Assembly: GCA_016744795.1 (NCBI GenBank)
Contig: JADGDR010000002.1
Location: 1-64,000 of the forward strand
Origin: Sulfurospirillum sp.
GTDB lineage: Bacteria > Campylobacterota > Campylobacteria > Campylobacterales > Sulfurospirillaceae
Direction of reading: 5' to 3'
Length of the DNA stretch: 64,000 nt
Shown in pieces: positions 1-64,000 of this stretch. Every line of letters starts with the position of its first letter. Positions within the stretch are counted from its first letter, which is position 1. Under the pieces are notes generated by a model that ran no database searches, had not been told where the DNA came from, and worked only from the letters and a program-made list of their open reading frames with translations. A program made the translations under genes and the position numbers.

Positions 1-1
1 T

Positions 2-100
2 GTATTATTTGCAAAAAAAGGATACACAAGTGAGCTCAAAGCATTAAAAAGTGAAAGTGTTTTACTCTTTACATGTAGGAATTTTAAAGTTTTGATTTAG
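2..100 (+). CDS. 3' end of a DUF234-type ATPase-like gene (start lies outside the window)
   Basis: An open frame runs in from the left edge and stops at TAG 98-100. The visible tail contains LFAKKGYTSELKAL followed by a short hydrophobic strand LLFTCRNFKVLI. This resembles the last strands of AAA-type ATPases carrying a C-terminal DUF234 domain, which end with a lysine/glycine turn and a hydrophobic strand. The identification rests on this tail only and is tentative. The gene converges on its neighbour and the two coding ends overlap by 17 bases. The overlap holds a TACATGTA palindrome (70-77), read here as the Thr-Cys of FTCR. Confidence 0.45.
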   Translation, partial: VLFAKKGYTSELKALKSESVLLFTCRNFKVLI

Positions 101-1064
101 ATAAATAATCCTTAGAACACCATCCATGTTTTGTTTTAATCCAAGCAAAATTTTGTTGCATGGCACATATAACTTGGCCTTTATTATATCTGTGTATAAT
201 TTTACTTTTTGATGAGGGTCTTTTTCTAACATTTAATATGTCAGTTTTTACATAGAAGCATGAGAATATTTTTTTAGGTTTAAAATGTTTTTTGATGGTA
301 TTTTTTTTGATCTTTTCTACAAAAAAGAGTTCCATAATGTTATCTTCTTTTTCACCTATTAAAAATTTATGAGTAGGTTGATATATGCTTTTTTTTAAAA
401 TTAAATTGATAAAAGAGTTATTTGTTGCCAAGAGTTTGTATTTCTCAAGGGCATAATTGTAACTAATTTTTATTATCTCTCTTTTGTCTTTATTCTTTTT
501 TGCTATAGCAAGGCTATTTTTAACATTTATATAGTTTTTCCATTGGGTATTTACATCTTCTTTAGTAGATTCAATTTTATCTATTGTTTGATTTATATCT
601 TGAAATTTGAGTGCTATTTTCAAGACTTTTTCTTGTGTAGTTGCTACTTTTGGAATAAGAGGAAGCTTAACGTCATATATCTTTACATGTAATAAATTTG
701 AAAGCTCAATTTTACTTTTATTATAATTGTTTTCATCTATAATTTGTCTATTCTTAATGCTATAAAACATTTTATATGTTTTTTTTAGAGAACTTTTTTT
801 ATTAGAATTTATCTCTGTTTCTATTTCTGCTTTAGTTAGGTTATGAATGTTATTTTTTACTTGATTAGTACTGAGTTCTAAAAGTTCTTTATATTGAAGT
901 GTTTTAAAATATAGTTCAATATATTCTAACGTAATGTTTTTTGGGTTTTTATCCAAGTCTTTTTTAATGAAGTTGTTTAGATGGATTCTTAAACCATCTT
1001 CGAGGCTTATTGCAAATAAAGAAGTAGAGAATAGAAGTATTATACTTAATAAAACTATTCTCAT
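84..1064 (-). CDS. Secreted protein with TolC-like helical region and C-terminal SH3 domain
   Basis: About 326 residues. The ATG at 1064 is preferred over one 18 bases upstream because AGGAAAA lies just before it and the product then opens with a signal peptide (MRIVLLSIILLFSTSLFA). Residues about 20-240 are lysine-rich and helical; the stretch near residue 45 (ELYFKTLQYKELLEL) recalls the coiled helices of TolC-family outer-membrane efflux proteins, but only about half of a TolC protein is present. The last 55 residues form a bacterial SH3 domain (LNVRKRPSSKSKII...GWCSKDYL), often used for peptidoglycan or protein binding. A TACATGTA palindrome (684-691) encodes LLHVK. It follows the M50 protease gene with a 10-base gap. 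The TolC resemblance is inference; the SH3 call is firmer. Confidence 0.6.
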   Translation of the reverse strand: MRIVLLSIILLFSTSLFAISLEDGLRIHLNNFIKKDLDKNPKNITLEYIELYFKTLQYKELLELSTNQVKNNIHNLTKAEIETEINSNKKSSLKKTYKMFYSIKNRQIIDENNYNKSKIELSNLLHVKIYDVKLPLIPKVATTQEKVLKIALKFQDINQTIDKIESTKEDVNTQWKNYINVKNSLAIAKKNKDKREIIKISYNYALEKYKLLATNNSFINLILKKSIYQPTHKFLIGEKEDNIMELFFVEKIKKNTIKKHFKPKKIFSCFYVKTDILNVRKRPSSKSKIIHRYNKGQVICAMQQNFAWIKTKHGWCSKDYLSKSKL

Positions 1065-1074
1065 AACATTTTTC

Positions 1075-1725
1075 CTAACCAAGCATATTTATGATATATC
1101 TGATTGGTGCAAAAAAGTATTGTGAAGCTGGTGTTGCTATGATAAGTAATAAAATAACCATACCATACCTTTCTATAGAACTATAAAAGTTTACAACTTT
1201 ATCCCACCTATTCCATGATGCAAAGTAAGACAAGGCATGGGAACCATCTAGTGGTGGAATTGGCATAAGGTTAAAGAAACCTAAAACCACGTTGTATATT
1301 AGTGATTGGAATATAAATAAAACTAAAAAATATTCAAATAGAGAATTAATTGAAGCAAGATCTGTATACTTTAGCAAAACAGAAGCTAAAATAGCAAGTG
1401 CAAAGTTATAGTATATACCTGCAAGTGAAACGTGTATTGCACCTTTATACCCTCCATTTTTTATTACTTCTCTAATATAGATTGGAACTGGTTTTGCCCA
1501 TCCAAACAAAAAAGGAGCACCTGTAAAAAATAGAACTGCTGGAACAATTATTGTTCCCATGAGGTCTATATGCACAAGTGGGTTTATACTAAGACGTCCT
1601 GCATTTTTTGCTGTATTATCACCATATTTGTAAGCCATATAACCATGCATAATTTCATGGCCTATGATGGCTACTGCTAAAGCTAAAACGGTAGCTACTA
1701 TTTTAACTATTTCACTATTTTCCAT
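1075..1725 (-). CDS. Site-2 protease family (M50) membrane metalloprotease
   Basis: A 216-residue polytopic membrane protein. The zinc motif HEIMH lies at residues 23-27 inside the first membrane helix, and the second M50 motif (NLMPIPPLDGSHAL) lies near residue 155-170, supplying the Asp ligand. This is the compact Rip-like subfamily without a PDZ domain, common in bacteria; family members cleave substrates within the membrane, but the substrate here cannot be deduced. The start overlaps the end of lepB by 11 bases, so folD-lepB-M50 form a tight transcription unit on this strand, with the SH3 protein gene probably at its end. Confidence 0.85.
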   Translation of the reverse strand: MENSEIVKIVATVLALAVAIIGHEIMHGYMAYKYGDNTAKNAGRLSINPLVHIDLMGTIIVPAVLFFTGAPFLFGWAKPVPIYIREVIKNGGYKGAIHVSLAGIYYNFALAILASVLLKYTDLASINSLFEYFLVLFIFQSLIYNVVLGFFNLMPIPPLDGSHALSYFASWNRWDKVVNFYSSIERYGMVILLLIIATPASQYFFAPIRYIINMLG

Positions 1726-2551
1726 CTAGAAATTCTTTGTTATGTTCAATAGTGTCTATAAAACGTCCAACTCGATTCCATCTGATTTTATAATTATCAT
1801 CCCAACTAAAGTAGATAAACCAAGGTTTACCAACTATAAGTTTATATGGAACGCTACCCCAAAATCTGCTATCATTTGAATGGTCGCGGTTATCTCCCAT
1901 CATATAGAATTCACCCATTGGTACTTTTTTATAAAAAGCATTATACTCAGAGTTGAAATTTTTTGGTAGTTCATCAACTACAATTGGTTCCATAGCAAAA
2001 TCATTTGCAGATAAGAACATATTCATTTGAGCAAAAAGATTTACGTCTTCATCGTAATGAATTCCTGGAAATTTTTCTTTGTAAGGGTTTAGTACCCAAG
2101 TTTTTCCAGCTATTACATGTAATTTATTTTGTGGGTAATTATCTTTCATCCACTTTTCACCCTCGTGAAAACTGATATAGAGATGTTTGTCTTGGAAAAG
2201 TATCTCATCTCCACCAACAGCAACCATTCTTTTTACATAATGAACTTTAGTTTGTTTTGGATATCTAAATACTACTATGTCCCCACGTTCTGGTTTGTCA
2301 CCTTCAATAAGATGTCCATTTCCAAAGAAGTCTGGAAGAACTTTAATTTCTAACCAAGGTAAATGGGGAGTTGGTATTCCATATGAGAATTTTTTAACAA
2401 AAAGATGATCTCCTATAAGAAGAGTTTTTTTCATACTTCCACTAGGAATTACAAAAGCTTGTGCTACAAAAAAGATAACTAAAAGAACTATAACAATAGT
2501 ACCAGTCCAAGAATTTGACCAAGTTAATAGTTTACCTAAAAAGCTTTTCAT
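1715..2551 (-). CDS. lepB: Signal peptidase I
   Basis: 278 residues. It removes signal peptides from secreted preproteins at the outer face of the inner membrane. One membrane anchor spans residues about 17-35, followed by the catalytic serine motif IPSGSMKKTL (Ser39) and the general-base lysine motif YVKRMVAVGGD; box E is GDNRDHSNDSRFWG. Length fits the family. The start codon shares a base with the folD stop, showing translational coupling. A TACATGTA palindrome (2114-2121) is read as Leu-His-Val (KLHVIAG) in the variable region between conserved boxes. Confidence 0.96.
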   Translation of the reverse strand: MKSFLGKLLTWSNSWTGTIVIVLLVIFFVAQAFVIPSGSMKKTLLIGDHLFVKKFSYGIPTPHLPWLEIKVLPDFFGNGHLIEGDKPERGDIVVFRYPKQTKVHYVKRMVAVGGDEILFQDKHLYISFHEGEKWMKDNYPQNKLHVIAGKTWVLNPYKEKFPGIHYDEDVNLFAQMNMFLSANDFAMEPIVVDELPKNFNSEYNAFYKKVPMGEFYMMGDNRDHSNDSRFWGSVPYKLIVGKPWFIYFSWDDNYKIRWNRVGRFIDTIEHNKEFLDGK

Positions 2552-3408
2552 TATTGTCTGCTCATTTTTGCGGCATTTAGAGTATTTTTTAGTAGCATAG
2601 CAATAGTCATAGGACCAACTCCACCGGGAACTGGTGTAATATAACTACATTTATTTGCTACATTTTCATAGTCAATATCTCCAACAAGTTTACCTTCGTA
2701 TTTACCCCATGTCATTCTGTTGATTCCAACATCTATAACAACTGCTCCATCTTTTACCATATCTTCTTTAATCATATGAGGAATTCCAACACCTACGATT
2801 AGAAGATCAGCTTTTGAGGTATGAGCTTTAAGGTCTTTTGTTTTTGAGTGACATACTGTAACGGTTGCTCTGGCATTTATTAGCAGATTCATCATTGGTT
2901 TTCCAACTATGTTACTAACACCTACGATACAAGCATCCATTCCTGTTGGATTGATTCCATACTCTTTTAAAATTCTCATAACACCAAGAGGAGTACAAGG
3001 AACTAAGTTAGGATTTCCAGTTACTAGTTGTCCTACATTAGAAACATGAAAACCATCAACATCTTTTTTAGGGTCAATTGTTTCTAAAATTTTATTGGTA
3101 TCTATGTGGTCTGGAAGTGGTAGTTGTACTAAAATACCATGTATGCTATCATCTGCATTTAGTTTTGCAATTCTATCTAATACTCTCTCTTGTGTTGCAT
3201 CTTTGTTCATAGTGATTTTTTCTGAAAAAATACCTGCTGCAATACAAGACTTTTCTTTAGATGCAACATATGTTTTACTAGCAGGGTCATCACCTACTAA
3301 TATAACCGCTAAACCAGGAATTATTCCCTCTTTTTTTAATTCTGCTGTTTCTAATTTAATCTCTTCTTTTACCTTATTTGATAATGCTTTTCCATCTAAA
3401 ACTGTCAT
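2551..3408 (-). CDS. folD: Bifunctional methylene-THF dehydrogenase / methenyl-THF cyclohydrolase
   Basis: 285 residues, the usual FolD length. It interconverts 5,10-methylene-, methenyl- and 10-formyl-tetrahydrofolate in cytosolic one-carbon metabolism. Signature segments are visible: the Tyr/Lys catalytic stretch TYVASKEKSC, the folate motif KDVDGFH, PCTPLGVMRILKEYG, the Rossmann nucleotide loop VGVSNIVGKPM and the C-terminal PVPGGVGPMTIAMLLKNT. First gene of the folD-lepB-M50 run, divergent from the cytochrome gene across about 60 bases. Works in the same folate pool as purU and metH elsewhere in this window. Confidence 0.97.
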   Translation of the reverse strand: MTVLDGKALSNKVKEEIKLETAELKKEGIIPGLAVILVGDDPASKTYVASKEKSCIAAGIFSEKITMNKDATQERVLDRIAKLNADDSIHGILVQLPLPDHIDTNKILETIDPKKDVDGFHVSNVGQLVTGNPNLVPCTPLGVMRILKEYGINPTGMDACIVGVSNIVGKPMMNLLINARATVTVCHSKTKDLKAHTSKADLLIVGVGIPHMIKEDMVKDGAVVIDVGINRMTWGKYEGKLVGDIDYENVANKCSYITPVPGGVGPMTIAMLLKNTLNAAKMSRQ

Positions 3409-3470
3409 ATTTTAGTGTCCTTAAATGTAATTTTAGCTATTATATCTTTTTTCAATTAAAGAGAGGATAA

Positions 3471-3803
3471 ATGAAGATTTTTGTTTGTGTTTTTATGATA
3501 TTTTTGTCTTTAAAAGCTGAAGATTTCATAACAAAGATGGAGTATGCAAAGATGCTTTACTCAAATCCAAGAGGCATAGGTTGTATAGCTTGTCATGGTG
3601 CTAGAGGTGAGGGTTCAGTTATAGCGAAGTATAAACATAAGGGCAAACAACTAGAACTCGTAGCTCCGGCTATAAATGAACTCTCTAAAGATAGGTTTTT
3701 TAAGGCATTAAAAGGTACCGACTCAGTTATGCCAAAGTATTTTTTAACAAATAATGAGATAGAAGCACTCTATTTTTATGTAACTAGTGAAGTAAATAGA
3801 TAA
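3471..3803 (+). CDS. Small periplasmic c-type cytochrome
   Basis: 110 residues with a short N-terminal signal peptide and one haem-attachment site CIACH at residues 38-42. A downstream Met in DSVMPKYF (about residue 83) is a plausible sixth haem ligand, and the C-terminal helix LTNNEIEALYFYV is typical of class I cytochromes. It would carry electrons in the periplasm; partners are unknown. GAGGA lies before the ATG. The stop is 9 bases before the hemL start, so it may be co-transcribed with hemL, whose product feeds haem synthesis. Confidence 0.85.
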   Translation: MKIFVCVFMIFLSLKAEDFITKMEYAKMLYSNPRGIGCIACHGARGEGSVIAKYKHKGKQLELVAPAINELSKDRFFKALKGTDSVMPKYFLTNNEIEALYFYVTSEVNR

Positions 3804-3812
3804 AGGAATATG

Positions 3813-5099
3813 ATGAATACAGCAAATAGTAAAAAAGCATTTGAATTAGCACAAAATGTAATTCCTGGTGGAGTTGATTCTCCTGTAAGAGCATTTAAAA
3901 GTGTTGGAGGAACTCCTATTTTTATTGAAAAAGGAGAGGGTGCCTATCTCGTTGATATAGATGGTAATCGTTATGTGGATTTTGTTCAGAGTTGGGGACC
4001 ACTTATCTTTGGGCATTGTGATAAAACAATAGAGCTTGCAGTTGTGGATGCTGTTACAAAAGGACTTAGTTTTGGTGCGCCTACCCAAGTTGAAACGAAA
4101 CTAGCAAGTAAAATTTGTGATATGTTTGATAGTATAGATAAAATTCGTTTTGTAAGTAGTGGAACAGAAGCTGTGATGAGTGCAATACGTCTTGCTCGTG
4201 GATATACTGGACGTGATGATATTCTAAAGTTTGAGGGTTGTTATCATGGGCATAGTGATTCTTTACTTGTTCAAGCAGGAAGTGGTGCTGTTACTTTTGG
4301 AACTCCAAGTAGTCCAGGTGTTCCTGCAGATTTAACTAAACATACACTTTTAGCAAAGTACAATGATATAGACAGTGTTAAAAAGTGTTTTGAAAACTCT
4401 AAAAATATAGCTTGTATAATCCTTGAACCAATTGCTGGAAATATGGGACTTGTTCCTGCTGATGAAAAGTTTTTGCAAGAACTACGCTCCATTTGTGATG
4501 AGCATGAGACTTTATTAATTTTTGATGAGGTAATGAGTGGTTTTAGAGCTTCACTTAAAGGCTCTCAGGGTATTTCAAATGTAGTACCTGATATGGTAAC
4601 TTTTGGTAAAGTTATCGGTGGTGGTATGCCTGTTGGTGCTTTTGGTGCTAGACTAGAGATTATGAATAAGCTTAGTCCAGATGGTCCAGTATATCAAGCA
4701 GGAACACTTAGTGGAAATCCAGTAGCAATGTTTGCTGGTCTTGCTTCATTAGAGAAGATTTTAGAAACCAAGGACTTGTATAGTGAATTTGAGCAAAAAG
4801 CAAAACGTTTAGTTGAGGGTTTTAAAAAAGCAGCTAATAAAAATGGAATTGAGCTTCAAATAAATGTTAGAGGAAGTATGTTTGGCTTTTTCTTTAATGA
4901 TATGCCTGTTAAAAATTTTGATGATGCACTTAAAAGTGATACCGATATGTTTGCTAAATTTCATCAAGCTATGTTAAAAGAAGGTTTTTACTTTGCTTGT
5001 AGCCAATTTGAAACAGGATTTATATGTGCTGCTATAACTGATGAAATGATAAATGATTGTATAGAATCTGCACAAAAAGTTTTGAGTGAAATAAAATGA
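3813..5099 (+). CDS. hemL: Glutamate-1-semialdehyde 2,1-aminomutase
   Basis: 428 residues. It converts glutamate-1-semialdehyde to 5-aminolevulinate with PLP, the C5 route to haem. Seen: [15 protein letters not shown] at the N terminus, [20 protein letters not shown], the Asp-containing [11 protein letters not shown], and the PLP lysine in [14 protein letters not shown]. Two in-frame ATGs lie at 3810 and 3813; the second is better spaced from AAAGGA. The stop overlaps the next start (ATGA). Confidence 0.97.
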
Positions 5100-5383
5100 G
5101 TAAAGAGGAAACTCCAAAGTATGCCAAACTAGTTGAGGGTGCTGATGGACTCTCTTTAGGTATATCTATTGTAGTTGCAATTCTTATTGGTGTTGGTGCT
5201 GGTATACTTATGAAAAACTCATTTGGTTATGACTGGTTGCTTTGGGTTGGTGTTTTTTGGGGTATAGGTGGAGCTATTTTGAACGTCTATAAAGCTTATA
5301 AAAAACAAGTAGAGTCATATGCTGAGTTCAAAGATGATGTACGTTATAAAAAATATGAAGAACAAGATGACGATGAAGATTAA
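5096..5383 (+). CDS. AtpZ/AtpI family small membrane protein
   Basis: 95 residues with two predicted membrane helices (about 22-42 and 50-70) separated by a short loop, the pattern of the AtpZ/AtpI (putative F0F1-ATPase assembly) family. In other bacteria AtpI/AtpZ genes head atp operons and influence c-ring assembly or Mg/Ca entry; here no atp genes are adjacent. The start overlaps the hemL stop by 4 bases. The acidic C terminus (QDDDED) overlaps the next reading frame. Confidence 0.6.
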
Positions 5384-5894
5384 AATCTCTTTCGTATATC
5401 TTGGTGCTAGTGTGTTTTTGATAATTCTTTCAATGTTTATGGGAGGAAAGTGGCTTATTAATACACAAGTCGCTTTTATCTGTTCGATGCTTATTATTTT
5501 CGCTTCTTTTTTATCATATAAAGGTTTGATTGAAAAACGTCTTGAAAGTGGTGAAATTCCTGAAACAAAAGATGAATTAGATAAGATAGATGATAAGTAT
5601 GGACTTTTTAATGAGGATGAGAATATTGAAGAAATGGAATTGAGTAAAGAAGAATTTGTAAAGTTATATAAACAAGAGAGAAAAAAAAGCTCAGGAATAA
5701 AACAGACTTTTTCAAATCTTTTTAAAAGTGGACGTGGTGTTTTTAATCCTTTTAGACTTATTGCTTATGCTCTTCTTTGTATCTCTATGCTTTTTCTTAT
5801 GCGCCAAGAGCTATTTTCAGCTATACCATTTTTAGTTGGCGTAAGTGCAGTTCCTGTCTCTAGTATTGTTTTAGGTTTTTTTATTAGGAATTAA
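5367..5894 (+). CDS. Hypothetical membrane protein
   Basis: About 175 residues. The start at 5367 (or ATG 5373) overlaps the preceding gene by 17 bases; a longer frame back to 5319 would lie deep in that gene and is unlikely. Two N-terminal helices (FVYLGASVFLIILSMFMGG and a second at about residues 25-50) precede a charged cytoplasmic stretch of about 80 residues, and two more helices close the protein. I recognise no family; similar unnamed proteins follow AtpZ-like genes in this lineage as far as I recall. The end overlaps the convergent PAS-like gene by 4 bases. Confidence 0.65.
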   Translation: MTMKIKISFVYLGASVFLIILSMFMGGKWLINTQVAFICSMLIIFASFLSYKGLIEKRLESGEIPETKDELDKIDDKYGLFNEDENIEEMELSKEEFVKLYKQERKKSSGIKQTFSNLFKSGRGVFNPFRLIAYALLCISMLFLMRQELFSAIPFLVGVSAVPVSSIVLGFFIRN

Positions 5895-6577
5895 GAAGAA
5901 ACCATTGCAGCACTTATGACTGTCTTGTTTTCGTGGAATCTTACTATAGTATTACTTTTTGTTGCAATGAATTCTATATCTTTTTCAAAACTACTATCTC
6001 TATAATCAGTTGTAATACTAATAGAAAAAATAGGGTATTTTTTACCATCAAACTTTATATGTTCACCTGTTAGTAATGATAACTTTGTTTTAATAAAAGT
6101 TGCAGCCAAATGTGATTGGTATATTTTATCTAGTAGTTTTGTAAAATTGTTTATTTGCAATCTTACATCTGGAAAAGTTGGATCAAACTCTTTTTTAAAT
6201 TTTGCTTTAGATCTTGTACTTGATGTACTAATACAAAGATCCAACAAAGTGTATATATTTACACTGTCTCCATACTCTTCTATGCTTGTAAACTTTTTTG
6301 CAGCTTGTTTATATAGTTTTATTCCTATCTTTTTTTCATCTAGATAACCAACTGTGATAGCATAAAATTTGTATGAACCAAATGAGAGGTCAAGCGCTGT
6401 TGTTTTAAAGCCATAAGTATGACTTGCATAAGCCTGAGTTAATTCAAAAATTTCTCTGTTTTTAACTTCTCCTAAAAGATATTGAGCCTCTTGGTTAAGT
6501 GATTTAACCCTTCCATCTTCATTAAAAACGATAAAAGGATTATAATCATATTCAATCCAAGATTGCTCAAATGTCAT
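5891..6577 (-). CDS. PAS-like protein of unknown function downstream of rpoD
   Basis: 228 residues, no membrane segment. The N-terminal 70 residues (YNPFIVFNEDGRVKSLNQEAQYLLG) read as a PAS fold: a 'what the sensor sees' strand, an Asn-containing helix and strands. The remainder has a second region with SITTDYRDSSFEKDIEF near the end and no output domain I recognise. It begins one base after the rpoD stop, so it is almost certainly co-transcribed with rpoD. A role in sensing or sigma-factor control is only a guess from context. Confidence 0.7.
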   Translation of the reverse strand: MTFEQSWIEYDYNPFIVFNEDGRVKSLNQEAQYLLGEVKNREIFELTQAYASHTYGFKTTALDLSFGSYKFYAITVGYLDEKKIGIKLYKQAAKKFTSIEEYGDSVNIYTLLDLCISTSSTRSKAKFKKEFDPTFPDVRLQINNFTKLLDKIYQSHLAATFIKTKLSLLTGEHIKFDGKKYPIFSISITTDYRDSSFEKDIEFIATKSNTIVRFHENKTVISAAMVSS

Positions 6578-6578
6578 A

Positions 6579-8402
6579 TTAGCTCTCTATGTAGTTCTTT
6601 AGTTTACGTCCTACTTTTGGGTGTTTAAGTTTTTTGATAGCCGAACTTTCTATTTGACGTACTCTTTCTCTTGTTACGTTAAGTTCTTTTCCTATCTCTT
6701 CTAGTGTTCTATCACTCTCATCAAACATAAGCCCAAATCTCATGCGAATTACAGCCTTTTCTCTATCATTTAATTGGTCTAGTACATCGTCTATCTGGTC
6801 TTTAAGGTCATTTTTAAGCATAAAGTCCATAGGTGAAATAGAGTTTTTGTCTTCAACGAAGTCACCAAACTTTCCATCATCTTCATTTCCGATTGGAGCT
6901 TCAAGGCTGATAGGCTCTTTTGTAATTTTTATAACGTTTTTAACCTTATCAACACTTAATCCAACTTCTTCTGCAATTGTATCGATATCTGGTTCTCTTC
7001 CTTCTTCTTGAAGGTACTTACGGATTATTTTATTAATTCGGTTTATAGTCTCAATCATATGAATAGGAATACGTATAGTTCTTGCTTGGTCTGCAATAGC
7101 ACGACTAATAGCTTGACGAATCCACCATGTAGCATAAGTTGAAAACTTATAACCTTTTTTGTATTCAAATTTATCTACAGCTTTCATAAGACCTATGTTA
7201 CCCTCTTGAATAAGATCAAGGAAAGGTAAACCTCTATTTGTATAACGCTTAGCGATAGAAACAACAAGACGTAGGTTAGATTTTGCCATACGAGTTTTTG
7301 ATTCATCTGCTATCTTTTTACCACGCTTTATCTGTTCAACTATCTCTTTGAGTACTTCAGGATCTAGATTGAAATTTTCTTTACTAGCTTCTTTTGTTTG
7401 AAAAAGCTTTTTTATTTCAACATAAGTAGAAACCATGGTAGCTTCAGGAACTAAAGCCGTAATTTCATCTTTGGTTAGATCTATAATTTTCTCTAAAAGT
7501 TTATCATGATTTTTCTTTAGTGTGTCATTAAAAAGAGGAAGTCTATACTCAAGTCTTCTTAACTCTTTATCAAACTCATCATCGCTTTTAAGTGAAGTTT
7601 CCATAGATCTTACAAGTTCATTTATAAGTTTACTAGTAGGCCCTAATTCAAGAAGATTTTCTTTAAGAATTTTTTTCTTAAAAGCTACTGTTATATCATA
7701 TATGGCTTTAGACTCTTCATCATCCATATCTTCTGGAACTTTTGCAATAGATTTTAACCAATCTTTTTTTGCTTTTTCTAATGCTTTAAAACTTGTTAAT
7801 ACTTTTTCCGTTCTTTTGTTGTCTTTTTTACTAACTTTCTTTTGACCATCTTCATTCTCTTCGCCATTGTCATCATCATCTTCAAAGTTTCTAAATAGCT
7901 CTTTTACACGACGTTCTCTATTTATAAGAGCTTCTTTATAGTCTATTATAAAATCTATAAGATAAGGAACAGAACAAAAAGCATCGATTATGATGTCTTC
8001 ACCAAATTCGATTTTTTTACTGATGTCTATCTCTTCTTCTTTTGTTAAAAGGGAGATAAGTCCCATCTCTCTTAGGTACATTCTTACAGGAGAATCACTT
8101 CTAGACCACTCTAAAAGCTCTTTTTCATTTGCTAGGTCAAACTCTTTTTCTAATGCTTCATCTTGCAATTTTTGAGCTTCTTCAGCTCTTTTTAGTGCTT
8201 CTTCTAAGTTTCTTAGTTTTGCTAATTCTGCTGAAGTAATCAGCGTAATTTTGTACTTATTTATTAGTGTTGTCATTTTCTTGACATTTGATGCAGTTGG
8301 TTGTTTTACAAAGAGTGCCATAACCTTTTCATAGGTTACATTACTCTTTTCATTCTCTTTAAATAGCTCTTCTAAGTTTGTATAAAGCTCTTTTGTTGAC
8401 AT
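6579..8402 (-). CDS. rpoD: Primary sigma factor (sigma-70)
   Basis: 607 residues. Region 1.2 ([20 protein letters not shown]) lies near residue 104, a long acidic non-conserved region follows (residues about 175-205 rich in Asp/Glu), region 2 includes [35 protein letters not shown] and [13 protein letters not shown], and region 4 ends with [20 protein letters not shown]. This is the housekeeping promoter-recognition subunit of RNA polymerase. No TACATGTA copy occurs in the gene or for 7 kb around it. Likely -10 box at 8441-8446. Confidence 0.98.
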
Positions 8403-8440
8403 TTATATTGCTCCTAAATCTGTGTGTGAAAAAGGTATAT

Positions 8441-8446
8441 AGTATA
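8441..8446 (-). promoter_or_regulatory. Probable -10 box of rpoD
   Basis: Read on the minus strand this is TATACT, 39 bases upstream of the rpoD ATG, within GTATACTATATACC. No clear -35 is visible, as is usual for this lineage. Assigned by motif and position only. Confidence 0.4.
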
Positions 8447-8497
8447 CTGAAATAAGTTTAAAATACAATTAAGCTAGTTTTTTTGTATTATGGTAAA

Positions 8498-9283
8498 TTA
8501 TTTGTTATTTTTAACTGACAATATAGCACCTTTAAAATATTTTGCAAATATAAAATCATATGTTGAAGGATTATCTCCTCTTTTTTCTTTTAATTTGTCT
8601 AGTCCATTTTGCAATATTTTTATCATGTTTTTTGGCATACTTTTATGAGCTGCAATGTAGTAATCGGTTTTTTTGAGAATATATACAATTTCATAATCAT
8701 TGACATTTTTTCCGTGTTTAACTAAATCGTAAACGAATGGAAGATCTGTGCATATAAGTGCATCAACCCTACCATACTCAAGCATTCTGTAACCTTGTTT
8801 TGGTGTGGAAAGTCTGCTAACATTAGAGACATCTCCTCCTAAATCAATATAAGCTCTTTCTGCTGAAGTATTTTTGCTACTAGCTAAATCAAATTTTTGA
8901 ATATCTTTTAAATCTTTAATTGAAATTGTATTTTTTTTTGCGACAATAACAAGTCTTACATTAGCAATAGGTCCTACCCATTGGAATAATTCTTCTCTTT
9001 CTGGTATTCTAGAAGCTGTTATAAGTAAAGAGTTTGGAGTAACTATCGCTTGACTAAATACTGAGCTCCAACTATTAAGTTCAATCTCTTTTGCATTAAA
9101 ATAAAAATTTTCTTTTTTAAATATTTCTTCCAATATTTTTACAGTAATACCAGAAGGAGAACCTTTATGCATAAAATTAAAAGGTGCATTTTTCCCAGCA
9201 AATATAGGAATATTTTTCGCCTCAATGGTGGTTGTTGAAAAAGACAATAAAGTGATGAGTATAAAACAGTAATATTTGTACAT
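8498..9283 (-). CDS. Periplasmic solute-binding protein, SBP_bac_3 type
   Basis: 261 residues from the ATG at 9283, which is preceded by AGGAATAT and followed directly by a signal peptide (MYKYYCFILITLLSFSTTTIEA); the longer frame from 9316 lacks this logic. The mature part has the two-lobed polar amino-acid-binding pattern: PFNFMHKGSPSGITVKILEEIF, the arginine-containing ITASRIPEREELFQWVGP, and a second-lobe Asp region (GRVDALICTDLPFVYD). No ABC permease or ATPase gene is adjacent, so it may serve a distant transporter or act as a sensor. The start codon lies inside a TACATGTA palindrome (9279-9286). Confidence 0.82.
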   Translation of the reverse strand: MYKYYCFILITLLSFSTTTIEAKNIPIFAGKNAPFNFMHKGSPSGITVKILEEIFKKENFYFNAKEIELNSWSSVFSQAIVTPNSLLITASRIPEREELFQWVGPIANVRLVIVAKKNTISIKDLKDIQKFDLASSKNTSAERAYIDLGGDVSNVSRLSTPKQGYRMLEYGRVDALICTDLPFVYDLVKHGKNVNDYEIVYILKKTDYYIAAHKSMPKNMIKILQNGLDKLKEKRGDNPSTYDFIFAKYFKGAILSVKNNK

Positions 9284-9379
9284 GTATATTCCTAAATTTT
9301 TCACATATTCTACCATATAAAAAGATTTATTTACAACTTTTTTAAAAAAAATAAAAATTTAATATTAATTACTCTAACT

Positions 9380-9387
9380 TACATGTA
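9380..9387. repeat. TACATGTA palindrome upstream of flgF
   Basis: Intergenic copy, 18 bases before the sigma-54 promoter of flgF. A second copy lies 41 bases downstream. Confidence 0.7.
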
Positions 9388-9397
9388 ATAAAATTAG

Positions 9398-9414
9398 TTG
9401 GAACATTAGTTGCT
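9398..9414 (+). promoter_or_regulatory. Sigma-54 promoter of flgF-flgG
   Basis: TTGGAAC-N5-TTGCT. The GG (9400-9401) and GC (9412-9413) dinucleotides are separated by exactly 10 bases, the spacing demanded by RpoN, and only one base of the conserved -24 element differs from TTGGCAC. Transcription would start near 9425, about 19 bases before the flgF ATG. Flagellar rod/hook genes are RpoN targets in Campylobacter and Helicobacter. Confidence 0.8.
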
Positions 9415-9420
9415 TAAGTT

Positions 9421-9428
9421 TACATGTA
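9421..9428. repeat. TACATGTA palindrome at the flgF transcription start
   Basis: Lies at the predicted start point of the sigma-54 transcript and just before the AAAGGA ribosome site. A protein bound here, or methylation, could affect flgF expression; this is inference from position. Confidence 0.7.
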
Positions 9429-9443
9429 ACAAAAGGATGATTA

Positions 9444-10274
9444 ATGCAAAATGGATATTATACTACTACAGGAGCTATGGTTACACAGTTTAATAGACTT
9501 GATGTTATATCAAATAACTTAGCTAACTTAAATACAACTGCATTTAAACGTGATGATGTTGTTATAGGTGATTTTAAGAGAATTTTTCAAGAATACCAAG
9601 AAGAGATGCCAATAAAAAATCATACTAAAGAAGCAGCAAAATATCTTAATGCCTCAATCGATAGAGTTCCTCAAGTAAGTGAACAGTATATTGAGTTTAA
9701 ACAAGGTGGACTTAAATCAACTGGAAATTCACTTGATTTTGCACTAAAAAGAGAAGATGCTTTTTTTATGGTCGATACTCCTGATGGAATTAGACTTACA
9801 CAAAATGGTTCATTTGTAATAGATAATGAAGGAACACTTACAACTAAAGAGGGTTATCCTGTTTTGTCCTCAACTTTTTTTCAAAATGGTAAATATATTA
9901 AAGTAGAACCAAATAGTACTTTTACAGTAGATAAAACAGGAAATATATACTCAGCGAATCTTGCGGAAGGATTTGCTCAGGGAGAGATTCCTTTAGGAAA
10001 ACTTTTTATAGCACAAAGTGATGACATTAAATCATTGACAAAAGAGGGAACGAGCCTTTATAAGTATAAAAATATAGAAGATATAAGAGATTTAAAAAAT
10101 GCAGATGTTGTTGCTCAAGGTTTTTTAGAAACTAGTAACATCAATCCTGTCCGTGAAATGGTTGGGCTTATAGAAGCTCACAGAATGGTTGAGATGTATC
10201 AAAAAGTGATGACTTCACATATGAATGATCTCAATAGCGAAGCAATAAATAAACTAGCACAAACAAGAGCATAG
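9444..10274 (+). CDS. flgF: Flagellar basal-body rod protein FlgF/FlgG-like
   Basis: 276 residues. N-terminal rod/hook motif (GYYTTTGAMVTQFNRLDVISNNLANLNTTAFKRD) and C-terminal motif (GFLETSNINPVREMVGLIEAHRMVEMYQKVM) are those of axial flagellar proteins that stack by coiled N- and C-terminal helices. The middle contains the FlgEFG central segment (LTQNGSFVIDNEGTLTTKEGYPVL). It is the proximal-rod type; in Campylobacter the homologue is also called flgG2. It sits 8 bases before flgG and is driven by the sigma-54 promoter at 9398. Confidence 0.9.
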   Translation: MQNGYYTTTGAMVTQFNRLDVISNNLANLNTTAFKRDDVVIGDFKRIFQEYQEEMPIKNHTKEAAKYLNASIDRVPQVSEQYIEFKQGGLKSTGNSLDFALKREDAFFMVDTPDGIRLTQNGSFVIDNEGTLTTKEGYPVLSSTFFQNGKYIKVEPNSTFTVDKTGNIYSANLAEGFAQGEIPLGKLFIAQSDDIKSLTKEGTSLYKYKNIEDIRDLKNADVVAQGFLETSNINPVREMVGLIEAHRMVEMYQKVMTSHMNDLNSEAINKLAQTRA

Positions 10275-10282
10275 GAGATTAA

Positions 10283-11071
10283 ATGATACGTTCACTTTAC
10301 ACTGCAGCAACAGGAATGATTGCTCAACAAACACAAATAGATGTAACTTCAAATAACATTGCCAATGTAAATACTATTGGTTATAAAAAACAACGTGCAG
10401 AATTTGCTGATTTGATGTACCAAACTATGGAATACGCAGGAACTTCTACAAGTTCTACAACAGTATCTCCAACAGGGATAGAAGTAGGTCTTGGTGCTCG
10501 TCCAACTGCCATAGCAAAACAGTTTACACAAGGTAATTTTAAAGAGACTGGAAATGATTTGGATATGGCTATAACAGGAAAAGGTTTTTTTCAAATACAA
10601 CTTCCTGATGGAACAACAGCTTATACAAGAAATGGTTCGTTTAAACTAGACAATGAAGGTAGTATAGTAAATTCAGATGGTTATAGAATGCTTCCTGAGG
10701 TGACTGTTCCTGAAGATGCAACGCAAATATCTATTGGAACAGATGGAACTATTTCAGTTCTTCAAGCTGGTCAAACGGAGATGACTGACATTGGTCAGAT
10801 TGAACTTGCAAATTTTATAAATCCAGCAGGTCTTCACTCATTGGGTGATAATAACTTTTTAAATACTTCAGCTTCAGGTGACGTAATTACAGGAACTCCT
10901 GGACTTGAAGGCATGGGACAAACCAGACAGCAGTTTGTTGAAATGAGTAATGTTCAGCTTGTTGAAGAGATGACAGATCTTATCACTGGTCAACGTGCGT
11001 ATGAAGCAAATTCAAAAGCCATTGTTACTAGTGACGAGATGTTACAAACTGTAAATCAACTAAAGAGATAA
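10283..11071 (+). CDS. flgG: Flagellar distal rod protein FlgG
   Basis: 262 residues, the standard FlgG length. Seen: MIRSLYTAATGMIAQQTQIDVTSNNIANVNT region at the N terminus, the FlgG-specific GTSTSSTTVSPTGIEVGLGA insertion, ITGKGFFQIQLPDGTTAYTRNG, and the C-terminal NVQLVEEMTDLITGQRAYEANSK. It forms the distal rod of the flagellum in the periplasm. Co-transcribed with flgF. Confidence 0.96.
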   Translation: MIRSLYTAATGMIAQQTQIDVTSNNIANVNTIGYKKQRAEFADLMYQTMEYAGTSTSSTTVSPTGIEVGLGARPTAIAKQFTQGNFKETGNDLDMAITGKGFFQIQLPDGTTAYTRNGSFKLDNEGSIVNSDGYRMLPEVTVPEDATQISIGTDGTISVLQAGQTEMTDIGQIELANFINPAGLHSLGDNNFLNTSASGDVITGTPGLEGMGQTRQQFVEMSNVQLVEEMTDLITGQRAYEANSKAIVTSDEMLQTVNQLKR

Positions 11072-11082
11072 ATAGATTAAAA

Positions 11083-11241
11083 ATGCTGATTTTAGTACCT
11101 ATTATTTTAATTATATTTGTTATATTTGTTGTTGATTCTGTATATTATGATGACGTGAAACCAAAAGATACTTTTGAAAAAAAAGTAATAGAAAAAAAAG
11201 ACAATAGAAAAAATTATATAAATAAGTATTTGAAAAACTGA
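11083..11241 (+). CDS. Small membrane protein (52 residues)
   Basis: A short frame with ATG 11083 and stop TGA 11239-11241 fills the gap between flgG and azlC. Residues 1-19 form one hydrophobic helix (MLILVPIILIIFVIFVVDS) followed by a lysine-rich, charged tail. The stop overlaps the azlC ATG (ATGA), which suggests translational coupling with the amino-acid exporter genes. No family recognised; there is no strong ribosome site before it, so confidence is moderate. Confidence 0.5.
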   Translation: MLILVPIILIIFVIFVVDSVYYDDVKPKDTFEKKVIEKKDNRKNYINKYLKN

Positions 11242-11912
11242 TGAATTTTTTATCTATTTTTAAAATGACCATTCCAGTTTTGATGGGATATATCCCACTA
11301 GGAATGGCATTTGGTCTTTTGCTTTCAAAACTACTTATACCTTGGTATTATGCTTTTTTTATGTCACTTTTTATTTTTGCAGGGGCTGGACAGTTCTTAG
11401 TTCTTGGTCTGTTTGCTTCTCAAGCTACTATTCTTGAGATTGGTGTTGCTACATTTCTTTTGAATTTAAGACATACTTTTTATGGTCTTTCCATGCTTAG
11501 TGCTTTAAAAAACTTTAGTTGGAAAAAACATTATGTAATTTTTGGTCTTACTGATGAGACCTTTGCTTTACTAAAAACAAATGAAGTTAAAGAAGACGAG
11601 AGGGAAAGAGTATATCTTATTATCACGGCTTTAAATCACAGTTATTGGTTAATTGGGAGTGTAATAGGAGCATTATTAGGTAATATAGTTCCGTTTGATT
11701 ATCGTGGTATTGAGTTCTCTTTGACTGCTCTTTTTGTTGTTTTATCTATAGATTTATATGGTAAAAGTAGACAGCATAAGGCCTTTTTGCTTTCTATTGT
11801 AATTGGTTTTATTGGTATGTTGGCTTTTCCAAGTGATAAGATGCTTATACTCTCTTTAAGTCTTGCAGCTATTGTTTTGATACTCTTTAAAAAGGCATTA
11901 GAAGATGGATAG
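11241..11912 (+). CDS. azlC: AzlC family branched-chain amino-acid exporter, large subunit
   Basis: 223 residues with about five to six membrane helices. The N terminus IPVLMGYIPLGMAFGLLLSK and the segment LNLRHTFYGLSMLSAL are AzlC/YgaZ hallmarks. With AzlD it forms an inner-membrane exporter of branched-chain amino acids (LIV-E family). Its start overlaps the upstream small ORF and its end overlaps azlD by 8 bases. Confidence 0.92.
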   Translation: MNFLSIFKMTIPVLMGYIPLGMAFGLLLSKLLIPWYYAFFMSLFIFAGAGQFLVLGLFASQATILEIGVATFLLNLRHTFYGLSMLSALKNFSWKKHYVIFGLTDETFALLKTNEVKEDERERVYLIITALNHSYWLIGSVIGALLGNIVPFDYRGIEFSLTALFVVLSIDLYGKSRQHKAFLLSIVIGFIGMLAFPSDKMLILSLSLAAIVLILFKKALEDG

Positions 11913-12231
11913 TAGTTATATAATTTCTGGAATAGTTATAGCTTCTATTTTGACCTATATAACTAGGATAATACCCTTTGTTTTTTTTAGAAAAAAAGAG
12001 CCTTCAGCAATTATAAGGTATATTGAGTGGAATATGCCAGTTATGATTATGGTAATACTTGTTTTTTACGCACTTAAAGATGTGTCTTGGGGTGATTATC
12101 CTTATGGTATTGCAGAAATGGTTGGTATTGTTATTGCAGGAACTCTACATGTAAAGTATAAAAATGCACTTTTGAGTATTTTTGTGGCGACTGCGGCATA
12201 TATGTTTTTGATTCAAAAAATCTTTATATAA
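11905..12231 (+). CDS. azlD: AzlD family exporter small subunit
   Basis: 108 residues with four membrane helices. ITRIIPFVFFRKKEPSAI matches the AzlD/YgaH N-terminal region. It pairs with AzlC. A TACATGTA palindrome (12146-12153) encodes Leu-His-Val in TLHVKYKNAL, a position where AzlD proteins commonly have an Arg/Lys-rich loop. Confidence 0.9.
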   Translation: MDSSYIISGIVIASILTYITRIIPFVFFRKKEPSAIIRYIEWNMPVMIMVILVFYALKDVSWGDYPYGIAEMVGIVIAGTLHVKYKNALLSIFVATAAYMFLIQKIFI

Positions 12232-12244
12232 ATAAAGGAAAAAA

Positions 12245-12766
12245 TTGAAATTTGATATAATAAATAGACAAAAAATTTCTAAAAATTGTTTTGTATGTGG
12301 TATTGAGAATGATTTGGGATTAAAAACCAAATTTTATGAAACAAGTAATGACGAAGTTATAGGTATTTTTATGCCAAATGAGAAATTGCAAAGTTATCCA
12401 AAAATACTGCATGGTGGTATTAGCGCAACCATACTTGATGAAACAATTGGACGTGCTATGATGATAAAGGACGATAAAGATACTTTTGGTGTAACAATTG
12501 AGCTTACAATAAGGTACAGAAAACCTGTTCCTTTAAATCAAGAGTTAAAAGTTATAGCAAAAATTACAAATGATAGAGGAAAATTGGTTGAAGGAACTGG
12601 TAAATTAATTTTGCCTAATGGTGATGTAGCAGTTACTGCAAAGGGTAAGTACATGAGAAAAAATATAAAAGATATAGTTGATGACAAGTTCGCTACTGAA
12701 GAGTGGATAGAGTCTGATGCAAAAGATTTAAAAACAATACAAATAGGAAATAAAGATGACGAATAA
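12245..12766 (+). CDS. PaaI-type hotdog-fold thioesterase
   Basis: 173 residues from a TTG start at 12245 behind AAAGGA. The hotdog core is clear: NCFVCGIENDLGLKTKF, then LHGGISATILDETIGRAM (the catalytic Asp/Glu helix) and VTIELTIRYRKPVPLNQEL. The two cysteines in CFVCG are characteristic of a common subgroup. It should hydrolyse acyl-CoA thioesters; the natural substrate is not evident. The end overlaps the DUF1456 gene by 11 bases. Confidence 0.85.
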   Translation: MKFDIINRQKISKNCFVCGIENDLGLKTKFYETSNDEVIGIFMPNEKLQSYPKILHGGISATILDETIGRAMMIKDDKDTFGVTIELTIRYRKPVPLNQELKVIAKITNDRGKLVEGTGKLILPNGDVAVTAKGKYMRKNIKDIVDDKFATEEWIESDAKDLKTIQIGNKDDE

Positions 12767-13199
12767 TTATATATTAACAAGCATAATGGCTTCACTTAAA
12801 TTAAATAAAGTAGATATACTAAAATCATATAAATTAGTAGATAAGAAGATAACACAAGATGATGTAGATGACATTTTAAGAGAACCAAACGATGAAAAGT
12901 TTATACTTTTGAGTGATGAGGGTTTTGAACTATTTTTAAATGGTTTCATAGTCTATAAAAGAGGTCCAAGTGATAAAAAAACAAAAAAACAGAAAATTTA
13001 TTTTTCAAATAATATCATATTAAAAAAGTTAAAAATTGCATTAGATTTAAAAGATGAAGATATTATAGAAATTTTTAAAAATGATAGTCTAGATATAACA
13101 AAATCACAATTGTCAGCTTATTTTAGAAGAGATGGGCACATTAACTACAGAAAATGCAGTGACTCACTACTAAAGAGATTTATTAAAGGTATGAATTAA
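12756..13199 (+). CDS. DUF1456 family protein (YehS-like)
   Basis: 147 residues carrying two copies of the about 70-residue DUF1456 repeat. Each begins NxxILxxIxxALxL and contains a K-x-x-D/xAYFR-like segment; the second is IILKKLKIALDLKDEDIIEI...LSAYFRRDGH. Cytosolic; function unknown in the family. It overlaps the thioesterase gene and is probably co-transcribed. The 111 bases after it, up to msrB, show no gene. Confidence 0.8.
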   Translation: MTNNYILTSIMASLKLNKVDILKSYKLVDKKITQDDVDDILREPNDEKFILLSDEGFELFLNGFIVYKRGPSDKKTKKQKIYFSNNIILKKLKIALDLKDEDIIEIFKNDSLDITKSQLSAYFRRDGHINYRKCSDSLLKRFIKGMN

Positions 13200-13310
13200 T
13201 AATATATTTATATATCAACATAATTTTGTTTACTATATCTTTAGAAAAAAGGATTTGTTTTGAATATAAATTTTAGGACTTATTTTGTTAAAAGTAGAGA
13301 ATAAAACCAA

Positions 13311-13664
13311 ATGAATAAATTAACAACCCAAGAAAAACACGTTATACAAGATAAAGGAACAGAAGCACCATATAGCGGTAAATACAATGATTTTTATGAA
13401 GAGGGAATCTTTACATGTAAACGTTGTAATGCTCGGTTATATAGTTCAAAAGACAAATTTGATTCAGGATGCGGATGGCCTAGTTTTGATGATGAGCTTA
13501 ATGAAGCAATACAACATACAATAGATGCCGATGGTAGACGTGTAGAGATTACATGTAAAGCTTGTGGAGGACACCTAGGACATGTTTTTAAAGGTGAACA
13601 TATAACTGCAAAAAACACAAGGCATTGTGTAAACTCTCTTAGTTTAAACTTTTTGAAAAAGTAA
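13311..13664 (+). CDS. msrB: Peptide-methionine (R)-S-oxide reductase
   Basis: 117 residues. It reduces the R epimer of methionine sulfoxide. Two zinc CxxC pairs are visible (CKRC and CKAC), the substrate loop SGCGWPSFDDEL is present, and the catalytic cysteine lies in RHCVNSLSL near the C terminus. There is no signal peptide, so it is cytosolic. Two TACATGTA copies (13412 and 13550) both fall on zinc-ligand codons, encoding the Thr-Cys-Lys of FTCK and ITCK. msrA lies beyond the accessory island at 19986. Confidence 0.96.
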   Translation: MNKLTTQEKHVIQDKGTEAPYSGKYNDFYEEGIFTCKRCNARLYSSKDKFDSGCGWPSFDDELNEAIQHTIDADGRRVEITCKACGGHLGHVFKGEHITAKNTRHCVNSLSLNFLKK

Positions 13665-13665
13665 A

Positions 13666-14370
13666 ATGAAAAAATATTTAATATTCATATTTATAGGGCT
13701 TGTTTTTAGTGGTTGTATATCTTTGAATGTGACAGAAAAAAATAAAGAACAACAAACACATTTTTATGGAATGTATAGTTATACGTCAAATACTGCTGTG
13801 TTTAGAGAGTGTGCAACAAACAAAAAATTCTCAGTTTCTTTTGAAAAAGACTACATATCACTTCAAAAAGCTTATTTAAATACAAAAAAAGAACCAGCAG
13901 AGTATGTTAAAGTAGAATTAGTTGGTCATATAGTCTTAAGAGATGGTAATGTTCCTACTTTGATAGTAAAAAAGTTTATAAATATAATTCCAAAAGAGTT
14001 ATGTCAAAACCAAAATTCAAAAGCAAGTTTAGAAAATACCTATTGGAAACTAACCATGCTTAATGGCAAACCACTAGCAAATACCAAAGCCCACTCAACA
14101 GAAGCTTATATGATTTTAGACCAAGGCAAAATCAAAGGTAATTCAGGTTGCAATGTAATGGGCGGAAAATATAACCTTAATAACGATAAAATCTCACTTT
14201 CAAACAAAGGTATGATGATGACAAGAATGTTTTGTAAAGGGAGTGAAGAAGTCGAGTTTATAAAAGTCTTAAAAAAGATGTACAGGTATAAAGTAAAAGG
14301 TGAATACTTAGAAATATTTGACAAAAATAGTTCGACATTAGCTCGTTTTGAGTCAGTGTATCTCTACTAA
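13666..14370 (+). CDS. META-domain outer-membrane lipoprotein
   Basis: 234 residues with a lipoprotein signal ending FSGC at Cys17. The N-terminal half (about 30-110) resembles the NlpE/COG3015-like part of copper-resistance or envelope-stress lipoproteins (HFYGMYSYTSNTAVFREC). Residues about 125-225 form a META/HslJ domain (NTYWKLTMLNGKPL and IKGNSGCNVMGGKYNL). It starts one base after the msrB stop and is probably co-transcribed. Proteins of this architecture sit in the envelope; the function is not established. Confidence 0.8.
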   Translation: MKKYLIFIFIGLVFSGCISLNVTEKNKEQQTHFYGMYSYTSNTAVFRECATNKKFSVSFEKDYISLQKAYLNTKKEPAEYVKVELVGHIVLRDGNVPTLIVKKFINIIPKELCQNQNSKASLENTYWKLTMLNGKPLANTKAHSTEAYMILDQGKIKGNSGCNVMGGKYNLNNDKISLSNKGMMMTRMFCKGSEEVEFIKVLKKMYRYKVKGEYLEIFDKNSSTLARFESVYLY

Positions 14371-14382
14371 TAAAACAATCTT

Positions 14383-14390
14383 TACATGTA
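14383..14390. repeat. TACATGTA palindrome at the left edge of the accessory island
   Basis: Full form CTTTACATGTAAAG at 14381-14394, directly after the META gene and before a TATGATAAAAT -10-like sequence. It is the last copy before the island genes, which contain none. Confidence 0.7.
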
Positions 14391-14431
14391 AAGTATGATA
14401 AAATAACCCGTATAAAACATAAGGGTAAATT

Positions 14432-14602
14432 TTGTTCCAAAAATCAGTTCTTAAAAGCATAAAACAAGATGAAAGAAACTTCAAAATACTTACATTTAAC
14501 CTAAAAAACCAAATCAACCAAACAGATAAAGAGATAGACAAAATGGTTTATAAGTTGTATGGACTTAGTGAGAAAGAAATTAAAATAGTGGAAGATAACT
14601 AA
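14432..14602 (+). pseudogene. C-terminal stub of a restriction-modification DNA methylase
   Basis: A 56-codon frame with a possible TTG start at 14432 after AAGGG. Its second half (QTDKEIDKMVYKLYGLSE, then KEIKIVEDN) is the characteristic C-terminal tail of Eco57I-like and other large restriction-modification adenine methylases, where it follows the target-recognition region. The catalytic domain (NPPY motif) is absent, so this is the remnant of a lost enzyme, or less likely a small protein derived from it. The stop TAA overlaps the ATG of the HEPN gene (TAATG), so the remnant may still couple translation to it. Confidence 0.6.
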
Positions 14603-15954
14603 TGGTAAAAATATCAGTATTGTATGGACATATAATAGCATTGTTTAAAAATTTAAAGTTTCAATGCTCTGAAAATACAATAGAAGAATCGATTAGTATT
14701 TTAAGTATTTCCGTAGTAGGTCTATTTAATAATGGAAGGATTCAAGCAAGAGAGATTTATTTTACTTTGGAAACAAATGACTGTTTAAAAAAAATTGTTA
14801 TACATCTTAAAAAATTGGAAAAAACAAAAGTAATTTGTCAAAATATTACAAACAAAGAATTGGAAAAGTTTATATTAGTTTTGATAGAGGAAGAAGCACT
14901 TAGGTGTAGCTATTTAGATAGTGATAAGATTATGACTTTGGATCAAAATTCTTTGTTTGATTGTAGAAGTGATAAGAATCCACAAATTTTTGCTAAATTA
15001 TTTTATATTGATTTAGTGAAGCTTTTACATGAAAAAAAAGTTAATTGGCTTAATATTGTTCCTATTATGAAGGTTAGATTAGATTCTTTTAATTTAGGAT
15101 ATGATGATATATCAATAATAAATAGACATGATAAGAACTTTTGGAGCCAATCTTCTAATCATTTTAAAAATGGTATGGATTATGATATTTATAATTTTGC
15201 TATGAAAGATTGTCATTTTAATAGACCCTCACTCGAAAACAACATTTTAATTATTTGTAAAAATAAAGGCTCACAAGAATTTTCCAAGATAGATGCATTA
15301 TTAAAAATAAAAAAAATTATTTCAATTTTATTTTCTTTTATTTCGGTAAATAATGAATATATGCTTACAAAATCATCGCATACAGAAAAGTCTGTATTTA
15401 CTCAATTTCCTTCACTAACGTCTAACAATCATACAACAGAATCAATGTTATCAGAAATTTCACCTTGTTATATAAAAGAGTATTTTGATAGTGATTTCAA
15501 TGTACAAAATATTAAAGACTATTATTGTCAATTATCAAAAAAAAATGACGAGATAAAGAATAGAGTTTTTGTAGCTACGAACTATATTAATCATGCTATG
15601 AATGGATTAAATGAAAATGATATTTTTTTAAATTATTATATATCTTTAGATGCTCTATTTGGTATAAAACATCAAGTTGGAAAAAGTATTGAAAGAGGAA
15701 TAAATTTTATTATAAATGATGAGATATTAAAAAGTAAATCTAAATACCTTTATGAATTGAGAAATGATTTGGTACATGGGGGAATAAGATATATTGAAGA
15801 ATGGGATAAGTACGAAAAGTATTATAATGAATTTAAGAGCGACATATTAACTGATATTGAAAAATTAGCTTTTGAGTGTCTAAATAAGTATCCTTTTAAA
15901 ATAGAAAATAATTTTTTCAATTCAGAAATAAAAGAAATTGATTATATGATTTAA
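14602..15954 (+). CDS. Apea-like HEPN domain protein
   Basis: 450 residues, soluble. The last about 120 residues match the Apea-type HEPN domain: YYISLDALFG, a helix around KSIERGIN, then YELRNDLVHGG with the Rx4H nuclease motif (Arg-Asn-Asp-Leu-Val-His). The first about 330 residues contain no domain I recognise. HEPN proteins of this type are found in phage-defence islands and can act as RNases, which makes an abortive-infection effector plausible but unproven. The gene is very AT-rich and lacks TACATGTA, unlike flanking core genes, suggesting transfer. Confidence 0.7.
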   Translation: MVKISVLYGHIIALFKNLKFQCSENTIEESISILSISVVGLFNNGRIQAREIYFTLETNDCLKKIVIHLKKLEKTKVICQNITNKELEKFILVLIEEEALRCSYLDSDKIMTLDQNSLFDCRSDKNPQIFAKLFYIDLVKLLHEKKVNWLNIVPIMKVRLDSFNLGYDDISIINRHDKNFWSQSSNHFKNGMDYDIYNFAMKDCHFNRPSLENNILIICKNKGSQEFSKIDALLKIKKIISILFSFISVNNEYMLTKSSHTEKSVFTQFPSLTSNNHTTESMLSEISPCYIKEYFDSDFNVQNIKDYYCQLSKKNDEIKNRVFVATNYINHAMNGLNENDIFLNYYISLDALFGIKHQVGKSIERGINFIINDEILKSKSKYLYELRNDLVHGGIRYIEEWDKYEKYYNEFKSDILTDIEKLAFECLNKYPFKIENNFFNSEIKEIDYMI

Positions 15955-15988
15955 ATCATGAAACATAGAAATAATAGAGGAAAGATAG

Positions 15989-16690
15989 ATGAATTTTAAA
16001 ATATTTTGTGATGAAAGTAATCACCTTTATAGTGATAAATCAGACATTATGGTCATAGGTGGGATTATTTGTCCATATGATAGAGTAATAAATATAAATA
16101 AACATATAAAATATTTAAAACATAAATACAATGCAAACTGTGAATTAAAATGGACTAAATTAAACAATCAAAAAAAAGATTTTTATAAAGAGCTTTTGGA
16201 ATTCTTTTTTGCGAGTATAGATTTAAGATTTAACTCACAAGTAGTGATGAATAAATCAAACTTAAATCATGTTGAATTTAATGGTGGAGAAGCAGATAAG
16301 TTTTATTATAAGATGTATTACTATGCACTTTTACCGTTTTTTTGTATAGACAAAAAATATAATGTTTTTATGGATTATAAAGATACAAAAGGTGGACAAA
16401 GAGCTAAAAAACTTAGAGAAGTTATTGAAAATAAATTTTATGGAAATATTGACTTAAACTTTTCGATAATTCATTCTCATGAATCACAGATTATGCAGTT
16501 AACAGATATATTTATAGGAGCTATTGGTTATAAGAACAGACAAGATATAGAAAAATCTAGTGAAATAAAAAATTATATTATTGAGTTGATTGAAAAATAC
16601 AATGGATTTTCACTCGATACAAATACTCCTGAGTGGGAAGAAAAATTTAGAGTATATAGATTTCAACCAAGGAATTCAGGTTATGTTTAG
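15989..16690 (+). CDS. DUF3800 family protein
   Basis: 233 residues. The N terminus FKIFCDESNHLYSDKSD matches the DESG-type opening of DUF3800, and the C-terminal SQIMQLTDIFIGAIGYKNR matches the conserved Q-x-x-D helix. Internal acidic positions (FMDYKDTKGGQ) complete an RNase H-like arrangement suggested for the family. DUF3800 genes are frequent in defence and mobile regions; the activity is not established. The stop overlaps the next gene by 8 bases, implying coupling. Confidence 0.8.
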   Translation: MNFKIFCDESNHLYSDKSDIMVIGGIICPYDRVININKHIKYLKHKYNANCELKWTKLNNQKKDFYKELLEFFFASIDLRFNSQVVMNKSNLNHVEFNGGEADKFYYKMYYYALLPFFCIDKKYNVFMDYKDTKGGQRAKKLREVIENKFYGNIDLNFSIIHSHESQIMQLTDIFIGAIGYKNRQDIEKSSEIKNYIIELIEKYNGFSLDTNTPEWEEKFRVYRFQPRNSGYV

Positions 16691-17186
16691 TGATATGATA
16701 GATTTTTCAACTTTAGATGATGAAACTAAAAAAATAGATTTTTTATATGATATTTTTAAATCAGATTTTATAGATAATCAAACACTTTTAGCCAATACTA
16801 TTTATATTGACCCCAAGATAAGTGATAAGGAAGATGGAAAAGAAAAAATATTTTGGCATGTTATTACTAGAAAAGAAAAAGGTAAAAGAAGTTTTGATAC
16901 TGAGCGTGCATGTAGAATAAAATGGATAAAACCAATTATTTTAGATTACAATAATGTTAAGTTAAAGTATTTCTATTACTATGAATACTCTAAAAAAATA
17001 CGATTATATTTGTGGGCATATGAAAAAGATTTTGTTGTGATTTTACAAAAACTAGGGAAAAGTAGTTCGTATTTGGTTACAAGTTTTTATGTTGATAATC
17101 AAAAAAAGAGAGATATTTTTAATAACAAACATGAAAGCTACATAAATAGTAACGATTCTAAGTTAGTAGGATGTGAATGGTTTTGA
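16683..17186 (+). CDS. Putative small nuclease (Barnase/EndoU/ColicinE5/RelE-like)
   Basis: 167 residues from ATG 16683, which is 9 bases after AAGGA and overlaps the DUF3800 stop; a longer frame from 16590 would run inside that gene. The core KIFWHVITRKEKGKRSFD, RACRIKWIKPII and the C-terminal SSYLVTSFYVD resemble the phage-type Barnase-EndoU-ColicinE5/D-RelE nuclease families, in which a W-H strand, a basic helix and a final T-x-Y/F strand form the active face. This is a tentative call by pattern only. The paired DUF3800 gene would be a candidate partner or immunity gene. Confidence 0.45.
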   Translation: MFSDMIDFSTLDDETKKIDFLYDIFKSDFIDNQTLLANTIYIDPKISDKEDGKEKIFWHVITRKEKGKRSFDTERACRIKWIKPIILDYNNVKLKYFYYYEYSKKIRLYLWAYEKDFVVILQKLGKSSSYLVTSFYVDNQKKRDIFNNKHESYINSNDSKLVGCEWF

Positions 17187-17227
17187 AAGGGTTTGTTCGC
17201 CTATAGGCTAGACGAAAGCCACCTCTT

Positions 17228-17243
17228 GATACCAAATGGTATC
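17228..17243. repeat. Short perfect inverted repeat
   Basis: GATACCA-AA-TGGTATC, a 7-bp stem with a 2-base loop, or equally a 16-bp operator-like dyad. It lies 40 bases after the putative nuclease gene. Confidence 0.6.
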
Positions 17244-17306
17244 TGAGCACCATAATTATCTCTTATCTAGTATTAAAAAGTGCTTAAATTGATTTTTAAA
17301 TATATT

Positions 17307-17314
17307 TACATGTA
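17307..17314. repeat. TACATGTA palindrome in the gene graveyard
   Basis: Lies two bases before a remnant coding segment (17316-17396); flank is TTTACATGTAGGA. Confidence 0.7.
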
Positions 17315-17315
17315 G

Positions 17316-17396
17316 GAAGGTAATGATGGATATGAAGGACACGTTGGTTTTCTGTTTTCAATTGAGAAGGAGTCTAACCCAAACTATGAACTTTGA
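17316..17396 (+). pseudogene. Decayed coding fragment, copy 1 of a repeated tail
   Basis: In this frame the sequence reads EGNDGYEGHVGFLFSIEKES, then NPNYEL and a stop (TGA 17394-17396); upstream there is an immediate stop. The end resembles the tails encoded at 17756-17851 and in the repeat at 18485. I do not recognise the parent family. It is interpreted as the remains of a gene that was duplicated several times here. Confidence 0.45.
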
Positions 17397-17560
17397 TAAT
17401 TCTAAAAAATATTATAAAAGTTTTTCAATTGTATTTTTAAAAATTGGCAAGTTGTATCTTATGATATCTTCTATAATCAAATCATCAGTACTATTGATTA
17501 ATAGGGTCGTGTATTTACTTTTAAGGGAAAAGGCTACTTTAACATAGGAAATTATAAACC

Positions 17561-17607
17561 AACTGCGGGACTGGCTGTTTTACGTAGTAAAAATGCCTGT
17601 CCCAGTT
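17561..17607. repeat. Long imperfect hairpin
   Basis: Left arm AACT-gc-GGGAC-t-GGC-tg-TTTTAC, loop GTA, right arm GTAAAA-at-GCC-t-GTCCC-AGTT. About 18 base pairs with a two-base bulge, one mismatch and one 2x2 internal loop. It is not a standard intrinsic terminator because only TTTT follows the final AG. The bulged shape recalls folded recombination sites, but the integron attC core sequences are absent. Confidence 0.65.
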
Positions 17608-17710
17608 TTGCCAACCAGAGAGAATTTGTAGCAATTTGGATTTATAGATTGTTTGTGTAAAACAATTATGCTAAGAAAAACTTTGGCTAACTTTCCATGG
17701 GTACAAGCAT

Positions 17711-17729
17711 TTTTTTGCTGTGCAAAAAA
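17711..17729. terminator. Hairpin TTTTTTGC-TGT-GCAAAAAA
   Basis: An 8-bp perfect stem with a 3-base loop and A/T-rich arms; it could terminate transcripts weakly in either direction. It precedes the first long direct-repeat copy by 14 bases. Confidence 0.4.
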
Positions 17730-17742
17730 CAGCATGTTCCGC

Positions 17743-17836
17743 AGATTTATTGTGATTAAAGATTGTCTCAGAAGATGGCAAGGAGCTAGACCCTAACTAT
17801 AAACTTTTTATAAAACCACTAAATGTAAAGAAATTA
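17743..17836 (+). repeat. Direct repeat of about 90 bp, left copy
   Basis: Begins AGATTTATTGTGATTAAAG. It is roughly 85% identical by eye to 18485-18580, with one-base indels. The two copies bracket the DUF4160/DUF2442 pair. This copy has AAATGTAAA where the right copy has the palindrome ACATGTAAA. Confidence 0.75.
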
Positions 17837-17851
17837 GATTGTATAGTTTGA
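17756..17851 (+). pseudogene. Decayed coding fragment, copy 2 of a repeated tail
   Basis: An open stretch between two in-frame stops reads LKIVSEDGKELDPNYKLF, then IKPLNVKKLD and on to TGA 17849-17851. The equivalent frame in the repeat at 18485 carries a stop after LKIV. It appears to be the 3' end of a gene whose 5' part is gone. The parent family is not recognised. Confidence 0.45.
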
Positions 17852-17866
17852 CTTATAAAACAATTA

Positions 17867-17884
17867 TTGTGTATAATTACACAA
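17867..17884 (+). promoter_or_regulatory. Operator dyad over the -10 box of the DUF4160/DUF2442 operon
   Basis: TTGTGTA-TAAT-TACACAA is a perfect 7-bp inverted repeat with a 4-base centre. It contains TATAAT (17872-17877), which would start transcription near 17884, about 12 bases before the GTG start and just before AAGGA. An operator covering the -10 box is the normal arrangement for self-repressed toxin-antitoxin operons, and the second gene encodes a likely DNA-binding tail. Confidence 0.7.
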
Positions 17885-17895
17885 AGGATTTAAAA

Positions 17896-18129
17896 GTGCC
17901 TACAGTACTAAGATTAGACGGTTATAGATTTTTCTTTTTTAGTGATGAACATACGCCAGAGCATATACATGTTGAAAAAGCTGATAGTTATGCAAGGATT
18001 GAGATAGAGAGTTTAAAAGTGACAGATAGTTACAATCTAACTTCAAAAGAATTAAAAAGGATTGTTGAAATAGTCAAAAAAAATGAAATAGAACTAAAGG
18101 GGAGCTGGGATGAGTACTTTAAAAAATAG
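17896..18129 (+). CDS. DUF4160 domain protein, putative toxin of a toxin-antitoxin pair
   Basis: 77 residues from GTG 17896, preceded by AAAGGA; starting here gives the family's usual opening (PTVLRLDGYRFFFFSDE). The conserved HTPEHIHVEKAD with its two histidines follows, and the helix LTSKELKRIVEIVKKN closes the domain. DUF4160 genes are regularly paired with DUF2442 genes, as here, where the two overlap by 20 bases. The biochemical role is unknown; toxin-antitoxin behaviour is inferred from the pairing, the overlap and the operator. Confidence 0.8.
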   Translation: MPTVLRLDGYRFFFFSDEHTPEHIHVEKADSYARIEIESLKVTDSYNLTSKELKRIVEIVKKNEIELKGSWDEYFKK

Positions 18130-18475
18130 AACATTGATACAATCAATTGGATTTAGTGATGAAAAGATGTACATAGAACTCAATTCAAAAAGAGTTTTAA
18201 CAGTTCCTTTTACTTACACTAAAAGACTTAAAAATGCCACATTAGAAGAGTTAAAAGACTATAGACTTATTGCTGGTGGTATTGGCATACACTTTGAAAG
18301 CATAGATGAAGACATCTCTGTAGAAGGAATCATAAGAGATTTTGGAGATGAAAACAAACGGATAAATATCTCAGTATCGGCAAGCTTTTTAGATAAAGCA
18401 GATTTTTATGCAAAAGAGCATCATCTTAGTCGGTCAGCATTACTTCAAAAGGCAACTTTAAAATACATTGCTTAA
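18110..18475 (+). CDS. DUF2442 protein with C-terminal ribbon-helix-helix-like tail, putative antitoxin
   Basis: 121 residues. Residues about 10-75 are DUF2442 (FSDEKMYIELNSKRVLTVPF, then LKDYRLIAGGIGIHFESIDEDISV). Typical DUF2442 proteins stop near residue 80, but this one continues with INISVSASFLDKADFYAKEH and LSRSALLQKATLKYI, which reads as a strand-helix-helix of a CopG/MetJ-type DNA-binding domain. That would let it bind the dyad at 17867. The start overlaps the DUF4160 gene. Confidence 0.75.
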   Translation: MSTLKNRTLIQSIGFSDEKMYIELNSKRVLTVPFTYTKRLKNATLEELKDYRLIAGGIGIHFESIDEDISVEGIIRDFGDENKRINISVSASFLDKADFYAKEHHLSRSALLQKATLKYIA

Positions 18476-18484
18476 GTTTTTAGA

Positions 18485-18580
18485 AGATTTATTGGTGATT
18501 AAAGATTGTCTAAGAAGATGACAATGAGCTATCCCCTAATAATAAACTTTTTCTAAAAACCACTACATGTAAATCAAATT
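18485..18580 (+). repeat. Direct repeat of about 90 bp, right copy
   Basis: Partner of 17743-17836, starting 10 bases after the DUF2442 stop. The coding tail visible in the left copy is interrupted here by TAA. It contains CACTACATGTAAA, so the palindrome is present in this copy and absent from the other. Confidence 0.75.
18564..18571. repeat. TACATGTA palindrome inside the right repeat copy
   Basis: The matching position of the left copy reads TAAATGTA, so a single substitution separates a site from a non-site. Confidence 0.7.
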
Positions 18581-18676
18581 TATAGCTAAATGTTGCGTTA
18601 TTACACAATTAACAATTTTTTTTTCAAGAAATTGTTAATTAATACAAAAAGTACCTTTTAAGTCATTTTGTCTACT

Positions 18677-18682
18677 TATAAT
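18677..18682 (+). promoter_or_regulatory. Probable -10 box of the symporter gene
   Basis: TATAAT, 26 bases before the ATG at 18709; transcription would start near 18689, ahead of CAGGAG. Confidence 0.5.
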
Positions 18683-18708
18683 AAATAAATTTAATAACAG
18701 GAGATTAA

Positions 18709-19947
18709 ATGATTTTAGTTTGGAAGAAAATGCCACTTTGGCAAAAGATATTTATTGGGCTTTGTTTAGGGTTAGTTGCAGGACTTACCTTGGGACAAAC
18801 TGCTCTTATGTTTAAACCTATTGGTACATTGTTTATTAATCTAATCAAAATGTTGATTGTGCCATTAATTTTTGTTACATTAATAACAGGAATTACATCA
18901 ATGGAAGATATGCAAAAGATGAAGCGTATTGGGCTTAAAACATTTGCGATATATCTTTTGACTACTGCTATTGCTATTACTATAGGGCTTGGACTTGGTA
19001 TTCTTATAGAACCAGGAGCTGGGGTTTCTTTAGACGCAGCTACCGCTGTGAGCGCAAAAGAAGCACCTGATTTGGTGAACACTTTTTTAAATATAGTTTC
19101 AAAAAATCCAGTTGCTAGTTTGGCTGAGGGGCATATTTTACAGATTATCTTTTTTGCTATCATGCTTGGAATTTCTATTAACCTTGCAGGTGAAAATGGT
19201 AAACCAGTTGCTAAGTTTTTTCAATCTTTTTCTGAGGTGATGTTTAAGATGACTGATATAGTTATATCTTTTGCACCATTTGGAGTATTTGGTTTGATGG
19301 CATGGGTATCTGCCTCATATGGTTTAGATGTATTATATAGTCTTGGTGAAGTTATTTTAGGTGTATATGTTGGTTCTGTTATACATATGGCTTTGACAAT
19401 GGGTGGAAGTCTTGCTTTTTTTACCAAACTCAATCCTTTAACATTTTTCAAAGGTATAATTTCTGCTCAGACAGTAGCATTTACTACTACTAGTAGTTCT
19501 GGAACTTTACCTGTAACTACACAAAACGTGGTAAACAATCTTGGAGTTTCTAAACCAATAGCTAGTTTTGTATTGCCTCTTGGTGCAACTATCAATATGG
19601 ATGGTACAGCGTTGTATCAAGGTGTATGTGTTGTTTTTATTGCACAAGCTTTTAATGTAGATTTGAGCTTTGCTAACTATATGACTATCATTTTAACTTC
19701 TACTTTGGCTTCAATCGGTACTGCTGGTGTTCCTGGAGCTGGACTTATCATGCTCTCTTTGGTACTTAGCTCTGTTGGACTTCCTATGGAAGGCATTGCG
19801 ATTATAGCTGGGATTGATCGTATCTTGGATATGGCTAGAACTACAGTTAATGTCACAGGTGATGCAATGGTAGCTGTCCTTGTGGCAAAAAGTGAGGGTG
19901 AGCTTGACGAAACTGTTTATAACAATACTCAAGAAAAAGTAAAATAA
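18709..19947 (+). CDS. Dicarboxylate/amino acid:cation symporter (DAACS family)
   Basis: 412 residues. The N terminus (KMPLWQKIFIGLCLGLVAGL) and the hallmark segments TTTSSSGTLPVTTQNVVNNLGV (serine-rich re-entrant loop HP1), GATINMDGTALYQGVCVVFIAQ (helix 7) and GAGLIMLSLVLSSVGLP (HP2) identify a GltP/DctA-type secondary transporter. Helix 8 DRILDMARTTVNVTGDAMVA carries the substrate-binding Asp and Arg; Arg in this position favours glutamate/aspartate over neutral amino acids, though dicarboxylates remain possible. First core gene right of the accessory island. Confidence 0.93.
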   Translation: MILVWKKMPLWQKIFIGLCLGLVAGLTLGQTALMFKPIGTLFINLIKMLIVPLIFVTLITGITSMEDMQKMKRIGLKTFAIYLLTTAIAITIGLGLGILIEPGAGVSLDAATAVSAKEAPDLVNTFLNIVSKNPVASLAEGHILQIIFFAIMLGISINLAGENGKPVAKFFQSFSEVMFKMTDIVISFAPFGVFGLMAWVSASYGLDVLYSLGEVILGVYVGSVIHMALTMGGSLAFFTKLNPLTFFKGIISAQTVAFTTTSSSGTLPVTTQNVVNNLGVSKPIASFVLPLGATINMDGTALYQGVCVVFIAQAFNVDLSFANYMTIILTSTLASIGTAGVPGAGLIMLSLVLSSVGLPMEGIAIIAGIDRILDMARTTVNVTGDAMVAVLVAKSEGELDETVYNNTQEKVK

Positions 19948-19948
19948 G

Positions 19949-19957
19949 TGGTATAAT
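19949..19957 (+). promoter_or_regulatory. Extended -10 promoter of msrA
   Basis: TGGTATAAT, a perfect extended -10 element, 29 bases before the msrA ATG and inside a 38-base gap. Confidence 0.65.
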
Positions 19958-19985
19958 GCCTTTACATATGCGCTAAAGGCAAATC

Positions 19986-20471
19986 ATGAAAATTAAAAAA
20001 GCATACTTTGCAGGAGGTTGTTTTTGGGGAGTTGAATACTACTTTAACAAAGAAGATGGAGTTTTAGATGCCCTCTCTGGTTTTATGGGAGGGCATACTT
20101 TAAATCCTACTTATCAAGATATTTGTTATAAAGATACAGGTCATCTTGAAGTTGTAGAAGTTAAGTATAATGCCGATAGGCTTAGTTATGAAAGTTTAGC
20201 AAAACTATTTTTTGAGATACATAATCCCACTCAAACTAATGGGCAAGGACCTGACATTGGTCCTCAGTATCTTTCGGCTGTTTTTGTTAGTAATGAAGAA
20301 GAAAAAGAAGTAGTAGAAGAGTTGATAAAAAAGTTAGAAAAAAAAGGCCTACATGTAGCTACTAAAATTTTGGAAAAACAAGAGTTTTATGTGGCAGAAG
20401 ATTACCATCAATACTACTACCAAAAAACTGGTAAAATTCCATATTGCCATAGTTATACAAGGAGATTTTAG
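19986..20471 (+). CDS. msrA: Peptide-methionine (S)-S-oxide reductase
   Basis: 161 residues. The catalytic motif GGCFWG (Cys12) follows the first strand, and FEIHNPTQTNGQGPDIGPQY and DYHQYYYQKTG are family signatures. It reduces the S epimer of methionine sulfoxide, complementing msrB at 13311. A TACATGTA palindrome (20350-20357) encodes GLHVATK, a variable surface strand. The next gene begins on the base after its stop. Confidence 0.96.
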   Translation: MKIKKAYFAGGCFWGVEYYFNKEDGVLDALSGFMGGHTLNPTYQDICYKDTGHLEVVEVKYNADRLSYESLAKLFFEIHNPTQTNGQGPDIGPQYLSAVFVSNEEEKEVVEELIKKLEKKGLHVATKILEKQEFYVAEDYHQYYYQKTGKIPYCHSYTRRF

Positions 20472-20795
20472 ATGTCAGTACTTTTAGAGTTTAGTATGTT
20501 TCCTACTAGTGACAATGGTCGCGAAGGATCGTCAGTATCAAAACAAGTTTCAAAGATAATAGGTGCTATAGATAAAAGCGGAGTTTCTTATAAATTAACA
20601 CCTATGGGTACAGTTGTAGAGACTGATACTTTAAGGGAAGCATTAGATATAATAGAACTTGCTTACGAGCAGGTAAGTGCTTGTGATAGGGTCTATAGCT
20701 CTTTAAAATTTGATATTAGAAAAGCAAAAAAAAATAGGCTTGTAACCAAAATAGAGTCTATAGAAGAAAAATTAGGCAAATCAGTTTCAACATAA
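20472..20795 (+). CDS. MTH1187/YqgV-type thiamine-binding protein
   Basis: 107 residues, soluble. The start MSVLLEFSMFPTSDNGREG and YKLTPMGTVVETDTLREALDIIELA match the DUF77 (thiamine-binding) family, a ferredoxin-like alpha/beta fold that forms tetramers. Some homologues bind thiamine pyrimidine compounds; the cellular role is unclear. Co-transcribed with msrA. The 156 bases after it contain no gene and probably hold the leuD promoter. Confidence 0.85.
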   Translation: MSVLLEFSMFPTSDNGREGSSVSKQVSKIIGAIDKSGVSYKLTPMGTVVETDTLREALDIIELAYEQVSACDRVYSSLKFDIRKAKKNRLVTKIESIEEKLGKSVST

Positions 20796-20951
20796 ATAAG
20801 AGATAATATTTTTGTCCTTTATTAGAACTATTACATAAGTAAATTTTATCATTTTATGCCTCTTAAAAAGTGCTTTTTATGTATTTAATCTTTTTCATAC
20901 ACCTTTTTCGATAAAATAGCATAAATTTAAAGAAAATTCTCAAGGACTTTT

Positions 20952-21440
20952 ATGAATACAATAGATGGGAAAGTTTGGACCTTTGGTGACAATATAGATA
21001 CAGACTTGATAATTGCAGCACGTTATCTTAATACTTCTGAGCCAAAAGAGTTAGCAAAACATGTTATGGAAGATGCTGATCCAGAGTTTAGTACAAAAGT
21101 AAAAGCAGGAGATATTATAGTTGCAGGTGAAAACTTTGGCTGTGGTTCATCTCGTGAACATGCTCCAATAGCACTTAAAGCGGCTGGTGTTAGTGCAGTT
21201 ATAGCAAAAAGCTTTGCAAGAATTTTTTATAGAAATGCTTTTAATATGGGGCTTACTATCTTAGAGTTAGAAGAGAGTAGCAATATAAAACAAGGCGATA
21301 CATTAAGACTAGATTTAGACAACGGAACGATTAAAAATAATGAGAGTGGCAAAACATATAAATTTGCACCAATTCCACCCTTTATGCAAGAGCTTGTGAG
21401 CTGTGGTGGTCTTATGAATTATGCTAAGAAAATAAAATAA
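20952..21440 (+). CDS. leuD: 3-isopropylmalate dehydratase small subunit
   Basis: 162 residues, the short (archaeal/anaerobe-type) LeuD. The swivel-domain signature FGCGSSREHAPIALKAAG and FARIFYRNAFNMGL are present. With LeuC it isomerises 2- to 3-isopropylmalate in leucine synthesis. leuC is not adjacent in this window. The next step, leuB, follows after 75 bases that include a hairpin. Confidence 0.95.
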   Translation: MNTIDGKVWTFGDNIDTDLIIAARYLNTSEPKELAKHVMEDADPEFSTKVKAGDIIVAGENFGCGSSREHAPIALKAAGVSAVIAKSFARIFYRNAFNMGLTILELEESSNIKQGDTLRLDLDNGTIKNNESGKTYKFAPIPPFMQELVSCGGLMNYAKKIK

Positions 21441-21480
21441 AAACACTTTTTGCAAGCGAAAGCTTTAGTGAGAGTAATTT

Positions 21481-21501
21481 AACTTGGGCTTTGCTCAAGT
21501 T
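21481..21501 (+). promoter_or_regulatory. Hairpin in the leuD-leuB gap
   Basis: AACTTGGGC-TTT-GCTCAAGTT folds as a 9-bp stem (one G-T pair) with a 3-base loop. It ends one base before AAGGAG, the leuB ribosome site, so it could influence leuB translation or mRNA stability. No T-run follows, so it is not a standard terminator. Confidence 0.5.
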
Positions 21502-21515
21502 TAAGGAGAAAGTAA

Positions 21516-22586
21516 ATGAAGCGTTATAATATTGCTATTATAAAAGGTGATGGAATAGGACCTGAAATTGTAGATGAGGCAATCAAAGTTTTAGATGCAG
21601 TTTGTTCTAAAGAAGATATTGAATTGAACTATGAAGAGTATCTTATGGGTGGTAATGCCTATGATGTTACAGGTAACCCACTTCCTAATGAGACAGTTGA
21701 AGGATGTAAAAAAAGTGATGCCATACTTTTTGGTGCTATTGGTGGAGAAAAATGGGATAATTTAGAACGTCACCTTCGTCCTGAAAGTGGGCTTTTAAGG
21801 CTCAGAAGTGAACTTGGAGTTTACGCTAACCTAAGACCAACTAATGTTTTTGATGAGCTTGTTGATGCTAGTACTATTAAAGCAGAAGTTTTAAAAGGTG
21901 TTGATCTTTTTGTTGTTCGTGAGCTTACTGGTGGTATCTATTTTGGTCAGCCTCGTGAGAAAACTGAAACAAAAGCTTTTAATACTATGGTATACAGCAA
22001 AGAAGAGATAAAAAGAATCGCAATTGTAGCATTTGATAGTGCTATGAAAAGACGTAAACAAGTTTGTTCAATTGACAAGGCAAATGTGCTTGAAGTGAGT
22101 CAGCTTTGGCGTGAAACTGTTGAAGAAGTAGCAAAAGATTATCCTGAAGTGGTTTTATCTCATATGTATGTTGACAACGCTGCAATGCAACTTGTGCGTA
22201 ATCCAAGACAATTTGATGTAATGCTTACAGGTAATATTTTTGGAGATATACTAAGTGATGAAGCAAGTATGATTAGTGGTTCTATTGGACTTTTACCATC
22301 TGCTTCAGTTGGTGGAAAAGTTGGACTTTTTGAGCCAATTCATGGTTCAGCTCCCGATATAGCTGGACAGGGAATTTCAAATCCAATAGCTACTATAATG
22401 AGTGCAGCTATGATGTTACGTTTTGCCCTAGGTGAAGAAAAAGCAGCAGATAAAATAGAAAAAGCAGTTGCATTAGTACTTAAAGATGGTTATAGAACAA
22501 AAGATTTGTCAGATTTTGGAGCTAAAGAAGTTTGTTCAACAACAGAAATAGGCTCAATAATAGCGGACTATGTAGCTAAAATATGA
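21516..22586 (+). CDS. leuB: 3-isopropylmalate dehydrogenase
   Basis: 356 residues. It oxidises and decarboxylates 3-isopropylmalate with NAD. Seen: [19 protein letters not shown], the arginine-bearing [28 protein letters not shown], the metal/substrate region VDNAAMQL and [19 protein letters not shown], and the adenine-binding [18 protein letters not shown]. Preceded by AAGGAG. The stop overlaps the next small gene. Confidence 0.97.
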
Positions 22587-22828
22587 AGACCCTAACACTT
22601 GCTTCTATTTATGAACTCCAAGGTCTTAAAAGTGAGGCTTTGGAAATATATAAAGAGTTACTAAAAAAAGACTCAAACAATAAAGAAGCAAAAATAGCAA
22701 TAAAAAGACTTTCTGGGTTACGCAAAAAGTATTTACATGTAAATGAAGATATGAAAAAGTTTTTTGTAGATATGGATAGTGAAGTAGAGTTTTTAGAATT
22801 TGAAAGGTGGTTGATAAAGTGGAATTAA
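22583..22828 (+). CDS. Small TPR-like protein
   Basis: 81 residues; begins within the leuB stop (ATGA). The first 45 residues ([31 protein letters not shown] region) form one tetratricopeptide hairpin. The rest is charged and may bind a partner. The palindrome at 22734 encodes YLHVNED. The position before the ciaD-cca-purU group corresponds, as far as I recall, to an unnamed small gene in Campylobacter. Confidence 0.7.
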
Positions 22829-23148
22829 AAGACATGATACTCTCAACATTGGCAGAACTTGAAGATATTAAAGAAGATGTTGAAGTAAAAGTAAAAATTG
22901 AAGAACAGATAGAAACAAAAGAGAAAGTTATAGAAGAGGTAAAAGAAGAAGATATACTTTGTGAAAAAACCTTAGATGATGAGAAATACTTTTGTGAGAG
23001 TATGAGAGAACGTATCCTTGTTCTTTTTGAAGGTTTTCAATCTCCAAATAACAAAAGTATTGAGTCAAAAGTTGATTTGACTTTAAACTTTTTAGAGTAC
23101 TCTTTGGCTGTTTTAGATGAACGTTTAGAAAGATTAGATGCTAGATAG
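22819..23148 (+). CDS. CiaD-like domain protein
   Basis: 109 residues from GTG 22819, eight bases after AGGTGG; the more upstream GTG at 22807 would overlap that ribosome site. [17 protein letters not shown] opens the protein, a Glu/Lys-rich low-complexity linker follows, and the C-terminal helical part (LLFEG...LTLNFLEYSLAVLDERLERL) resembles the domain of Campylobacter CiaD, which is followed there too by cca and purU. CiaD is an invasion effector in C. jejuni; a free-living relative would have another role. The end overlaps cca. Confidence 0.65.
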   Translation: MELKDMILSTLAELEDIKEDVEVKVKIEEQIETKEKVIEEVKEEDILCEKTLDDEKYFCESMRERILVLFEGFQSPNNKSIESKVDLTLNFLEYSLAVLDERLERLDAR

Positions 23149-24241
23149 GTTTTCTGTAGATTTACAAAAAGATATTAATAAAATAGTAAATCTACTCTCT
23201 TCATATACCAAACGAGTATACCTTGTAGGTGGTTGTGTTCGTGACTTGCTTTTACATAACAAAATCAAAGATTTAGATATAGAAGTTTATGATATAAACC
23301 CAGATGAATTTGATAAGCTTATGAAAAAATGTGGAGCGTTGGGAGTTGGAAAGAGTTTTTTTGTATATAAGTTAGGTGATATAGACCTAGCACTCCCAAG
23401 AGTAGAGAAAAAAGTGGGAGTAGGGCATAAAGCTTTTGAAGTAGAAATAACAGATGATGAAAAAGTAGCTTCAAAAAGACGAGATTTTACGATGAATGCG
23501 CTGATGTTAAACATTTTTTCAGGAGAGCTTTTAGACTTCTGGAATGGGCAAAAAAGTATAGAAAAAAAGCAAATTTCACTTATAGATGAAAAAGCTTTTA
23601 CAGAAGATAGTTTAAGGGTTTTAAGAGCGGTCCAGTTTAGCGCTAGATTTGGTTTTGAAATAGAAGATAAGACTTTAAAAGTTATGCAAGATATTGATTT
23701 AAGTGACTTAACAAAACCAAGGATTCTATGGGAGTTTGAAAAGCTGTTTAAAGCAGAGTATTTAGAGCTTGGATTTGTTTACATGTACAGACTTAATTTG
23801 TTTGAAAAACTCTTTACATGTAAGCTAAATTATCAAGACGTAGACAAAGTTACAAAAGAGTTAAAAGAAGCAAGTTTTGTGGAAGAGTTAAGACCATATT
23901 ATTTTTTATATATAGTAGCAAATATATGTGGATTTAACCCTTATAAGTGGGCTAAAAAGATAGAAACTCCCAATCACTACCTAAGGGTTTTTAAAAATCA
24001 GCCTTTTTTTAAAAACGAGATTAGCGATAAAGAGTTGTTCGTCTTAGCAATAGATATGCCAATATGTGAATGGTTAGGTAACTATAAAAAGGGCATAATA
24101 AAACGTGCAAAAGACCTTGGAATTTATGATGATGTTTTTAGTGGTGGGGTTAGCATAGCAAAAGTAATAGAAGATGGTTTTGTAAAAGAAGATATAAAGA
24201 TAGAATATAGGAAAAGAGTAATGGAGAAAATTGGTGAATAA
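23138..24241 (+). CDS. cca: tRNA nucleotidyltransferase / poly(A) polymerase family
   Basis: 367 residues. The catalytic segment VYLVGGCVRDLLLHNKIKDLDIEVY contains the G-G-x-V-R-D and D-x-D residues of the class II nucleotidyltransferase fold, and RRDFTMNALMLNI and EDSLRVLRAVQFSARFGF follow. It adds or repairs the 3' CCA of tRNA. Two TACATGTA copies sit 35 bases apart (23780 and 23815): the first is read in the rare third frame (VYMYRL), the second as FTCKLN. Start and end overlap neighbouring genes. Confidence 0.9.
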   Translation: MLDRFSVDLQKDINKIVNLLSSYTKRVYLVGGCVRDLLLHNKIKDLDIEVYDINPDEFDKLMKKCGALGVGKSFFVYKLGDIDLALPRVEKKVGVGHKAFEVEITDDEKVASKRRDFTMNALMLNIFSGELLDFWNGQKSIEKKQISLIDEKAFTEDSLRVLRAVQFSARFGFEIEDKTLKVMQDIDLSDLTKPRILWEFEKLFKAEYLELGFVYMYRLNLFEKLFTCKLNYQDVDKVTKELKEASFVEELRPYYFLYIVANICGFNPYKWAKKIETPNHYLRVFKNQPFFKNEISDKELFVLAIDMPICEWLGNYKKGIIKRAKDLGIYDDVFSGGVSIAKVIEDGFVKEDIKIEYRKRVMEKIGE

Positions 24242-25067
24242 TTATATATTGAAAATAGATTGTGTTGATGCAAAAGGACTTATTTATAGTATTTCTGATG
24301 TTTTGTATAAAAGTGATTTAAACATAGTTAAAAATGATGAGTTTGTTGATAGTGAAAATAGTAGGTTTTTCTTTCGTGCTATAGTTAGTGGTGATATTGA
24401 AAATGGTAATTTGGTATCTAGGCTTAAAGTTGTTATGCCTAAAGATGCAAAAATAACTTTAACTAAAAAAAGAAGAAAAAAAATAATTATAATGGCTACA
24501 AAAGAGTCTCACTGTTTGGGTGATTTACTTTTGAAAGAGTATAGCGATGATTTAAATGCTGAAATTGTGGCAGTTGTATCAAACTATGATTATTTGAAAA
24601 AGCTTGTAGATAAGTTTGATATACCTTTTCACCATGTATGTCACGAGGGTTTAAAAAGACAAGAACATGAAGAAAAAGTTTTTGAAGTTTTAAAAAACTA
24701 TGAGTGTGATTACATGGTTTTAGCTAAATATATGAGAATTCTTTCAAGTGATTTTGTAAGATATTTTGATGGGAAAATGGTCAATATTCACCACTCTTTT
24801 TTACCAGCTTTTATTGGGGCTAATCCATATAAGCAAGCTTATGAGAGAGGAGTTAAGACAATTGGTGCTACTGCTCATTTTGTGACAAATGATTTAGATG
24901 AAGGACCAATTATATCTCAGGATGTTATTAATGTCACTCATGAATTTTCTTGGAGAGATATGCAAAAAGCGGGGCGAAATGTAGAAAAAGTTGTTCTCTC
25001 AAATGCGCTTGATTTAGTACTTGAAGATAGAGTCTTTATTTCACAAAACAAAACGGTGATTTTCTAA
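24234..25067 (+). CDS. purU: Formyltetrahydrofolate deformylase
   Basis: 277 residues from GTG 24234 (a TTG at 24231 is also possible). An N-terminal ACT domain (residues about 4-75) precedes the formyltransferase domain with NIHHSFLPAFIGANPYKQAYERG and the catalytic Asp region FVTNDLDEGPIISQ. It hydrolyses 10-formyl-THF to formate and THF, balancing one-carbon pools also served by folD and metH. Overlaps cca by 8 bases and abuts trmL. Confidence 0.93.
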   Translation: MNNYILKIDCVDAKGLIYSISDVLYKSDLNIVKNDEFVDSENSRFFFRAIVSGDIENGNLVSRLKVVMPKDAKITLTKKRRKKIIIMATKESHCLGDLLLKEYSDDLNAEIVAVVSNYDYLKKLVDKFDIPFHHVCHEGLKRQEHEEKVFEVLKNYECDYMVLAKYMRILSSDFVRYFDGKMVNIHHSFLPAFIGANPYKQAYERGVKTIGATAHFVTNDLDEGPIISQDVINVTHEFSWRDMQKAGRNVEKVVLSNALDLVLEDRVFISQNKTVIF

Positions 25068-25531
25068 TGTTTAATGTAGTACTTGTTCACCCACAAATCC
25101 CTCAAAATACCGGAAGTATAGGTCGTTTATGTGTAAATTGTGATTGTAAACTTCATATTGTTAAGCCAACTTGTTTTGAGATAAATGATAAAAACGTAAA
25201 AAGAGCTGGTTTAGATTATTGGGATTTGCTCGATGTTACTGTTTGGGAAAGTTTAGATGATTTTTTAGCAGCTAAAGGCGACAAAAAAGATAGTTTTTAC
25301 TTTGCAACAACTAATAGTGATAAACCTTATTTTGAGGCTGAGTTTAAAAAAGATGATTTTATTTTTTTTGGTGGAGAGTCAACTGGGCTTCCAATGGAGC
25401 TTATGAAAATAAAATGGGAAAACGCTATTACAATTCCTATGGGTAAAAATGGAAGAAGTCTAAACCAAGCCGTATCAGTTGGAATAGTGCTTTATGATGC
25501 TATTCGTCAAAACTACTCAGAATTTTCATGA
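25067..25531 (+). CDS. trmL: tRNA (cytidine/uridine-34 2'-O)-methyltransferase
   Basis: 154 residues, the length of the minimal SPOUT enzyme TrmL. The start FNVVLVHPQIPQNTGSIGRLC and the knotted C-terminal motif segments FGGESTGLP and AITIPMGKNGRSLNQAVSVG are diagnostic. It 2'-O-methylates the wobble base of leucine tRNAs. It shares a base with the purU stop and overlaps the next gene by 4. Confidence 0.94.
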   Translation: MFNVVLVHPQIPQNTGSIGRLCVNCDCKLHIVKPTCFEINDKNVKRAGLDYWDLLDVTVWESLDDFLAAKGDKKDSFYFATTNSDKPYFEAEFKKDDFIFFGGESTGLPMELMKIKWENAITIPMGKNGRSLNQAVSVGIVLYDAIRQNYSEFS

Positions 25532-26661
25532 TATATGACATAGCAATTATCGGAGCAGGAGCTAGTGGGCTTATGTCTGCTTCGATGTTGCCAAGTAAAA
25601 ATATAGCTATCATAGATTCAAACTCAAAAATTGCTTTGAAAATTCTTGCAAGTGGTGGAGGCAAGTGTAATATTACAAACAAAAATGTATCGGTTGAAAA
25701 TTACTTAGCTAACAAAGAATTTATTAAAAAAGCACTTGATGAGTTTACTCCAAAAGAACTATTGAAGTTTTTAGATAAGTTTAAGTTAGAACTTGAAGTT
25801 AGAAAATACGGACAGTACTTTTGTAAAAAATCGGCTAAAGATGTAGTAAGTATATTTGAAAAACTTACCAAACATTGTCATTTTTTTATGAATACTAAGG
25901 TTTTACATGTAGAGTTTAAAAATCATTTTATAATTAAAACTCAAGGTAAAACAATAGAAGCAAAAAAGCTTATAGTAGCAAGTGGTGGCATAAGCTATAC
26001 TAGCATAGGAGCTAGTCCTATAGGCTATGAGATAGCAAAAAGCTTTGGTCATAGTGTTGTAACTCCTGCTCCTGCTCTTGTTGGATTAACAGTTCAAAAA
26101 GATCAGTTTTGGATGAAAAACCTTAGTGGTATTTCTTTTAATACTAAATTAAGTATTGAAGATAAAACTTTGGAGAGTGATTTGCTTTTTACGCATAAAG
26201 GTATAAGTGGTCCTGTAGTCTTAAGTGGTTCACTTTATTGGAAAAAAGGTAAAATCGAATTAGATTTTTTACCAAAAAGTAATTTAAAAAAACTTTTAGA
26301 TAAAAAATCAAAAAAACAGATTAGCTCACAACTGCCTTTGCCAAAAAGATTTATTTTAGAGTTTTTGAAATCTATACATGTTGAAGACAAAGCAATATGT
26401 AAATTAAATAATAGTGAGATTGAAAAACTTCAAGTTTTAAAAAAATATGAGTTTGCACCAGCTGGAAACTTTGGTTTTACAAAAGCAGAGGTGACAAAAG
26501 GTGGAATTTGCACAGATGAGATTAATTCTCTTACTTTTGAAAGTAAATTGCAAAAAAACTTACATTTTGTTGGAGAAGTCTTAGATGTCACAGGAGAACT
26601 TGGAGGATATAATTTCCAATGGGCATTTGCCTCAGCAGTTTCATTAGCTAAATACATTTAA
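25528..26661 (+). CDS. HI0933/BaiN-type NAD(P)/FAD-dependent oxidoreductase
   Basis: 377 residues. The dinucleotide-binding loop IIGAGASGLMSASML is at the N terminus; GGGKCNITNKNVS and the C-terminal GEVLDVTGELGGYNFQWAFASA are signatures of the HI0933 flavoprotein family. Substrate unknown; some relatives act on unsaturated bile acids or other enones. The palindrome at 25904 encodes VLHVEF. It ends the cca-purU-trmL run. Confidence 0.88.
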   Translation: MIYDIAIIGAGASGLMSASMLPSKNIAIIDSNSKIALKILASGGGKCNITNKNVSVENYLANKEFIKKALDEFTPKELLKFLDKFKLELEVRKYGQYFCKKSAKDVVSIFEKLTKHCHFFMNTKVLHVEFKNHFIIKTQGKTIEAKKLIVASGGISYTSIGASPIGYEIAKSFGHSVVTPAPALVGLTVQKDQFWMKNLSGISFNTKLSIEDKTLESDLLFTHKGISGPVVLSGSLYWKKGKIELDFLPKSNLKKLLDKKSKKQISSQLPLPKRFILEFLKSIHVEDKAICKLNNSEIEKLQVLKKYEFAPAGNFGFTKAEVTKGGICTDEINSLTFESKLQKNLHFVGEVLDVTGELGGYNFQWAFASAVSLAKYI

Positions 26662-26792
26662 CATTATTACTACCTATTAATAGCAAAATTATACATAATT
26701 AAAAAAATATTTTATAACAACTAAAACATCACTTTTAGTTCATTTTAGCATTATAGAATTCCTTAGTTTGAAATTGGAACAAAGGATTTTTA

Positions 26793-28187
26793 ATGAGAAT
26801 AGAACATGATTTAATAGGGAACAAAGAGATTCCTAAAGATGTTTATTATGGTGTGCAAACAGCAAGAGCACAAGAAAACTTTCATATTACAGGAGTGACT
26901 TTATCACAGTTTTCTACCTTTATTAGCTCTTTAGCAAAAGTAAAAAAAGCTGCTGCATTAGCTAACTATGAGTTAGAATTATTAGATGAGAATAAAAAAA
27001 ATGCGATTTGTGAAGCTTGTGATGACATTATAGGTGGTGAGTACCACAATGAATTTGTAGTAGATATGATTCAAGGTGGTGCAGGTACTTCAATTAATAT
27101 GAATGCAAATGAAGTTATTGCAAATCGTGGTTTAGAAATTTTAGGTCATGAAAAAGGAGACTATAAACATCTTCATCCAAATAACCATGTAAATCTTTCT
27201 CAATCTACAAATGATGCATATCCTACAGCATTTCGTATAACTTTATATGAAAAAATATATGAACTAATCGATTCAATGAAGGTATTACGTAAATGTTTTC
27301 TAAAAAAATCAATAGAGTTTAAAGATATTATAAAAATGGGAAGAACTCAACTTCAAGATGCTGTTCCTATGACTTTAGGACAAGAATTCCATGCTTACAT
27401 GACTATGATAGATGAAGATATTGAACGTTTAAAAGAGTCTCAACAGTTAGTTCGTGAGATGAATCTTGGTGCTACTGCCATTGGAACAGGTATTAACTCA
27501 CATCCTGATTATGCAAAATTAGTAGAATCAAAACTTCAAGAAGTAACAGGACGTCCTTTTGTAACTGCAAAAGATTTGGTTGAAGCGACACAAGATACCG
27601 GTGCTTATGTTCAAATATCTGGTGTTCTAAAACGTGTTGCAACAAAAATATCAAAAGTTTGTAATGATTTAAGATTGTTAAGTTCAGGTCCACGTGCAGG
27701 TTTTAATGAAATAAATCTTCCAGCTGTTCAACCTGGTAGCTCAATCATGCCAGGAAAAGTAAATCCAGTTATTCCTGAAGTAGTAAATCAAGTAGCATTT
27801 CAAGTTATAGGTGCTGATGTTACTATTACAATGGCAAGTGAAAGTGGACAATTACAACTTAATGTATTTGAACCAGTTATTGCATATAACCTTTTTAATT
27901 CAATCAATATGATGAAAAATGCTTTTGAAACTTTGGCAGAAAAGTGTGTATGCGGAATTACTGCAAATGAAGAACATTGTAAAGAGTTAGTTCTTAATAG
28001 TATTGGTTTGATAACTGCATTAAATCCATTTATTGGGTATGAAAACTCTACAGCTGTTGCTCAAGAGGCTCTTAAAAGTGGACGTTCAGTTTATGAGCTT
28101 GTTTTGGAGCAGAAGTTATTGAGTAAAGATGAACTTGATGAAATCATAAAACCAGAAAATATGATTAAACCGAGATTAACTAAATAA
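26793..28187 (+). CDS. aspA: Aspartate ammonia-lyase
   Basis: 464 residues. The fumarase/aspartase signature GSSIMPGKVNP is present, with the N-terminal RIEHDLIGNKEIPKDVYYG and HPNNHVNLSQSTNDAYPTA. Aspartase rather than fumarase is favoured by IGTGINSHPDY and by linkage to the dicarboxylate transporter 26 bases downstream. It deaminates aspartate to fumarate, an electron acceptor or carbon source in microaerobic growth. A -10-like sequence (CATTATAGAAT) lies about 40 bases upstream. No palindrome copies occur in 7 kb around here. Confidence 0.94.
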   Translation: MRIEHDLIGNKEIPKDVYYGVQTARAQENFHITGVTLSQFSTFISSLAKVKKAAALANYELELLDENKKNAICEACDDIIGGEYHNEFVVDMIQGGAGTSINMNANEVIANRGLEILGHEKGDYKHLHPNNHVNLSQSTNDAYPTAFRITLYEKIYELIDSMKVLRKCFLKKSIEFKDIIKMGRTQLQDAVPMTLGQEFHAYMTMIDEDIERLKESQQLVREMNLGATAIGTGINSHPDYAKLVESKLQEVTGRPFVTAKDLVEATQDTGAYVQISGVLKRVATKISKVCNDLRLLSSGPRAGFNEINLPAVQPGSSIMPGKVNPVIPEVVNQVAFQVIGADVTITMASESGQLQLNVFEPVIAYNLFNSINMMKNAFETLAEKCVCGITANEEHCKELVLNSIGLITALNPFIGYENSTAVAQEALKSGRSVYELVLEQKLLSKDELDEIIKPENMIKPRLTK

Positions 28188-28213
28188 AAAGTCTATATTA
28201 AAAGGAGGTTGTT

Positions 28214-29521
28214 ATGATTGTAGGAGTAGAATTATTAGTTGTATTTGGAGCCATTTTTCTTGGGGCAAGAATGGGTGGTATTGGTATCGGTTATGCCGGT
28301 GGTTTAGGTGTTGTTGCTTTGACACTAGGGTTAGGCATGAGTCCAGGAAGTATTCCAATAGATGTTATACTTATTATTATGGCAGTTATTTCTGCAATAG
28401 CGGCAATGCAAGTTGCTGGTGGACTTGATTATATGGTTAAAATTGGTGAAAGTATTTTAAGAAAAAATCCAAAGCAAATTACATATTTAGCACCAACTGT
28501 TACTTATTTTATGACTCTGCTTGCAGGAACTGGACACACAGCATATTCAACTCTTCCAGTTATTGCTGAAATTGCAAAAGAGCAGGGAATTCGTCCTTCT
28601 CGTCCTTTGGGTATTGCCGTTGTTGCTTCTCAAATAGCCATTACTGCATCTCCTATTTCAGCAGCAGTTGTAGTAATGAGTGGTTTGCTCGATCCTTTAG
28701 GTGTTGGTTACTTACAACTACTGGCTATTTGTATTCCTACAACATTTACAGCTTGTATGATTGCTGCTTTTGTTAGTAATTTTCTTGGAAAAGATTTAAA
28801 AGATGATAAAATTTATAAAGATCGTCTTGAAAAAGGTTTAGTAAAAGTTCATGGTGCAACTCAGTATGATATTAAACCAGGAGCTAAACTTTCAGTTGGT
28901 ATTTTTATTGCTACGATTATAGCAGTAGTTGCTTATGCTACAGCAATTAGTGGTACAGTTGGACTTATACAACATCCCATAGTTCCTAGAAATGAAGCTA
29001 TTATGTTGTTTATGTTAGTTGCGGCAACATTTATCGTTCTTGCAACTAAGATTGATACAAGTGAAATCATAAGTGCATCAACATTCAAATCAGGTATGAG
29101 TGCTTGTATATGTGTTCTTGGTGTTGCTTGGCTTGGTGATACATTTGTTTCTGGTCATATTAATGAGATAAAAGACCTTGCTGGTTCAGTGTTAGAGCAG
29201 TATCCTTGGATGTTAGCAATAACACTTTTCTTTGGAAGTATGTTGCTTTATTCTCAAGCAGCAACTACAAGAGCTTTACTTCCTGCTGCTCTACTTCTTG
29301 GAGTAGACCCAGTTACAGCAATAGCATCTTTTGCAGCTGTTAGTGCACTGTTTGTATTGCCTACTTACCCAACTCTCATAGCGGCAGTTGAAATGGATGA
29401 TACAGGTTCAACACGTATAGGTAAATATGTGCTTAACCATCCATTTGTAATTCCTGGACTTATAGCTATATCTTGTAGTGTTGCTTTAGGATTTGTTCTA
29501 GGACCAATAATTTTACACTAA
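28214..29521 (+). CDS. dcuA: Anaerobic C4-dicarboxylate transporter, DcuA/DcuB family
   Basis: 435 residues with 10-12 membrane helices. GARMGGIGIGYAGGLGVV and AISAMQVAGGLDYMV-like segments resemble E. coli DcuA more than DcuB, while GTGHTAYSTLPVIAEIA is shared. The family exchanges aspartate or fumarate for succinate. It follows aspA, as in Wolinella and relatives. A strong AAGGAGG-type site lies before the ATG, and an intrinsic terminator follows at 29537. Confidence 0.85.
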   Translation: MIVGVELLVVFGAIFLGARMGGIGIGYAGGLGVVALTLGLGMSPGSIPIDVILIIMAVISAIAAMQVAGGLDYMVKIGESILRKNPKQITYLAPTVTYFMTLLAGTGHTAYSTLPVIAEIAKEQGIRPSRPLGIAVVASQIAITASPISAAVVVMSGLLDPLGVGYLQLLAICIPTTFTACMIAAFVSNFLGKDLKDDKIYKDRLEKGLVKVHGATQYDIKPGAKLSVGIFIATIIAVVAYATAISGTVGLIQHPIVPRNEAIMLFMLVAATFIVLATKIDTSEIISASTFKSGMSACICVLGVAWLGDTFVSGHINEIKDLAGSVLEQYPWMLAITLFFGSMLLYSQAATTRALLPAALLLGVDPVTAIASFAAVSALFVLPTYPTLIAAVEMDDTGSTRIGKYVLNHPFVIPGLIAISCSVALGFVLGPIILH

Positions 29522-29536
29522 ATTTTTAAAAAACTT

Positions 29537-29562
29537 ATGGCTAGGTATTTTTATCTAGCCAT
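29537..29562 (+). terminator. Intrinsic terminator after dcuA
   Basis: ATGGCTAG-N10-CTAGCCAT, a perfect 8-bp stem, followed by TTAATATTTTG. It ends the aspA-dcuA transcript. Confidence 0.75.
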
Positions 29563-29627
29563 TTAATATTTTGTAGAGTATTAACCTAAAATTTGTTAAA
29601 ATAACAAAAAGTTTATAGGATGTCATT

Positions 29628-31850
29628 ATGAAAAATAGGGGATTTTTATGGATAATCATCTTTTTATTACTTAGTAATGGTATTTTACTTGCTCAAACTA
29701 ATAAAAAAGTTCTCATAATAAACTCATACCACAGAGGATTTCAGTGGAGTGATGATGTTATACGTGGAATTGAAAAAGTATTATACAATACAAATATTGA
29801 TACAAATTTTCTCTATATGGATTCAAAGCGTATCTCTTCTAAAAAATATTATCAAAAATTACAAGAGCTTTATAAACTACAATTAAAAAAAGAAAAATAT
29901 GATTTAATTTTAGCTATCGATAAATTTGCATATGAATTTTCTTTAGAAAATTATTCAGAACTTTTTACAGATGAGCCTATTTTTTTTACAGGAATAGAAC
30001 AGTTCTCTTTGAAAGATGTAAAAAAATATAATTTAGAAAAAAAAGTATCCGGATTATTAGAAAAACGAGCTATTAATGATATTATAAACATAATTTATAA
30101 GCTTATGCCAAATATAAAAAAGCTATATATCATTAATGACAAAAGTGCAAATGGAGATGATTCTGAGCCATTTGTTAGAGCAGCTATCAAAAAAATAGGT
30201 AAAAAATTTACAGTAGAATATATTAGGAAATCTACACTAAATGATTTAAGAAAAAAGTTTTCTGTTTATAAAAAAGAACAAGCTGTCTTTTTTATACGTT
30301 TTTATAATGATAAATATGGAAAACTGTATAAAAATAGTGAAATAGCATCTATGATAGACTCTAGTGCATTACCTGTATTTGTAACAGATACCCTATTCAT
30401 AGGAAAAGGAGCAGTTGGAGGTAAACTAGTATTGATTAAAGAGTTAGGAAAAAATACAGGAAAAAATATTATATCTATCTTAAATAAAGATATTCCAACT
30501 CCTTTCATTAAGAAAGATAGCTCATATAAATATATATTTGATTATGAAAAAAGTAAAAAATTCAAATTCAAATTAAATAAATTAAACATGCCAATTTCTT
30601 ATGTACATTCACCTGTTTCATTTTTTGACAAACATAGACAATTAATTGATTTAGTATTTTTAATATCACCTTTTTTACTCTTTTTAATAGTTTGTTTGAT
30701 ACATAATATTTATTTGAGAATAAAGAGTGTCAAGTTGCTCAAAGAACGTATGGAATTTGATAAAGTACTTCTTAATGCGATTCAAAGTCCTATTGTCTGG
30801 CAAGATAAGGTTGGTAAAATTGTTGATTCAAATTCAAAATTTCGTGATTTAATGTATTTGTCATGTCCAAAAACTAATGGAAAAATATTAAAAGATTATA
30901 TAAAAAAGAGCAAGTCAAGTTCTTTGCTCAAAGCCTTAGATGCGTTTATAAATAACTCTCAAGAGCACAACGAAATTACTTTAAAAGGTCATGATAACAA
31001 TGAATACATTTATATAGTCAATCAAACAGATTATAGCGAAGATGTATATAAAAGCTGTGGTACAGTAACAATTTTTACGGATATTACTAAAGAAAAAAAT
31101 GCACAAATAGAAAAAATTAAACATCAAGAGTTTATAATCCAACAATCAAAACTTGCAGAAATAGGAGAAATATTCTCTTCTATTGCCCATCAATGGAAAA
31201 GTCCTTTAGTGGAGATAGCCACAATAGCACAAGAACAACTTTATGATGGCAGTGAACAAGTAGATGAAAAAAATTCTAAATATGTCAATGAAATCATGAT
31301 GCAAGTACGTTATATGACCGAAACAATAAATGATTTTCAACAATTCATTATGCCTTCACGTAAAAAAACGGTTTTTGATATCAACAAAGCTGTTGTTAAG
31401 ATGATGGAAATAATAAGACACAATATGAAGTATAATTACATAGATGTAAATATTACTATTGTAGAAAATACAAATTTGTTGATTTGTGGTTATCGTAATG
31501 AGTTAATGCAAACCTTACTCAATGTTGTCAATAATGCAAAAGATGCGATACTAAAATTAAGAGAGAAAAAAATTATTAAAAGAGGGATAATAGACATAAA
31601 AATTAGCAATATAGATAACAGTGTTCAAATCGAGATTGAAGACAATGGTGGAGGAATCTCATTAACTGATATTGATAAGGTATTTGAGCCTTATTATACT
31701 ACGAAAAAAGAGGGACATGGCATAGGCTTGTATATGGCAAAACTTATAATTGAAGATAAAATCGGTGGTGTTATTGGTGTGTCAAACACTCTAACTGGTG
31801 CAAAATTTACTATTAAATTGGAATTAAGTAATGAAAATTTTAGTTCTTGA
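29628..31850 (+). CDS. Sensor histidine kinase with periplasmic ABC-substrate-binding-like domain
   Basis: 740 residues. A signal/anchor at 1-22 is followed by a periplasmic domain (about 27-310) of the ABC_sub_bind type (VLIINSYHRGFQWSDDVIRG). A membrane helix at about 340-362 leads to a PAS domain (about 375-490), then the phosphoacceptor helix with AHQWKSPLVEIATIAQE, and a HATPase with N-box LNVVNNAKDAI, G1 DNGGGI and G2 GHGIGLYMAK. It probably senses a small ligand and phosphorylates the adjacent regulator. Placement after aspA-dcuA suggests dicarboxylate sensing, which is inference. Confidence 0.88.
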   Translation: MKNRGFLWIIIFLLLSNGILLAQTNKKVLIINSYHRGFQWSDDVIRGIEKVLYNTNIDTNFLYMDSKRISSKKYYQKLQELYKLQLKKEKYDLILAIDKFAYEFSLENYSELFTDEPIFFTGIEQFSLKDVKKYNLEKKVSGLLEKRAINDIINIIYKLMPNIKKLYIINDKSANGDDSEPFVRAAIKKIGKKFTVEYIRKSTLNDLRKKFSVYKKEQAVFFIRFYNDKYGKLYKNSEIASMIDSSALPVFVTDTLFIGKGAVGGKLVLIKELGKNTGKNIISILNKDIPTPFIKKDSSYKYIFDYEKSKKFKFKLNKLNMPISYVHSPVSFFDKHRQLIDLVFLISPFLLFLIVCLIHNIYLRIKSVKLLKERMEFDKVLLNAIQSPIVWQDKVGKIVDSNSKFRDLMYLSCPKTNGKILKDYIKKSKSSSLLKALDAFINNSQEHNEITLKGHDNNEYIYIVNQTDYSEDVYKSCGTVTIFTDITKEKNAQIEKIKHQEFIIQQSKLAEIGEIFSSIAHQWKSPLVEIATIAQEQLYDGSEQVDEKNSKYVNEIMMQVRYMTETINDFQQFIMPSRKKTVFDINKAVVKMMEIIRHNMKYNYIDVNITIVENTNLLICGYRNELMQTLLNVVNNAKDAILKLREKKIIKRGIIDIKISNIDNSVQIEIEDNGGGISLTDIDKVFEPYYTTKKEGHGIGLYMAKLIIEDKIGGVIGVSNTLTGAKFTIKLELSNENFSS

Positions 31851-32493
31851 AGATAACGAGCGTTTGTGCAAGCTTATTGCAAGTGCTTTAGAAAAAGAAA
31901 ATTATAAAGTAGATATGTTTTTTGATGGTGAAGAAGCCCTTGCTGTGTTGGCAAATGGTTATCATTGTTTTATTTTGGATATAAATGTTCCTTCTATTGA
32001 TGGAATTTCAATTTTAGAGACAATTCGTATGTATCACTCAATTATACCTGTTATCATCATAAGCTCCAATCACGAACTCGACAAGATTCAAGCATCTTAT
32101 GAGGTAGGATGTGATGATTACCTGAAAAAGCCATTTTTTATGTATGAACTTATTCAAAAAGTAAAAAAACTTTGTAATTTTGGGTTTAAAACTTTGGATT
32201 TAGGAGATAGTTTTATATATAATTATACGAGTAAATATCTCTCTAGTTTAGATGGAGAAGTGAAATTAGCTAAAAAAGAGATACTTTTTCTTGAACTTCT
32301 TGCAAGAGATATTCATAGAGTTGTTAGTTTTGAAGAGATAGAAGAGTATGTGTGGGAGGGAGAAGCAACAACACTTATAAATATAAGAGCACTTGTTAAA
32401 AGACTTCGTAAAAAAATTCCAGAAAAAGCTATCACAATTGTAAAAGGGATGGGATACTCTTTAAACTCCAATCAATGTAAGTTACAAAAATAA
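31831..32493 (+). CDS. OmpR-family response regulator
   Basis: 220 residues. Receiver domain 1-118 with acidic pair Glu/Asp near residue 7-8, phospho-accepting Asp50 (FILDINVP) and conserved Lys in DDYLKKPF. The C-terminal winged-helix domain has the recognition region TTLINIRALVKRLRKK and GMGYSL. It begins 20 bases inside the kinase gene, so the pair is translationally coupled. Targets are unknown; the adjacent aspA-dcuA operon is the obvious candidate. Confidence 0.92.
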   Translation: MKILVLEDNERLCKLIASALEKENYKVDMFFDGEEALAVLANGYHCFILDINVPSIDGISILETIRMYHSIIPVIIISSNHELDKIQASYEVGCDDYLKKPFFMYELIQKVKKLCNFGFKTLDLGDSFIYNYTSKYLSSLDGEVKLAKKEILFLELLARDIHRVVSFEEIEEYVWEGEATTLINIRALVKRLRKKIPEKAITIVKGMGYSLNSNQCKLQK

Positions 32494-32520
32494 ATTATTT
32501 TTTATAGAATAATGTTTTTT
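32494..32520 (+). terminator. AT-rich hairpin with T-run after the response regulator
   Basis: ATTATT-N8-AATAAT followed by GTTTTTTT. A weak stem, but placed directly after the stop. Confidence 0.45.
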
Positions 32521-32534
32521 TATGAGTTTTGTAC

Positions 32535-32540
32535 TATAAT
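32535..32540 (+). promoter_or_regulatory. Probable -10 box of the carbonic anhydrase gene
   Basis: TATAAT, 34 bases before the ATG at 32574. Confidence 0.5.
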
Positions 32541-32573
32541 TTAATAATTAAAATTTTTTAATAGGCGATAATA

Positions 32574-33206
32574 ATGAAAATACAAGATTTAATAGACGGT
32601 CATGAGAGTTTTAAAGACAAAAAGTTTAAAAAATATGAAAATAAATTTTTAGATTTAGTGGAAAATGGACAGAAAGCAAAAGTACTATTTATAGCCTGTA
32701 GTGATTCTAGAGTTGATCCTGTTCTTATCACAGACTCAGATCCAGGGGATCTTTTTGTTCTTAGGAATATAGGAAACTTTATTCCTCCATTTTCCCCAGA
32801 TAACGACTATCATGCAACTGCTGCAGGAATCGAATATGCAGTCAATGTTTTAAAAGTAACCGACATCATAGTGTGTGGACATTCTCATTGTGGTGCAATT
32901 GAAAGTCTTTATAAAGACATAAATAGTATAAACCTTTTACATGTAAAGAGGTGGTTAGACTTAGGTGTAGCTGCAAAAAAACATGTTGAAGATAATATTG
33001 CAAATAACGCATCGCAAAGAGAGAAATTAGTATTGACAGAAAAAGTATCTATTATTTTTCAGATGAAAAATCTTCTAACGTACCCAGAAGTCAAAAGTAG
33101 AGTAGATGCTGGAAAACTAGCTCTTCGTGGATGGTATTATAAGATAAGAACAGGAGAATTAGAGTACTTTAATGATAAAGATAGAGAGTTTTTACCTATG
33201 TCATGA
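32574..33206 (+). CDS. Beta-class carbonic anhydrase
   Basis: 210 residues. Zinc ligands are visible in ACSDSRVDP (Cys, and the Asp-Arg dyad) and GHSHCGAI (His and Cys). It hydrates CO2 to bicarbonate; no signal peptide, so cytosolic. In autotrophic Campylobacterota this supports carbon supply to the reverse TCA cycle. The palindrome at 32938 encodes LLHVKRW. The stop overlaps the next ATG (ATGA). Confidence 0.95.
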   Translation: MKIQDLIDGHESFKDKKFKKYENKFLDLVENGQKAKVLFIACSDSRVDPVLITDSDPGDLFVLRNIGNFIPPFSPDNDYHATAAGIEYAVNVLKVTDIIVCGHSHCGAIESLYKDINSINLLHVKRWLDLGVAAKKHVEDNIANNASQREKLVLTEKVSIIFQMKNLLTYPEVKSRVDAGKLALRGWYYKIRTGELEYFNDKDREFLPMS

Positions 33207-34384
33207 AAAGGCTTTTAGCACTATTCTTTGTTCCGATATTTTTATATGCGAAACAATTTAGTGTAGCGACATATAATGTAGAAAACCTTTTTGACATGAA
33301 AATAAGTGGTTATGAATACAAAGAGTACATTCCAAATAACAGAAGTGTTTGGAATGAAAAAATGCTCACAAAAAAAATTAAAAATCTTGCACGAGTTATT
33401 AAGGATGTAAACGCAGACATAATTTCTCTTCAGGAGCTTGAAAACAAAGAAGTGTTAAAAAGACTAAATCAAGCTCTTGGAAAACAAAAATACCCTTACA
33501 TGTACAGCTCTTTTAAAACTAAGGGATTAGACATTGTTCTGCTCTCTAGGTACCCCATAAAAGAGCATAATTCATATAATATTCTTAAAAGATTTAGACC
33601 AATCCATAGAGTTGTTGTAGATATTGAAGGTTTACATGTAAGCCTTTTTATGAATCATTGGCCTTCATACAGACACCCAGTAAAAATTCGTATAAAATTT
33701 GCAAAAAAACTAAAGTCATTATACGAAAAAGAGAAAAACTATATACTTCTAGGTGATTTTAACTCTCCATTAAAAAAAGACAAAAGAGGCTGGGGTAAAG
33801 AGGTAGAATTAGTTTCAAAAAACAATTATAATCTCTGGTACGATACTCCTTATAGTAATAGATACTCATACAAGTTCTATAAAATAAAAAATGCAATAGA
33901 CCATATAATAGTCTCAAAATCTCTATATGAAAGATATGTAGTAGGTTCGTTCCAAGTCCATAGATTTGATTATGTAATAGACAAATATGGCAATGCAAAA
34001 AGATGGCAAATTTCAAACAAAGGTAGAGGTAAACACTTAGGCATTGGCTATAGCGATCATTTTGCTATCTCGGCAATGTTCACAACAACCAAACAAAAAG
34101 TAAATTACCCACAAAAGATAAGCGTAAAAGAGTTACTAACAAAAGAGGGAAGGGTAAATTACTTTTTAGAAGATATTATGGTTATAAACAAAAGTAAGTA
34201 TGGAGTTGTCGTTGAAGATAAAAATAGAGATACAATTTACATATACAGACCAGATTGCAGTTTGAAAATTGCAGAAATTTACTCTTTACATGTAAAGGCA
34301 TTAGCAACATATAAAGGCAAAAAAGAGATTGTATTGTTGGATTCTAATTCTTGTTTAAATTATTCTACTATTGATGTGAAATGA
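33203..34384 (+). CDS. Endonuclease/exonuclease/phosphatase family protein, secreted
   Basis: 393 residues with a signal peptide (MKRLLALFFVPIFLYA). EEP motifs are in order: ATYNVENLFD, the Glu in ISLQELENKEVL, FMNHWPSYRHP, LLGDFNSP and the terminal YSDHFAIS. It could be a periplasmic nuclease or phosphodiesterase. A C-terminal strand-rich extension of about 85 residues (from about 310) follows. Three palindromes lie in the gene (33497 YMYSS, 33633 GLHVSL, 34287 SLHVKAL). Its last about 125 bases are duplicated at 35657-35800. Confidence 0.88.
   Translation: MKRLLALFFVPIFLYAKQFSVATYNVENLFDMKISGYEYKEYIPNNRSVWNEKMLTKKIKNLARVIKDVNADIISLQELENKEVLKRLNQALGKQKYPYMYSSFKTKGLDIVLLSRYPIKEHNSYNILKRFRPIHRVVVDIEGLHVSLFMNHWPSYRHPVKIRIKFAKKLKSLYEKEKNYILLGDFNSPLKKDKRGWGKEVELVSKNNYNLWYDTPYSNRYSYKFYKIKNAIDHIIVSKSLYERYVVGSFQVHRFDYVIDKYGNAKRWQISNKGRGKHLGIGYSDHFAISAMFTTTKQKVNYPQKISVKELLTKEGRVNYFLEDIMVINKSKYGVVVEDKNRDTIYIYRPDCSLKIAEIYSLHVKALATYKGKKEIVLLDSNSCLNYSTIDVK
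34211..34350 (+). repeat. Direct repeat A: 3' end of the EEP nuclease gene
   Basis: From GATACAATTTACATATACAG on, this stretch matches 35657-35800 at roughly 80% by eye, with the core around the palindrome (GAAATTTACTCTTTACATGT) identical. The copies bracket the HEPN-gene insertion. Confidence 0.75.
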
Positions 34385-34728
34385 TTTGCATCTATTTTAA
34401 AAATACTATTCGGACACTTATGCTGAAATACTCTTACAGAAAATATCTCTTCCTAAACTCTCTAAACTAAAACCGTAGAGCTGTCAGAATACTTCAATAA
34501 ATGCAAATATTTTGTCCTATTATCTACATGTAAAGCAATAAATTGACATAAAATATTAAAGAATAATAGTAAATAAAATCAATATTCTTCAAAATATTGA
34601 AATTTACAATATTTTTAATAAATTTAGTCAAATACAAAGATACATATATGAACTTGTAATTTTATTATTTAAGCCCATTAGATATATAATAAGAATTAGT
34701 GTTAGCAAATTCTAAATTTGGAGGCATT
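34385..34728. other. Noncoding gap before the HEPN gene
   Basis: About 340 AT-rich bases with no supportable gene. It holds a TACATGTA copy at 34525-34532, a region of short inverted AATATT repeats around 34590-34620, and a TATATAAT -10-like box near 34683. Confidence 0.6.
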
Positions 34729-35379
34729 TTGAAAAAATCTAATCAGGTTTCACCATACTTTCTAATTGTTTTAGATAAATTTCGTGTATTCATTGAATTA
34801 TCTGATAGTCATTGGAAAGAGGAATCTATCAAGTATAATGAGTCCGATTTAGAAACTGATGAAGCAACATGTTGGAATAGGTATAAATACAGCACTGACC
34901 TTGGTGCTCATTTTGATACTATATTCCCTCAATATCAAAAACAGTCATATTTGGTGATGTTAGTATCTCTTTTCGAGGATTACCTGAATCAGTTTTGTCA
35001 AAGTTTGTACCTTGAAAAAAGGCTTTGTTGTAAATTGAAAGATTACAACGGGTTAGGAATTGAACGTGCTAAACAATACCTAACAAAAATTGCACTCGTA
35101 AATGTACCGACAGGAACAGAGTTTTGGAAAAAAATCATTGAATCTCGAGATATAAGAAATATAGTTACTCATAATGCAGGGCATCTAGATGAAGAAATTC
35201 ACAAAAAACATTTCCAAATTGTAGCTAGGAACGAACACTTAGATTATGAAAAATTTGCAAGGGTGCACCTTAATATTAAACAGGGCTACTTGTCTGAAGT
35301 TATTAATGCAATGAAAGCTTTTGCAAAAGAAATAAGTTTGAATTTTAAAAATGAAGAAGTAATCATCAAAGATATTTAG
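34729..35379 (+). CDS. HEPN-domain protein (RiboL-PSP-HEPN-like)
   Basis: 216 residues from TTG 34729, which follows GGAGG; an in-frame GTG at 34699 has no ribosome site. All-helical. Near residue 155 the sequence ESRDIRNIVTHNAG contains the Rx4H motif (Arg-Asn-Ile-Val-Thr-His) followed by the N-x-G typical of the RiboL-PSP type of HEPN. Such domains are RNases in toxin-antitoxin and phage-defence systems. There is no obvious partner nucleotidyltransferase; only a 63-codon frame follows. It lacks palindrome copies and sits between duplicated flanks, so it was probably acquired. Confidence 0.65.
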   Translation: MKKSNQVSPYFLIVLDKFRVFIELSDSHWKEESIKYNESDLETDEATCWNRYKYSTDLGAHFDTIFPQYQKQSYLVMLVSLFEDYLNQFCQSLYLEKRLCCKLKDYNGLGIERAKQYLTKIALVNVPTGTEFWKKIIESRDIRNIVTHNAGHLDEEIHKKHFQIVARNEHLDYEKFARVHLNIKQGYLSEVINAMKAFAKEISLNFKNEEVIIKDI

Positions 35380-35401
35380 CTAATAAAGACATATACATAG
35401 A

Positions 35402-35593
35402 GTGATTTTAAATAGTACAGTAGAAGCTAAAACTAATAAATCATTTTTTAGATTAACAATAGATTCATTTGAACTAAAAGATTTACAAACTGTTTTAACA
35501 AAGATATACACAATAGTATTTTTATTTAAGAGAAAAACTAAGTTAAAAGCATTAAATGATGGAGATAAAAAATATAATAAAATATTTGCCTGA
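35402..35593 (+). CDS. Possible small protein after the HEPN gene
   Basis: 63 codons from a GTG at 35402, 23 bases after the HEPN stop. Basic and without a recognisable motif; no good ribosome site precedes it. If real, it could be the partner of the HEPN protein. It may be chance or remnant sequence. Confidence 0.25.
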   Translation: MILNSTVEAKTNKSFFRLTIDSFELKDLQTVLTKIYTIVFLFKRKTKLKALNDGDKKYNKIFA

Positions 35594-35656
35594 GGTTTAA
35601 AAAATTTAAGTGAATTTTTGAGAAGTTAGTTATATAAATGCTGATTTGAAAGTAGG

Positions 35657-35819
35657 GTGAAGAGCAATTGAGATACAATTTATATATAGACCAGCTTGTA
35701 ATTTTAAAATTATAGAAATTTACTCTTTACATGTAAAGGCACTAGCAAAGTACAAAGGCAAAAAAGAGATTGTATTGTTAGGGCTTGAGCACTGTTTATT
35801 AAAAAAGGATAAGTATTGA
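35657..35819 (+). pseudogene. Direct repeat B: decayed copy of the EEP nuclease 3' end
   Basis: Matches 34211-34350. A two-base deletion after TTTATATAT breaks the frame; downstream of it the copy still reads NFKIIEIYSLHVKALAKY, GKKEIVLLG, then a different end (LEHCLLKKDKY) and TGA 35817-35819. That stop overlaps the TTG start of the CAP gene, so this tail, not copy A, is coupled to the downstream gene. The palindrome at 35728 is fully conserved. Either a partial duplication or the original gene end displaced by insertion. Confidence 0.65.
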
Positions 35820-37096
35820 ATTTTATGCGAATAGTAGTTTGGGGATTGCTTGTAATTATCTGTTTTATTGTGTATCAAAGTGTTCAAGAAAATAGTTTTG
35901 AATCATCTGAAATCATACATAATGAAGTTCCTGTCATTGATGAAGAGTCATCGAACTATGAAAGTTTTTCTTATTTAAATAGGCTCAGAGAAGCAGCGGG
36001 TTTAGTCTACCTTAGCAATGATGATATTTTAAGTTCTTCAGCAAAAAATCACGCAAAATATCTTATACAAAATGACATAATGGTTCATGAAGAGTCCCCT
36101 TCAAATCTTGGATTTACAGGAGTTCATCCAAAAGATAGGGCTAAAAAAGTAGGATACAAGTCAGCATTTGTGGTTGAAAATATTTCAAATGGAACTAAGA
36201 GTGCAAAAGAGTCAATAGATAGTCTATTCTCAGCAATATATCATCGTTTTGGTTTTTTAGATTTTAAAATTGACAGCGTTGGAATTGGCATAGAACAAAA
36301 TACTAAAGACAGATTAAAAACATCATTTGTTTACAATATGGGCAGTAGTAGAATAAATTATTTATGTAGTCAAAAAAGTTTTGATAGCGTAGGAGAGTAT
36401 ATTTATGGTGTTTGTCTAGATAAAGATTTTAAAATTGAACAACATGATTTTAAAGATGCCTCATATTCAAATAAAACTCAAAATAAGAGAGTAATTATAT
36501 ATCCTTATGATGGTCAAGAAGATGTTCCACCCGCTTTTTTTACTGAAGTGCCAGATCCATTACCAAGTTACAAGGTGAGTGGTTTTCCAATTAGCATTAG
36601 TTTTGATGAGAATTACGCAAAACAGATTGATGTAACAAGTTTTAAGCTTTTTGATAGTGAGTATAATCTTATAGAAAATACTATAGAATATGATTACAAT
36701 ACAGATCCAAATGGAAAGTTTAGAAAATTTGATTTTGCTCTGTTCCCTCTTACTAGGTTAAAATGGAATGCTCAGTATAGTGTTGAAGTTGTTTATAATT
36801 TAGATGGCATAGCCCATCAAAAAAATTGGAGTTTTCATACCAGAACTTTTGATGAAGCTTTTTTTAATGTTAATTCAGAAAATTATGAATTCACAGTCAA
36901 AAAAAATAGCTCTACAGTTTTTTATTTTGAACCAACATCTAAAACAGATGTTTCATATGCTCTTAATTATCCAAGTTCAGTTTACTTAGAAATAATAGAT
37001 GCAAATACCATCATGCTTTTTACTTATGATGATGATTTTGATGAAATTAAGATAATGTTTGGAACTCATAAACTAATTGTTAGCAGTGAAGATTAG
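35816..37096 (+). CDS. CAP-domain (SCP/PR1-like) secreted protein
   Basis: 426 residues from TTG 35816, behind AAGGAT. A single N-terminal membrane helix or uncleaved signal (IVVWGLLVIICFIVYQSV) precedes a CAP domain (about 50-175): YLNRLREAAGLVYLSNDDIL, NHAKYLIQND, the His in IMVHEE, VVENISNG and SAIYHRFGFLD. A large C-terminal region (about 230-426) looks like a beta-rich, Ig-like domain (FPISISFDENYAKQIDVTSF). Extracytoplasmic; function unknown. Confidence 0.78.
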   Translation: MNFMRIVVWGLLVIICFIVYQSVQENSFESSEIIHNEVPVIDEESSNYESFSYLNRLREAAGLVYLSNDDILSSSAKNHAKYLIQNDIMVHEESPSNLGFTGVHPKDRAKKVGYKSAFVVENISNGTKSAKESIDSLFSAIYHRFGFLDFKIDSVGIGIEQNTKDRLKTSFVYNMGSSRINYLCSQKSFDSVGEYIYGVCLDKDFKIEQHDFKDASYSNKTQNKRVIIYPYDGQEDVPPAFFTEVPDPLPSYKVSGFPISISFDENYAKQIDVTSFKLFDSEYNLIENTIEYDYNTDPNGKFRKFDFALFPLTRLKWNAQYSVEVVYNLDGIAHQKNWSFHTRTFDEAFFNVNSENYEFTVKKNSSTVFYFEPTSKTDVSYALNYPSSVYLEIIDANTIMLFTYDDDFDEIKIMFGTHKLIVSSED

Positions 37097-37172
37097 TAAA
37101 AGTATCTATTTTATTGGATTTTAACTAGACGTTGGCTAAAATAGATGATTAATTATGATTTAGGATATATTT

Positions 37173-39224
37173 ATGATCAAACCACTTTTGATAGAGATAG
37201 GTGTTGAGGAACTCCCCGCAGTTCCATTTTTAAAAGAGTTACCAAATATAGAGAAAAAATGGCTTACTATTCTTGAAAATAATGCTTTAGCATGTGAATT
37301 CAAGTTTTACTATACTCCAAGAAGATTAGTCTTGTGGCACAATAAGTTCCCGACTTCTCAAGAAAATAGAGTAGAAGAACTTTTTGGTGCTCCAGTTGCC
37401 GTTGCATATAAGAATGGTGAACCAACACCTGCTGCAAATGGATTTGCTAAAAAGTGTGGAGTATCACTTGAAGAAATAGGACGTGCAACTAAGAACGGCA
37501 AAGAAGTTTTATATTTCAAAAAAGAGATAGAAGGTAAAAACTCAAAAGCACTTATAGGTGATATGATTGAAGAGTTTATTTCAAAGCTAAACTTTGGAAA
37601 GTCTATGAGATGGGGAAGTTACGAAAAGAGTTTTATTCGTCCCATTAGATGGATTGGAGCTATGCTTGGTGATGAACATGTTCCTTTTAAAGTATATAAT
37701 GTAGAATCAAAGTATTTTTCATATCCTCATCGTACAATTTCTTATGAACCTTTTGCTTATGATTTCGCTGGAGATTATTTTGAGAAGTTAGAAAATGGTG
37801 GCGTTGTTCTTTATCAAAGTAAACGTAAAGAGCTGGTTTTAGAGCAGTTTAAAGTAATTGAAAAAGATAATAATATAGAAATTGACATTGATGCTGAGTT
37901 ACTCGCAGAGATAGTTGCTATCACAGAGTCTCCTAAAGCTTTGATAGGAACTTTTGATGAGGAGTTTTTAAGACTTCCTCCTGAGGTTATCATAACTTCA
38001 ATGAAAGAGCATCAAAGATATTTTCCTGTTTTTAAAGATGGTAAGATTACTAACAAATTTATTGTTGTTTCAAATGCTATTAGTGATGATTATACTCTAA
38101 TAGTAAAAGGAAACGAAAAAGTACTTCGTGCTAGACTTAGTGATGGACTCTTTTTCTATGACAATGACCTTAGGGATGGATTAAGTTTTTCAGGGCTAAA
38201 AGATGTAGTTTATCTTGATGGTCTTGGTTCAGTTTTTGACAAAGTTATTAGAGAAAAAGCTGTAATTGAGTATTTGGAAAAGAAGTATGAGAAAAATTTA
38301 AGCATTGAAATTGATGATAAAAACAAAAAAGAGATCAATGATATTTTAAACCGTTCTATTATGCTAAGTAAGGCAGATCTTCTTAGTGAAATGGTTTATG
38401 AGTTTACTGAGCTTCAAGGACTTATGGGTTACTACTATGCCAAAGCAGCCGGTGAAGATGATCTTGTTAGTCTTGCACTTAAGGAGCAGTATCTACCAAA
38501 AAGTGAAGATAGTGAGCTTCCTAGTAATTTATGTAGCTCTTTAGTTGCACTTTCAAGTAAAATTGATTCTTTACTTGCTTTATTTAGTATAGGTAAGATT
38601 CCAACAGGAACAAAAGACCCATTTGCCTTGCGTCGTGCTGTTAATGGTATTATCAAAATAGTATTAAATCAAAATTTAAATTTTGACATAAAAGAAGATT
38701 TGAAAAATTTGAGTAGTGAATATGTTAACTTTGATATGCAGATTTTAGAAAACTTTTTCCTAGAGAGAATCAATCAGTTTTTTGATGCAAATCCTTCTAT
38801 CATCAAAGCCGTAGTTAGTAGTGGTGAAAGAGATATAGTAAAACTTTCTAAGAAGATAGAAGCACTAAAAAGCATAGCTAGTGGAAGTGGTTTTAAAGAG
38901 GTGTTTTCTACGTTTAAAAGAGTTGCAAATATCATCAAAGATGTTGATTTTGGCAAAGAGTTACACGTAGATGAAAAGCTTTTTGAAGTAGAAGAGGAAA
39001 AAGCTTTACATGTAGAGTTTACAAAGAGAGCTACAACAGATTATAAAACATATGAAGAGAAGTTAGATGCACTATTTGGTTTAAAACCTCAAATAGATAA
39101 CTTTTTTGATAATGTTATGGTTAATGTTGATGATTTAAAAGTAAAAACAAATAGACAAAACCTTATTGCCACTATATATAAAGAGTTTAAATTAATAGCA
39201 GATATTAAAGAAATTACTGTTTAA
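37173..39224 (+). CDS. glyS: Glycyl-tRNA synthetase beta subunit
   Basis: 683 residues. The start PLLIEIGVEELPAVPFLKELP and the motifs RRLVLWH, MRWGSYEKSFIRPIRWIGAMLG, PPEVIITSMKEHQRYFPV, IPTGTKDPFALRRAVNGI are characteristic of the tetrameric (alpha2beta2) enzyme. The alpha subunit gene is elsewhere. The palindrome at 39007 encodes ALHVEFTK in the less conserved C-terminal anticodon-binding region. TAAAAT at 37137-37142 is a likely -10. Confidence 0.97.
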   Translation: MIKPLLIEIGVEELPAVPFLKELPNIEKKWLTILENNALACEFKFYYTPRRLVLWHNKFPTSQENRVEELFGAPVAVAYKNGEPTPAANGFAKKCGVSLEEIGRATKNGKEVLYFKKEIEGKNSKALIGDMIEEFISKLNFGKSMRWGSYEKSFIRPIRWIGAMLGDEHVPFKVYNVESKYFSYPHRTISYEPFAYDFAGDYFEKLENGGVVLYQSKRKELVLEQFKVIEKDNNIEIDIDAELLAEIVAITESPKALIGTFDEEFLRLPPEVIITSMKEHQRYFPVFKDGKITNKFIVVSNAISDDYTLIVKGNEKVLRARLSDGLFFYDNDLRDGLSFSGLKDVVYLDGLGSVFDKVIREKAVIEYLEKKYEKNLSIEIDDKNKKEINDILNRSIMLSKADLLSEMVYEFTELQGLMGYYYAKAAGEDDLVSLALKEQYLPKSEDSELPSNLCSSLVALSSKIDSLLALFSIGKIPTGTKDPFALRRAVNGIIKIVLNQNLNFDIKEDLKNLSSEYVNFDMQILENFFLERINQFFDANPSIIKAVVSSGERDIVKLSKKIEALKSIASGSGFKEVFSTFKRVANIIKDVDFGKELHVDEKLFEVEEEKALHVEFTKRATTDYKTYEEKLDALFGLKPQIDNFFDNVMVNVDDLKVKTNRQNLIATIYKEFKLIADIKEITV

Positions 39225-39253
39225 TATAAACTCTAAGATACTATTTTAAAAAA

Positions 39254-40171
39254 TTAGTTATTTGCTATGTCCTTTATAAGGAGGCATCTGTAGAGAGACT
39301 TTATGTTTTCTACTTGGACTTGAAGTCTGTCTCCTTCAACACAAACATAGCCTGTGAGTGCATCTATCTCACTTCTGTGTTTATTTCTAAAATCAAGTAA
39401 CATAGACGTTGTTGCATTGTAAGGTATTTTGCTTTTTGCTTGTGATATGGAATCTTCTAGGTTTTTAGAAGTTAAGTTAATACCTTTTTTGTTTGCAAGA
39501 GCTATAATTTCACCTAAAATTTTTCTTAATTCATTCTCGTGTTTTTTTACGATTTCACCTATGCTTGCATCGTAAAAACTTGTCATTGTGGCAAATGCAC
39601 TTATGAAAAGATATTTTCTCCAACATTGAAGTGTTATATTTTTTGAAAGTTTTGTTTGTAGGTTTGCATCATTAAATATATTATAAATTTTTTCTAGTTT
39701 ATTTGGATGAATTTCATCTGAACCAATATAAAGTTTAAAAACACCTCCATATTTTTTTATAATGCCTGGTTTTGCTATGTTTGAAAGTATATAGATACAA
39801 GCTTCACAAATGGGATTTTTAGGGAAGAATTTTTTTATCTTTTTTTTGTATCCAACTCCATTAGTTGTTGTCATAAGTATGGTTGTATCTGTTATAGAAT
39901 TTTTTATGCTTTCACACACTTCGGCCAAATCATATGATTTTGTTGTTATTAAAACCAAGTCATAAGGCTCATTTTGAGTGATATTGTCAGTGATATGATA
40001 GCTTTTTATATTAAACTTGTCATCTTCATCTAAAATTGTAAGACCATTTTGTTTGATAGCTTCAAAGTGTTTGCCTCGAGCAACAATTGTAACATCTAAA
40101 TATCCACTTTTTATAAGTTTTGCACCTATATATCCACCAACTCCACCTGCACCAATAATAGCTATTTTCAT
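39254..40171 (-). CDS. 2-dehydropantoate 2-reductase family protein
   Basis: 305 residues. The Rossmann loop IIGAGGVGGYIGAKLIKSGY opens the protein, followed by ITTKSYDL and TTTNGVGYKKKI; the C-terminal domain has LLDFRNKHRSEIDALTGYV, where the K/E pattern of ApbA/PanE is found. It would reduce ketopantoate to pantoate in CoA synthesis or act on a related 2-keto acid. Convergent with glyS, with 29 bases between stops; divergent from the adaptor gene. Confidence 0.85.
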   Translation of the reverse strand: MKIAIIGAGGVGGYIGAKLIKSGYLDVTIVARGKHFEAIKQNGLTILDEDDKFNIKSYHITDNITQNEPYDLVLITTKSYDLAEVCESIKNSITDTTILMTTTNGVGYKKKIKKFFPKNPICEACIYILSNIAKPGIIKKYGGVFKLYIGSDEIHPNKLEKIYNIFNDANLQTKLSKNITLQCWRKYLFISAFATMTSFYDASIGEIVKKHENELRKILGEIIALANKKGINLTSKNLEDSISQAKSKIPYNATTSMLLDFRNKHRSEIDALTGYVCVEGDRLQVQVENIKSLYRCLLIKDIANN

Positions 40172-40290
40172 ATGTAACCTTCATAATAATTCTTAGTATT
40201 ATTACACAAGCATTATTCATACCAAAGGTGTTTATTTCAAGTTTTAACATCAATTATTGGTTGATTAAAATTCGTTTACAATTTTTTTTG

Positions 40291-40296
40291 TATAAT
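40291..40296 (+). promoter_or_regulatory. Probable -10 box of the adaptor gene
   Basis: TATAAT preceded by TG, 29 bases before the ATG at 40325. Confidence 0.5.
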
Positions 40297-40324
40297 GGTA
40301 CATATAAAATATGAGGAATGAAAT

Positions 40325-41125
40325 ATGAAATACCTATTAAGTCTTTTAGTGCTAGCACTTAGTTTAAATGCGAGTGTGTATTATGCCAAAGTTGACCCTT
40401 ATGAGTCATTTTCAATAAAGGCAATTGCTAGTGGTGAAGTAGTCTCTTTGTTTAAAGAAGCAGAAGGTAAAATCTCAAATGGTGGGATTTTAATACAAAT
40501 AGATGATGTATTAAATGAAAAAGAGTTAGTAACTTCAGAAACTAAACTTAAATCTTTAAAAAGAACTTTAGCATTGACTGAAAAAAATGTAAAAAACTCT
40601 AGAGAAGTGGAACATATAAGAGGAGAGAATTATAAAAAAATAAAAAATTTAAAAACAAAATCAAGAACAAGTAAAGATGCAGAACTAATAAACTTTATAA
40701 ATGCAAGTAATCAAGTTCTATCTTTAGAAAATTCTTTAGAAAATCTCAAAGTATCCATAAGTGATCTAGAATATAAGATAGCAACTCTTAAAGACATTAT
40801 TAACCATAAAAGTGTAAAAATAAAATCTGGATTATTGATTTATAAAACCTATGTAAATGAAGGAGACTTTGTAAACATAGGAGCTCCTTTAGTTGATGCC
40901 TATGATATTTCAAAAGGAAAATTGACAATCTTCTTGTCAAAAGAAGATGTTGAAAAAGCACCATCTAGCGTTATGTACATAAACGACAAAGCTACTACAC
41001 TAAAAGTAGATAAAGTTTGGAAGGTAGTTGATACTCAAAATATCTCTTCGTATAGAACAGAGATAATAGTACCAGCACCAAAACGCTTTTCAGAACTTTT
41101 AAAAATAGAGTTTAAAGTTAAGTAA
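40325..41125 (+). CDS. HlyD-like periplasmic adaptor protein
   Basis: 266 residues with a cleavable signal peptide (MKYLLSLLVLALSLNASVY). A lipoyl-like half (SIKAIASGEVVSLFKEAEGKI), a coiled-coil hairpin (about 60-155) and the returning lipoyl half (LIYKTYVNEGDFVNIGAPLVDAYDI) form a membrane-fusion-protein layout, although short. No membrane anchor or transporter is adjacent; the next gene is a molybdoenzyme whose ATG shares a base with its stop. It could pair with a distant efflux pump and TolC-like protein. Confidence 0.75.
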   Translation: MKYLLSLLVLALSLNASVYYAKVDPYESFSIKAIASGEVVSLFKEAEGKISNGGILIQIDDVLNEKELVTSETKLKSLKRTLALTEKNVKNSREVEHIRGENYKKIKNLKTKSRTSKDAELINFINASNQVLSLENSLENLKVSISDLEYKIATLKDIINHKSVKIKSGLLIYKTYVNEGDFVNIGAPLVDAYDISKGKLTIFLSKEDVEKAPSSVMYINDKATTLKVDKVWKVVDTQNISSYRTEIIVPAPKRFSELLKIEFKVK

Positions 41126-42840
41126 TGCTAACAACTTGTCCTCTTGATTGTTTTGATAGTTGCTCTATTGAAGTTGATGAAAAACTAAAACTTAAAGGTG
41201 AAAAATCTCATCCAATAACGCAAGGTTATCTTTGCCATCATATGAATAATTTCCATAAATTTGCACGCATAGAAAAATCAACACTTCATGGCAAAGAGAT
41301 CAGCATAGATGAAGCAATAGATATTGTAAAACAGAAGATGCAAGAAAAAACACTCTACTTTAAAGGTAGTGGAAATTTAGGAGTTATGCAAGGTATAACA
41401 AAAATAGCTTTTAAAGATGGAGATATAGCCAAAGGTTCTTTATGCGAAAGTGCAGGAGCATATGGCATAGAAGAGGGAAGAGGGGCAAATTTGACTTGGA
41501 GTCCTGTTCAAGTTGAAAAAAGTGAAGTAGTTGTTATCTGGGGAAGAAATCTTAGTGTCACTAACTCTCATATGCTTCCTGCCCTAAAGGGTAAAACCAT
41601 CATAGTTATTGATCCATACAAAACAGATTTCACAAAAAGAGCAGATTTGCATATAAATATTAAACCACGTGGAGATATATATTTAGCAATGCTTCTTTCT
41701 CGCATGGCATATATGGAAGAGATGGAAGATGAAGAGTTTGTAGAACAAAGAGGTAAAAACTTTGATTATTTTATAGACTTTGTAAATTCTAAACCTGTAG
41801 TAATGTTAGAAAATAGAAGTGGCGTATGTATGCTTGAAGTAGATAAAATGCTTTGCATGATAAAAGGTAAAAAAGTCTCATTTTTAGTTGGTTTAGGTGT
41901 TCAAAAGTATACATTTGGGCATAGTGTGCTTCGAGCAATAGACTCTTTTGTAGCAATGCTTGGTTTGTTTGGGAAAGATGGTTGTGGCGTTGGTTACATA
42001 AGTAATAGCTCTTTTGGGTTTGCTTCCCCTTTTAGTATGAAGACAAATAGAGTTTATAAGCCAATAGTAGATTTTGGTGCTTATGATTTTGTTTTCATTC
42101 AAGGTGGAAACCCTGTAAACCAAATGCCTTGTACTCCAAAAGTAAAAGAGGGATTAAAAAAAGCTAAATTTGTGGTTTATTTTGGTTTACATGTAAACGA
42201 AACTTCAAAGATGGCTGATCTTATTATTCCTGCTAAAACGTTTTTAGAAAAAGATGATTTAAAACTCTCTTATGGTCATGAGTATTTGGGAGAGATGCCA
42301 AAGATAAGTGATACTGACATTGGTATAAGTGAGTATGATTTGTGTAAGAGATTAGGAGTAGAGCTTAGAAGTGAGAAAGAGTATATAAAAGAGATAAGAG
42401 ATTCAAATACTACTAAAAGAGATGGACGACTCATATCAAAGACTTATGAGAATGTACCATATGAAAAAGAGTTTTACACTGACAGTGGTAAGTTTGAATT
42501 TTTTGATGATTTCTATGATGATTTTACCCAAGAAGATTTAGATGAGGGTTTTTATCTTTTGAGTGCAAAGTATAATAAATCACTTAATTCTCAGTTCAAA
42601 ACTGAACAATACCTACATGTTCCTATTTCTTTGGGTTTAAAAGACGAGCAGAGATTAACTCTAACAAACGGAACTTATGAGTGTGAGTACATAGTAAAAA
42701 ATGATGAGAACCTAAGAGATGACTGTATGCTTTTGCACTCAGGTCATAAAGACGCAAACATGCTAACTCCTCATATTATGAGTGAAGAGGGCAAGTGTGC
42801 AATATATCAGGAGTTGAAATGTCAAATAGTGTCCTCTTAG
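41125..42840 (+). CDS. Molybdopterin-dependent oxidoreductase
   Basis: 571 residues, no Tat signal, so cytoplasmic. An N-terminal Fe-S site TCPLDCFDSC plus Cys in QGYLCHH would hold a [4Fe-4S] cluster. Molybdopterin-binding segments include LCESAGAYGIEEG, VVIWGRNLSVTNSHMLPAL, VFIQGGNPVNQMPC, and the C-terminal MoCo-binding domain ends with LLHSGHKDANMLTPH. It is shorter than typical formate dehydrogenases (650-800) and the substrate cannot be deduced. The palindrome at 42188 encodes GLHVNET. Confidence 0.85.
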   Translation: MLTTCPLDCFDSCSIEVDEKLKLKGEKSHPITQGYLCHHMNNFHKFARIEKSTLHGKEISIDEAIDIVKQKMQEKTLYFKGSGNLGVMQGITKIAFKDGDIAKGSLCESAGAYGIEEGRGANLTWSPVQVEKSEVVVIWGRNLSVTNSHMLPALKGKTIIVIDPYKTDFTKRADLHINIKPRGDIYLAMLLSRMAYMEEMEDEEFVEQRGKNFDYFIDFVNSKPVVMLENRSGVCMLEVDKMLCMIKGKKVSFLVGLGVQKYTFGHSVLRAIDSFVAMLGLFGKDGCGVGYISNSSFGFASPFSMKTNRVYKPIVDFGAYDFVFIQGGNPVNQMPCTPKVKEGLKKAKFVVYFGLHVNETSKMADLIIPAKTFLEKDDLKLSYGHEYLGEMPKISDTDIGISEYDLCKRLGVELRSEKEYIKEIRDSNTTKRDGRLISKTYENVPYEKEFYTDSGKFEFFDDFYDDFTQEDLDEGFYLLSAKYNKSLNSQFKTEQYLHVPISLGLKDEQRLTLTNGTYECEYIVKNDENLRDDCMLLHSGHKDANMLTPHIMSEEGKCAIYQELKCQIVSS

Positions 42841-43514
42841 ATGATGCCTTACTACTAATTGAGCAAAACTTTTACTTCTTACATGTAGGAGAATTTTTTG
42901 GAAGTTTATCTAAAAAAGAGAAGTTAAGCAATAGAGATTTAAAAGTGAAGAGAGTATTTAGTGAAAGTCAAAATTATAGTTTTAATCCAGCAATTATAAA
43001 AGAGTTATTAAACGATGCAAAAACAAATAAAACCGAAAATATAACACTTTTTGAATACTTTGTAGAGTTCAATTCTTTTCGAGGTATCTGTATGGCTACA
43101 GTAGAAGCTTTAAGAATTGAGGGTTCGTTTAGAGAATTTATGCAGGCACGTCTTGGTCAGCAGTTTGAGAACTTTTTTGATTTGGTTTCTTTTGTTAGAA
43201 ATGTTTTGTCGCATAATATTCATGCTCAAATCATGCTCAGTGAAAAAGATTATGCAGGAACTTTAAAAAGAATCCGCCGTCATAGAAGAGATACAAATAT
43301 TTTTTTTACACTCATATATGCAAGTGACTTACCTGAAATAGGTTCTCCTGATATGAATTATGGCTTTACATGTAACGTAGATTTTGAAGCCTTAAAAGAG
43401 GGAATGCCATTTTTAGACATTATCTCTCATTGGGAACTTATGATGTTAAGTGAATTGTGTTTTAATCTTGTAATGGCTTATAAAATGGTAGAAGCAAAAT
43501 CTAATATCCTTTAA
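42819..43514 (+). CDS. Hypothetical soluble protein
   Basis: 231 residues from ATG 42819 behind CAGGAG; a GTG at 42795 is less likely. The start overlaps the molybdoenzyme gene by 22 bases. Largely helical, with the central part EFNSFRGICMATVEALRIEG and FFDLVSFVRNVLSHNIHAQI; the latter has an Arg-Asn-Val-Leu-Ser-His (Rx4H) match to the HEPN nuclease motif in a helical context. I do not recognise the family. The palindrome at 42880 gives FLHVGEF and the one at 43367 FTCNVDF. It converges on the next gene with a 14-base overlap. Confidence 0.65.
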   Translation: MSNSVLLDDALLLIEQNFYFLHVGEFFGSLSKKEKLSNRDLKVKRVFSESQNYSFNPAIIKELLNDAKTNKTENITLFEYFVEFNSFRGICMATVEALRIEGSFREFMQARLGQQFENFFDLVSFVRNVLSHNIHAQIMLSEKDYAGTLKRIRRHRRDTNIFFTLIYASDLPEIGSPDMNYGFTCNVDFEALKEGMPFLDIISHWELMMLSELCFNLVMAYKMVEAKSNIL

Positions 43515-43968
43515 GAGCAACTCCAAAAAATATTGCCATCAATCCTAAAACTATGTTTATGGGAAGTAAAGTTGTAGGTAAGATGAAAATAGCTTTTTTA
43601 GCAGAGGCTAAGTTGCCTTCTTTAAATAGTTTCACTGCTTTGTATCTTTTAATATACATATAGATAAAATTTAAAGTCATAAGAGTCCAAATACTCTCTT
43701 TTAGATGAATAATCCAACCACTAAAACCAGCACCAATTATAAGGATAAGCGCAGTAATAAGGCTTATAAATATAAATGGTAATACTATATGAAAAAGCTT
43801 TCCAACTATTTGTAATGTTATACCAAGTTTTATTTTAGGATCATCAATACTTTGAAGGCTTGGGTGAACTGCAAATCTAATGACAATCATTCCTGCAACC
43901 CAAATCACAGCGGATAAAATGTGCAAAAATATAATTATTGTTGCATAGTTTTCAAAAAGCTCTTTCAT
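43501..43968 (-). CDS. CopD-like small membrane protein
   Basis: 155 residues from ATG 43968 (TAGGAAAAAC before it); a longer frame to 44010 lacks a ribosome site. Four membrane helices, with His in FLHILSAVIWVAGMIVIRFAVHP and a second His in IVGKLFHIVLPFIF, the pattern of CopD/haem-containing four-helix proteins (DUF2269-like). Possible copper or haem handling; unproven. Confidence 0.7.
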   Translation of the reverse strand: MKELFENYATIIIFLHILSAVIWVAGMIVIRFAVHPSLQSIDDPKIKLGITLQIVGKLFHIVLPFIFISLITALILIIGAGFSGWIIHLKESIWTLMTLNFIYMYIKRYKAVKLFKEGNLASAKKAIFILPTTLLPINIVLGLMAIFFGVALKGY

Positions 43969-44026
43969 TGTTTTTCCTAAATTTTCTATAATTGTAGTTA
44001 ACAAAGGCATAAAATTTGCTTTAGTC

Positions 44027-44034
44027 TACATGTA
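44027..44034. repeat. TACATGTA palindrome abutting a ribosome site
   Basis: TCTACATGTAAGGAG: the palindrome runs straight into AAGGAG, the ribosome site of the gene at 44046. Confidence 0.7.
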
Positions 44035-44045
44035 AGGAGTTTAAC

Positions 44046-44759
<714 letters not shown>

Positions 44760-44766
44760 TTATTCC

Positions 44767-46056
44767 TTATAAGTTAAAAGATTTTTCACCATGTAATGAT
44801 TCGTCAAGACCTACACTCTCTGCCTCTTCATCAACTCTAGCACCATTTGTTAATGCTGAAGCAATATAGTAAACAACAACAGTTCCAATAAGTGTAAAGA
44901 TTCCAACAACTATGACTGATTCGACTTGCACTATAAATTGTCCCATTCTATCACCTGAATCTTTAAGTGGTCCGTCCCATAAAAGTTCTTTATCATCTAA
45001 TGCTAAGAAACCAGTTGCTAAAGCACCCCATAATCCAACTAAAAAGTGAATACCAAAAGCATCTAGACTATCATCGTAACCTAGTTTCTTTTTAAGAGCC
45101 GTTACTCCAAAGAAACCTATAACAGAACCAATTGAACCTAAGATTATAGCTCCACTCACATCTACAAATCCAGCAGCTGGAGTTATAGCAACTAAACCAG
45201 AAACCACACCTGAAGCAGCGCCTAATAAGGTTGTTTTCTTGTAAACTATATACTCAATTATGACCCAAGTAAGTCCAGCGACTGCAGGAGCTAAAGCAGT
45301 TGTAAAAAAAGCTAAACCAGCAATAGCATTTGCACCAAATGCACTTCCTCCATTGAATCCAAACCAACCAAACCATAAAAGAGTAGCACCAAGAGCTGTT
45401 AACATAACACTTATAGGTTTCATTGCTATTTTTGGATAACCCTTTCTTTCACCAACAAGATAAGCAAGAACAAGACCAGCGAGTCCTCCATTCATGTGAA
45501 CAACAGTACCACCAGCAAAATCAAGTGCTCCAGCATCGAACAAGAACCCTCCACCCCATACCATGTGGGCTATTGGTGCATAAACAACTACCACCCAAAT
45601 GGCAGAAAATACTAACCATGTTGAAAATTTCATTCTCTCTATGACAGAACCACTTGCAATTGCAATTGTAATGGCAGCAAATGTTCCTTGAAAAACAACA
45701 AAAACATAAGTAGGATACGTTCCACTCAAATCTTTCCAGTTTATACCGCTTAAAAATATGTTAGACAAACCACCAATGACTTTGTTTAATCCACCATCAG
45801 CTGTACCAAAAGCAATTGAGTAACCAAATGCTATCCAAATAACCATGCCAACTAAGAATGCTGAAAAAACCATCATATAGGTATTTAGTAGGTTTTTACT
45901 TCTCGTCATACCACCATAAAATAGTGCAAGACCAGCTGGAGTCATTAGTAGAACAAGTGCTGCTGAAACCATCATCCATGCTGTGTCACCAGTATCTAAT
46001 TTATCTTCAGCAAAAGCCAAAGAAGGTAAAAGAGTCAACCATAGCCAATTTTTCAT
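44767..46056 (-). CDS. amt: Ammonium transporter
   Basis: 429 residues, starting with a signal-like segment (MKNWLWLTLLPSLAFA) followed by about 11 membrane helices. Signatures: TPAGLALFYGGMTRSKN, IERMKFSTWLVFSAIWVV, the pore-His regions FAGGTVVHMNGGLAGL and DSLDAFGIHFLVGLWG. It carries ammonium/ammonia across the inner membrane under GlnK control. Gene order amt-glnK is the reverse of E. coli glnK-amtB. Confidence 0.97.
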   Translation of the reverse strand: MKNWLWLTLLPSLAFAEDKLDTGDTAWMMVSAALVLLMTPAGLALFYGGMTRSKNLLNTYMMVFSAFLVGMVIWIAFGYSIAFGTADGGLNKVIGGLSNIFLSGINWKDLSGTYPTYVFVVFQGTFAAITIAIASGSVIERMKFSTWLVFSAIWVVVVYAPIAHMVWGGGFLFDAGALDFAGGTVVHMNGGLAGLVLAYLVGERKGYPKIAMKPISVMLTALGATLLWFGWFGFNGGSAFGANAIAGLAFFTTALAPAVAGLTWVIIEYIVYKKTTLLGAASGVVSGLVAITPAAGFVDVSGAIILGSIGSVIGFFGVTALKKKLGYDDSLDAFGIHFLVGLWGALATGFLALDDKELLWDGPLKDSGDRMGQFIVQVESVIVVGIFTLIGTVVVYYIASALTNGARVDEEAESVGLDESLHGEKSFNL

Positions 46057-46194
46057 TTTCCATCCTTTTTAGTTTAATTGCTTAAATTGTATCATTAAAA
46101 AGTAGATAAAATATACTGTTCAATGATTAAAAAATAACCAGTTACAGTCATTAAATTTTATTTTTGCTTAAACTAGTACTAAAATAGCATTATA

Positions 46195-46203
46195 TGATAT
46201 AAT
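46195..46203 (+). promoter_or_regulatory. Extended -10 promoter
   Basis: TGATATAAT, a perfect extended -10, 45 bases before the ATG of the small secreted protein at 46249. Confidence 0.6.
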
Positions 46204-46248
46204 TGATTATAATTAAAATAGCTATTTATAATAATAAGGAGGATGATT

Positions 46249-46653
46249 ATGAAGGGTAAAATTGTTTTATTAGTACTGTTCTTACCATTGCTATATCTTT
46301 TTGCAGGAGAAAAAGTTTTAATGGATCAGGTTGTAAATAGAGTTGAAAAAAATGCAATTTATATATATGATTATTGTACAGGTGAGTATATGAAAATTGA
46401 ATTAAATCAAGAAGAAGAGATTGAATGCAGAGATGTTCAGCAGGTAAAACTTGAAGATTTAAAAGGAGAACCAAAAGTTGCATCTAATGAAGAGTGCAAC
46501 GAAGATAATGTCCAAGTTATCAATATAACTGATAAAAATCAAGTTTTTGAAATCTATGATCGCAGTAGAGGTAAGCATATGCTTGTAGAAATTGGTGATG
46601 ACGGTATATTAAGATGCAAAGATATAAAAATTATTAAAAAAATAAAAAAATAA
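46249..46653 (+). CDS. Small secreted hypothetical protein
   Basis: 134 residues from ATG 46249; AAGGAGG at 46236-46242 is too close to the alternative ATG at 46243. A signal peptide (KIVLLVLFLPLLYLFAG) is followed by two similar halves: IYIYDYCTGEYMKIELN...EIECRDVQQVKL and FEIYDRSRGKHMLVEIG...ILRCKDIKII. This is an internal repeat of about 40 residues each ending in a Cys-[RK]-Asp strand. No family recognised; periplasmic. Confidence 0.65.
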   Translation: MKGKIVLLVLFLPLLYLFAGEKVLMDQVVNRVEKNAIYIYDYCTGEYMKIELNQEEEIECRDVQQVKLEDLKGEPKVASNEECNEDNVQVINITDKNQVFEIYDRSRGKHMLVEIGDDGILRCKDIKIIKKIKK

Positions 46654-46772
46654 TTTATATTTTCTTTAAGTCAAATTTTTTGCATATCGCTTTTATCTAG
46701 TTTGCTTAACAAGTTATTTTACTGTTAAGCATTCAGAAGATATGATTAAATATACAACAGTGTCTCTTATAG

Positions 46773-46797
46773 AGCCATCTTTCATAACCTGATGGCT
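46773..46797. terminator. Hairpin in the gap after 46653
   Basis: AGCCATC-N11-GATGGCT, a perfect 7-bp stem. It is in the 238-base gap between this gene and the GNAT gene, followed by TCTTAATTAAAA, so termination is plausible but not strong. Confidence 0.4.
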
Positions 46798-46891
46798 TCT
46801 TAATTAAAAGGACTGGAAAATATAAACTGTTTCCTTTTGTTCTTTTACAAAAAGAATAATAAGCTCATATTAAACATCAGTTATTAACTTA

Positions 46892-47371
46892 TTAACAAAA
46901 CTTTTCCATAACAAAATTAATAAACTTTTGTTCTCTAAGTTCTACTTCTTGTTTTTTAAAGACATTAAAACCAAAGTGCTCGTAAAATGGACGAGCAGTG
47001 ATACTTACTTCAGAATGGTAACGCTTCACGTCACGTTCTTTACCTACAGATAAAACATGAGTCATTAATGCTCTGCCTATACCTATTCCTTGATACTTAT
47101 GATGACAAAAGAAATGATTGATTAGACCATTTGCTTGTAGATCTGTATAACCAACTATTACACCATTAATTTGTGCAATAAATGGAGATAAATTATTCAT
47201 GCATCTTTCCCAATCTTTTTTATCTTTTTTATCTTTTTTAAATGAATTAGGAGCCCAAGCTTCAACTTGCTTTTGAGAATAGTCTTGAATATTGATAGTG
47301 CGAATTGTATTAAAATGGATAGCCCACAATGCTTCGGCATCAGTTTCTTGATAATTTCGAATCGTTAGCAA
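46892..47371 (-). CDS. GNAT family N-acetyltransferase
   Basis: 159 residues from a TTG at 47371 behind AAAGGA. The acetyl-CoA loop HHKYQGIGIGRALMTHV and the surrounding VIVGYTDLQANGLINHFF strand identify GNAT; the C-terminal ARPFYEHFGFNVFKKQEV is the usual closing region. Substrate unknown. A 9-base tandem repeat (ATCTTTTTT x3, about 47212-47238) encodes a Lys-Lys-Asp repeat near residue 46. Confidence 0.85.
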   Translation of the reverse strand: MLTIRNYQETDAEALWAIHFNTIRTINIQDYSQKQVEAWAPNSFKKDKKDKKDWERCMNNLSPFIAQINGVIVGYTDLQANGLINHFFCHHKYQGIGIGRALMTHVLSVGKERDVKRYHSEVSITARPFYEHFGFNVFKKQEVELREQKFINFVMEKFC

Positions 47372-47671
47372 CGTAAATCCTTTGTGATTAGATAATTTCT
47401 TTTAACTTACATAAGATAGTAGTTTATTATATTTTTTCTTTATTGGTAATTATGTCTTTCCAAGTTTTATTTGGTTTAAATCCTTTTGGCAAAATCAATA
47501 AAGCAAAAGGCATATAAGTATTAAATAGTTAGTTATAAAACAGTGCTGAAGCTATCATTATTAGACAATTAAAAAAAATGATTATAAATTTTATTCTCTA
47601 AAAGCCTAAAGTATGTTAAAATATTATTAGTAAGTCACGATTAAAAGCATATTTATAAGAATGGAAAAAAA
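47372..47671. other. Noncoding gap upstream of metH
   Basis: 300 AT-rich bases. A TTAAAATATTATTAG stretch near 47617 may contain the metH promoter. I see no SAM or cobalamin riboswitch consensus and no gene; a 21-codon frame at 47451 is too short to support. Confidence 0.5.
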
Positions 47672-50600
47672 TTGAAAAACTTAAAAGACCTAATAAAACA
47701 AAGAGTAATGATTATTGATGGTGCTATGGGTACGCAGATACAAAATGCAGATATACCTGATTTGGCATGGAGTGGTTTAGAAGGTTGTAATGAGCTCTTA
47801 AACACTACATGTAAAGAAGTTATTTCAAATATACATAGGGGTTATTTGGAAGCTGGGGCTGACATTATTAAAACCAATACTTTTGGAGCTTTGCCTTGGG
47901 TTTTAGATGACTATGAGATTGGAAGCCGCACTTATGAATTGGCTTTAAATGGTGCAAAAATAGTAAAAGAAGTTTGTGAAGAGTTTAGTTCACCTGAAAA
48001 ACCTCGTTTTGTTGCTGGGGCAATGGGACCAGGAACCAAGTTACCATCTTTAGGACACATTACTTATGATGAGATGTATGAGGGTTATTGTGAGGCTGTA
48101 AAGGGTTTGATTGATGGGGGAGTTGATGTCTTTTTAATAGAGACTGCTCAAGACCCACTTCAAATAAAAGCAGCACTTCATGCAATGCAAGATATGAATA
48201 AAGAAAAAAATGTAAATATTCCCATAATGGTATCTGTTACGATTGAGCTAAGTGGAACAATGCTTATTGGGACTGATGCTATTACTATTTCAACTATTAT
48301 GGAACCATTTGATATTCTTAGCCTTGGGTTTAACTGCGGAACAGGACCAGAGCAAGTTAAAAAGCACGTTAAAACATTAAGTGAGGTTTGTAAGTTTCCC
48401 CTTAGTGTTCATGCAAATGCGGGTCTTCCTCAAAACAGAGGAGGGGTTACGTTTTACCCAATGCAACCCAAAGAGTTTACAGACTTACAAGAGAGCTTTT
48501 TGCAATTTGATGGGGTTTGTATATTAGGGGGTTGTTGTGGAACTACACCTGAGCATATAAAAATGCTTACATGCAGAGTAAAAGACATAACTCCAAAAGC
48601 TCCAATAGGACAATCACCTATGGCAATTGCTTCTTTGTTTGAAACAAGAGCCTTAAAACAAGACCCAGCACCATTTTTAATTGGTGAGCGTTCAAATGCA
48701 ACTGGTTCAAAAGCTTTTCGAGAGTTAATTTTGGCAGAAGATTACGATACATCTTTATCAGTTGCACAACAACAAGTAAGAAGTGGTGCTCATGGAATTG
48801 ATGTTAGTGTAGGTTTTGCAGGGCGTGATGAGAACAGAGATACCATAGAAGTTGTTGGAAGATATGTGCAAAAAATACTACTTCCTCTTATGCCAGATAC
48901 AACGCAAATTCCTGCACTAAAAACTGCACTTAAACTCATAGGTGGAAAGCCTATTATTAACTCTGTAAACCTTGAAGATGGTGAAGAAAAGTTTGACAAG
49001 GTATGTGCTTTAGCAAAAAGATTTGGTTGTGCTTTAGTTTGTCTAACCATAGATGAAGTAGGTATGGCTAAAACAAAAGATGACAAAATAAGAATTGCAC
49101 AGAGAATTTACGACCTTGCTACTAAACGTCATGGAATCAACCCTGAAAACTTGGTTTTTGATTTACTTACTTTTACTGTGGGAAGTGGTGATGCCCAGTA
49201 TCATAGAGCTGCAATAGAAGTCATAGAAGCTATTGGGGAGTTTAGTAAGATGCACCCTGAGGTTGGTTTTGTTCTTGGGGTTTCAAATATATCTTTTGGA
49301 TTAGCTAAAAATGCTCGTGAATACTTAAACTCTGTATTTTTGAATCATTGTGTTGAAGCTGGATTAAGTATGGCAATAGTAAATGTAAAAAACACACTTC
49401 CAATGCACAAGATAAGCGAAGAACAGCTAAAAGTTTGTGATGACTTACTTTTAAATCGTCGAGAAGAGGGTGATCCACTTTTTAAGTTTATAGATTATTT
49501 TTCAGATGTAAGTGAGCAAAAAGAGGAAGACGATGAGGTATATAATGCACTTAGTACCGAGGAAAAACTTGCTCATCTTCTCATAGATGGTGACAAAGAA
49601 CGAATTATGATACTTTTAGTGAGTGCAAAAGACGAAATTGCACCTGAAAAAATTGTAAATGAGATTTTGATAAATGCCATGAAAGTAGTAGGTGAGCTTT
49701 TTGGAAGTGGAAAGATGCAACTCCCTTTTGTACTTCAAAGTGCAGAGGTAATGAAAGCTAGTGTGGATTACTTGAATCCATTTTTGCCTAAAAAAAGCAA
49801 AGAAACAGAAACAACACTTATAATAGGAACTGTAAAAGGTGATGTGCATGATGTTGGTAAAAACCTTGTGGACATTATTCTTTCAAATAATGGTTTTAAA
49901 GTCATAAACATAGGCATAAAAGCAGATTTACAAGATTTTTTAACTGCTATGAAAGAGCATAAAGCAGATGCTCTTGGCATGAGTGGGCTTTTGGTCAAAT
50001 CAACAGCAGTTATGAAAGAGAACTTAGAAATGATGAGGTCAATGGGAATTGATATTCCAGTCATACTTGGCGGTGCTGCACTTAATGACAAGTTTGTTAA
50101 TGAGTTTTGTAGAGTCAATTATGATGGTCCAGTATTTTATTGTAAAGATGCTTTTGAAGGCATAACAGCCATGAGTCGCATTGAAGCTGGGGATTTTAAT
50201 ACAGATTTTGGAAGAGTAATTGTAGATGAAGAGATAGTTCAACTTAAAGAGAAAAAGAGAAAAATACCTCCTTATGAAGAGATAGAAATACCTGTTAGTG
50301 CCAATTCTATTCCTACACCTCCATTTTGGGGAAGAAAAAAACTTGAAGCTAATGTAAAAAGCATAGCTTATGAGTGGATAAATCACAAAATAATGTTTTC
50401 TCGTGCTTGGGGTTATAGTGGTAAAGGTATGAGTAAAGAGGAGAAGCAAAAACAAAGAGATAATGTCCTTTGGCCTCTTTATGAAAGACTTAAACGTGAT
50501 ATTGAAAAAATGGACTTGTTTGATCCTACAATCATATATGGTTATTATCCTTGTAGAAGTGAGCAAAACAGACTTCATATTCTTGATGAAAAAAGAGGGT

Positions 50601-51139
50601 ACTTTAGTGAAAGTGAAGTTAATCGTGAACCTTTACATGTAGACGATATAACCCATACCTTAGATTTTCCAAGACAAGGACGAAAGCCTTATCGATGTTT
50701 GAGTGATTACATACAAAGTGACAGAGATGATGTTGTTGCGTTTACTTGTGTGAGTGCTGGGGCTAAGTTTAGTGAGTATGAAAAAAAACTTTATTCTGAG
50801 GGGAATTTTCAAGAGTATCATCTGATTCACGGTATTAGCATAGAAATTGCAGAAGCATTAGCAGAGGTGGCACATAAACAAATAAGACTTGACCTTGGTA
50901 TTGCTGAAAAAGAAAAGCACGCATTAAAAGATGTACAGATGAGAGCATATACAGGGTGCAGATACTCGTTTGGATATGCAAGTTGCCCTGAACTTTCGGA
51001 TACAAAAGTTATATTTGATTTACTTAAACCTGAAGAGTTCGGAATTGAGCTTAGTGAGACTTTTCAAATTCATCCAGAACAAAGTACAACAGCCATAGTT
51101 ATGCACCACAGTAAAGCACTATATTTTAATGTAGATTAA
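47672..51139 (+). CDS. metH: Cobalamin-dependent methionine synthase
   Basis: 1155 residues from a TTG start. Four modules: homocysteine-binding (1-320; zinc Cys in CILGGCCGTTPEH), methyl-THF-binding (about 335-600; LIGERSNATGSKAFRELI), B12-binding (about 620-870; VKGDVHDVGKN with the cobalt-coordinating His), and AdoMet reactivation (about 900-1155; RAYTGCRYSFGYASCPEL). It methylates homocysteine with methyl-THF. Palindromes at 47806 (TTCKEV) and 50634 (PLHVDD) fall in variable stretches. Confidence 0.98.
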   Translation: MKNLKDLIKQRVMIIDGAMGTQIQNADIPDLAWSGLEGCNELLNTTCKEVISNIHRGYLEAGADIIKTNTFGALPWVLDDYEIGSRTYELALNGAKIVKEVCEEFSSPEKPRFVAGAMGPGTKLPSLGHITYDEMYEGYCEAVKGLIDGGVDVFLIETAQDPLQIKAALHAMQDMNKEKNVNIPIMVSVTIELSGTMLIGTDAITISTIMEPFDILSLGFNCGTGPEQVKKHVKTLSEVCKFPLSVHANAGLPQNRGGVTFYPMQPKEFTDLQESFLQFDGVCILGGCCGTTPEHIKMLTCRVKDITPKAPIGQSPMAIASLFETRALKQDPAPFLIGERSNATGSKAFRELILAEDYDTSLSVAQQQVRSGAHGIDVSVGFAGRDENRDTIEVVGRYVQKILLPLMPDTTQIPALKTALKLIGGKPIINSVNLEDGEEKFDKVCALAKRFGCALVCLTIDEVGMAKTKDDKIRIAQRIYDLATKRHGINPENLVFDLLTFTVGSGDAQYHRAAIEVIEAIGEFSKMHPEVGFVLGVSNISFGLAKNAREYLNSVFLNHCVEAGLSMAIVNVKNTLPMHKISEEQLKVCDDLLLNRREEGDPLFKFIDYFSDVSEQKEEDDEVYNALSTEEKLAHLLIDGDKERIMILLVSAKDEIAPEKIVNEILINAMKVVGELFGSGKMQLPFVLQSAEVMKASVDYLNPFLPKKSKETETTLIIGTVKGDVHDVGKNLVDIILSNNGFKVINIGIKADLQDFLTAMKEHKADALGMSGLLVKSTAVMKENLEMMRSMGIDIPVILGGAALNDKFVNEFCRVNYDGPVFYCKDAFEGITAMSRIEAGDFNTDFGRVIVDEEIVQLKEKKRKIPPYEEIEIPVSANSIPTPPFWGRKKLEANVKSIAYEWINHKIMFSRAWGYSGKGMSKEEKQKQRDNVLWPLYERLKRDIEKMDLFDPTIIYGYYPCRSEQNRLHILDEKRGYFSESEVNREPLHVDDITHTLDFPRQGRKPYRCLSDYIQSDRDDVVAFTCVSAGAKFSEYEKKLYSEGNFQEYHLIHGISIEIAEALAEVAHKQIRLDLGIAEKEKHALKDVQMRAYTGCRYSFGYASCPELSDTKVIFDLLKPEEFGIELSETFQIHPEQSTTAIVMHHSKALYFNVD

Positions 51140-51140
51140 T

Positions 51141-51173
51141 CTTTACATGTAAGGATTTTCCTTACATGTAAAG
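51141..51173. terminator. Double-palindrome hairpin, bidirectional terminator between metH and oppF
   Basis: CTTTACATGTAAGGA-TTT-TCCTTACATGTAAAG is a perfect 15-bp stem with a 3-base loop, made of two inverted TACATGTA elements. It fills almost the whole gap between the convergent stops (51139 and 51180), so it can terminate both transcripts. Confidence 0.75.
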
Positions 51174-51179
51174 AAGTTA

Positions 51180-52160
51180 TTAAAAGTTAAAACAGCTTAA
51201 TGTATGTTTGTCATTTATGGTAGTAATCTCAGGTTTACTAATTGAGCATTTATCTATTACTTTAGGGCATCTTGTCCTAAAAACACAGCCGCTTGGTGGG
51301 TTTATAGGAGAAGGTAAATCACCATCTAAGAAATCAATTTTTTTGTTTTTTTCTCTTTTGGGATCAGCTACCGGAACTGCTGAGATAAGAGCTTTATTGT
51401 ATGGATGAAGTGGGTTATTAAATAACTCATTTTTCTCTGCCATTTCAACAAAATTTCCTAGGTAAATTACAAGAATTTTGTGAGAAATATGTTTTACAAC
51501 TGAAAGGTCATGAGAGATAAAGATAAGTGTTAAATTCATCTCTTTTTGAAGTTCCATAAGCAAGTTTGTAACTTGAGCTTGAATTGAAACATCTAATGCA
51601 CTAACAGGTTCATCACAGATTATAAGCTTTGGTTCAGTTATGAGCGCACGAGCAATTCCTATTCTTTGACATTGACCACCAGAAAACTCATGAGGGTATC
51701 TGTTGATTACATTTGGAAGTAGTCCAACTTTTGTCATTGTCTGTAAAACTTTTTCTTTTCTCTGTTTTTTATTCATTTTTGGGAAAAAAGATAAAAGAGG
51801 CTCAGCAATAATATCACCAACGTTCATTCTAGGATCAAGTGAAGCTAAAGGATCTTGAAAAATCATCTGCATGTCTTTTTTCAGAAGCCATTTCTCTTCT
51901 TTACTTATGTTGGTTAAATTTTTTCCTTCAAAAAAGATTTTACCACTTGTAGTAGGAACAAGGTCTATGATAGCTCGAGCAAGAGTTGATTTTCCACATC
52001 CAGATTCACCAACTATACCGAGAGTCTCTCCTTGTTTAATTTCAAAACTAATGTCATCTACTGCTTTTAGTTTATCATATCCAAAATCAAATAGATGTTT
52101 GTTTGATTTTATGTTGAATTGTACCTTTAGATTTTCTACTTTTAATATAATTTCACTCAT
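51180..52160 (-). CDS. oppF: Oligopeptide ABC transporter ATP-binding protein
   Basis: 326 residues from ATG 52160, preceded by AAGGT and overlapping the oppD stop (ATGAGTGA); a longer frame to 52205 would run into oppD. Walker A GESGCGKSTLARAI, signature FSGGQCQRIGIARAL, Walker B LIICDEPVSALDVS, and the C-terminal oligopeptide/dipeptide cysteine domain (GCVFRTRCP) are present. Cytoplasmic ATPase partner of OppD. Confidence 0.95.
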   Translation of the reverse strand: MSEIILKVENLKVQFNIKSNKHLFDFGYDKLKAVDDISFEIKQGETLGIVGESGCGKSTLARAIIDLVPTTSGKIFFEGKNLTNISKEEKWLLKKDMQMIFQDPLASLDPRMNVGDIIAEPLLSFFPKMNKKQRKEKVLQTMTKVGLLPNVINRYPHEFSGGQCQRIGIARALITEPKLIICDEPVSALDVSIQAQVTNLLMELQKEMNLTLIFISHDLSVVKHISHKILVIYLGNFVEMAEKNELFNNPLHPYNKALISAVPVADPKREKNKKIDFLDGDLPSPINPPSGCVFRTRCPKVIDKCSISKPEITTINDKHTLSCFNF

Positions 52161-53121
52161 ATCTGACCTTTTCAAAATAACATGCTCTTTGTCTACTATT
52201 TTCAAAGTTTACTAAATCAGGGCGGCTAAGTTTACACTCAGTCATCGCGGCGTAGCATCTTTCTTCAAAAGGGCAACCAATAGGCAAGTTTAGTATGTTT
52301 GGAGGATTCCCAGGAATAGTTTCAAGTATCTCAATATTTTCCGTTAGTTTGGGAATTGATTTTAGTAGAGACGTTGTATATGGGTGAGCTGGTTCATAAA
52401 ATATATTCTCTACACTTCCATATTCCATAGTTTGACCTGCATACATAACCATTACATTGTCACACAATCCTGCAACAACACCTAAATCATGAGTGATAAG
52501 GATAATAGCTGTATTGAAATCATTTTTTAATTCATGCATAAGTTGTAGTATTTGTGCTTGTACCGTAACATCAAGTGCAGTTGTTGGCTCATCAGCTATA
52601 AGTAGTTTTGGACGACACAGAAGTGACATAGCTATCATAAGACGTTGTCTCATACCACCTGAGAATTCATGAGGGTACATATTCATTCTCTTTTTTGCTT
52701 CAGGAATTTTAACAGCATCAAGCATTTGTAGCGATTGAGCATAAGCTTCTTCTTTACTGCTTCCCTTGTGTTTAATTAAAACTTCCATAAGTTGTTTTTC
52801 AACTTTCATATATGGGTTTAATGAAGTCATTGGATCTTGAAAAATCATTGCAATCTGTTCTGCTCTGATGTGGTTTAACTCTTTTTCAGGGAGGTTGAGT
52901 ATTTCATTGCCATCAAATTTTACACTACCTCTTGCGTGACCATTTTTGGCAAGTAGCCCCATAATAGAAAAAACACTTTGGCTTTTTCCACTTCCACTTT
53001 CACCAACTATGCCAAGCGTTTGCCCAGCATCTACTGAAAAATTCAGCTCATTTACTGCTCTAACTACTCCATCATGAGTGTCAAAGTCTACACTTAAATT
53101 TTTTACTTCTAATAGACTCAT
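52153..53121 (-). CDS. oppD: Oligopeptide ABC transporter ATP-binding protein
   Basis: 322 residues. Walker A GESGSGKSQSVFSIM, signature FSGGMRQRLMIAMSL, Walker B LLIADEPTTALDV, C-terminal Cys cluster GCPFEERCYA. It energises peptide import together with OppF. Starts 8 bases after oppC. Confidence 0.95.
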   Translation of the reverse strand: MSLLEVKNLSVDFDTHDGVVRAVNELNFSVDAGQTLGIVGESGSGKSQSVFSIMGLLAKNGHARGSVKFDGNEILNLPEKELNHIRAEQIAMIFQDPMTSLNPYMKVEKQLMEVLIKHKGSSKEEAYAQSLQMLDAVKIPEAKKRMNMYPHEFSGGMRQRLMIAMSLLCRPKLLIADEPTTALDVTVQAQILQLMHELKNDFNTAIILITHDLGVVAGLCDNVMVMYAGQTMEYGSVENIFYEPAHPYTTSLLKSIPKLTENIEILETIPGNPPNILNLPIGCPFEERCYAAMTECKLSRPDLVNFENSRQRACYFEKVRYE

Positions 53122-53129
53122 GACATCTC

Positions 53130-54023
53130 CTATCTATCTTTTGGATCAAGAGCATCTCTTAATCCATCACCAATGAAGTTAAAACAAAATAGCGTTATAA
53201 CCAAGAAAAGACCTGGGAACGCTAACTGCCAAACAGCTATATCCATTACTTTTGAACCCTCATTTACCAAAGCACCCCATGAAGTATCTGGTTCTTGGAC
53301 ACCAAGACCTAAGAAACTTAAGAATGATTCAAAAATTATCATATTTGGTATAAGCAGGGTTGCATATACAATAACAATGCCAATTACATTTGGAATGATA
53401 TGTTTTTGTACTATTTTGAAGTTTGAAGTACCACTTACTCTGGCGGCTTCAATAAACTCTTTTTCTTTTAAACTTAAGGTTTGTCCACGAACAATCCTAG
53501 CAACATCAAGCCATGAAACCATACCAATGGCTACAAATATAAAACCTATATTTCGACCAAAAAACGTAACTAAAAGAATGATGAAGAACATAAATGGGAA
53601 AGAAGCTAGTATGTCAACGATTCTCATCATAAGTCCATCAATTTTTCCACCAATAAATCCAGCAGTTGCTCCATAAAAAACACCTATAACAACCGCTACA
53701 CATGCACCCATAAGACCCACCATAAGTGAAATTTTACCACCTTGAAGAGTTCTTACAAAAATATCACGTCCTAAATCATCTGTCCCAAAAAAGTGACCTG
53801 TTAAAAAACTAGGAGCCACTTGCATCAAATCCCAATCTGTATCTTCATATGCAAATTGTGATAAGTTTTGCCCAAATAGAACAAAAAGCACAATAATACA
53901 GATAATAACTAAACTTAAAACTGCCGCTTTATTTTTGAAAAATCTTATTTTCGCATCTTGAAAAAGACTTCTACTCTCTAACTCTAATTTTTCTAATACT
54001 TCTTTTTTATCATTACTAATCAT
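53130..54023 (-). CDS. oppC: Oligopeptide ABC transporter permease
   Basis: 297 residues. A long N-terminal cytoplasmic segment precedes six membrane helices; GTDDLGRDIFVRTLQGGKISL and the coupling-helix loop EAARVSGTSNFKIVQKHIIPN are OppC/DppC hallmarks. It forms the channel with OppB. One base separates it from oppB. Confidence 0.94.
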   Translation of the reverse strand: MISNDKKEVLEKLELESRSLFQDAKIRFFKNKAAVLSLVIICIIVLFVLFGQNLSQFAYEDTDWDLMQVAPSFLTGHFFGTDDLGRDIFVRTLQGGKISLMVGLMGACVAVVIGVFYGATAGFIGGKIDGLMMRIVDILASFPFMFFIILLVTFFGRNIGFIFVAIGMVSWLDVARIVRGQTLSLKEKEFIEAARVSGTSNFKIVQKHIIPNVIGIVIVYATLLIPNMIIFESFLSFLGLGVQEPDTSWGALVNEGSKVMDIAVWQLAFPGLFLVITLFCFNFIGDGLRDALDPKDR

Positions 54024-54024
54024 A

Positions 54025-54966
54025 TTAATACTTTATCTTTGGATCAATTACTGCGTAGAGGATATCTACGATAGTGTTAAATAAAATCATAAGACCACCA
54101 ATAATGATAGTCAAAGTAAGAACCATATTGTAGTCACGGTTAAGTGCCCCATTTACAAATAGCTGACCAATTCCTGGAAGTCCAAAAATAGTTTCTATAA
54201 CAACAGAACCAGTAATTATACCAACAAAAGCAGGTCCAAGATATGATACAACAGGTAAGATTGCTGGTCGAAGTGCATGGTGAATGATAACATAAGAGTT
54301 ACTCATTCCTTTTGCACGAGCTGTGCGTATGAAGTTTGAATTTAAGACTTCAATCATACTCGCTCTCATGATTCTTGCAATGGAAGCAATATATCTAAAA
54401 CTCATGGCAAATACAGGTAATAATAGGTATTTCCATTCTCCTCCATTCCAACCACCAGCGGGTAGTATTTTCATATAAATTGCAAAAAACAGAACTAAAG
54501 CAGGAGCTAAAACAAAGTTTGGAATTGCTGCTCCAATCATGGCAAAGGTCATAACACTATAGTCAATTTTTGAGTTTTGGTTAAGTGAAGCAATGACTCC
54601 AGCAGCAACACCCACAATTAAAGCAAATAAAAAGGCTAAAAAACCTATTTTGATTGAAACAGGAAATGACTTATTAACTAAGTCATTGATGCTATAGTCT
54701 TTAAATTTAAATGATGGACCAAAGTCCCAAGTAACAACATCTTTAAGATAGTAACAGTATTGGACTATAAGAGGTCTATCTAAATGGTATTTTGCTTCTA
54801 TATTTTTCATTATTGCAGGTGGAATATCTCTGTCATCAGTAAAAGGTGAACCTGGAGCTGAGTGAACTAATACAAACGAGATGCTTATGAGAACCAATAG
54901 GGTTGGAATCGCAATAAGAACTCTTCTAATTATAAATTTTAACATTTTCTCTCTTTTTTTGTGCAT
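54025..54966 (-). CDS. oppB: Oligopeptide ABC transporter permease
   Basis: 313 residues (MLKFIIRRVLIAIPTLLVLI may be the true start, 8 codons in). Six helices; the coupling loop FIRTARAKGMSNSYVIIHHA and ETIFGLPGIGQLFVNGALNRD identify OppB/DppB. It follows oppA after a 41-base gap that contains a terminator-like hairpin. Confidence 0.94.
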   Translation of the reverse strand: MHKKREKMLKFIIRRVLIAIPTLLVLISISFVLVHSAPGSPFTDDRDIPPAIMKNIEAKYHLDRPLIVQYCYYLKDVVTWDFGPSFKFKDYSINDLVNKSFPVSIKIGFLAFLFALIVGVAAGVIASLNQNSKIDYSVMTFAMIGAAIPNFVLAPALVLFFAIYMKILPAGGWNGGEWKYLLLPVFAMSFRYIASIARIMRASMIEVLNSNFIRTARAKGMSNSYVIIHHALRPAILPVVSYLGPAFVGIITGSVVIETIFGLPGIGQLFVNGALNRDYNMVLTLTIIIGGLMILFNTIVDILYAVIDPKIKY

Positions 54967-54969
54967 AAA

Positions 54970-55000
54970 AAAAGGCTACATGTAAGGAATGTAACCTTTT
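54970..55000 (-). terminator. Attenuator-like terminator between oppA and oppB
   Basis: AAAAGGCTACAT-N7-ATGTAACCTTTT pairs with one mismatch (12-bp arms); on the minus strand the stem runs into seven T's. It embeds TACATGTA (54977-54984). It should reduce read-through so that binding-protein mRNA exceeds that for the membrane parts, a common layout for ABC importers. Confidence 0.65.
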
Positions 55001-55007
55001 AAATTTT

Positions 55008-56600
55008 TTATTTTTTTATATATAAATATTTTGTATAGATATCACCAAGAGGATTAACTTTTGGATAACCGCCAACGCGTGGTTTAATCAATCTTGCATT
55101 TGAGTATTGAAAAAGTGGGATGATTGGCATATCTCTAGCAATCATAGCATCTGCTTCTTGATATAGCTTATTTCTTTGCACATCATCAGTAGTTACACGA
55201 GCTTTGTTCATAAGAGCATCATACTCAGGATTATCATAAAAAGAGTTGTTTGAAGAGTGTCCTTTTGTAAGAAGGTCTAACATAGTTGAAGCTTCATTAT
55301 AATCACCAATCCAACCAGCACGTGCTACTTGAAAGTTTCCAGCTCTTTTATCAGAAAGGTAAGTTTTCCACTCCTGATTTTTAAGAGTTACAATTACAGC
55401 ACCATGGAATACTCTTTTCCACATAGAAGCAATAGCAAGTGCATTTCTTTTATGTTGTTCACTAGTGTTATAAAGAAGTTCAAATTTAAGTGGATGTGAT
55501 TTGTTAAAACCAGCATCATTTAACATTTTTCTTGCTTGTTCATCTCTTTGTTTTTGAGTAAGTTTTGCATACGGAGGTAATTTTAGAGTATAGCCAGAAA
55601 CAATCTCAGGCACTAAAGTATAAGCTGGTTTTTCGCCAGTTCCTAAAACTTTGTTTGCTAAAACATCTCTGTTAACTGCATATGAAAGAGCTTTTCTTAT
55701 TCTAATGTCATCAAATGGTTTTTTCTTCATATTTAAGTAGTAGTAGTAAGTTCCAACTCTTCCTAAAACTTTTACTTCATTAGGTATTGTTTTCATTAAA
55801 TGTTTATATTGATTTTTTGGTAACTCATATAAATAATCAATTTCACCAGCTTTATATCTGTTTAACTCAGTTGATTGTTCTGGAATTGGTAAATAGGTTA
55901 CTTTCTCAATTTTTACTTTATCTGCACCATAGTATTTATCATTTTTAACAAGAACTATTCTTTCATTTACAATCCACTCACCTAGCTTGTATGCTCCATT
56001 GCTTACTATGTGTTCTATTTTTGTCCAGTTTTGACCATATTTTTGTACTATTTCTTTTGGGACAGGGGCCATTATTATATTAGAAAGTCCTATTAAAAAG
56101 TAGGGTATTGGTTTACCTAAAGTAATTTCAAGTGTTTTAGAATCGAGAGCTTTTACACCTAAAGACTCAACAGGTTTTTTACCATTTAAAATTGCAGCAG
56201 TATTTTTAATACCTAGAATCTTTAAATACCAAGAATATTTTGCTGCAATTTTGGGGTCAACAATTCTTTTAAATGCATATTCAAAATCATCAGCAGTTAC
56301 ATGATTTCCATTTGACCATTTTGCACTTTTTTTAATTTTAAAAGTATATATTAATTTGTTGTCACTTATAGTGTAAGACTCAGCTTGTCCAAGTATTACA
56401 TTTCCTTGATTATCTTCAGTCATAAGAGTTTCAAACAAATCTCTATCTATATTTGAACCTGGTATTCCTTCTCCTAGGTTTGGATCAAGAGTAACTGGTT
56501 CACTACCATTTCCTCTAACTAATTCTTGTTTAGCTACAAGCGAGGTTGTAGTTAAAAGAAATGCAGTTAAAACTGCTGCCGTAAACTTAAAAAACTTCAT
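55008..56600 (-). CDS. oppA: Oligopeptide-binding periplasmic protein
   Basis: 530 residues with a Sec signal peptide (FTAAVLTAFLLTTTSLVA). The SBP_bac_5 features LDPNLGEGIPGSNIDRDLFE, FKIKKSAKWSNGNHVTADDF and RKALSYAVNRDVL are OppA-like. It captures peptides for OppBCDF. First gene of the operon; the upstream 176 bases contain a short ATT repeat (about 56643-56657) within an AT-rich promoter region. Confidence 0.95.
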   Translation of the reverse strand: MKFFKFTAAVLTAFLLTTTSLVAKQELVRGNGSEPVTLDPNLGEGIPGSNIDRDLFETLMTEDNQGNVILGQAESYTISDNKLIYTFKIKKSAKWSNGNHVTADDFEYAFKRIVDPKIAAKYSWYLKILGIKNTAAILNGKKPVESLGVKALDSKTLEITLGKPIPYFLIGLSNIIMAPVPKEIVQKYGQNWTKIEHIVSNGAYKLGEWIVNERIVLVKNDKYYGADKVKIEKVTYLPIPEQSTELNRYKAGEIDYLYELPKNQYKHLMKTIPNEVKVLGRVGTYYYYLNMKKKPFDDIRIRKALSYAVNRDVLANKVLGTGEKPAYTLVPEIVSGYTLKLPPYAKLTQKQRDEQARKMLNDAGFNKSHPLKFELLYNTSEQHKRNALAIASMWKRVFHGAVIVTLKNQEWKTYLSDKRAGNFQVARAGWIGDYNEASTMLDLLTKGHSSNNSFYDNPEYDALMNKARVTTDDVQRNKLYQEADAMIARDMPIIPLFQYSNARLIKPRVGGYPKVNPLGDIYTKYLYIKK

Positions 56601-56776
56601 ACATTATTTCCTTTTATTTTTTAAAAATTCATCGTAACATAATTATTATTATTATTATATTTGTATATATAATTAATTTTAAAATCTGTTTTTTTGTTTC
56701 TAAAAGTATCATTATTTTTAATAAAAATTAAATAAGTATAAAGTTATGATAAAATCACGTGTAAACAGGAGTTCTA

Positions 56777-57382
56777 ATGGTGAAAAAAATACTTCTTATA
56801 AATTGTGCTCATCATACTAAAAGTATAACAGACCAGATGATGTGTGAAATTTCTATGCATATAGCAAATAGTGGCTGTAATTACGAGATGCTTAATATAC
56901 GGGAGCAGGAGTTTACTGCTTGTATAAAATGCAGAGTATGTACACAATGTGATGGTGAATTACCAGGAGAATGTATCAACAAAGACAGAATGAACGATAT
57001 AGTAAATAAGATAGAAGAGAGCGATGGTTATATCATAGCAAGTCCAGCAAAATTTCAAGCAACAGCTACTTTTTTTAAATGTTTTATGGAAAGGCTCATA
57101 GTTTATTCGTATTGGCCCTATGGTGCAAAAAAAGCCCAACACATAAAAAAAGATACTACAAAAAAAGCAATTTTAATTAGTGCTTTTCCCATACCAGATA
57201 TGATTGCTAAAATATATTCAAAAACAATGGATCAGTTAAAAGTTTGTGCAAGACTTATAGGTGCACAAACTATAGATACAATTTATGTCGGTATGGCTCC
57301 AATTAGTGCAAAAAGAAAACTAACACAAAAAGAGAAAAAACAAGCAAAAGAGGTAAGTGAAAAAATTTTAGATAGTTTGTAG
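56777..57382 (+). CDS. Iron-sulfur flavoprotein / NADPH-dependent FMN reductase family
   Basis: 201 residues with a flavodoxin-like fold (KILLINCAHHTKSITDQMM). A cysteine cluster CIKCRVCTQCDGELPGEC is compatible with the compact Fe-S site of Isf-type flavoproteins, and IIASPAKFQATATFFKCFMERL is the FMN phosphate/ring region of the WrbA/FMN-reductase superfamily. It probably transfers electrons to small molecules. It converges on hcp, and both may act in oxidative or nitrosative stress, which is inference. Confidence 0.75.
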   Translation: MVKKILLINCAHHTKSITDQMMCEISMHIANSGCNYEMLNIREQEFTACIKCRVCTQCDGELPGECINKDRMNDIVNKIEESDGYIIASPAKFQATATFFKCFMERLIVYSYWPYGAKKAQHIKKDTTKKAILISAFPIPDMIAKIYSKTMDQLKVCARLIGAQTIDTIYVGMAPISAKRKLTQKEKKQAKEVSEKILDSL

Positions 57383-57414
57383 TTTACATGTAGAGGAAAA
57401 CCTCTACATGTAAA
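57383..57414. terminator. Double-palindrome hairpin between convergent genes
   Basis: TTTACATGTAGAGG-AAAA-CCTCTACATGTAAA is a perfect 14-bp stem with a 4-base loop, made of two inverted TACATGTA elements. It begins at the base after the flavoprotein stop and ends 8 bases before the hcp stop, so it likely terminates both. Confidence 0.75.
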
Positions 57415-57421
57415 GAGAGTA

Positions 57422-58762
57422 TTACTTTAAAAGTAATGCGTTTAAATCACTCTCATAATCTTTCATATTTGAAAGATGAAGGTTAAAGTTTTCATCTAAA
57501 AAGTTAAATATATCTTCATTTACAAATTCTGGAGGTTTTGGTCCAAGATAGATATCTTTTATGCCTAAACTAAATAGTCCAAGTAAAATAATAACAGCTT
57601 TTTGCTCCATCCATGAAAGAACAATAGCAATAGGAAGGTCATTTACAGGAACATTTAAAGCGTTACTAATAGCAGATGCAATATGAACAGCACCATTACT
57701 ATCGTTACATTGTCCTAGGTCTAAATAACGAGGAATTCCAGTTCCTTCAATTTCACCAAAATCAATATCATTGAATCTAAATTTACCACAACTTGAAGTT
57801 ACTATAATACAGTCTTTAGGAAGATTTTCTGCAATATGTCTGTAGTATTCTCCCGCTTTTCCAGGTGCATCACAACCAGCAATTACAAAAAATTGTTTAA
57901 TTTTACCTGCTTTAACTGCGTCAAGAATTTGAGGTGCAAGGGTTAAAATGGTTTTGTAATGATGACCAGTTTGAAGAGTTTCATTAGAGTTAAAAGCATC
58001 TACATTTGGAAGAGCTAGAGTTTGAGCTATTATTTCATCAAAATTATCATTAACTATTTTTTTACCTTCTTCAATACCAACAATATCGTAAGTATAAAGT
58101 CTATCTACATAAGTAGAACTTTTTTTAGGTGGGACAATACAGTTTGTATTTACAATAATGCTTCCTGGCCACTCTTCAAATAGTTTAGTTTGGTCAAACC
58201 AAGCTTTACCAATGTTACCTTTAAGGTGTTTAAATTTTCTTAGTTCTGGGTAACCATGAGCTGGTAACATCTCTGAGTGAGTATAGATATTAATACCTTT
58301 TCCCTCAGTATCTTTAAGCAGTTTATAGAACATATCTAAGTTATGACCACTTACTAATATAGCTTTTCCTTCTGCTTTGTTTTGAGAAACAGTTACAGGT
58401 GTTGGAATACCAAGCTTTGAAGTGTGAGTATCGCTTAGAGTATTCATCATAGTTACTCCTGCATTACCTATTTTCATAAGTTGAGCTATATGGTCATCAA
58501 AATTAAAGTTTGAGTTTGTAAGTGTGAAATAAAGAGTTTTAGCTATAACATCATCTACTTCTTTTGTATTTGCACCAAATTGATTTGCATGAGTTCTGTA
58601 AGCACTAAGACCTTTTAAACCGTAAATCATCATATCTTGTAGATTAGCAAGATTTTTATCTTTACCACATGTTCCTACTTCTTGACCTTTTGAACCACAT
58701 CCACCTGCCATGCTCATTGAGCATTGATTACATAACATACTTAAAGTTGTATTTTCTGACAT
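57422..58762 (-). CDS. hcp: Hybrid cluster protein (hydroxylamine/NO reductase), short form
   Basis: 446 residues from ATG 58762 (GGAGATAAT before it); an upstream frame to 58834 would overlap the regulatory site. N-terminal Fe-S cysteines CNQCSMSMAGGC...GTC, and hybrid-cluster ligands in VNTNCIVPP, FVIAGCDAPGKAGEYY, VTSSCGKFRF and DLGQCNDSNGA are visible. Typical Hcp proteins have about 550 residues; this one lacks about 100 after the N-terminal cluster, as in class III Hcp. It reduces hydroxylamine or NO in the cytosol. Confidence 0.94.
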   Translation of the reverse strand: MSENTTLSMLCNQCSMSMAGGCGSKGQEVGTCGKDKNLANLQDMMIYGLKGLSAYRTHANQFGANTKEVDDVIAKTLYFTLTNSNFNFDDHIAQLMKIGNAGVTMMNTLSDTHTSKLGIPTPVTVSQNKAEGKAILVSGHNLDMFYKLLKDTEGKGINIYTHSEMLPAHGYPELRKFKHLKGNIGKAWFDQTKLFEEWPGSIIVNTNCIVPPKKSSTYVDRLYTYDIVGIEEGKKIVNDNFDEIIAQTLALPNVDAFNSNETLQTGHHYKTILTLAPQILDAVKAGKIKQFFVIAGCDAPGKAGEYYRHIAENLPKDCIIVTSSCGKFRFNDIDFGEIEGTGIPRYLDLGQCNDSNGAVHIASAISNALNVPVNDLPIAIVLSWMEQKAVIILLGLFSLGIKDIYLGPKPPEFVNEDIFNFLDENFNLHLSNMKDYESDLNALLLK

Positions 58763-58792
58763 ATTATCTCCGATTTTTAAATTATGAGTGAA

Positions 58793-58798
58793 ATTATA
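58793..58798 (-). promoter_or_regulatory. -10 box of hcp
   Basis: TATAAT on the minus strand, 31 bases before the ATG; transcription would start near 58786. Confidence 0.7.
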
Positions 58799-58820
58799 TA
58801 TGAGAATTTTAAGCAAAGCC

Positions 58821-58834
58821 TTGATTGTCCTCAA
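58821..58834 (-). promoter_or_regulatory. FNR/CRP-family binding site upstream of hcp
   Basis: TTGAT-TGTC-CTCAA differs from the TTGAT-N4-ATCAA consensus at one base and lies in the larger repeat CCTTGA-N6-TCAAGG. Its centre (58827.5) is exactly 41.5 bases upstream of the start predicted from the -10 box, the class II activator position. Candidate regulators are FNR-, NssR- or Dnr-type proteins responding to oxygen or NO. Confidence 0.75.
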
Positions 58835-58906
58835 GGAAAAGCACTAAAAAATAGTTTACCTGAAATTAAGTTTAAATTTTGTACACTTTCACAAACTCAT
58901 GTATTG

Positions 58907-58921
58907 GCTTAAGGTTTAAGC
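58907..58921 (+). promoter_or_regulatory. Dyad GCTTAA-GGT-TTAAGC
   Basis: A perfect 6-bp inverted repeat with a 3-base centre in the divergent hcp/rhodanese gap; operator-like or hairpin-forming. Confidence 0.4.
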
Positions 58922-58925
58922 ATAC

Positions 58926-58953
58926 ATCAAAGGGTATGAGTGACTTCTTTGAT
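58926..58953 (+). promoter_or_regulatory. Spaced inverted repeat ATCAAAG-N14-CTTTGAT
   Basis: Perfect 7-bp arms whose centres are 21 bases apart (two helical turns), located 46-73 bases before the rhodanese start. It looks like a site for a dimeric regulator. Confidence 0.4.
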
Positions 58954-58973
58954 TCTTCCAAAATTTTCTTATG

Positions 58974-58981
58974 TACATGTA
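58974..58981. repeat. TACATGTA palindrome upstream of the rhodanese gene
   Basis: ATGTACATGTAGT, 17 bases before the GTG start and overlapping the likely leader. Confidence 0.7.
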
Positions 58982-58998
58982 GTTATTAAGGATTAAGT

Positions 58999-59433
58999 GT
59001 GAAAAAAATATTTTTATTTTTAACTGTTATTGGTTTAGTGTTTGTTGGTTGTGGTAAGGCTGAAAAGAAGCCTGAATATAATTATATGGATGCAAAGCAG
59101 AGTGCTGAAGCTATAAGAAATAGTGAAAAAGTTGTTTTTGTTGATATTCAAGAAAAAGATGATTTTAAAAAAGAGCATTTAAGAGGTGCAATAGCTACTT
59201 ATTCTTATCCTGTTAAGACGCAAGAAGAAAAAGCAAAACTTCTAAAATCATTAGATCAGATTGTAGCGGAAGATAAAGTTGTAATTATTTGCCCAAGAGG
59301 AGCAGGAGGAGCAGAACGTGCTTATACTGTTTTTGCAAAAAATGGTATTGAAAAATCAAGACTTTATATACTTACAAATGGACAACATGGTTGGCCAAGA
59401 GATGAGATAAGTGACGTTTTAGTTCAAGAGTAA
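58999..59433 (+). CDS. Rhodanese-domain lipoprotein
   Basis: 144 residues from GTG 58999 behind TAAGGAT. The signal peptide ends FVGC (lipobox Cys18), so the mature protein is membrane-attached in the periplasm. Rhodanese features: FVDIQEKDDFKKEHLRGAI and the active-site loop ICPRGAGGAERAY with the catalytic Cys, then GQHGWPRD. It may transfer or relay sulfane sulfur, fitting a sulfur-metabolising host. Four bases separate it from the next gene. Confidence 0.82.
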   Translation: MKKIFLFLTVIGLVFVGCGKAEKKPEYNYMDAKQSAEAIRNSEKVVFVDIQEKDDFKKEHLRGAIATYSYPVKTQEEKAKLLKSLDQIVAEDKVVIICPRGAGGAERAYTVFAKNGIEKSRLYILTNGQHGWPRDEISDVLVQE

Positions 59434-59437
59434 TAAT

Positions 59438-60541
59438 ATGAGAAACGTGCTTTTAGATTATGATAGATGTCTAGATTGCAATAAGTGCATGAAAGGTTGT
59501 TTACTTTTAGATGAGTTTACAACCTCACCTAAATCACTTTTAAAAGAATTTAAAGGCACAAGAAGTAAAGCAAACATCTCTTTTTCTTGTGCTAGTTGTA
59601 ACTATTGTGAGAGTGTTTGTCCTGAGGGCATTAGTTTTAAAACACACTTTATGAATGCAAAACAAGAGTATGCAAAGAGTGATAGTATCCTAAAAAGTTT
59701 TGGTTATAAATCTATACTTTTTCATCAAAAAAATAGTTTTTCAAAATTCTTTACATGTAAAACAAAATTTACAACTGGAGAGTTTAAAAATATGGCATTT
59801 ATGCCAGGTTGTGCTCTTAGTTCTTACTCTCCACAAATGCTAAAAAAAATATATACACACCTTCAAAAAGAGTTACCAGGGATTGGTATGATTCAACAAT
59901 GTTGCGGATTACCTACAAGAGTTGTTGGTGATATGAAGCGTTTTGACAAACTATATTCTTATTTTGAAGCAGATTTAGCAAATATGAATTGTGACACAGT
60001 CGTAACAGCGTGTGAAAATTGCTATATGAGCATAAAAGAGTTTTCACCGCATATTAAGATAAAATCTCTTTATGAAGTACTTGATAATATAAGTTTACCA
60101 AAGTCTACATGTAAAGCTTATGTTAATAGTCCTAAAGTAGCCTTACATGACCCTTGCCCTACAAGAAATGAAACTCATTTACATGTAAGTGTTAGAAATC
60201 TTATGAATAAACTAGGATTAGAGTATGAAGAGTTTAAAAATTGCCGAGAAAAAACAGAGTGTTGTGGAAGTGGTGGCATGCTTGAACTTACCAATTCAAA
60301 ACTTGCATTAAAGCAGATAAATTCAAGAGCAAATCAAACCAAGTGCGATGTTATTGTTAGTTATTGTCAATCTTGTTCAGAGTCCATGAGCAGAGGTGGC
60401 AAAAAAGGCGTTCATATACTTGACCTGATTTATGATCAGAATATGAAAGAAAATATGAAACAAAAGAAAAAAGGAACTGCCAAAAAGTGGCTCAATAGGT
60501 ACTATTCTAAAAAAATGATAGAAAGATTAAAGATTATTTGA
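59438..60541 (+). CDS. (Fe-S)-binding protein with two CCG domains
   Basis: 367 residues. Two N-terminal ferredoxin sites (CLDCNKCMKGC and CASCNYCESVCPEG) are followed by two cysteine-rich CCG domains (FMPGCALSSYSP...QQCCGLPTRVVGD and LHDPCPTRNETH...TECCGSGGMLELT), the layout of GlpC/LutA/HdrB-like electron-transfer subunits. Its catalytic partner is not adjacent. Three palindromes lie within: 59752 (FTCKTK), 60106 (STCKAY) and 60180 (HLHVSV). Confidence 0.85.
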   Translation: MRNVLLDYDRCLDCNKCMKGCLLLDEFTTSPKSLLKEFKGTRSKANISFSCASCNYCESVCPEGISFKTHFMNAKQEYAKSDSILKSFGYKSILFHQKNSFSKFFTCKTKFTTGEFKNMAFMPGCALSSYSPQMLKKIYTHLQKELPGIGMIQQCCGLPTRVVGDMKRFDKLYSYFEADLANMNCDTVVTACENCYMSIKEFSPHIKIKSLYEVLDNISLPKSTCKAYVNSPKVALHDPCPTRNETHLHVSVRNLMNKLGLEYEEFKNCREKTECCGSGGMLELTNSKLALKQINSRANQTKCDVIVSYCQSCSESMSRGGKKGVHILDLIYDQNMKENMKQKKKGTAKKWLNRYYSKKMIERLKII

Positions 60542-60554
60542 GTAAAATAGACAA

Positions 60555-61163
60555 ATGATTGGATTAGAGATAGCAGATATTGTTGGTACTATTGCTTTTG
60601 GACTTAGTGGTTTCATGGTTGCAACTAGAGACAGACTAGATTTACTAGGCATCTTTATAGCTTCATTTTTAACTGCTCTTGGTGGTGGAATATTACGTGA
60701 TACTGTAGCTAATAGAGTTCCTTTTGTTTTTTCGCATCATATACCTACCTTATTGGTTATATTAGTTATATTGGTTGCAATTATATTTAAATTATATAAA
60801 AAGAGTGAAATAGAAAATACAAAGATTTTTGTCATAAGTGACTCTATAGGCTTAATCTCTTTCTCTATTACAGGATCTTTAGTTGGGCTTATGGTAGATT
60901 TCAATATATTTGGAGTAATTATGTTAGCACTTGCAACTGCTGTTGGTGGAGGTATTATGCGTGACACTCTTCTTAATAGAGTTCCTGTAGTGTTAACGAG
61001 TGAGCTTTATGGAACGGTCTCAATTCTTATAGCAATTATAATTTTTGTTTTAGATTATTTTGAGCAGGTAAACAGTATCTCCCTATTACTGGTGTTTTGT
61101 TTTGGTTTAACTCTTCGTTTAGTAGCTTATTATAAGAGATGGCACCTTCCAAAACTTGATTAA
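60555..61163 (+). CDS. UPF0126 / trimeric intracellular cation channel family protein
   Basis: 202 residues, about seven membrane helices in two homologous halves. Each half has the glycine-rich signature: TALGGGILRDTVANRVPFVF and TAVGGGIMRDTLLNRVPVVL. Family members (YicG-like, TRIC) form K+-permeable trimers. It follows the Fe-S protein gene by 13 bases. Confidence 0.9.
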   Translation: MIGLEIADIVGTIAFGLSGFMVATRDRLDLLGIFIASFLTALGGGILRDTVANRVPFVFSHHIPTLLVILVILVAIIFKLYKKSEIENTKIFVISDSIGLISFSITGSLVGLMVDFNIFGVIMLALATAVGGGIMRDTLLNRVPVVLTSELYGTVSILIAIIIFVLDYFEQVNSISLLLVFCFGLTLRLVAYYKRWHLPKLD

Positions 61164-61174
61164 CAAAAAAACGA

Positions 61175-61180
61175 TATAAT
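61175..61180 (+). promoter_or_regulatory. Probable -10 box
   Basis: TATAAT, 72 bases before the argD ATG, in an otherwise empty 83-base gap. Confidence 0.4.
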
Positions 61181-61246
61181 TTTAAAAATAAATTCTTTAC
61201 AAAGTGAAAGTTCAAGTATTTTAGAATTAGATAGAAAAGGCATTAT

Positions 61247-62431
61247 ATGTACAAAGAGATGGATAAAAAGTATGTTCTAAATACATACCCAAGAAATTAT
61301 GTAAATTTTAAACAAGGAAGCAATGCAACTTTGTTTGACGATAAAGGCAGAGATTATATAGACTTTACAGCGGGCATTGGTGTAACTAGTGTTGGTCATG
61401 GTAATGCTAGATTAGCAAATGCCATTGCAGAACAAGCGAGTAATCTTATTCATACTTCAAACCTATATTTAATAGAACCACAGGCAAAATTAGCAAAAAA
61501 AATAGCAGAACTTTATGGTGAAGATGTAGGTACTTTTTTTGCAAATAGTGGAGCAGAAGCAAATGAAGGTGCGATAAAATTAGCAAGAAAATATGGTGAA
61601 AAGAATTTTGAAAATAAACGCTATAAAGTAATAACCCTAGCACACTCTTTTCATGGACGTACAATTACTACAGTAAAAGCAACAGGGCAAAAGAGTTTTC
61701 ATAAACCTGATTTTTCTCCATATCCTGATGGATTCTCATACGAACAAAATATTAAAGATATCTATGGTTCTGTAAATGATGAGACTGTAGCCGTCATGAT
61801 TGAATTGGTTCAAGGAGAGGGCGGAGTCCAACCTTTTGATAAAAAAGATGTTCAAAAATTGGCAGCATTTTTAAAAGAAAAAGATGTACTTTTTATAGTA
61901 GACGAAGTTCAAACAGGAGTTTATAGAAGTGGAGAGTTTTTAGCTACAAATCTATATGGTATTAAACCAGATATTATAACTCTTGCAAAAGGACTTGCTG
62001 GAGGAGTTCCTATTGGTGCAGTTTTAACAACTCATAAAGATTTATTTGAAGTTGGCGATCATGGTAGTACTTTTGGAGGAAATTTTCTCTCAACAAGAGC
62101 TGGTCTTGAAGTTTTGAATATTTTAGAGAGTTATAAAAATAGCGGTGAACTTGATGAGTCTTTTATCTATTTTGATTCAAAGTTAAAAGAGTTTGCTTTA
62201 GCTTATCCAAAGATGTTTGATGAAGTTGTAGGGCTTGGTCTTATGCGAGGACTTAGATGTTTTGATTGCGTTGATTTATCCAAATTAATAGATAGTGCTT
62301 TTAAAGAAGGTGTTTTGGTTTTAAAAGCAGGAAGAAATACTCTAAGATTTTTGCCACCACTTACAATAACAAAAAATGAGATAAATGAAGGTTTTAAAAG
62401 GTTGAAAAATGCGTTTAACAAAGTTAATTAG
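61247..62431 (+). CDS. argD: Acetylornithine aminotransferase
   Basis: 394 residues. DYIDFTAGIGVTSVGHGN, FFANSGAEANEGAIKLARKYG, the Asp in LFIVDEVQTGVYRSGEF and the PLP lysine in ITLAKGLAGGVPIGAVL match ArgD. It makes N-acetylornithine in arginine synthesis and often also serves as succinyldiaminopimelate aminotransferase. The end overlaps the TolC-like gene by 23 bases. Confidence 0.94.
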   Translation: MYKEMDKKYVLNTYPRNYVNFKQGSNATLFDDKGRDYIDFTAGIGVTSVGHGNARLANAIAEQASNLIHTSNLYLIEPQAKLAKKIAELYGEDVGTFFANSGAEANEGAIKLARKYGEKNFENKRYKVITLAHSFHGRTITTVKATGQKSFHKPDFSPYPDGFSYEQNIKDIYGSVNDETVAVMIELVQGEGGVQPFDKKDVQKLAAFLKEKDVLFIVDEVQTGVYRSGEFLATNLYGIKPDIITLAKGLAGGVPIGAVLTTHKDLFEVGDHGSTFGGNFLSTRAGLEVLNILESYKNSGELDESFIYFDSKLKEFALAYPKMFDEVVGLGLMRGLRCFDCVDLSKLIDSAFKEGVLVLKAGRNTLRFLPPLTITKNEINEGFKRLKNAFNKVN

Positions 62432-63593
62432 TCTATGCTTATTGGTTAGTTTTTTGAGTGCTAGTGACAACAGTTCTCTTCTTTCAAAATTTAAACAAGA
62501 AAAACTAGATATTGATAAACAAAAAATAGAACTTGAAAGTGATAATCTAAAATATGATTGGATAAAACAAGTAATGGGTTCTTATTCAACTTCAAAAACT
62601 AGTGGTAAAAGAATGGGAGATAACAAATTAGATACATTTTCTATTACATTTGACCAACCAGTTTTCAAAAGTGGAGGAATTTATTATGCCATTAAGTATT
62701 CTGGAGCAAATAGAGAGTTTTTAAGATTAAGTACAAAACTCAATGAACAAAATCTTATAAAAAACGTTATTTCTTCATGGTTAAGCATGAAAAAATACGA
62801 TTTACAGATACAAAGACAAAAGTTTTTGATTCAAAATGCAAAGATAGATATTATAAGAAAAAAAGAGCAGTATGAGAGTGGATTTTTAGATAGTAGTTTT
62901 TTAGATAAATCTATACTTTCAAAAACTACATTTGAAAAAAACCTAATAGATATGGAATCTTTGAGATACTCTCAACTTATGATTTTTAAATCTTTAAGTG
63001 ATTCAAATTACATGGACATAACTCCTCCAACGTTTGTTATGATAGACAGAGATAAGTACATAAATAATTCATTAATTCTTCAACAACAACTTGCACAACA
63101 AAAAAGAGCAGAGTATCTTAAAAAGATGACTATTTCTAACTATCTTCCTACTTTTTCAATATATGCAGGGTATTATGACTCAACCAATAGTATAAATCCA
63201 GATGACACTTACAATCAAGTAGGTTTAAAAGTATCAATGCCCCTAATAGATGTAAATAGAGGACGTACTATTGAGCTACGACAACTTGAATATCTAAAAT
63301 CAAAGATAGAGTTACAAGATAGTGAACTTGAAGAGTGTAATATGTATCAAGATTCAGTTAAAAAAATAGAATTACTAGATAAAAAGATGAAAATTGTAGT
63401 TCATGATGCAAAATTATATGACTCATTACTTGTATCTACAAAAGAGCTTTTTGAAGCTGGTGAGAAGACAAGTTATGATGTAGATACATTAAACAATTCA
63501 AAACAAACCATGCTTTTAGATAGACAAATATATGAAATAGATGCTCAAAAAATTCTATTAAATCTTTATGCAAAGATGCATGGTGAGATTTAA
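62409..63593 (+). CDS. TolC-family outer-membrane efflux protein
   Basis: 394 residues with a signal peptide (MRLTKLISLCLLVSFLSA). Two repeats of long helices interrupted by beta strands are visible (SITFDQPVFKSGGIYYAI and NQVGLKVSMPLIDVNRGRT), followed by a helix ending EAGEKTSYDVDTLNNSKQT, the classic TolC second-repeat pattern. It would form an outer-membrane exit duct; no pump genes are adjacent here, but an HlyD-like adaptor is at 40325. Confidence 0.82.
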   Translation: MRLTKLISLCLLVSFLSASDNSSLLSKFKQEKLDIDKQKIELESDNLKYDWIKQVMGSYSTSKTSGKRMGDNKLDTFSITFDQPVFKSGGIYYAIKYSGANREFLRLSTKLNEQNLIKNVISSWLSMKKYDLQIQRQKFLIQNAKIDIIRKKEQYESGFLDSSFLDKSILSKTTFEKNLIDMESLRYSQLMIFKSLSDSNYMDITPPTFVMIDRDKYINNSLILQQQLAQQKRAEYLKKMTISNYLPTFSIYAGYYDSTNSINPDDTYNQVGLKVSMPLIDVNRGRTIELRQLEYLKSKIELQDSELEECNMYQDSVKKIELLDKKMKIVVHDAKLYDSLLVSTKELFEAGEKTSYDVDTLNNSKQTMLLDRQIYEIDAQKILLNLYAKMHGEI

Positions 63594-64000
63594 TGAATAT
63601 ATGCATGAATGGCTATATGCAAAAAATGGTTATTATGCTACACATAAAGAAATAGGTAAAAGTGGTGATTTCTATACTGCTGTAAGTTCAAGTATGTTTT
63701 TTGGTGGAAGTATTGCCAAAAAGTTTTTAAGTTCTATTGAAGAGGGCTTTTTACCCAAAAACTCTACCATAATTGAAGTTGGTGCTCATAAGGGTTACCT
63801 TTTAGCTGACATAGTCCAGTTTATATATACATTAAAACCAGAGCTACTAAAGAGTTTAGAGTTTGTTATAGTTGAGCCTTTTGAAGAGAATCAAAAAGCC
63901 CAATTAAAATACTTTGAAGAGAGCTTTGGTGATGCTGTAAAACTTTTACATGTAAAGAGTCCAAAAGAGCTTACATGTAAAGCTGCTTTTATAGTTGCAA
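63580..64000 (+). CDS. MidA-type SAM-dependent methyltransferase (3' end outside the window)
   Basis: The frame starts at ATG 63580 (or GTG 63583), overlapping the TolC-like gene, and runs off the edge after about 140 codons. It reads HEWLYAKNGYYATHKEIGKS, GDFYTAVSSSMFFGGSIAKK and the SAM motif IIEVGAHKGYLLADI, the opening of the MidA/NDUFAF7 family. In mitochondria relatives methylate a complex I subunit. Two palindromes occur 25 bases apart (63947 LLHVKSP, 63972 LTCKAA). Confidence 0.8.
   Translation, partial: MVRFNEYMHEWLYAKNGYYATHKEIGKSGDFYTAVSSSMFFGGSIAKKFLSSIEEGFLPKNSTIIEVGAHKGYLLADIVQFIYTLKPELLKSLEFVIVEPFEENQKAQLKYFEESFGDAVKLLHVKSPKELTCKAAFIVA

Follow-up and report, generated by a model that had tools for sequence, protein, structure and literature searches.

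The metH/oppF locus

The window (the whole stretch of DNA analysed, 64 kb) contains two convergent genes, metH and an oppF-type gene, whose short intergenic gap is almost entirely occupied by a hairpin. The metH product carries the S-methyl_trans, Pterin_bind, B12-binding and Met_synt_B12 Pfam domains, and its best matches, among named genomes, are in Sulfurospirillum arcachonense. The oppF-type product carries the ABC_tran and oligo_HPY domains, and its reading frame stops at 51180. A second convergent gap of the window has the same organization. The features are the following.

47672..51139, + strand: metH, cobalamin-dependent methionine synthase, left convergent gene (ORF, Pfam)
51140..51174, no strand: hairpin with a 16-bp perfect stem, a TTT loop and two TACATGTA copies (sequence, fold, z-score)
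51144..51151, no strand: first TACATGTA copy (motif count and relatives' metH 3' ends)
51163..51170, no strand: second TACATGTA copy (motif count)
51180..52205, - strand: oppF/dppF-type oligopeptide ABC transporter ATPase, right convergent gene (ORF, Pfam; start codon uncertain)
56777..57382, + strand: flavodoxin-like/FMN reductase gene, left of the second hairpin (ORF, Pfam)
57383..57414, no strand: TACATGTA-pair hairpin with a 14-bp stem, an AAAA loop and the spacer GAGG/CCTC (sequence, fold)
57422..58834, - strand: Prismane (hybrid cluster protein) family gene, right of the second hairpin (ORF, Pfam)

The sequence from 51140 to 51174 is TCTTTACATGTAAGGA-TTT-TCCTTACATGTAAAGA, with a loop of 3 nt. 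It begins directly 3' of the metH stop codon and ends 5 nt from that of oppF. A first-pass annotation of this DNA had described a perfect 15-bp stem at 51141-51173 that fills nearly all of the gap. The stem is indeed perfect and the hairpin does take up 35 of the 40 bases, but the pairing extends one pair further, to 16 bp. The same annotation spoke of two inverted palindromes. Two TACATGTA copies are present; however, this 8-mer is its own reverse complement, so that every pair of copies can be read as 'direct' as well as 'inverted', and the term is uninformative for the core. The extra information of the hairpin therefore sits only in the AGGA/TCCT spacer and in the outer flanks, both of which are complementary. 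Folded as RNA, the segment reaches -20.9 kcal/mol on either strand, and the region 51110-51200 has a z-score of -5.9 compared to dinucleotide shuffles. An Rfam search at the site returned sub-threshold matches only, which we regard as chance. The second convergent gap (57383-57421) is likewise filled by a TACATGTA-pair hairpin (-19.8/-20.2 kcal/mol on the two strands), with a different spacer.

Conservation of the hairpin itself was considered and rejected. The nearest relative, G037, has a single TACATGTA at an identical distance (+4) from the metH stop (L020 reads identically here), and the other relatives have no copy; among the relatives compared, the paired hairpin was seen only in this genome. 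Several of the motif-less relatives possess an unrelated hairpin at the metH 3' end (G036 and G003, and by eye G009, G004 and G040). Judged from these 3' ends, the individual metH/oppF hairpin is young; the family as a whole shares the habit of putting such hairpins where genes end.

Abundance and distribution of TACATGTA among genomes

In the window, 41 copies of TACATGTA were observed, compared to 1.6 expected, and the 2.68-Mb genome contains 1297, compared to 74 for the reversed-palindrome control. The extended consensus is CTTTACATGTAAAG. The motif is nearly exact, its one-mismatch neighbours showing no enrichment (median observed/expected 0.6 to 1.0).

Among 44 genomes of the Sulfurospirillum-type family, most had 300 to 1700 copies; low counts were found in G010 (28, compared to 25 for the control), G021, G001 and G006. 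Among 150 genomes of the order, counts in those from other families were near the control level except in G139 (608) and G161 (611). These two genomes (L270-L289 and L230-L249) belong to one family that is not of the Sulfurospirillum type, and the remaining sampled members of that family are motif-poor, which suggests a separate gain of the motif there. TACATGTA is a lineage-wide, highly iterated palindrome; a search of the open-access literature found no paper naming it in Campylobacterota.

Position of the motif relative to genes

Gene calls came from a home-made hexamer caller, run on 856-859 kb of this genome (about a third of it) and on 400 kb of each of four others. Convergent gaps of this genome had 4.9 copies of TACATGTA per kb, and tandem gaps had 1.35 once a CRISPR array containing 45 copies was removed; the values were 0.69 for divergent gaps and 0.38 for coding DNA. 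Densities in G012 and G017 were similar, the three-genome ranges being 4.7 to 4.9 per kb for convergent gaps, 0.7 to 1.1 for divergent gaps and 0.38 to 0.45 for coding DNA. The gap densities of G139 are biased upwards, since its stretches were chosen around listed pairs. The motif peaks 0 to 40 nt after stop codons: in the first 20 nt, its density was 1.9 per kb in this genome, 4.5 in G012 and 4.2 in G017, and the last 20-100 nt of genes had 0.4 to 0.5.

This distribution could have a neutral origin, in which the motif builds up between genes because it is least harmful there, and near-palindromes become perfect through template switching between neighbouring copies. Overall density is indeed higher in non-coding DNA. 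Moreover, unpaired copies are likewise enriched past stops (1.2 to 3.3 per kb at 0 to 20 nt), so that part of the 3'-end signal may reflect where the motif is tolerated. Divergent gaps serve as a control for mere tolerance: they are also non-coding, yet they have the low densities given above and almost no hairpins.

Close pairs and complementary spacers

Pairs of TACATGTA spaced by 3 to 30 nt numbered 79 in the genome, whereas the control gave a single pair and random placement of the 1297 sites would give approximately 17, by simple arithmetic. Pairing is no automatic result of abundance: G139, of another family, shows the pattern again with 34 pairs, mostly perfect hairpins, but G161, with as many sites (611 compared to 608), has only 3 pairs and no clear hairpins.

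Convergent gaps were surveyed for pairs in stretches of three genomes, and compared to the same sites placed at random within gaps. In this genome, 6 convergent gaps held a pair, compared to 1.6 for random placement (P = 0.0002); in two relatives, the values were 4 compared to 1.6 (P = 0.024) and 4 compared to 1.8 (P = 0.046). Such a survey for inverted pairs had been named as a check in the first-pass annotation, and the enrichment it looked for is present in all three sampled genomes. By context, 43 pairs whose neighbourhoods were mostly picked for their hairpin-like look, regardless of gene direction, fell into convergent gaps (18), tandem gaps (18), coding DNA (4) and unassigned places (3), with none in divergent gaps. 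A single hairpin pair of G017 was assigned to a divergent gap.

A pair was scored as hairpin-forming if the loop on closure did not exceed 8. This was the case for 29 of the 37 pairs at gene 3' ends, compared to 6 of the 30 in coding DNA (P = 2e-6). The inner spacer complementarity was also higher in the 3' intergenic pairs than in coding pairs (mean 2.5 compared to 1.0 bp, P = 1e-5). Spacers vary from place to place while their complementarity is kept (AGGA/TCCT, GAGG/CCTC, GACA/TGTC, GGCA/TGCC). G010, with motif counts no higher than the control, retains one perfect pair, and it lies in a convergent gap, which is what one would predict for a hairpin that is useful in its own right.

The many perfectly complementary spacers are what template switching would produce, and in this respect they agree with a neutral by-product. 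Taken with the scarcity of hairpins in divergent gaps and the disparity in pairing between G161 and G139, we nevertheless hold this explanation to be very improbable. Another possibility is that a protein binds the motif as DNA, the pairs in convergent gaps being strong sites or polymerase roadblocks and the RNA hairpin a by-product of the palindrome. A palindromic and nearly exact 8-mer whose one-mismatch neighbours are not enriched is suggestive of such a site, as is the enrichment of single copies after stops. Spacers that differ in sequence but remain complementary are not predicted by DNA binding, however, and we regard it as rather improbable.

A proposed role of the hairpins at transcript ends

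The first-pass annotation had interpreted the metH/oppF hairpin as a bidirectional terminator. This proposal is only partly supported: a hairpin predicted on both strands and the enrichment of pairs in convergent gaps speak for it, the T content after paired hairpins and the terminator scan against it. The stable hairpin is situated just downstream of the genes, as in intrinsic terminators, but no U-tract follows the stem: the 8 nt on its 3' side are AGTTATTA on the + strand and TTAATCTA on the - strand, with 4 T each. The outer 3' arm ends with the purine-rich AAAGA. The consensus terminator scan called none at the site, and nothing terminator-like near 51140 on the relevant strands, and the TACATGTA-pair hairpin is the sole terminator candidate near either the metH or the oppF stop.

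The same holds for paired hairpins in general, which showed no T enrichment on their 3' side (mean 3.68 T in the best 7-nt window, compared to a background of 3.65, P = 0.89). Motif-free hairpins had 4.29 T in the best 7-nt window, and the paired motif hairpins were lower (P = 0.04), although the two strands of one hairpin were counted separately, so that these numbers are not fully independent. A few single-copy hairpins centred on the motif do carry a T-run. At C9 179461 (G000, L125), for example, a single TACATGTA centres a GC-rich hairpin that is followed by a T-run, CCCCTTTACATGTAAAGGGGTTTTTT. In this second architecture, the motif occupies the tip of what looks like a canonical terminator.

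Judged by its sequence, the metH/oppF hairpin does not, then, look like an intrinsic terminator. That the pairs nevertheless act as ordinary bidirectional Rho-independent terminators made of uptake-type sequences, like those of Neisseria and Haemophilus, appears unlikely. The strong hairpin immediately past both stops, the enrichment of pairs in convergent gaps and the few motif hairpins with T-runs all point towards such terminators, but T content after paired hairpins is at background and below that of other hairpins, the AAAGA-ending arm would yield a purine-rich rather than a U-rich RNA-DNA hybrid, and the terminator scanner was negative.

A role at transcript ends for the TACATGTA-pair hairpins is nonetheless supported by their position and predicted structure. 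Our preferred reading, to which we assign a probability of roughly 55% on the basis of sequence, is that TACATGTA is an iterated palindrome, similar to HIP1 or to uptake signal sequences (USS), that would have been co-opted as a two-way 3'-end hairpin acting without U-tract termination. Two copies with a complementary spacer would be selected at gene 3' ends, above all between convergent genes, and a strong hairpin would form in the transcript from either strand. Such a hairpin would most likely define where the mRNAs of both convergent genes end, by pausing RNA polymerase, by stopping 3'-to-5' exonucleases, or both. This pause or block would follow Rho-dependent or non-canonical termination, rather than U-tract intrinsic termination. 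The primary role of TACATGTA may be that of an uptake signal or of another genome-wide recognition sequence. A broader proposal, which we put forward tentatively and at less than even odds, is that TACATGTA constitutes an unrecognised genome-wide self-recognition palindrome of Sulfurospirillum-type bacteria, separately gained in another family of Campylobacterales, and paired at gene 3' ends as two-way hairpins that would set transcript ends without a U-tract.

Comparison with known systems

What is known of uptake sequences comes mostly from two bacterial groups, and of HIP1 from cyanobacteria. A comparable iterated motif in a further phylum, gained and lost in a clear manner among relatives, would make it possible to test by comparison and by simple transformation assays what drives such motifs: G010 and G021 are poor within their family, while G139 and G161 are rich among poor relatives. 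The paired hairpins would also provide a clear instance of 3' ends formed in the absence of a U-tract.

Bidirectional intrinsic terminators between convergent genes resemble the metH/oppF structure in that a symmetric hairpin serves both strands in a short gap. They possess A-tract and U-tract flanks, however, which the metH/oppF hairpin lacks.

In Neisseria and Pasteurellaceae, terminators made of uptake sequences were found as hairpins with T-tails (Kingsford 2007, PMC1852404). As in the USS and DUS hairpin terminators of Pasteurellaceae and Neisseriaceae (PMC1852404), a short motif is present here in hundreds to more than 1000 copies, close motif pairs form hairpins after genes, and there is an apparent co-option at transcript ends. 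TACATGTA shares with DUS and USS both an extreme and exact over-representation and the close-pair hairpins at gene ends. It differs in being itself a palindrome, and in that its paired hairpins have no T-tail above background. The uptake-sequence analogy drawn in the first-pass annotation consequently applies to the reuse as pairs at gene ends and fails for the T-tail of the Neisseria and Haemophilus terminators. The pair enrichment in convergent gaps and the hairpins at gene 3' ends make the parallel in reuse a fair one.

An uptake role for TACATGTA is plausible. A ComEC domain was found in 38 of 40 genomes, whether these were rich or poor in the motif, and therefore does not discriminate. 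Spacing between copies has a coefficient of variation of 1.36, and gene content was read for the two longest motif-free stretches. The longest (G000:C7 ~182.3-206.6 kb, L109-L110) spans 24 kb with 26% GC and no TACATGTA; it contains sugar-nucleotide and MBOAT-type genes, in the manner of a surface-polysaccharide-type locus, and looks recently acquired. Over-representation, exactness, 3'-end pairing and this motif-free polysaccharide-type locus would together be compatible with an uptake sequence.

TACATGTA is also similar to cyanobacterial HIP1 (PMC4390886), being an 8-bp palindrome with hundreds of copies per Mb that is lineage-restricted, with exceptional low-count genomes. The sequences differ, HIP1 being GCGATCGC. 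HIP1 has been tied to orphan methylases (PMC4390886), whereas none of the three Pfam DNA-methylase families considered here (MethyltransfD12, N6_N4_Mtase and C5 DNA_methylase) tracks TACATGTA, and the motif-rich G161 has none of them. A simple HIP1-like methylase link was thus rejected, on evidence that covers these three families only. At L107:11470-14390 (G000:C7 ~151470-154380) lies a CRISPR-like array with 45 repeats at 66-bp intervals, and its repeat, GTTATAGCTTCCGTTCCTACATGTAAATGCTATAAT, contains TACATGTA. This is a further likeness to HIP1, which occurs within CRISPR repeats too (PMC6604393), a Synechocystis repeat being a known case. Relative to HIP1, what is notable about TACATGTA is that its copies pair up as hairpins at the 3' ends of genes.
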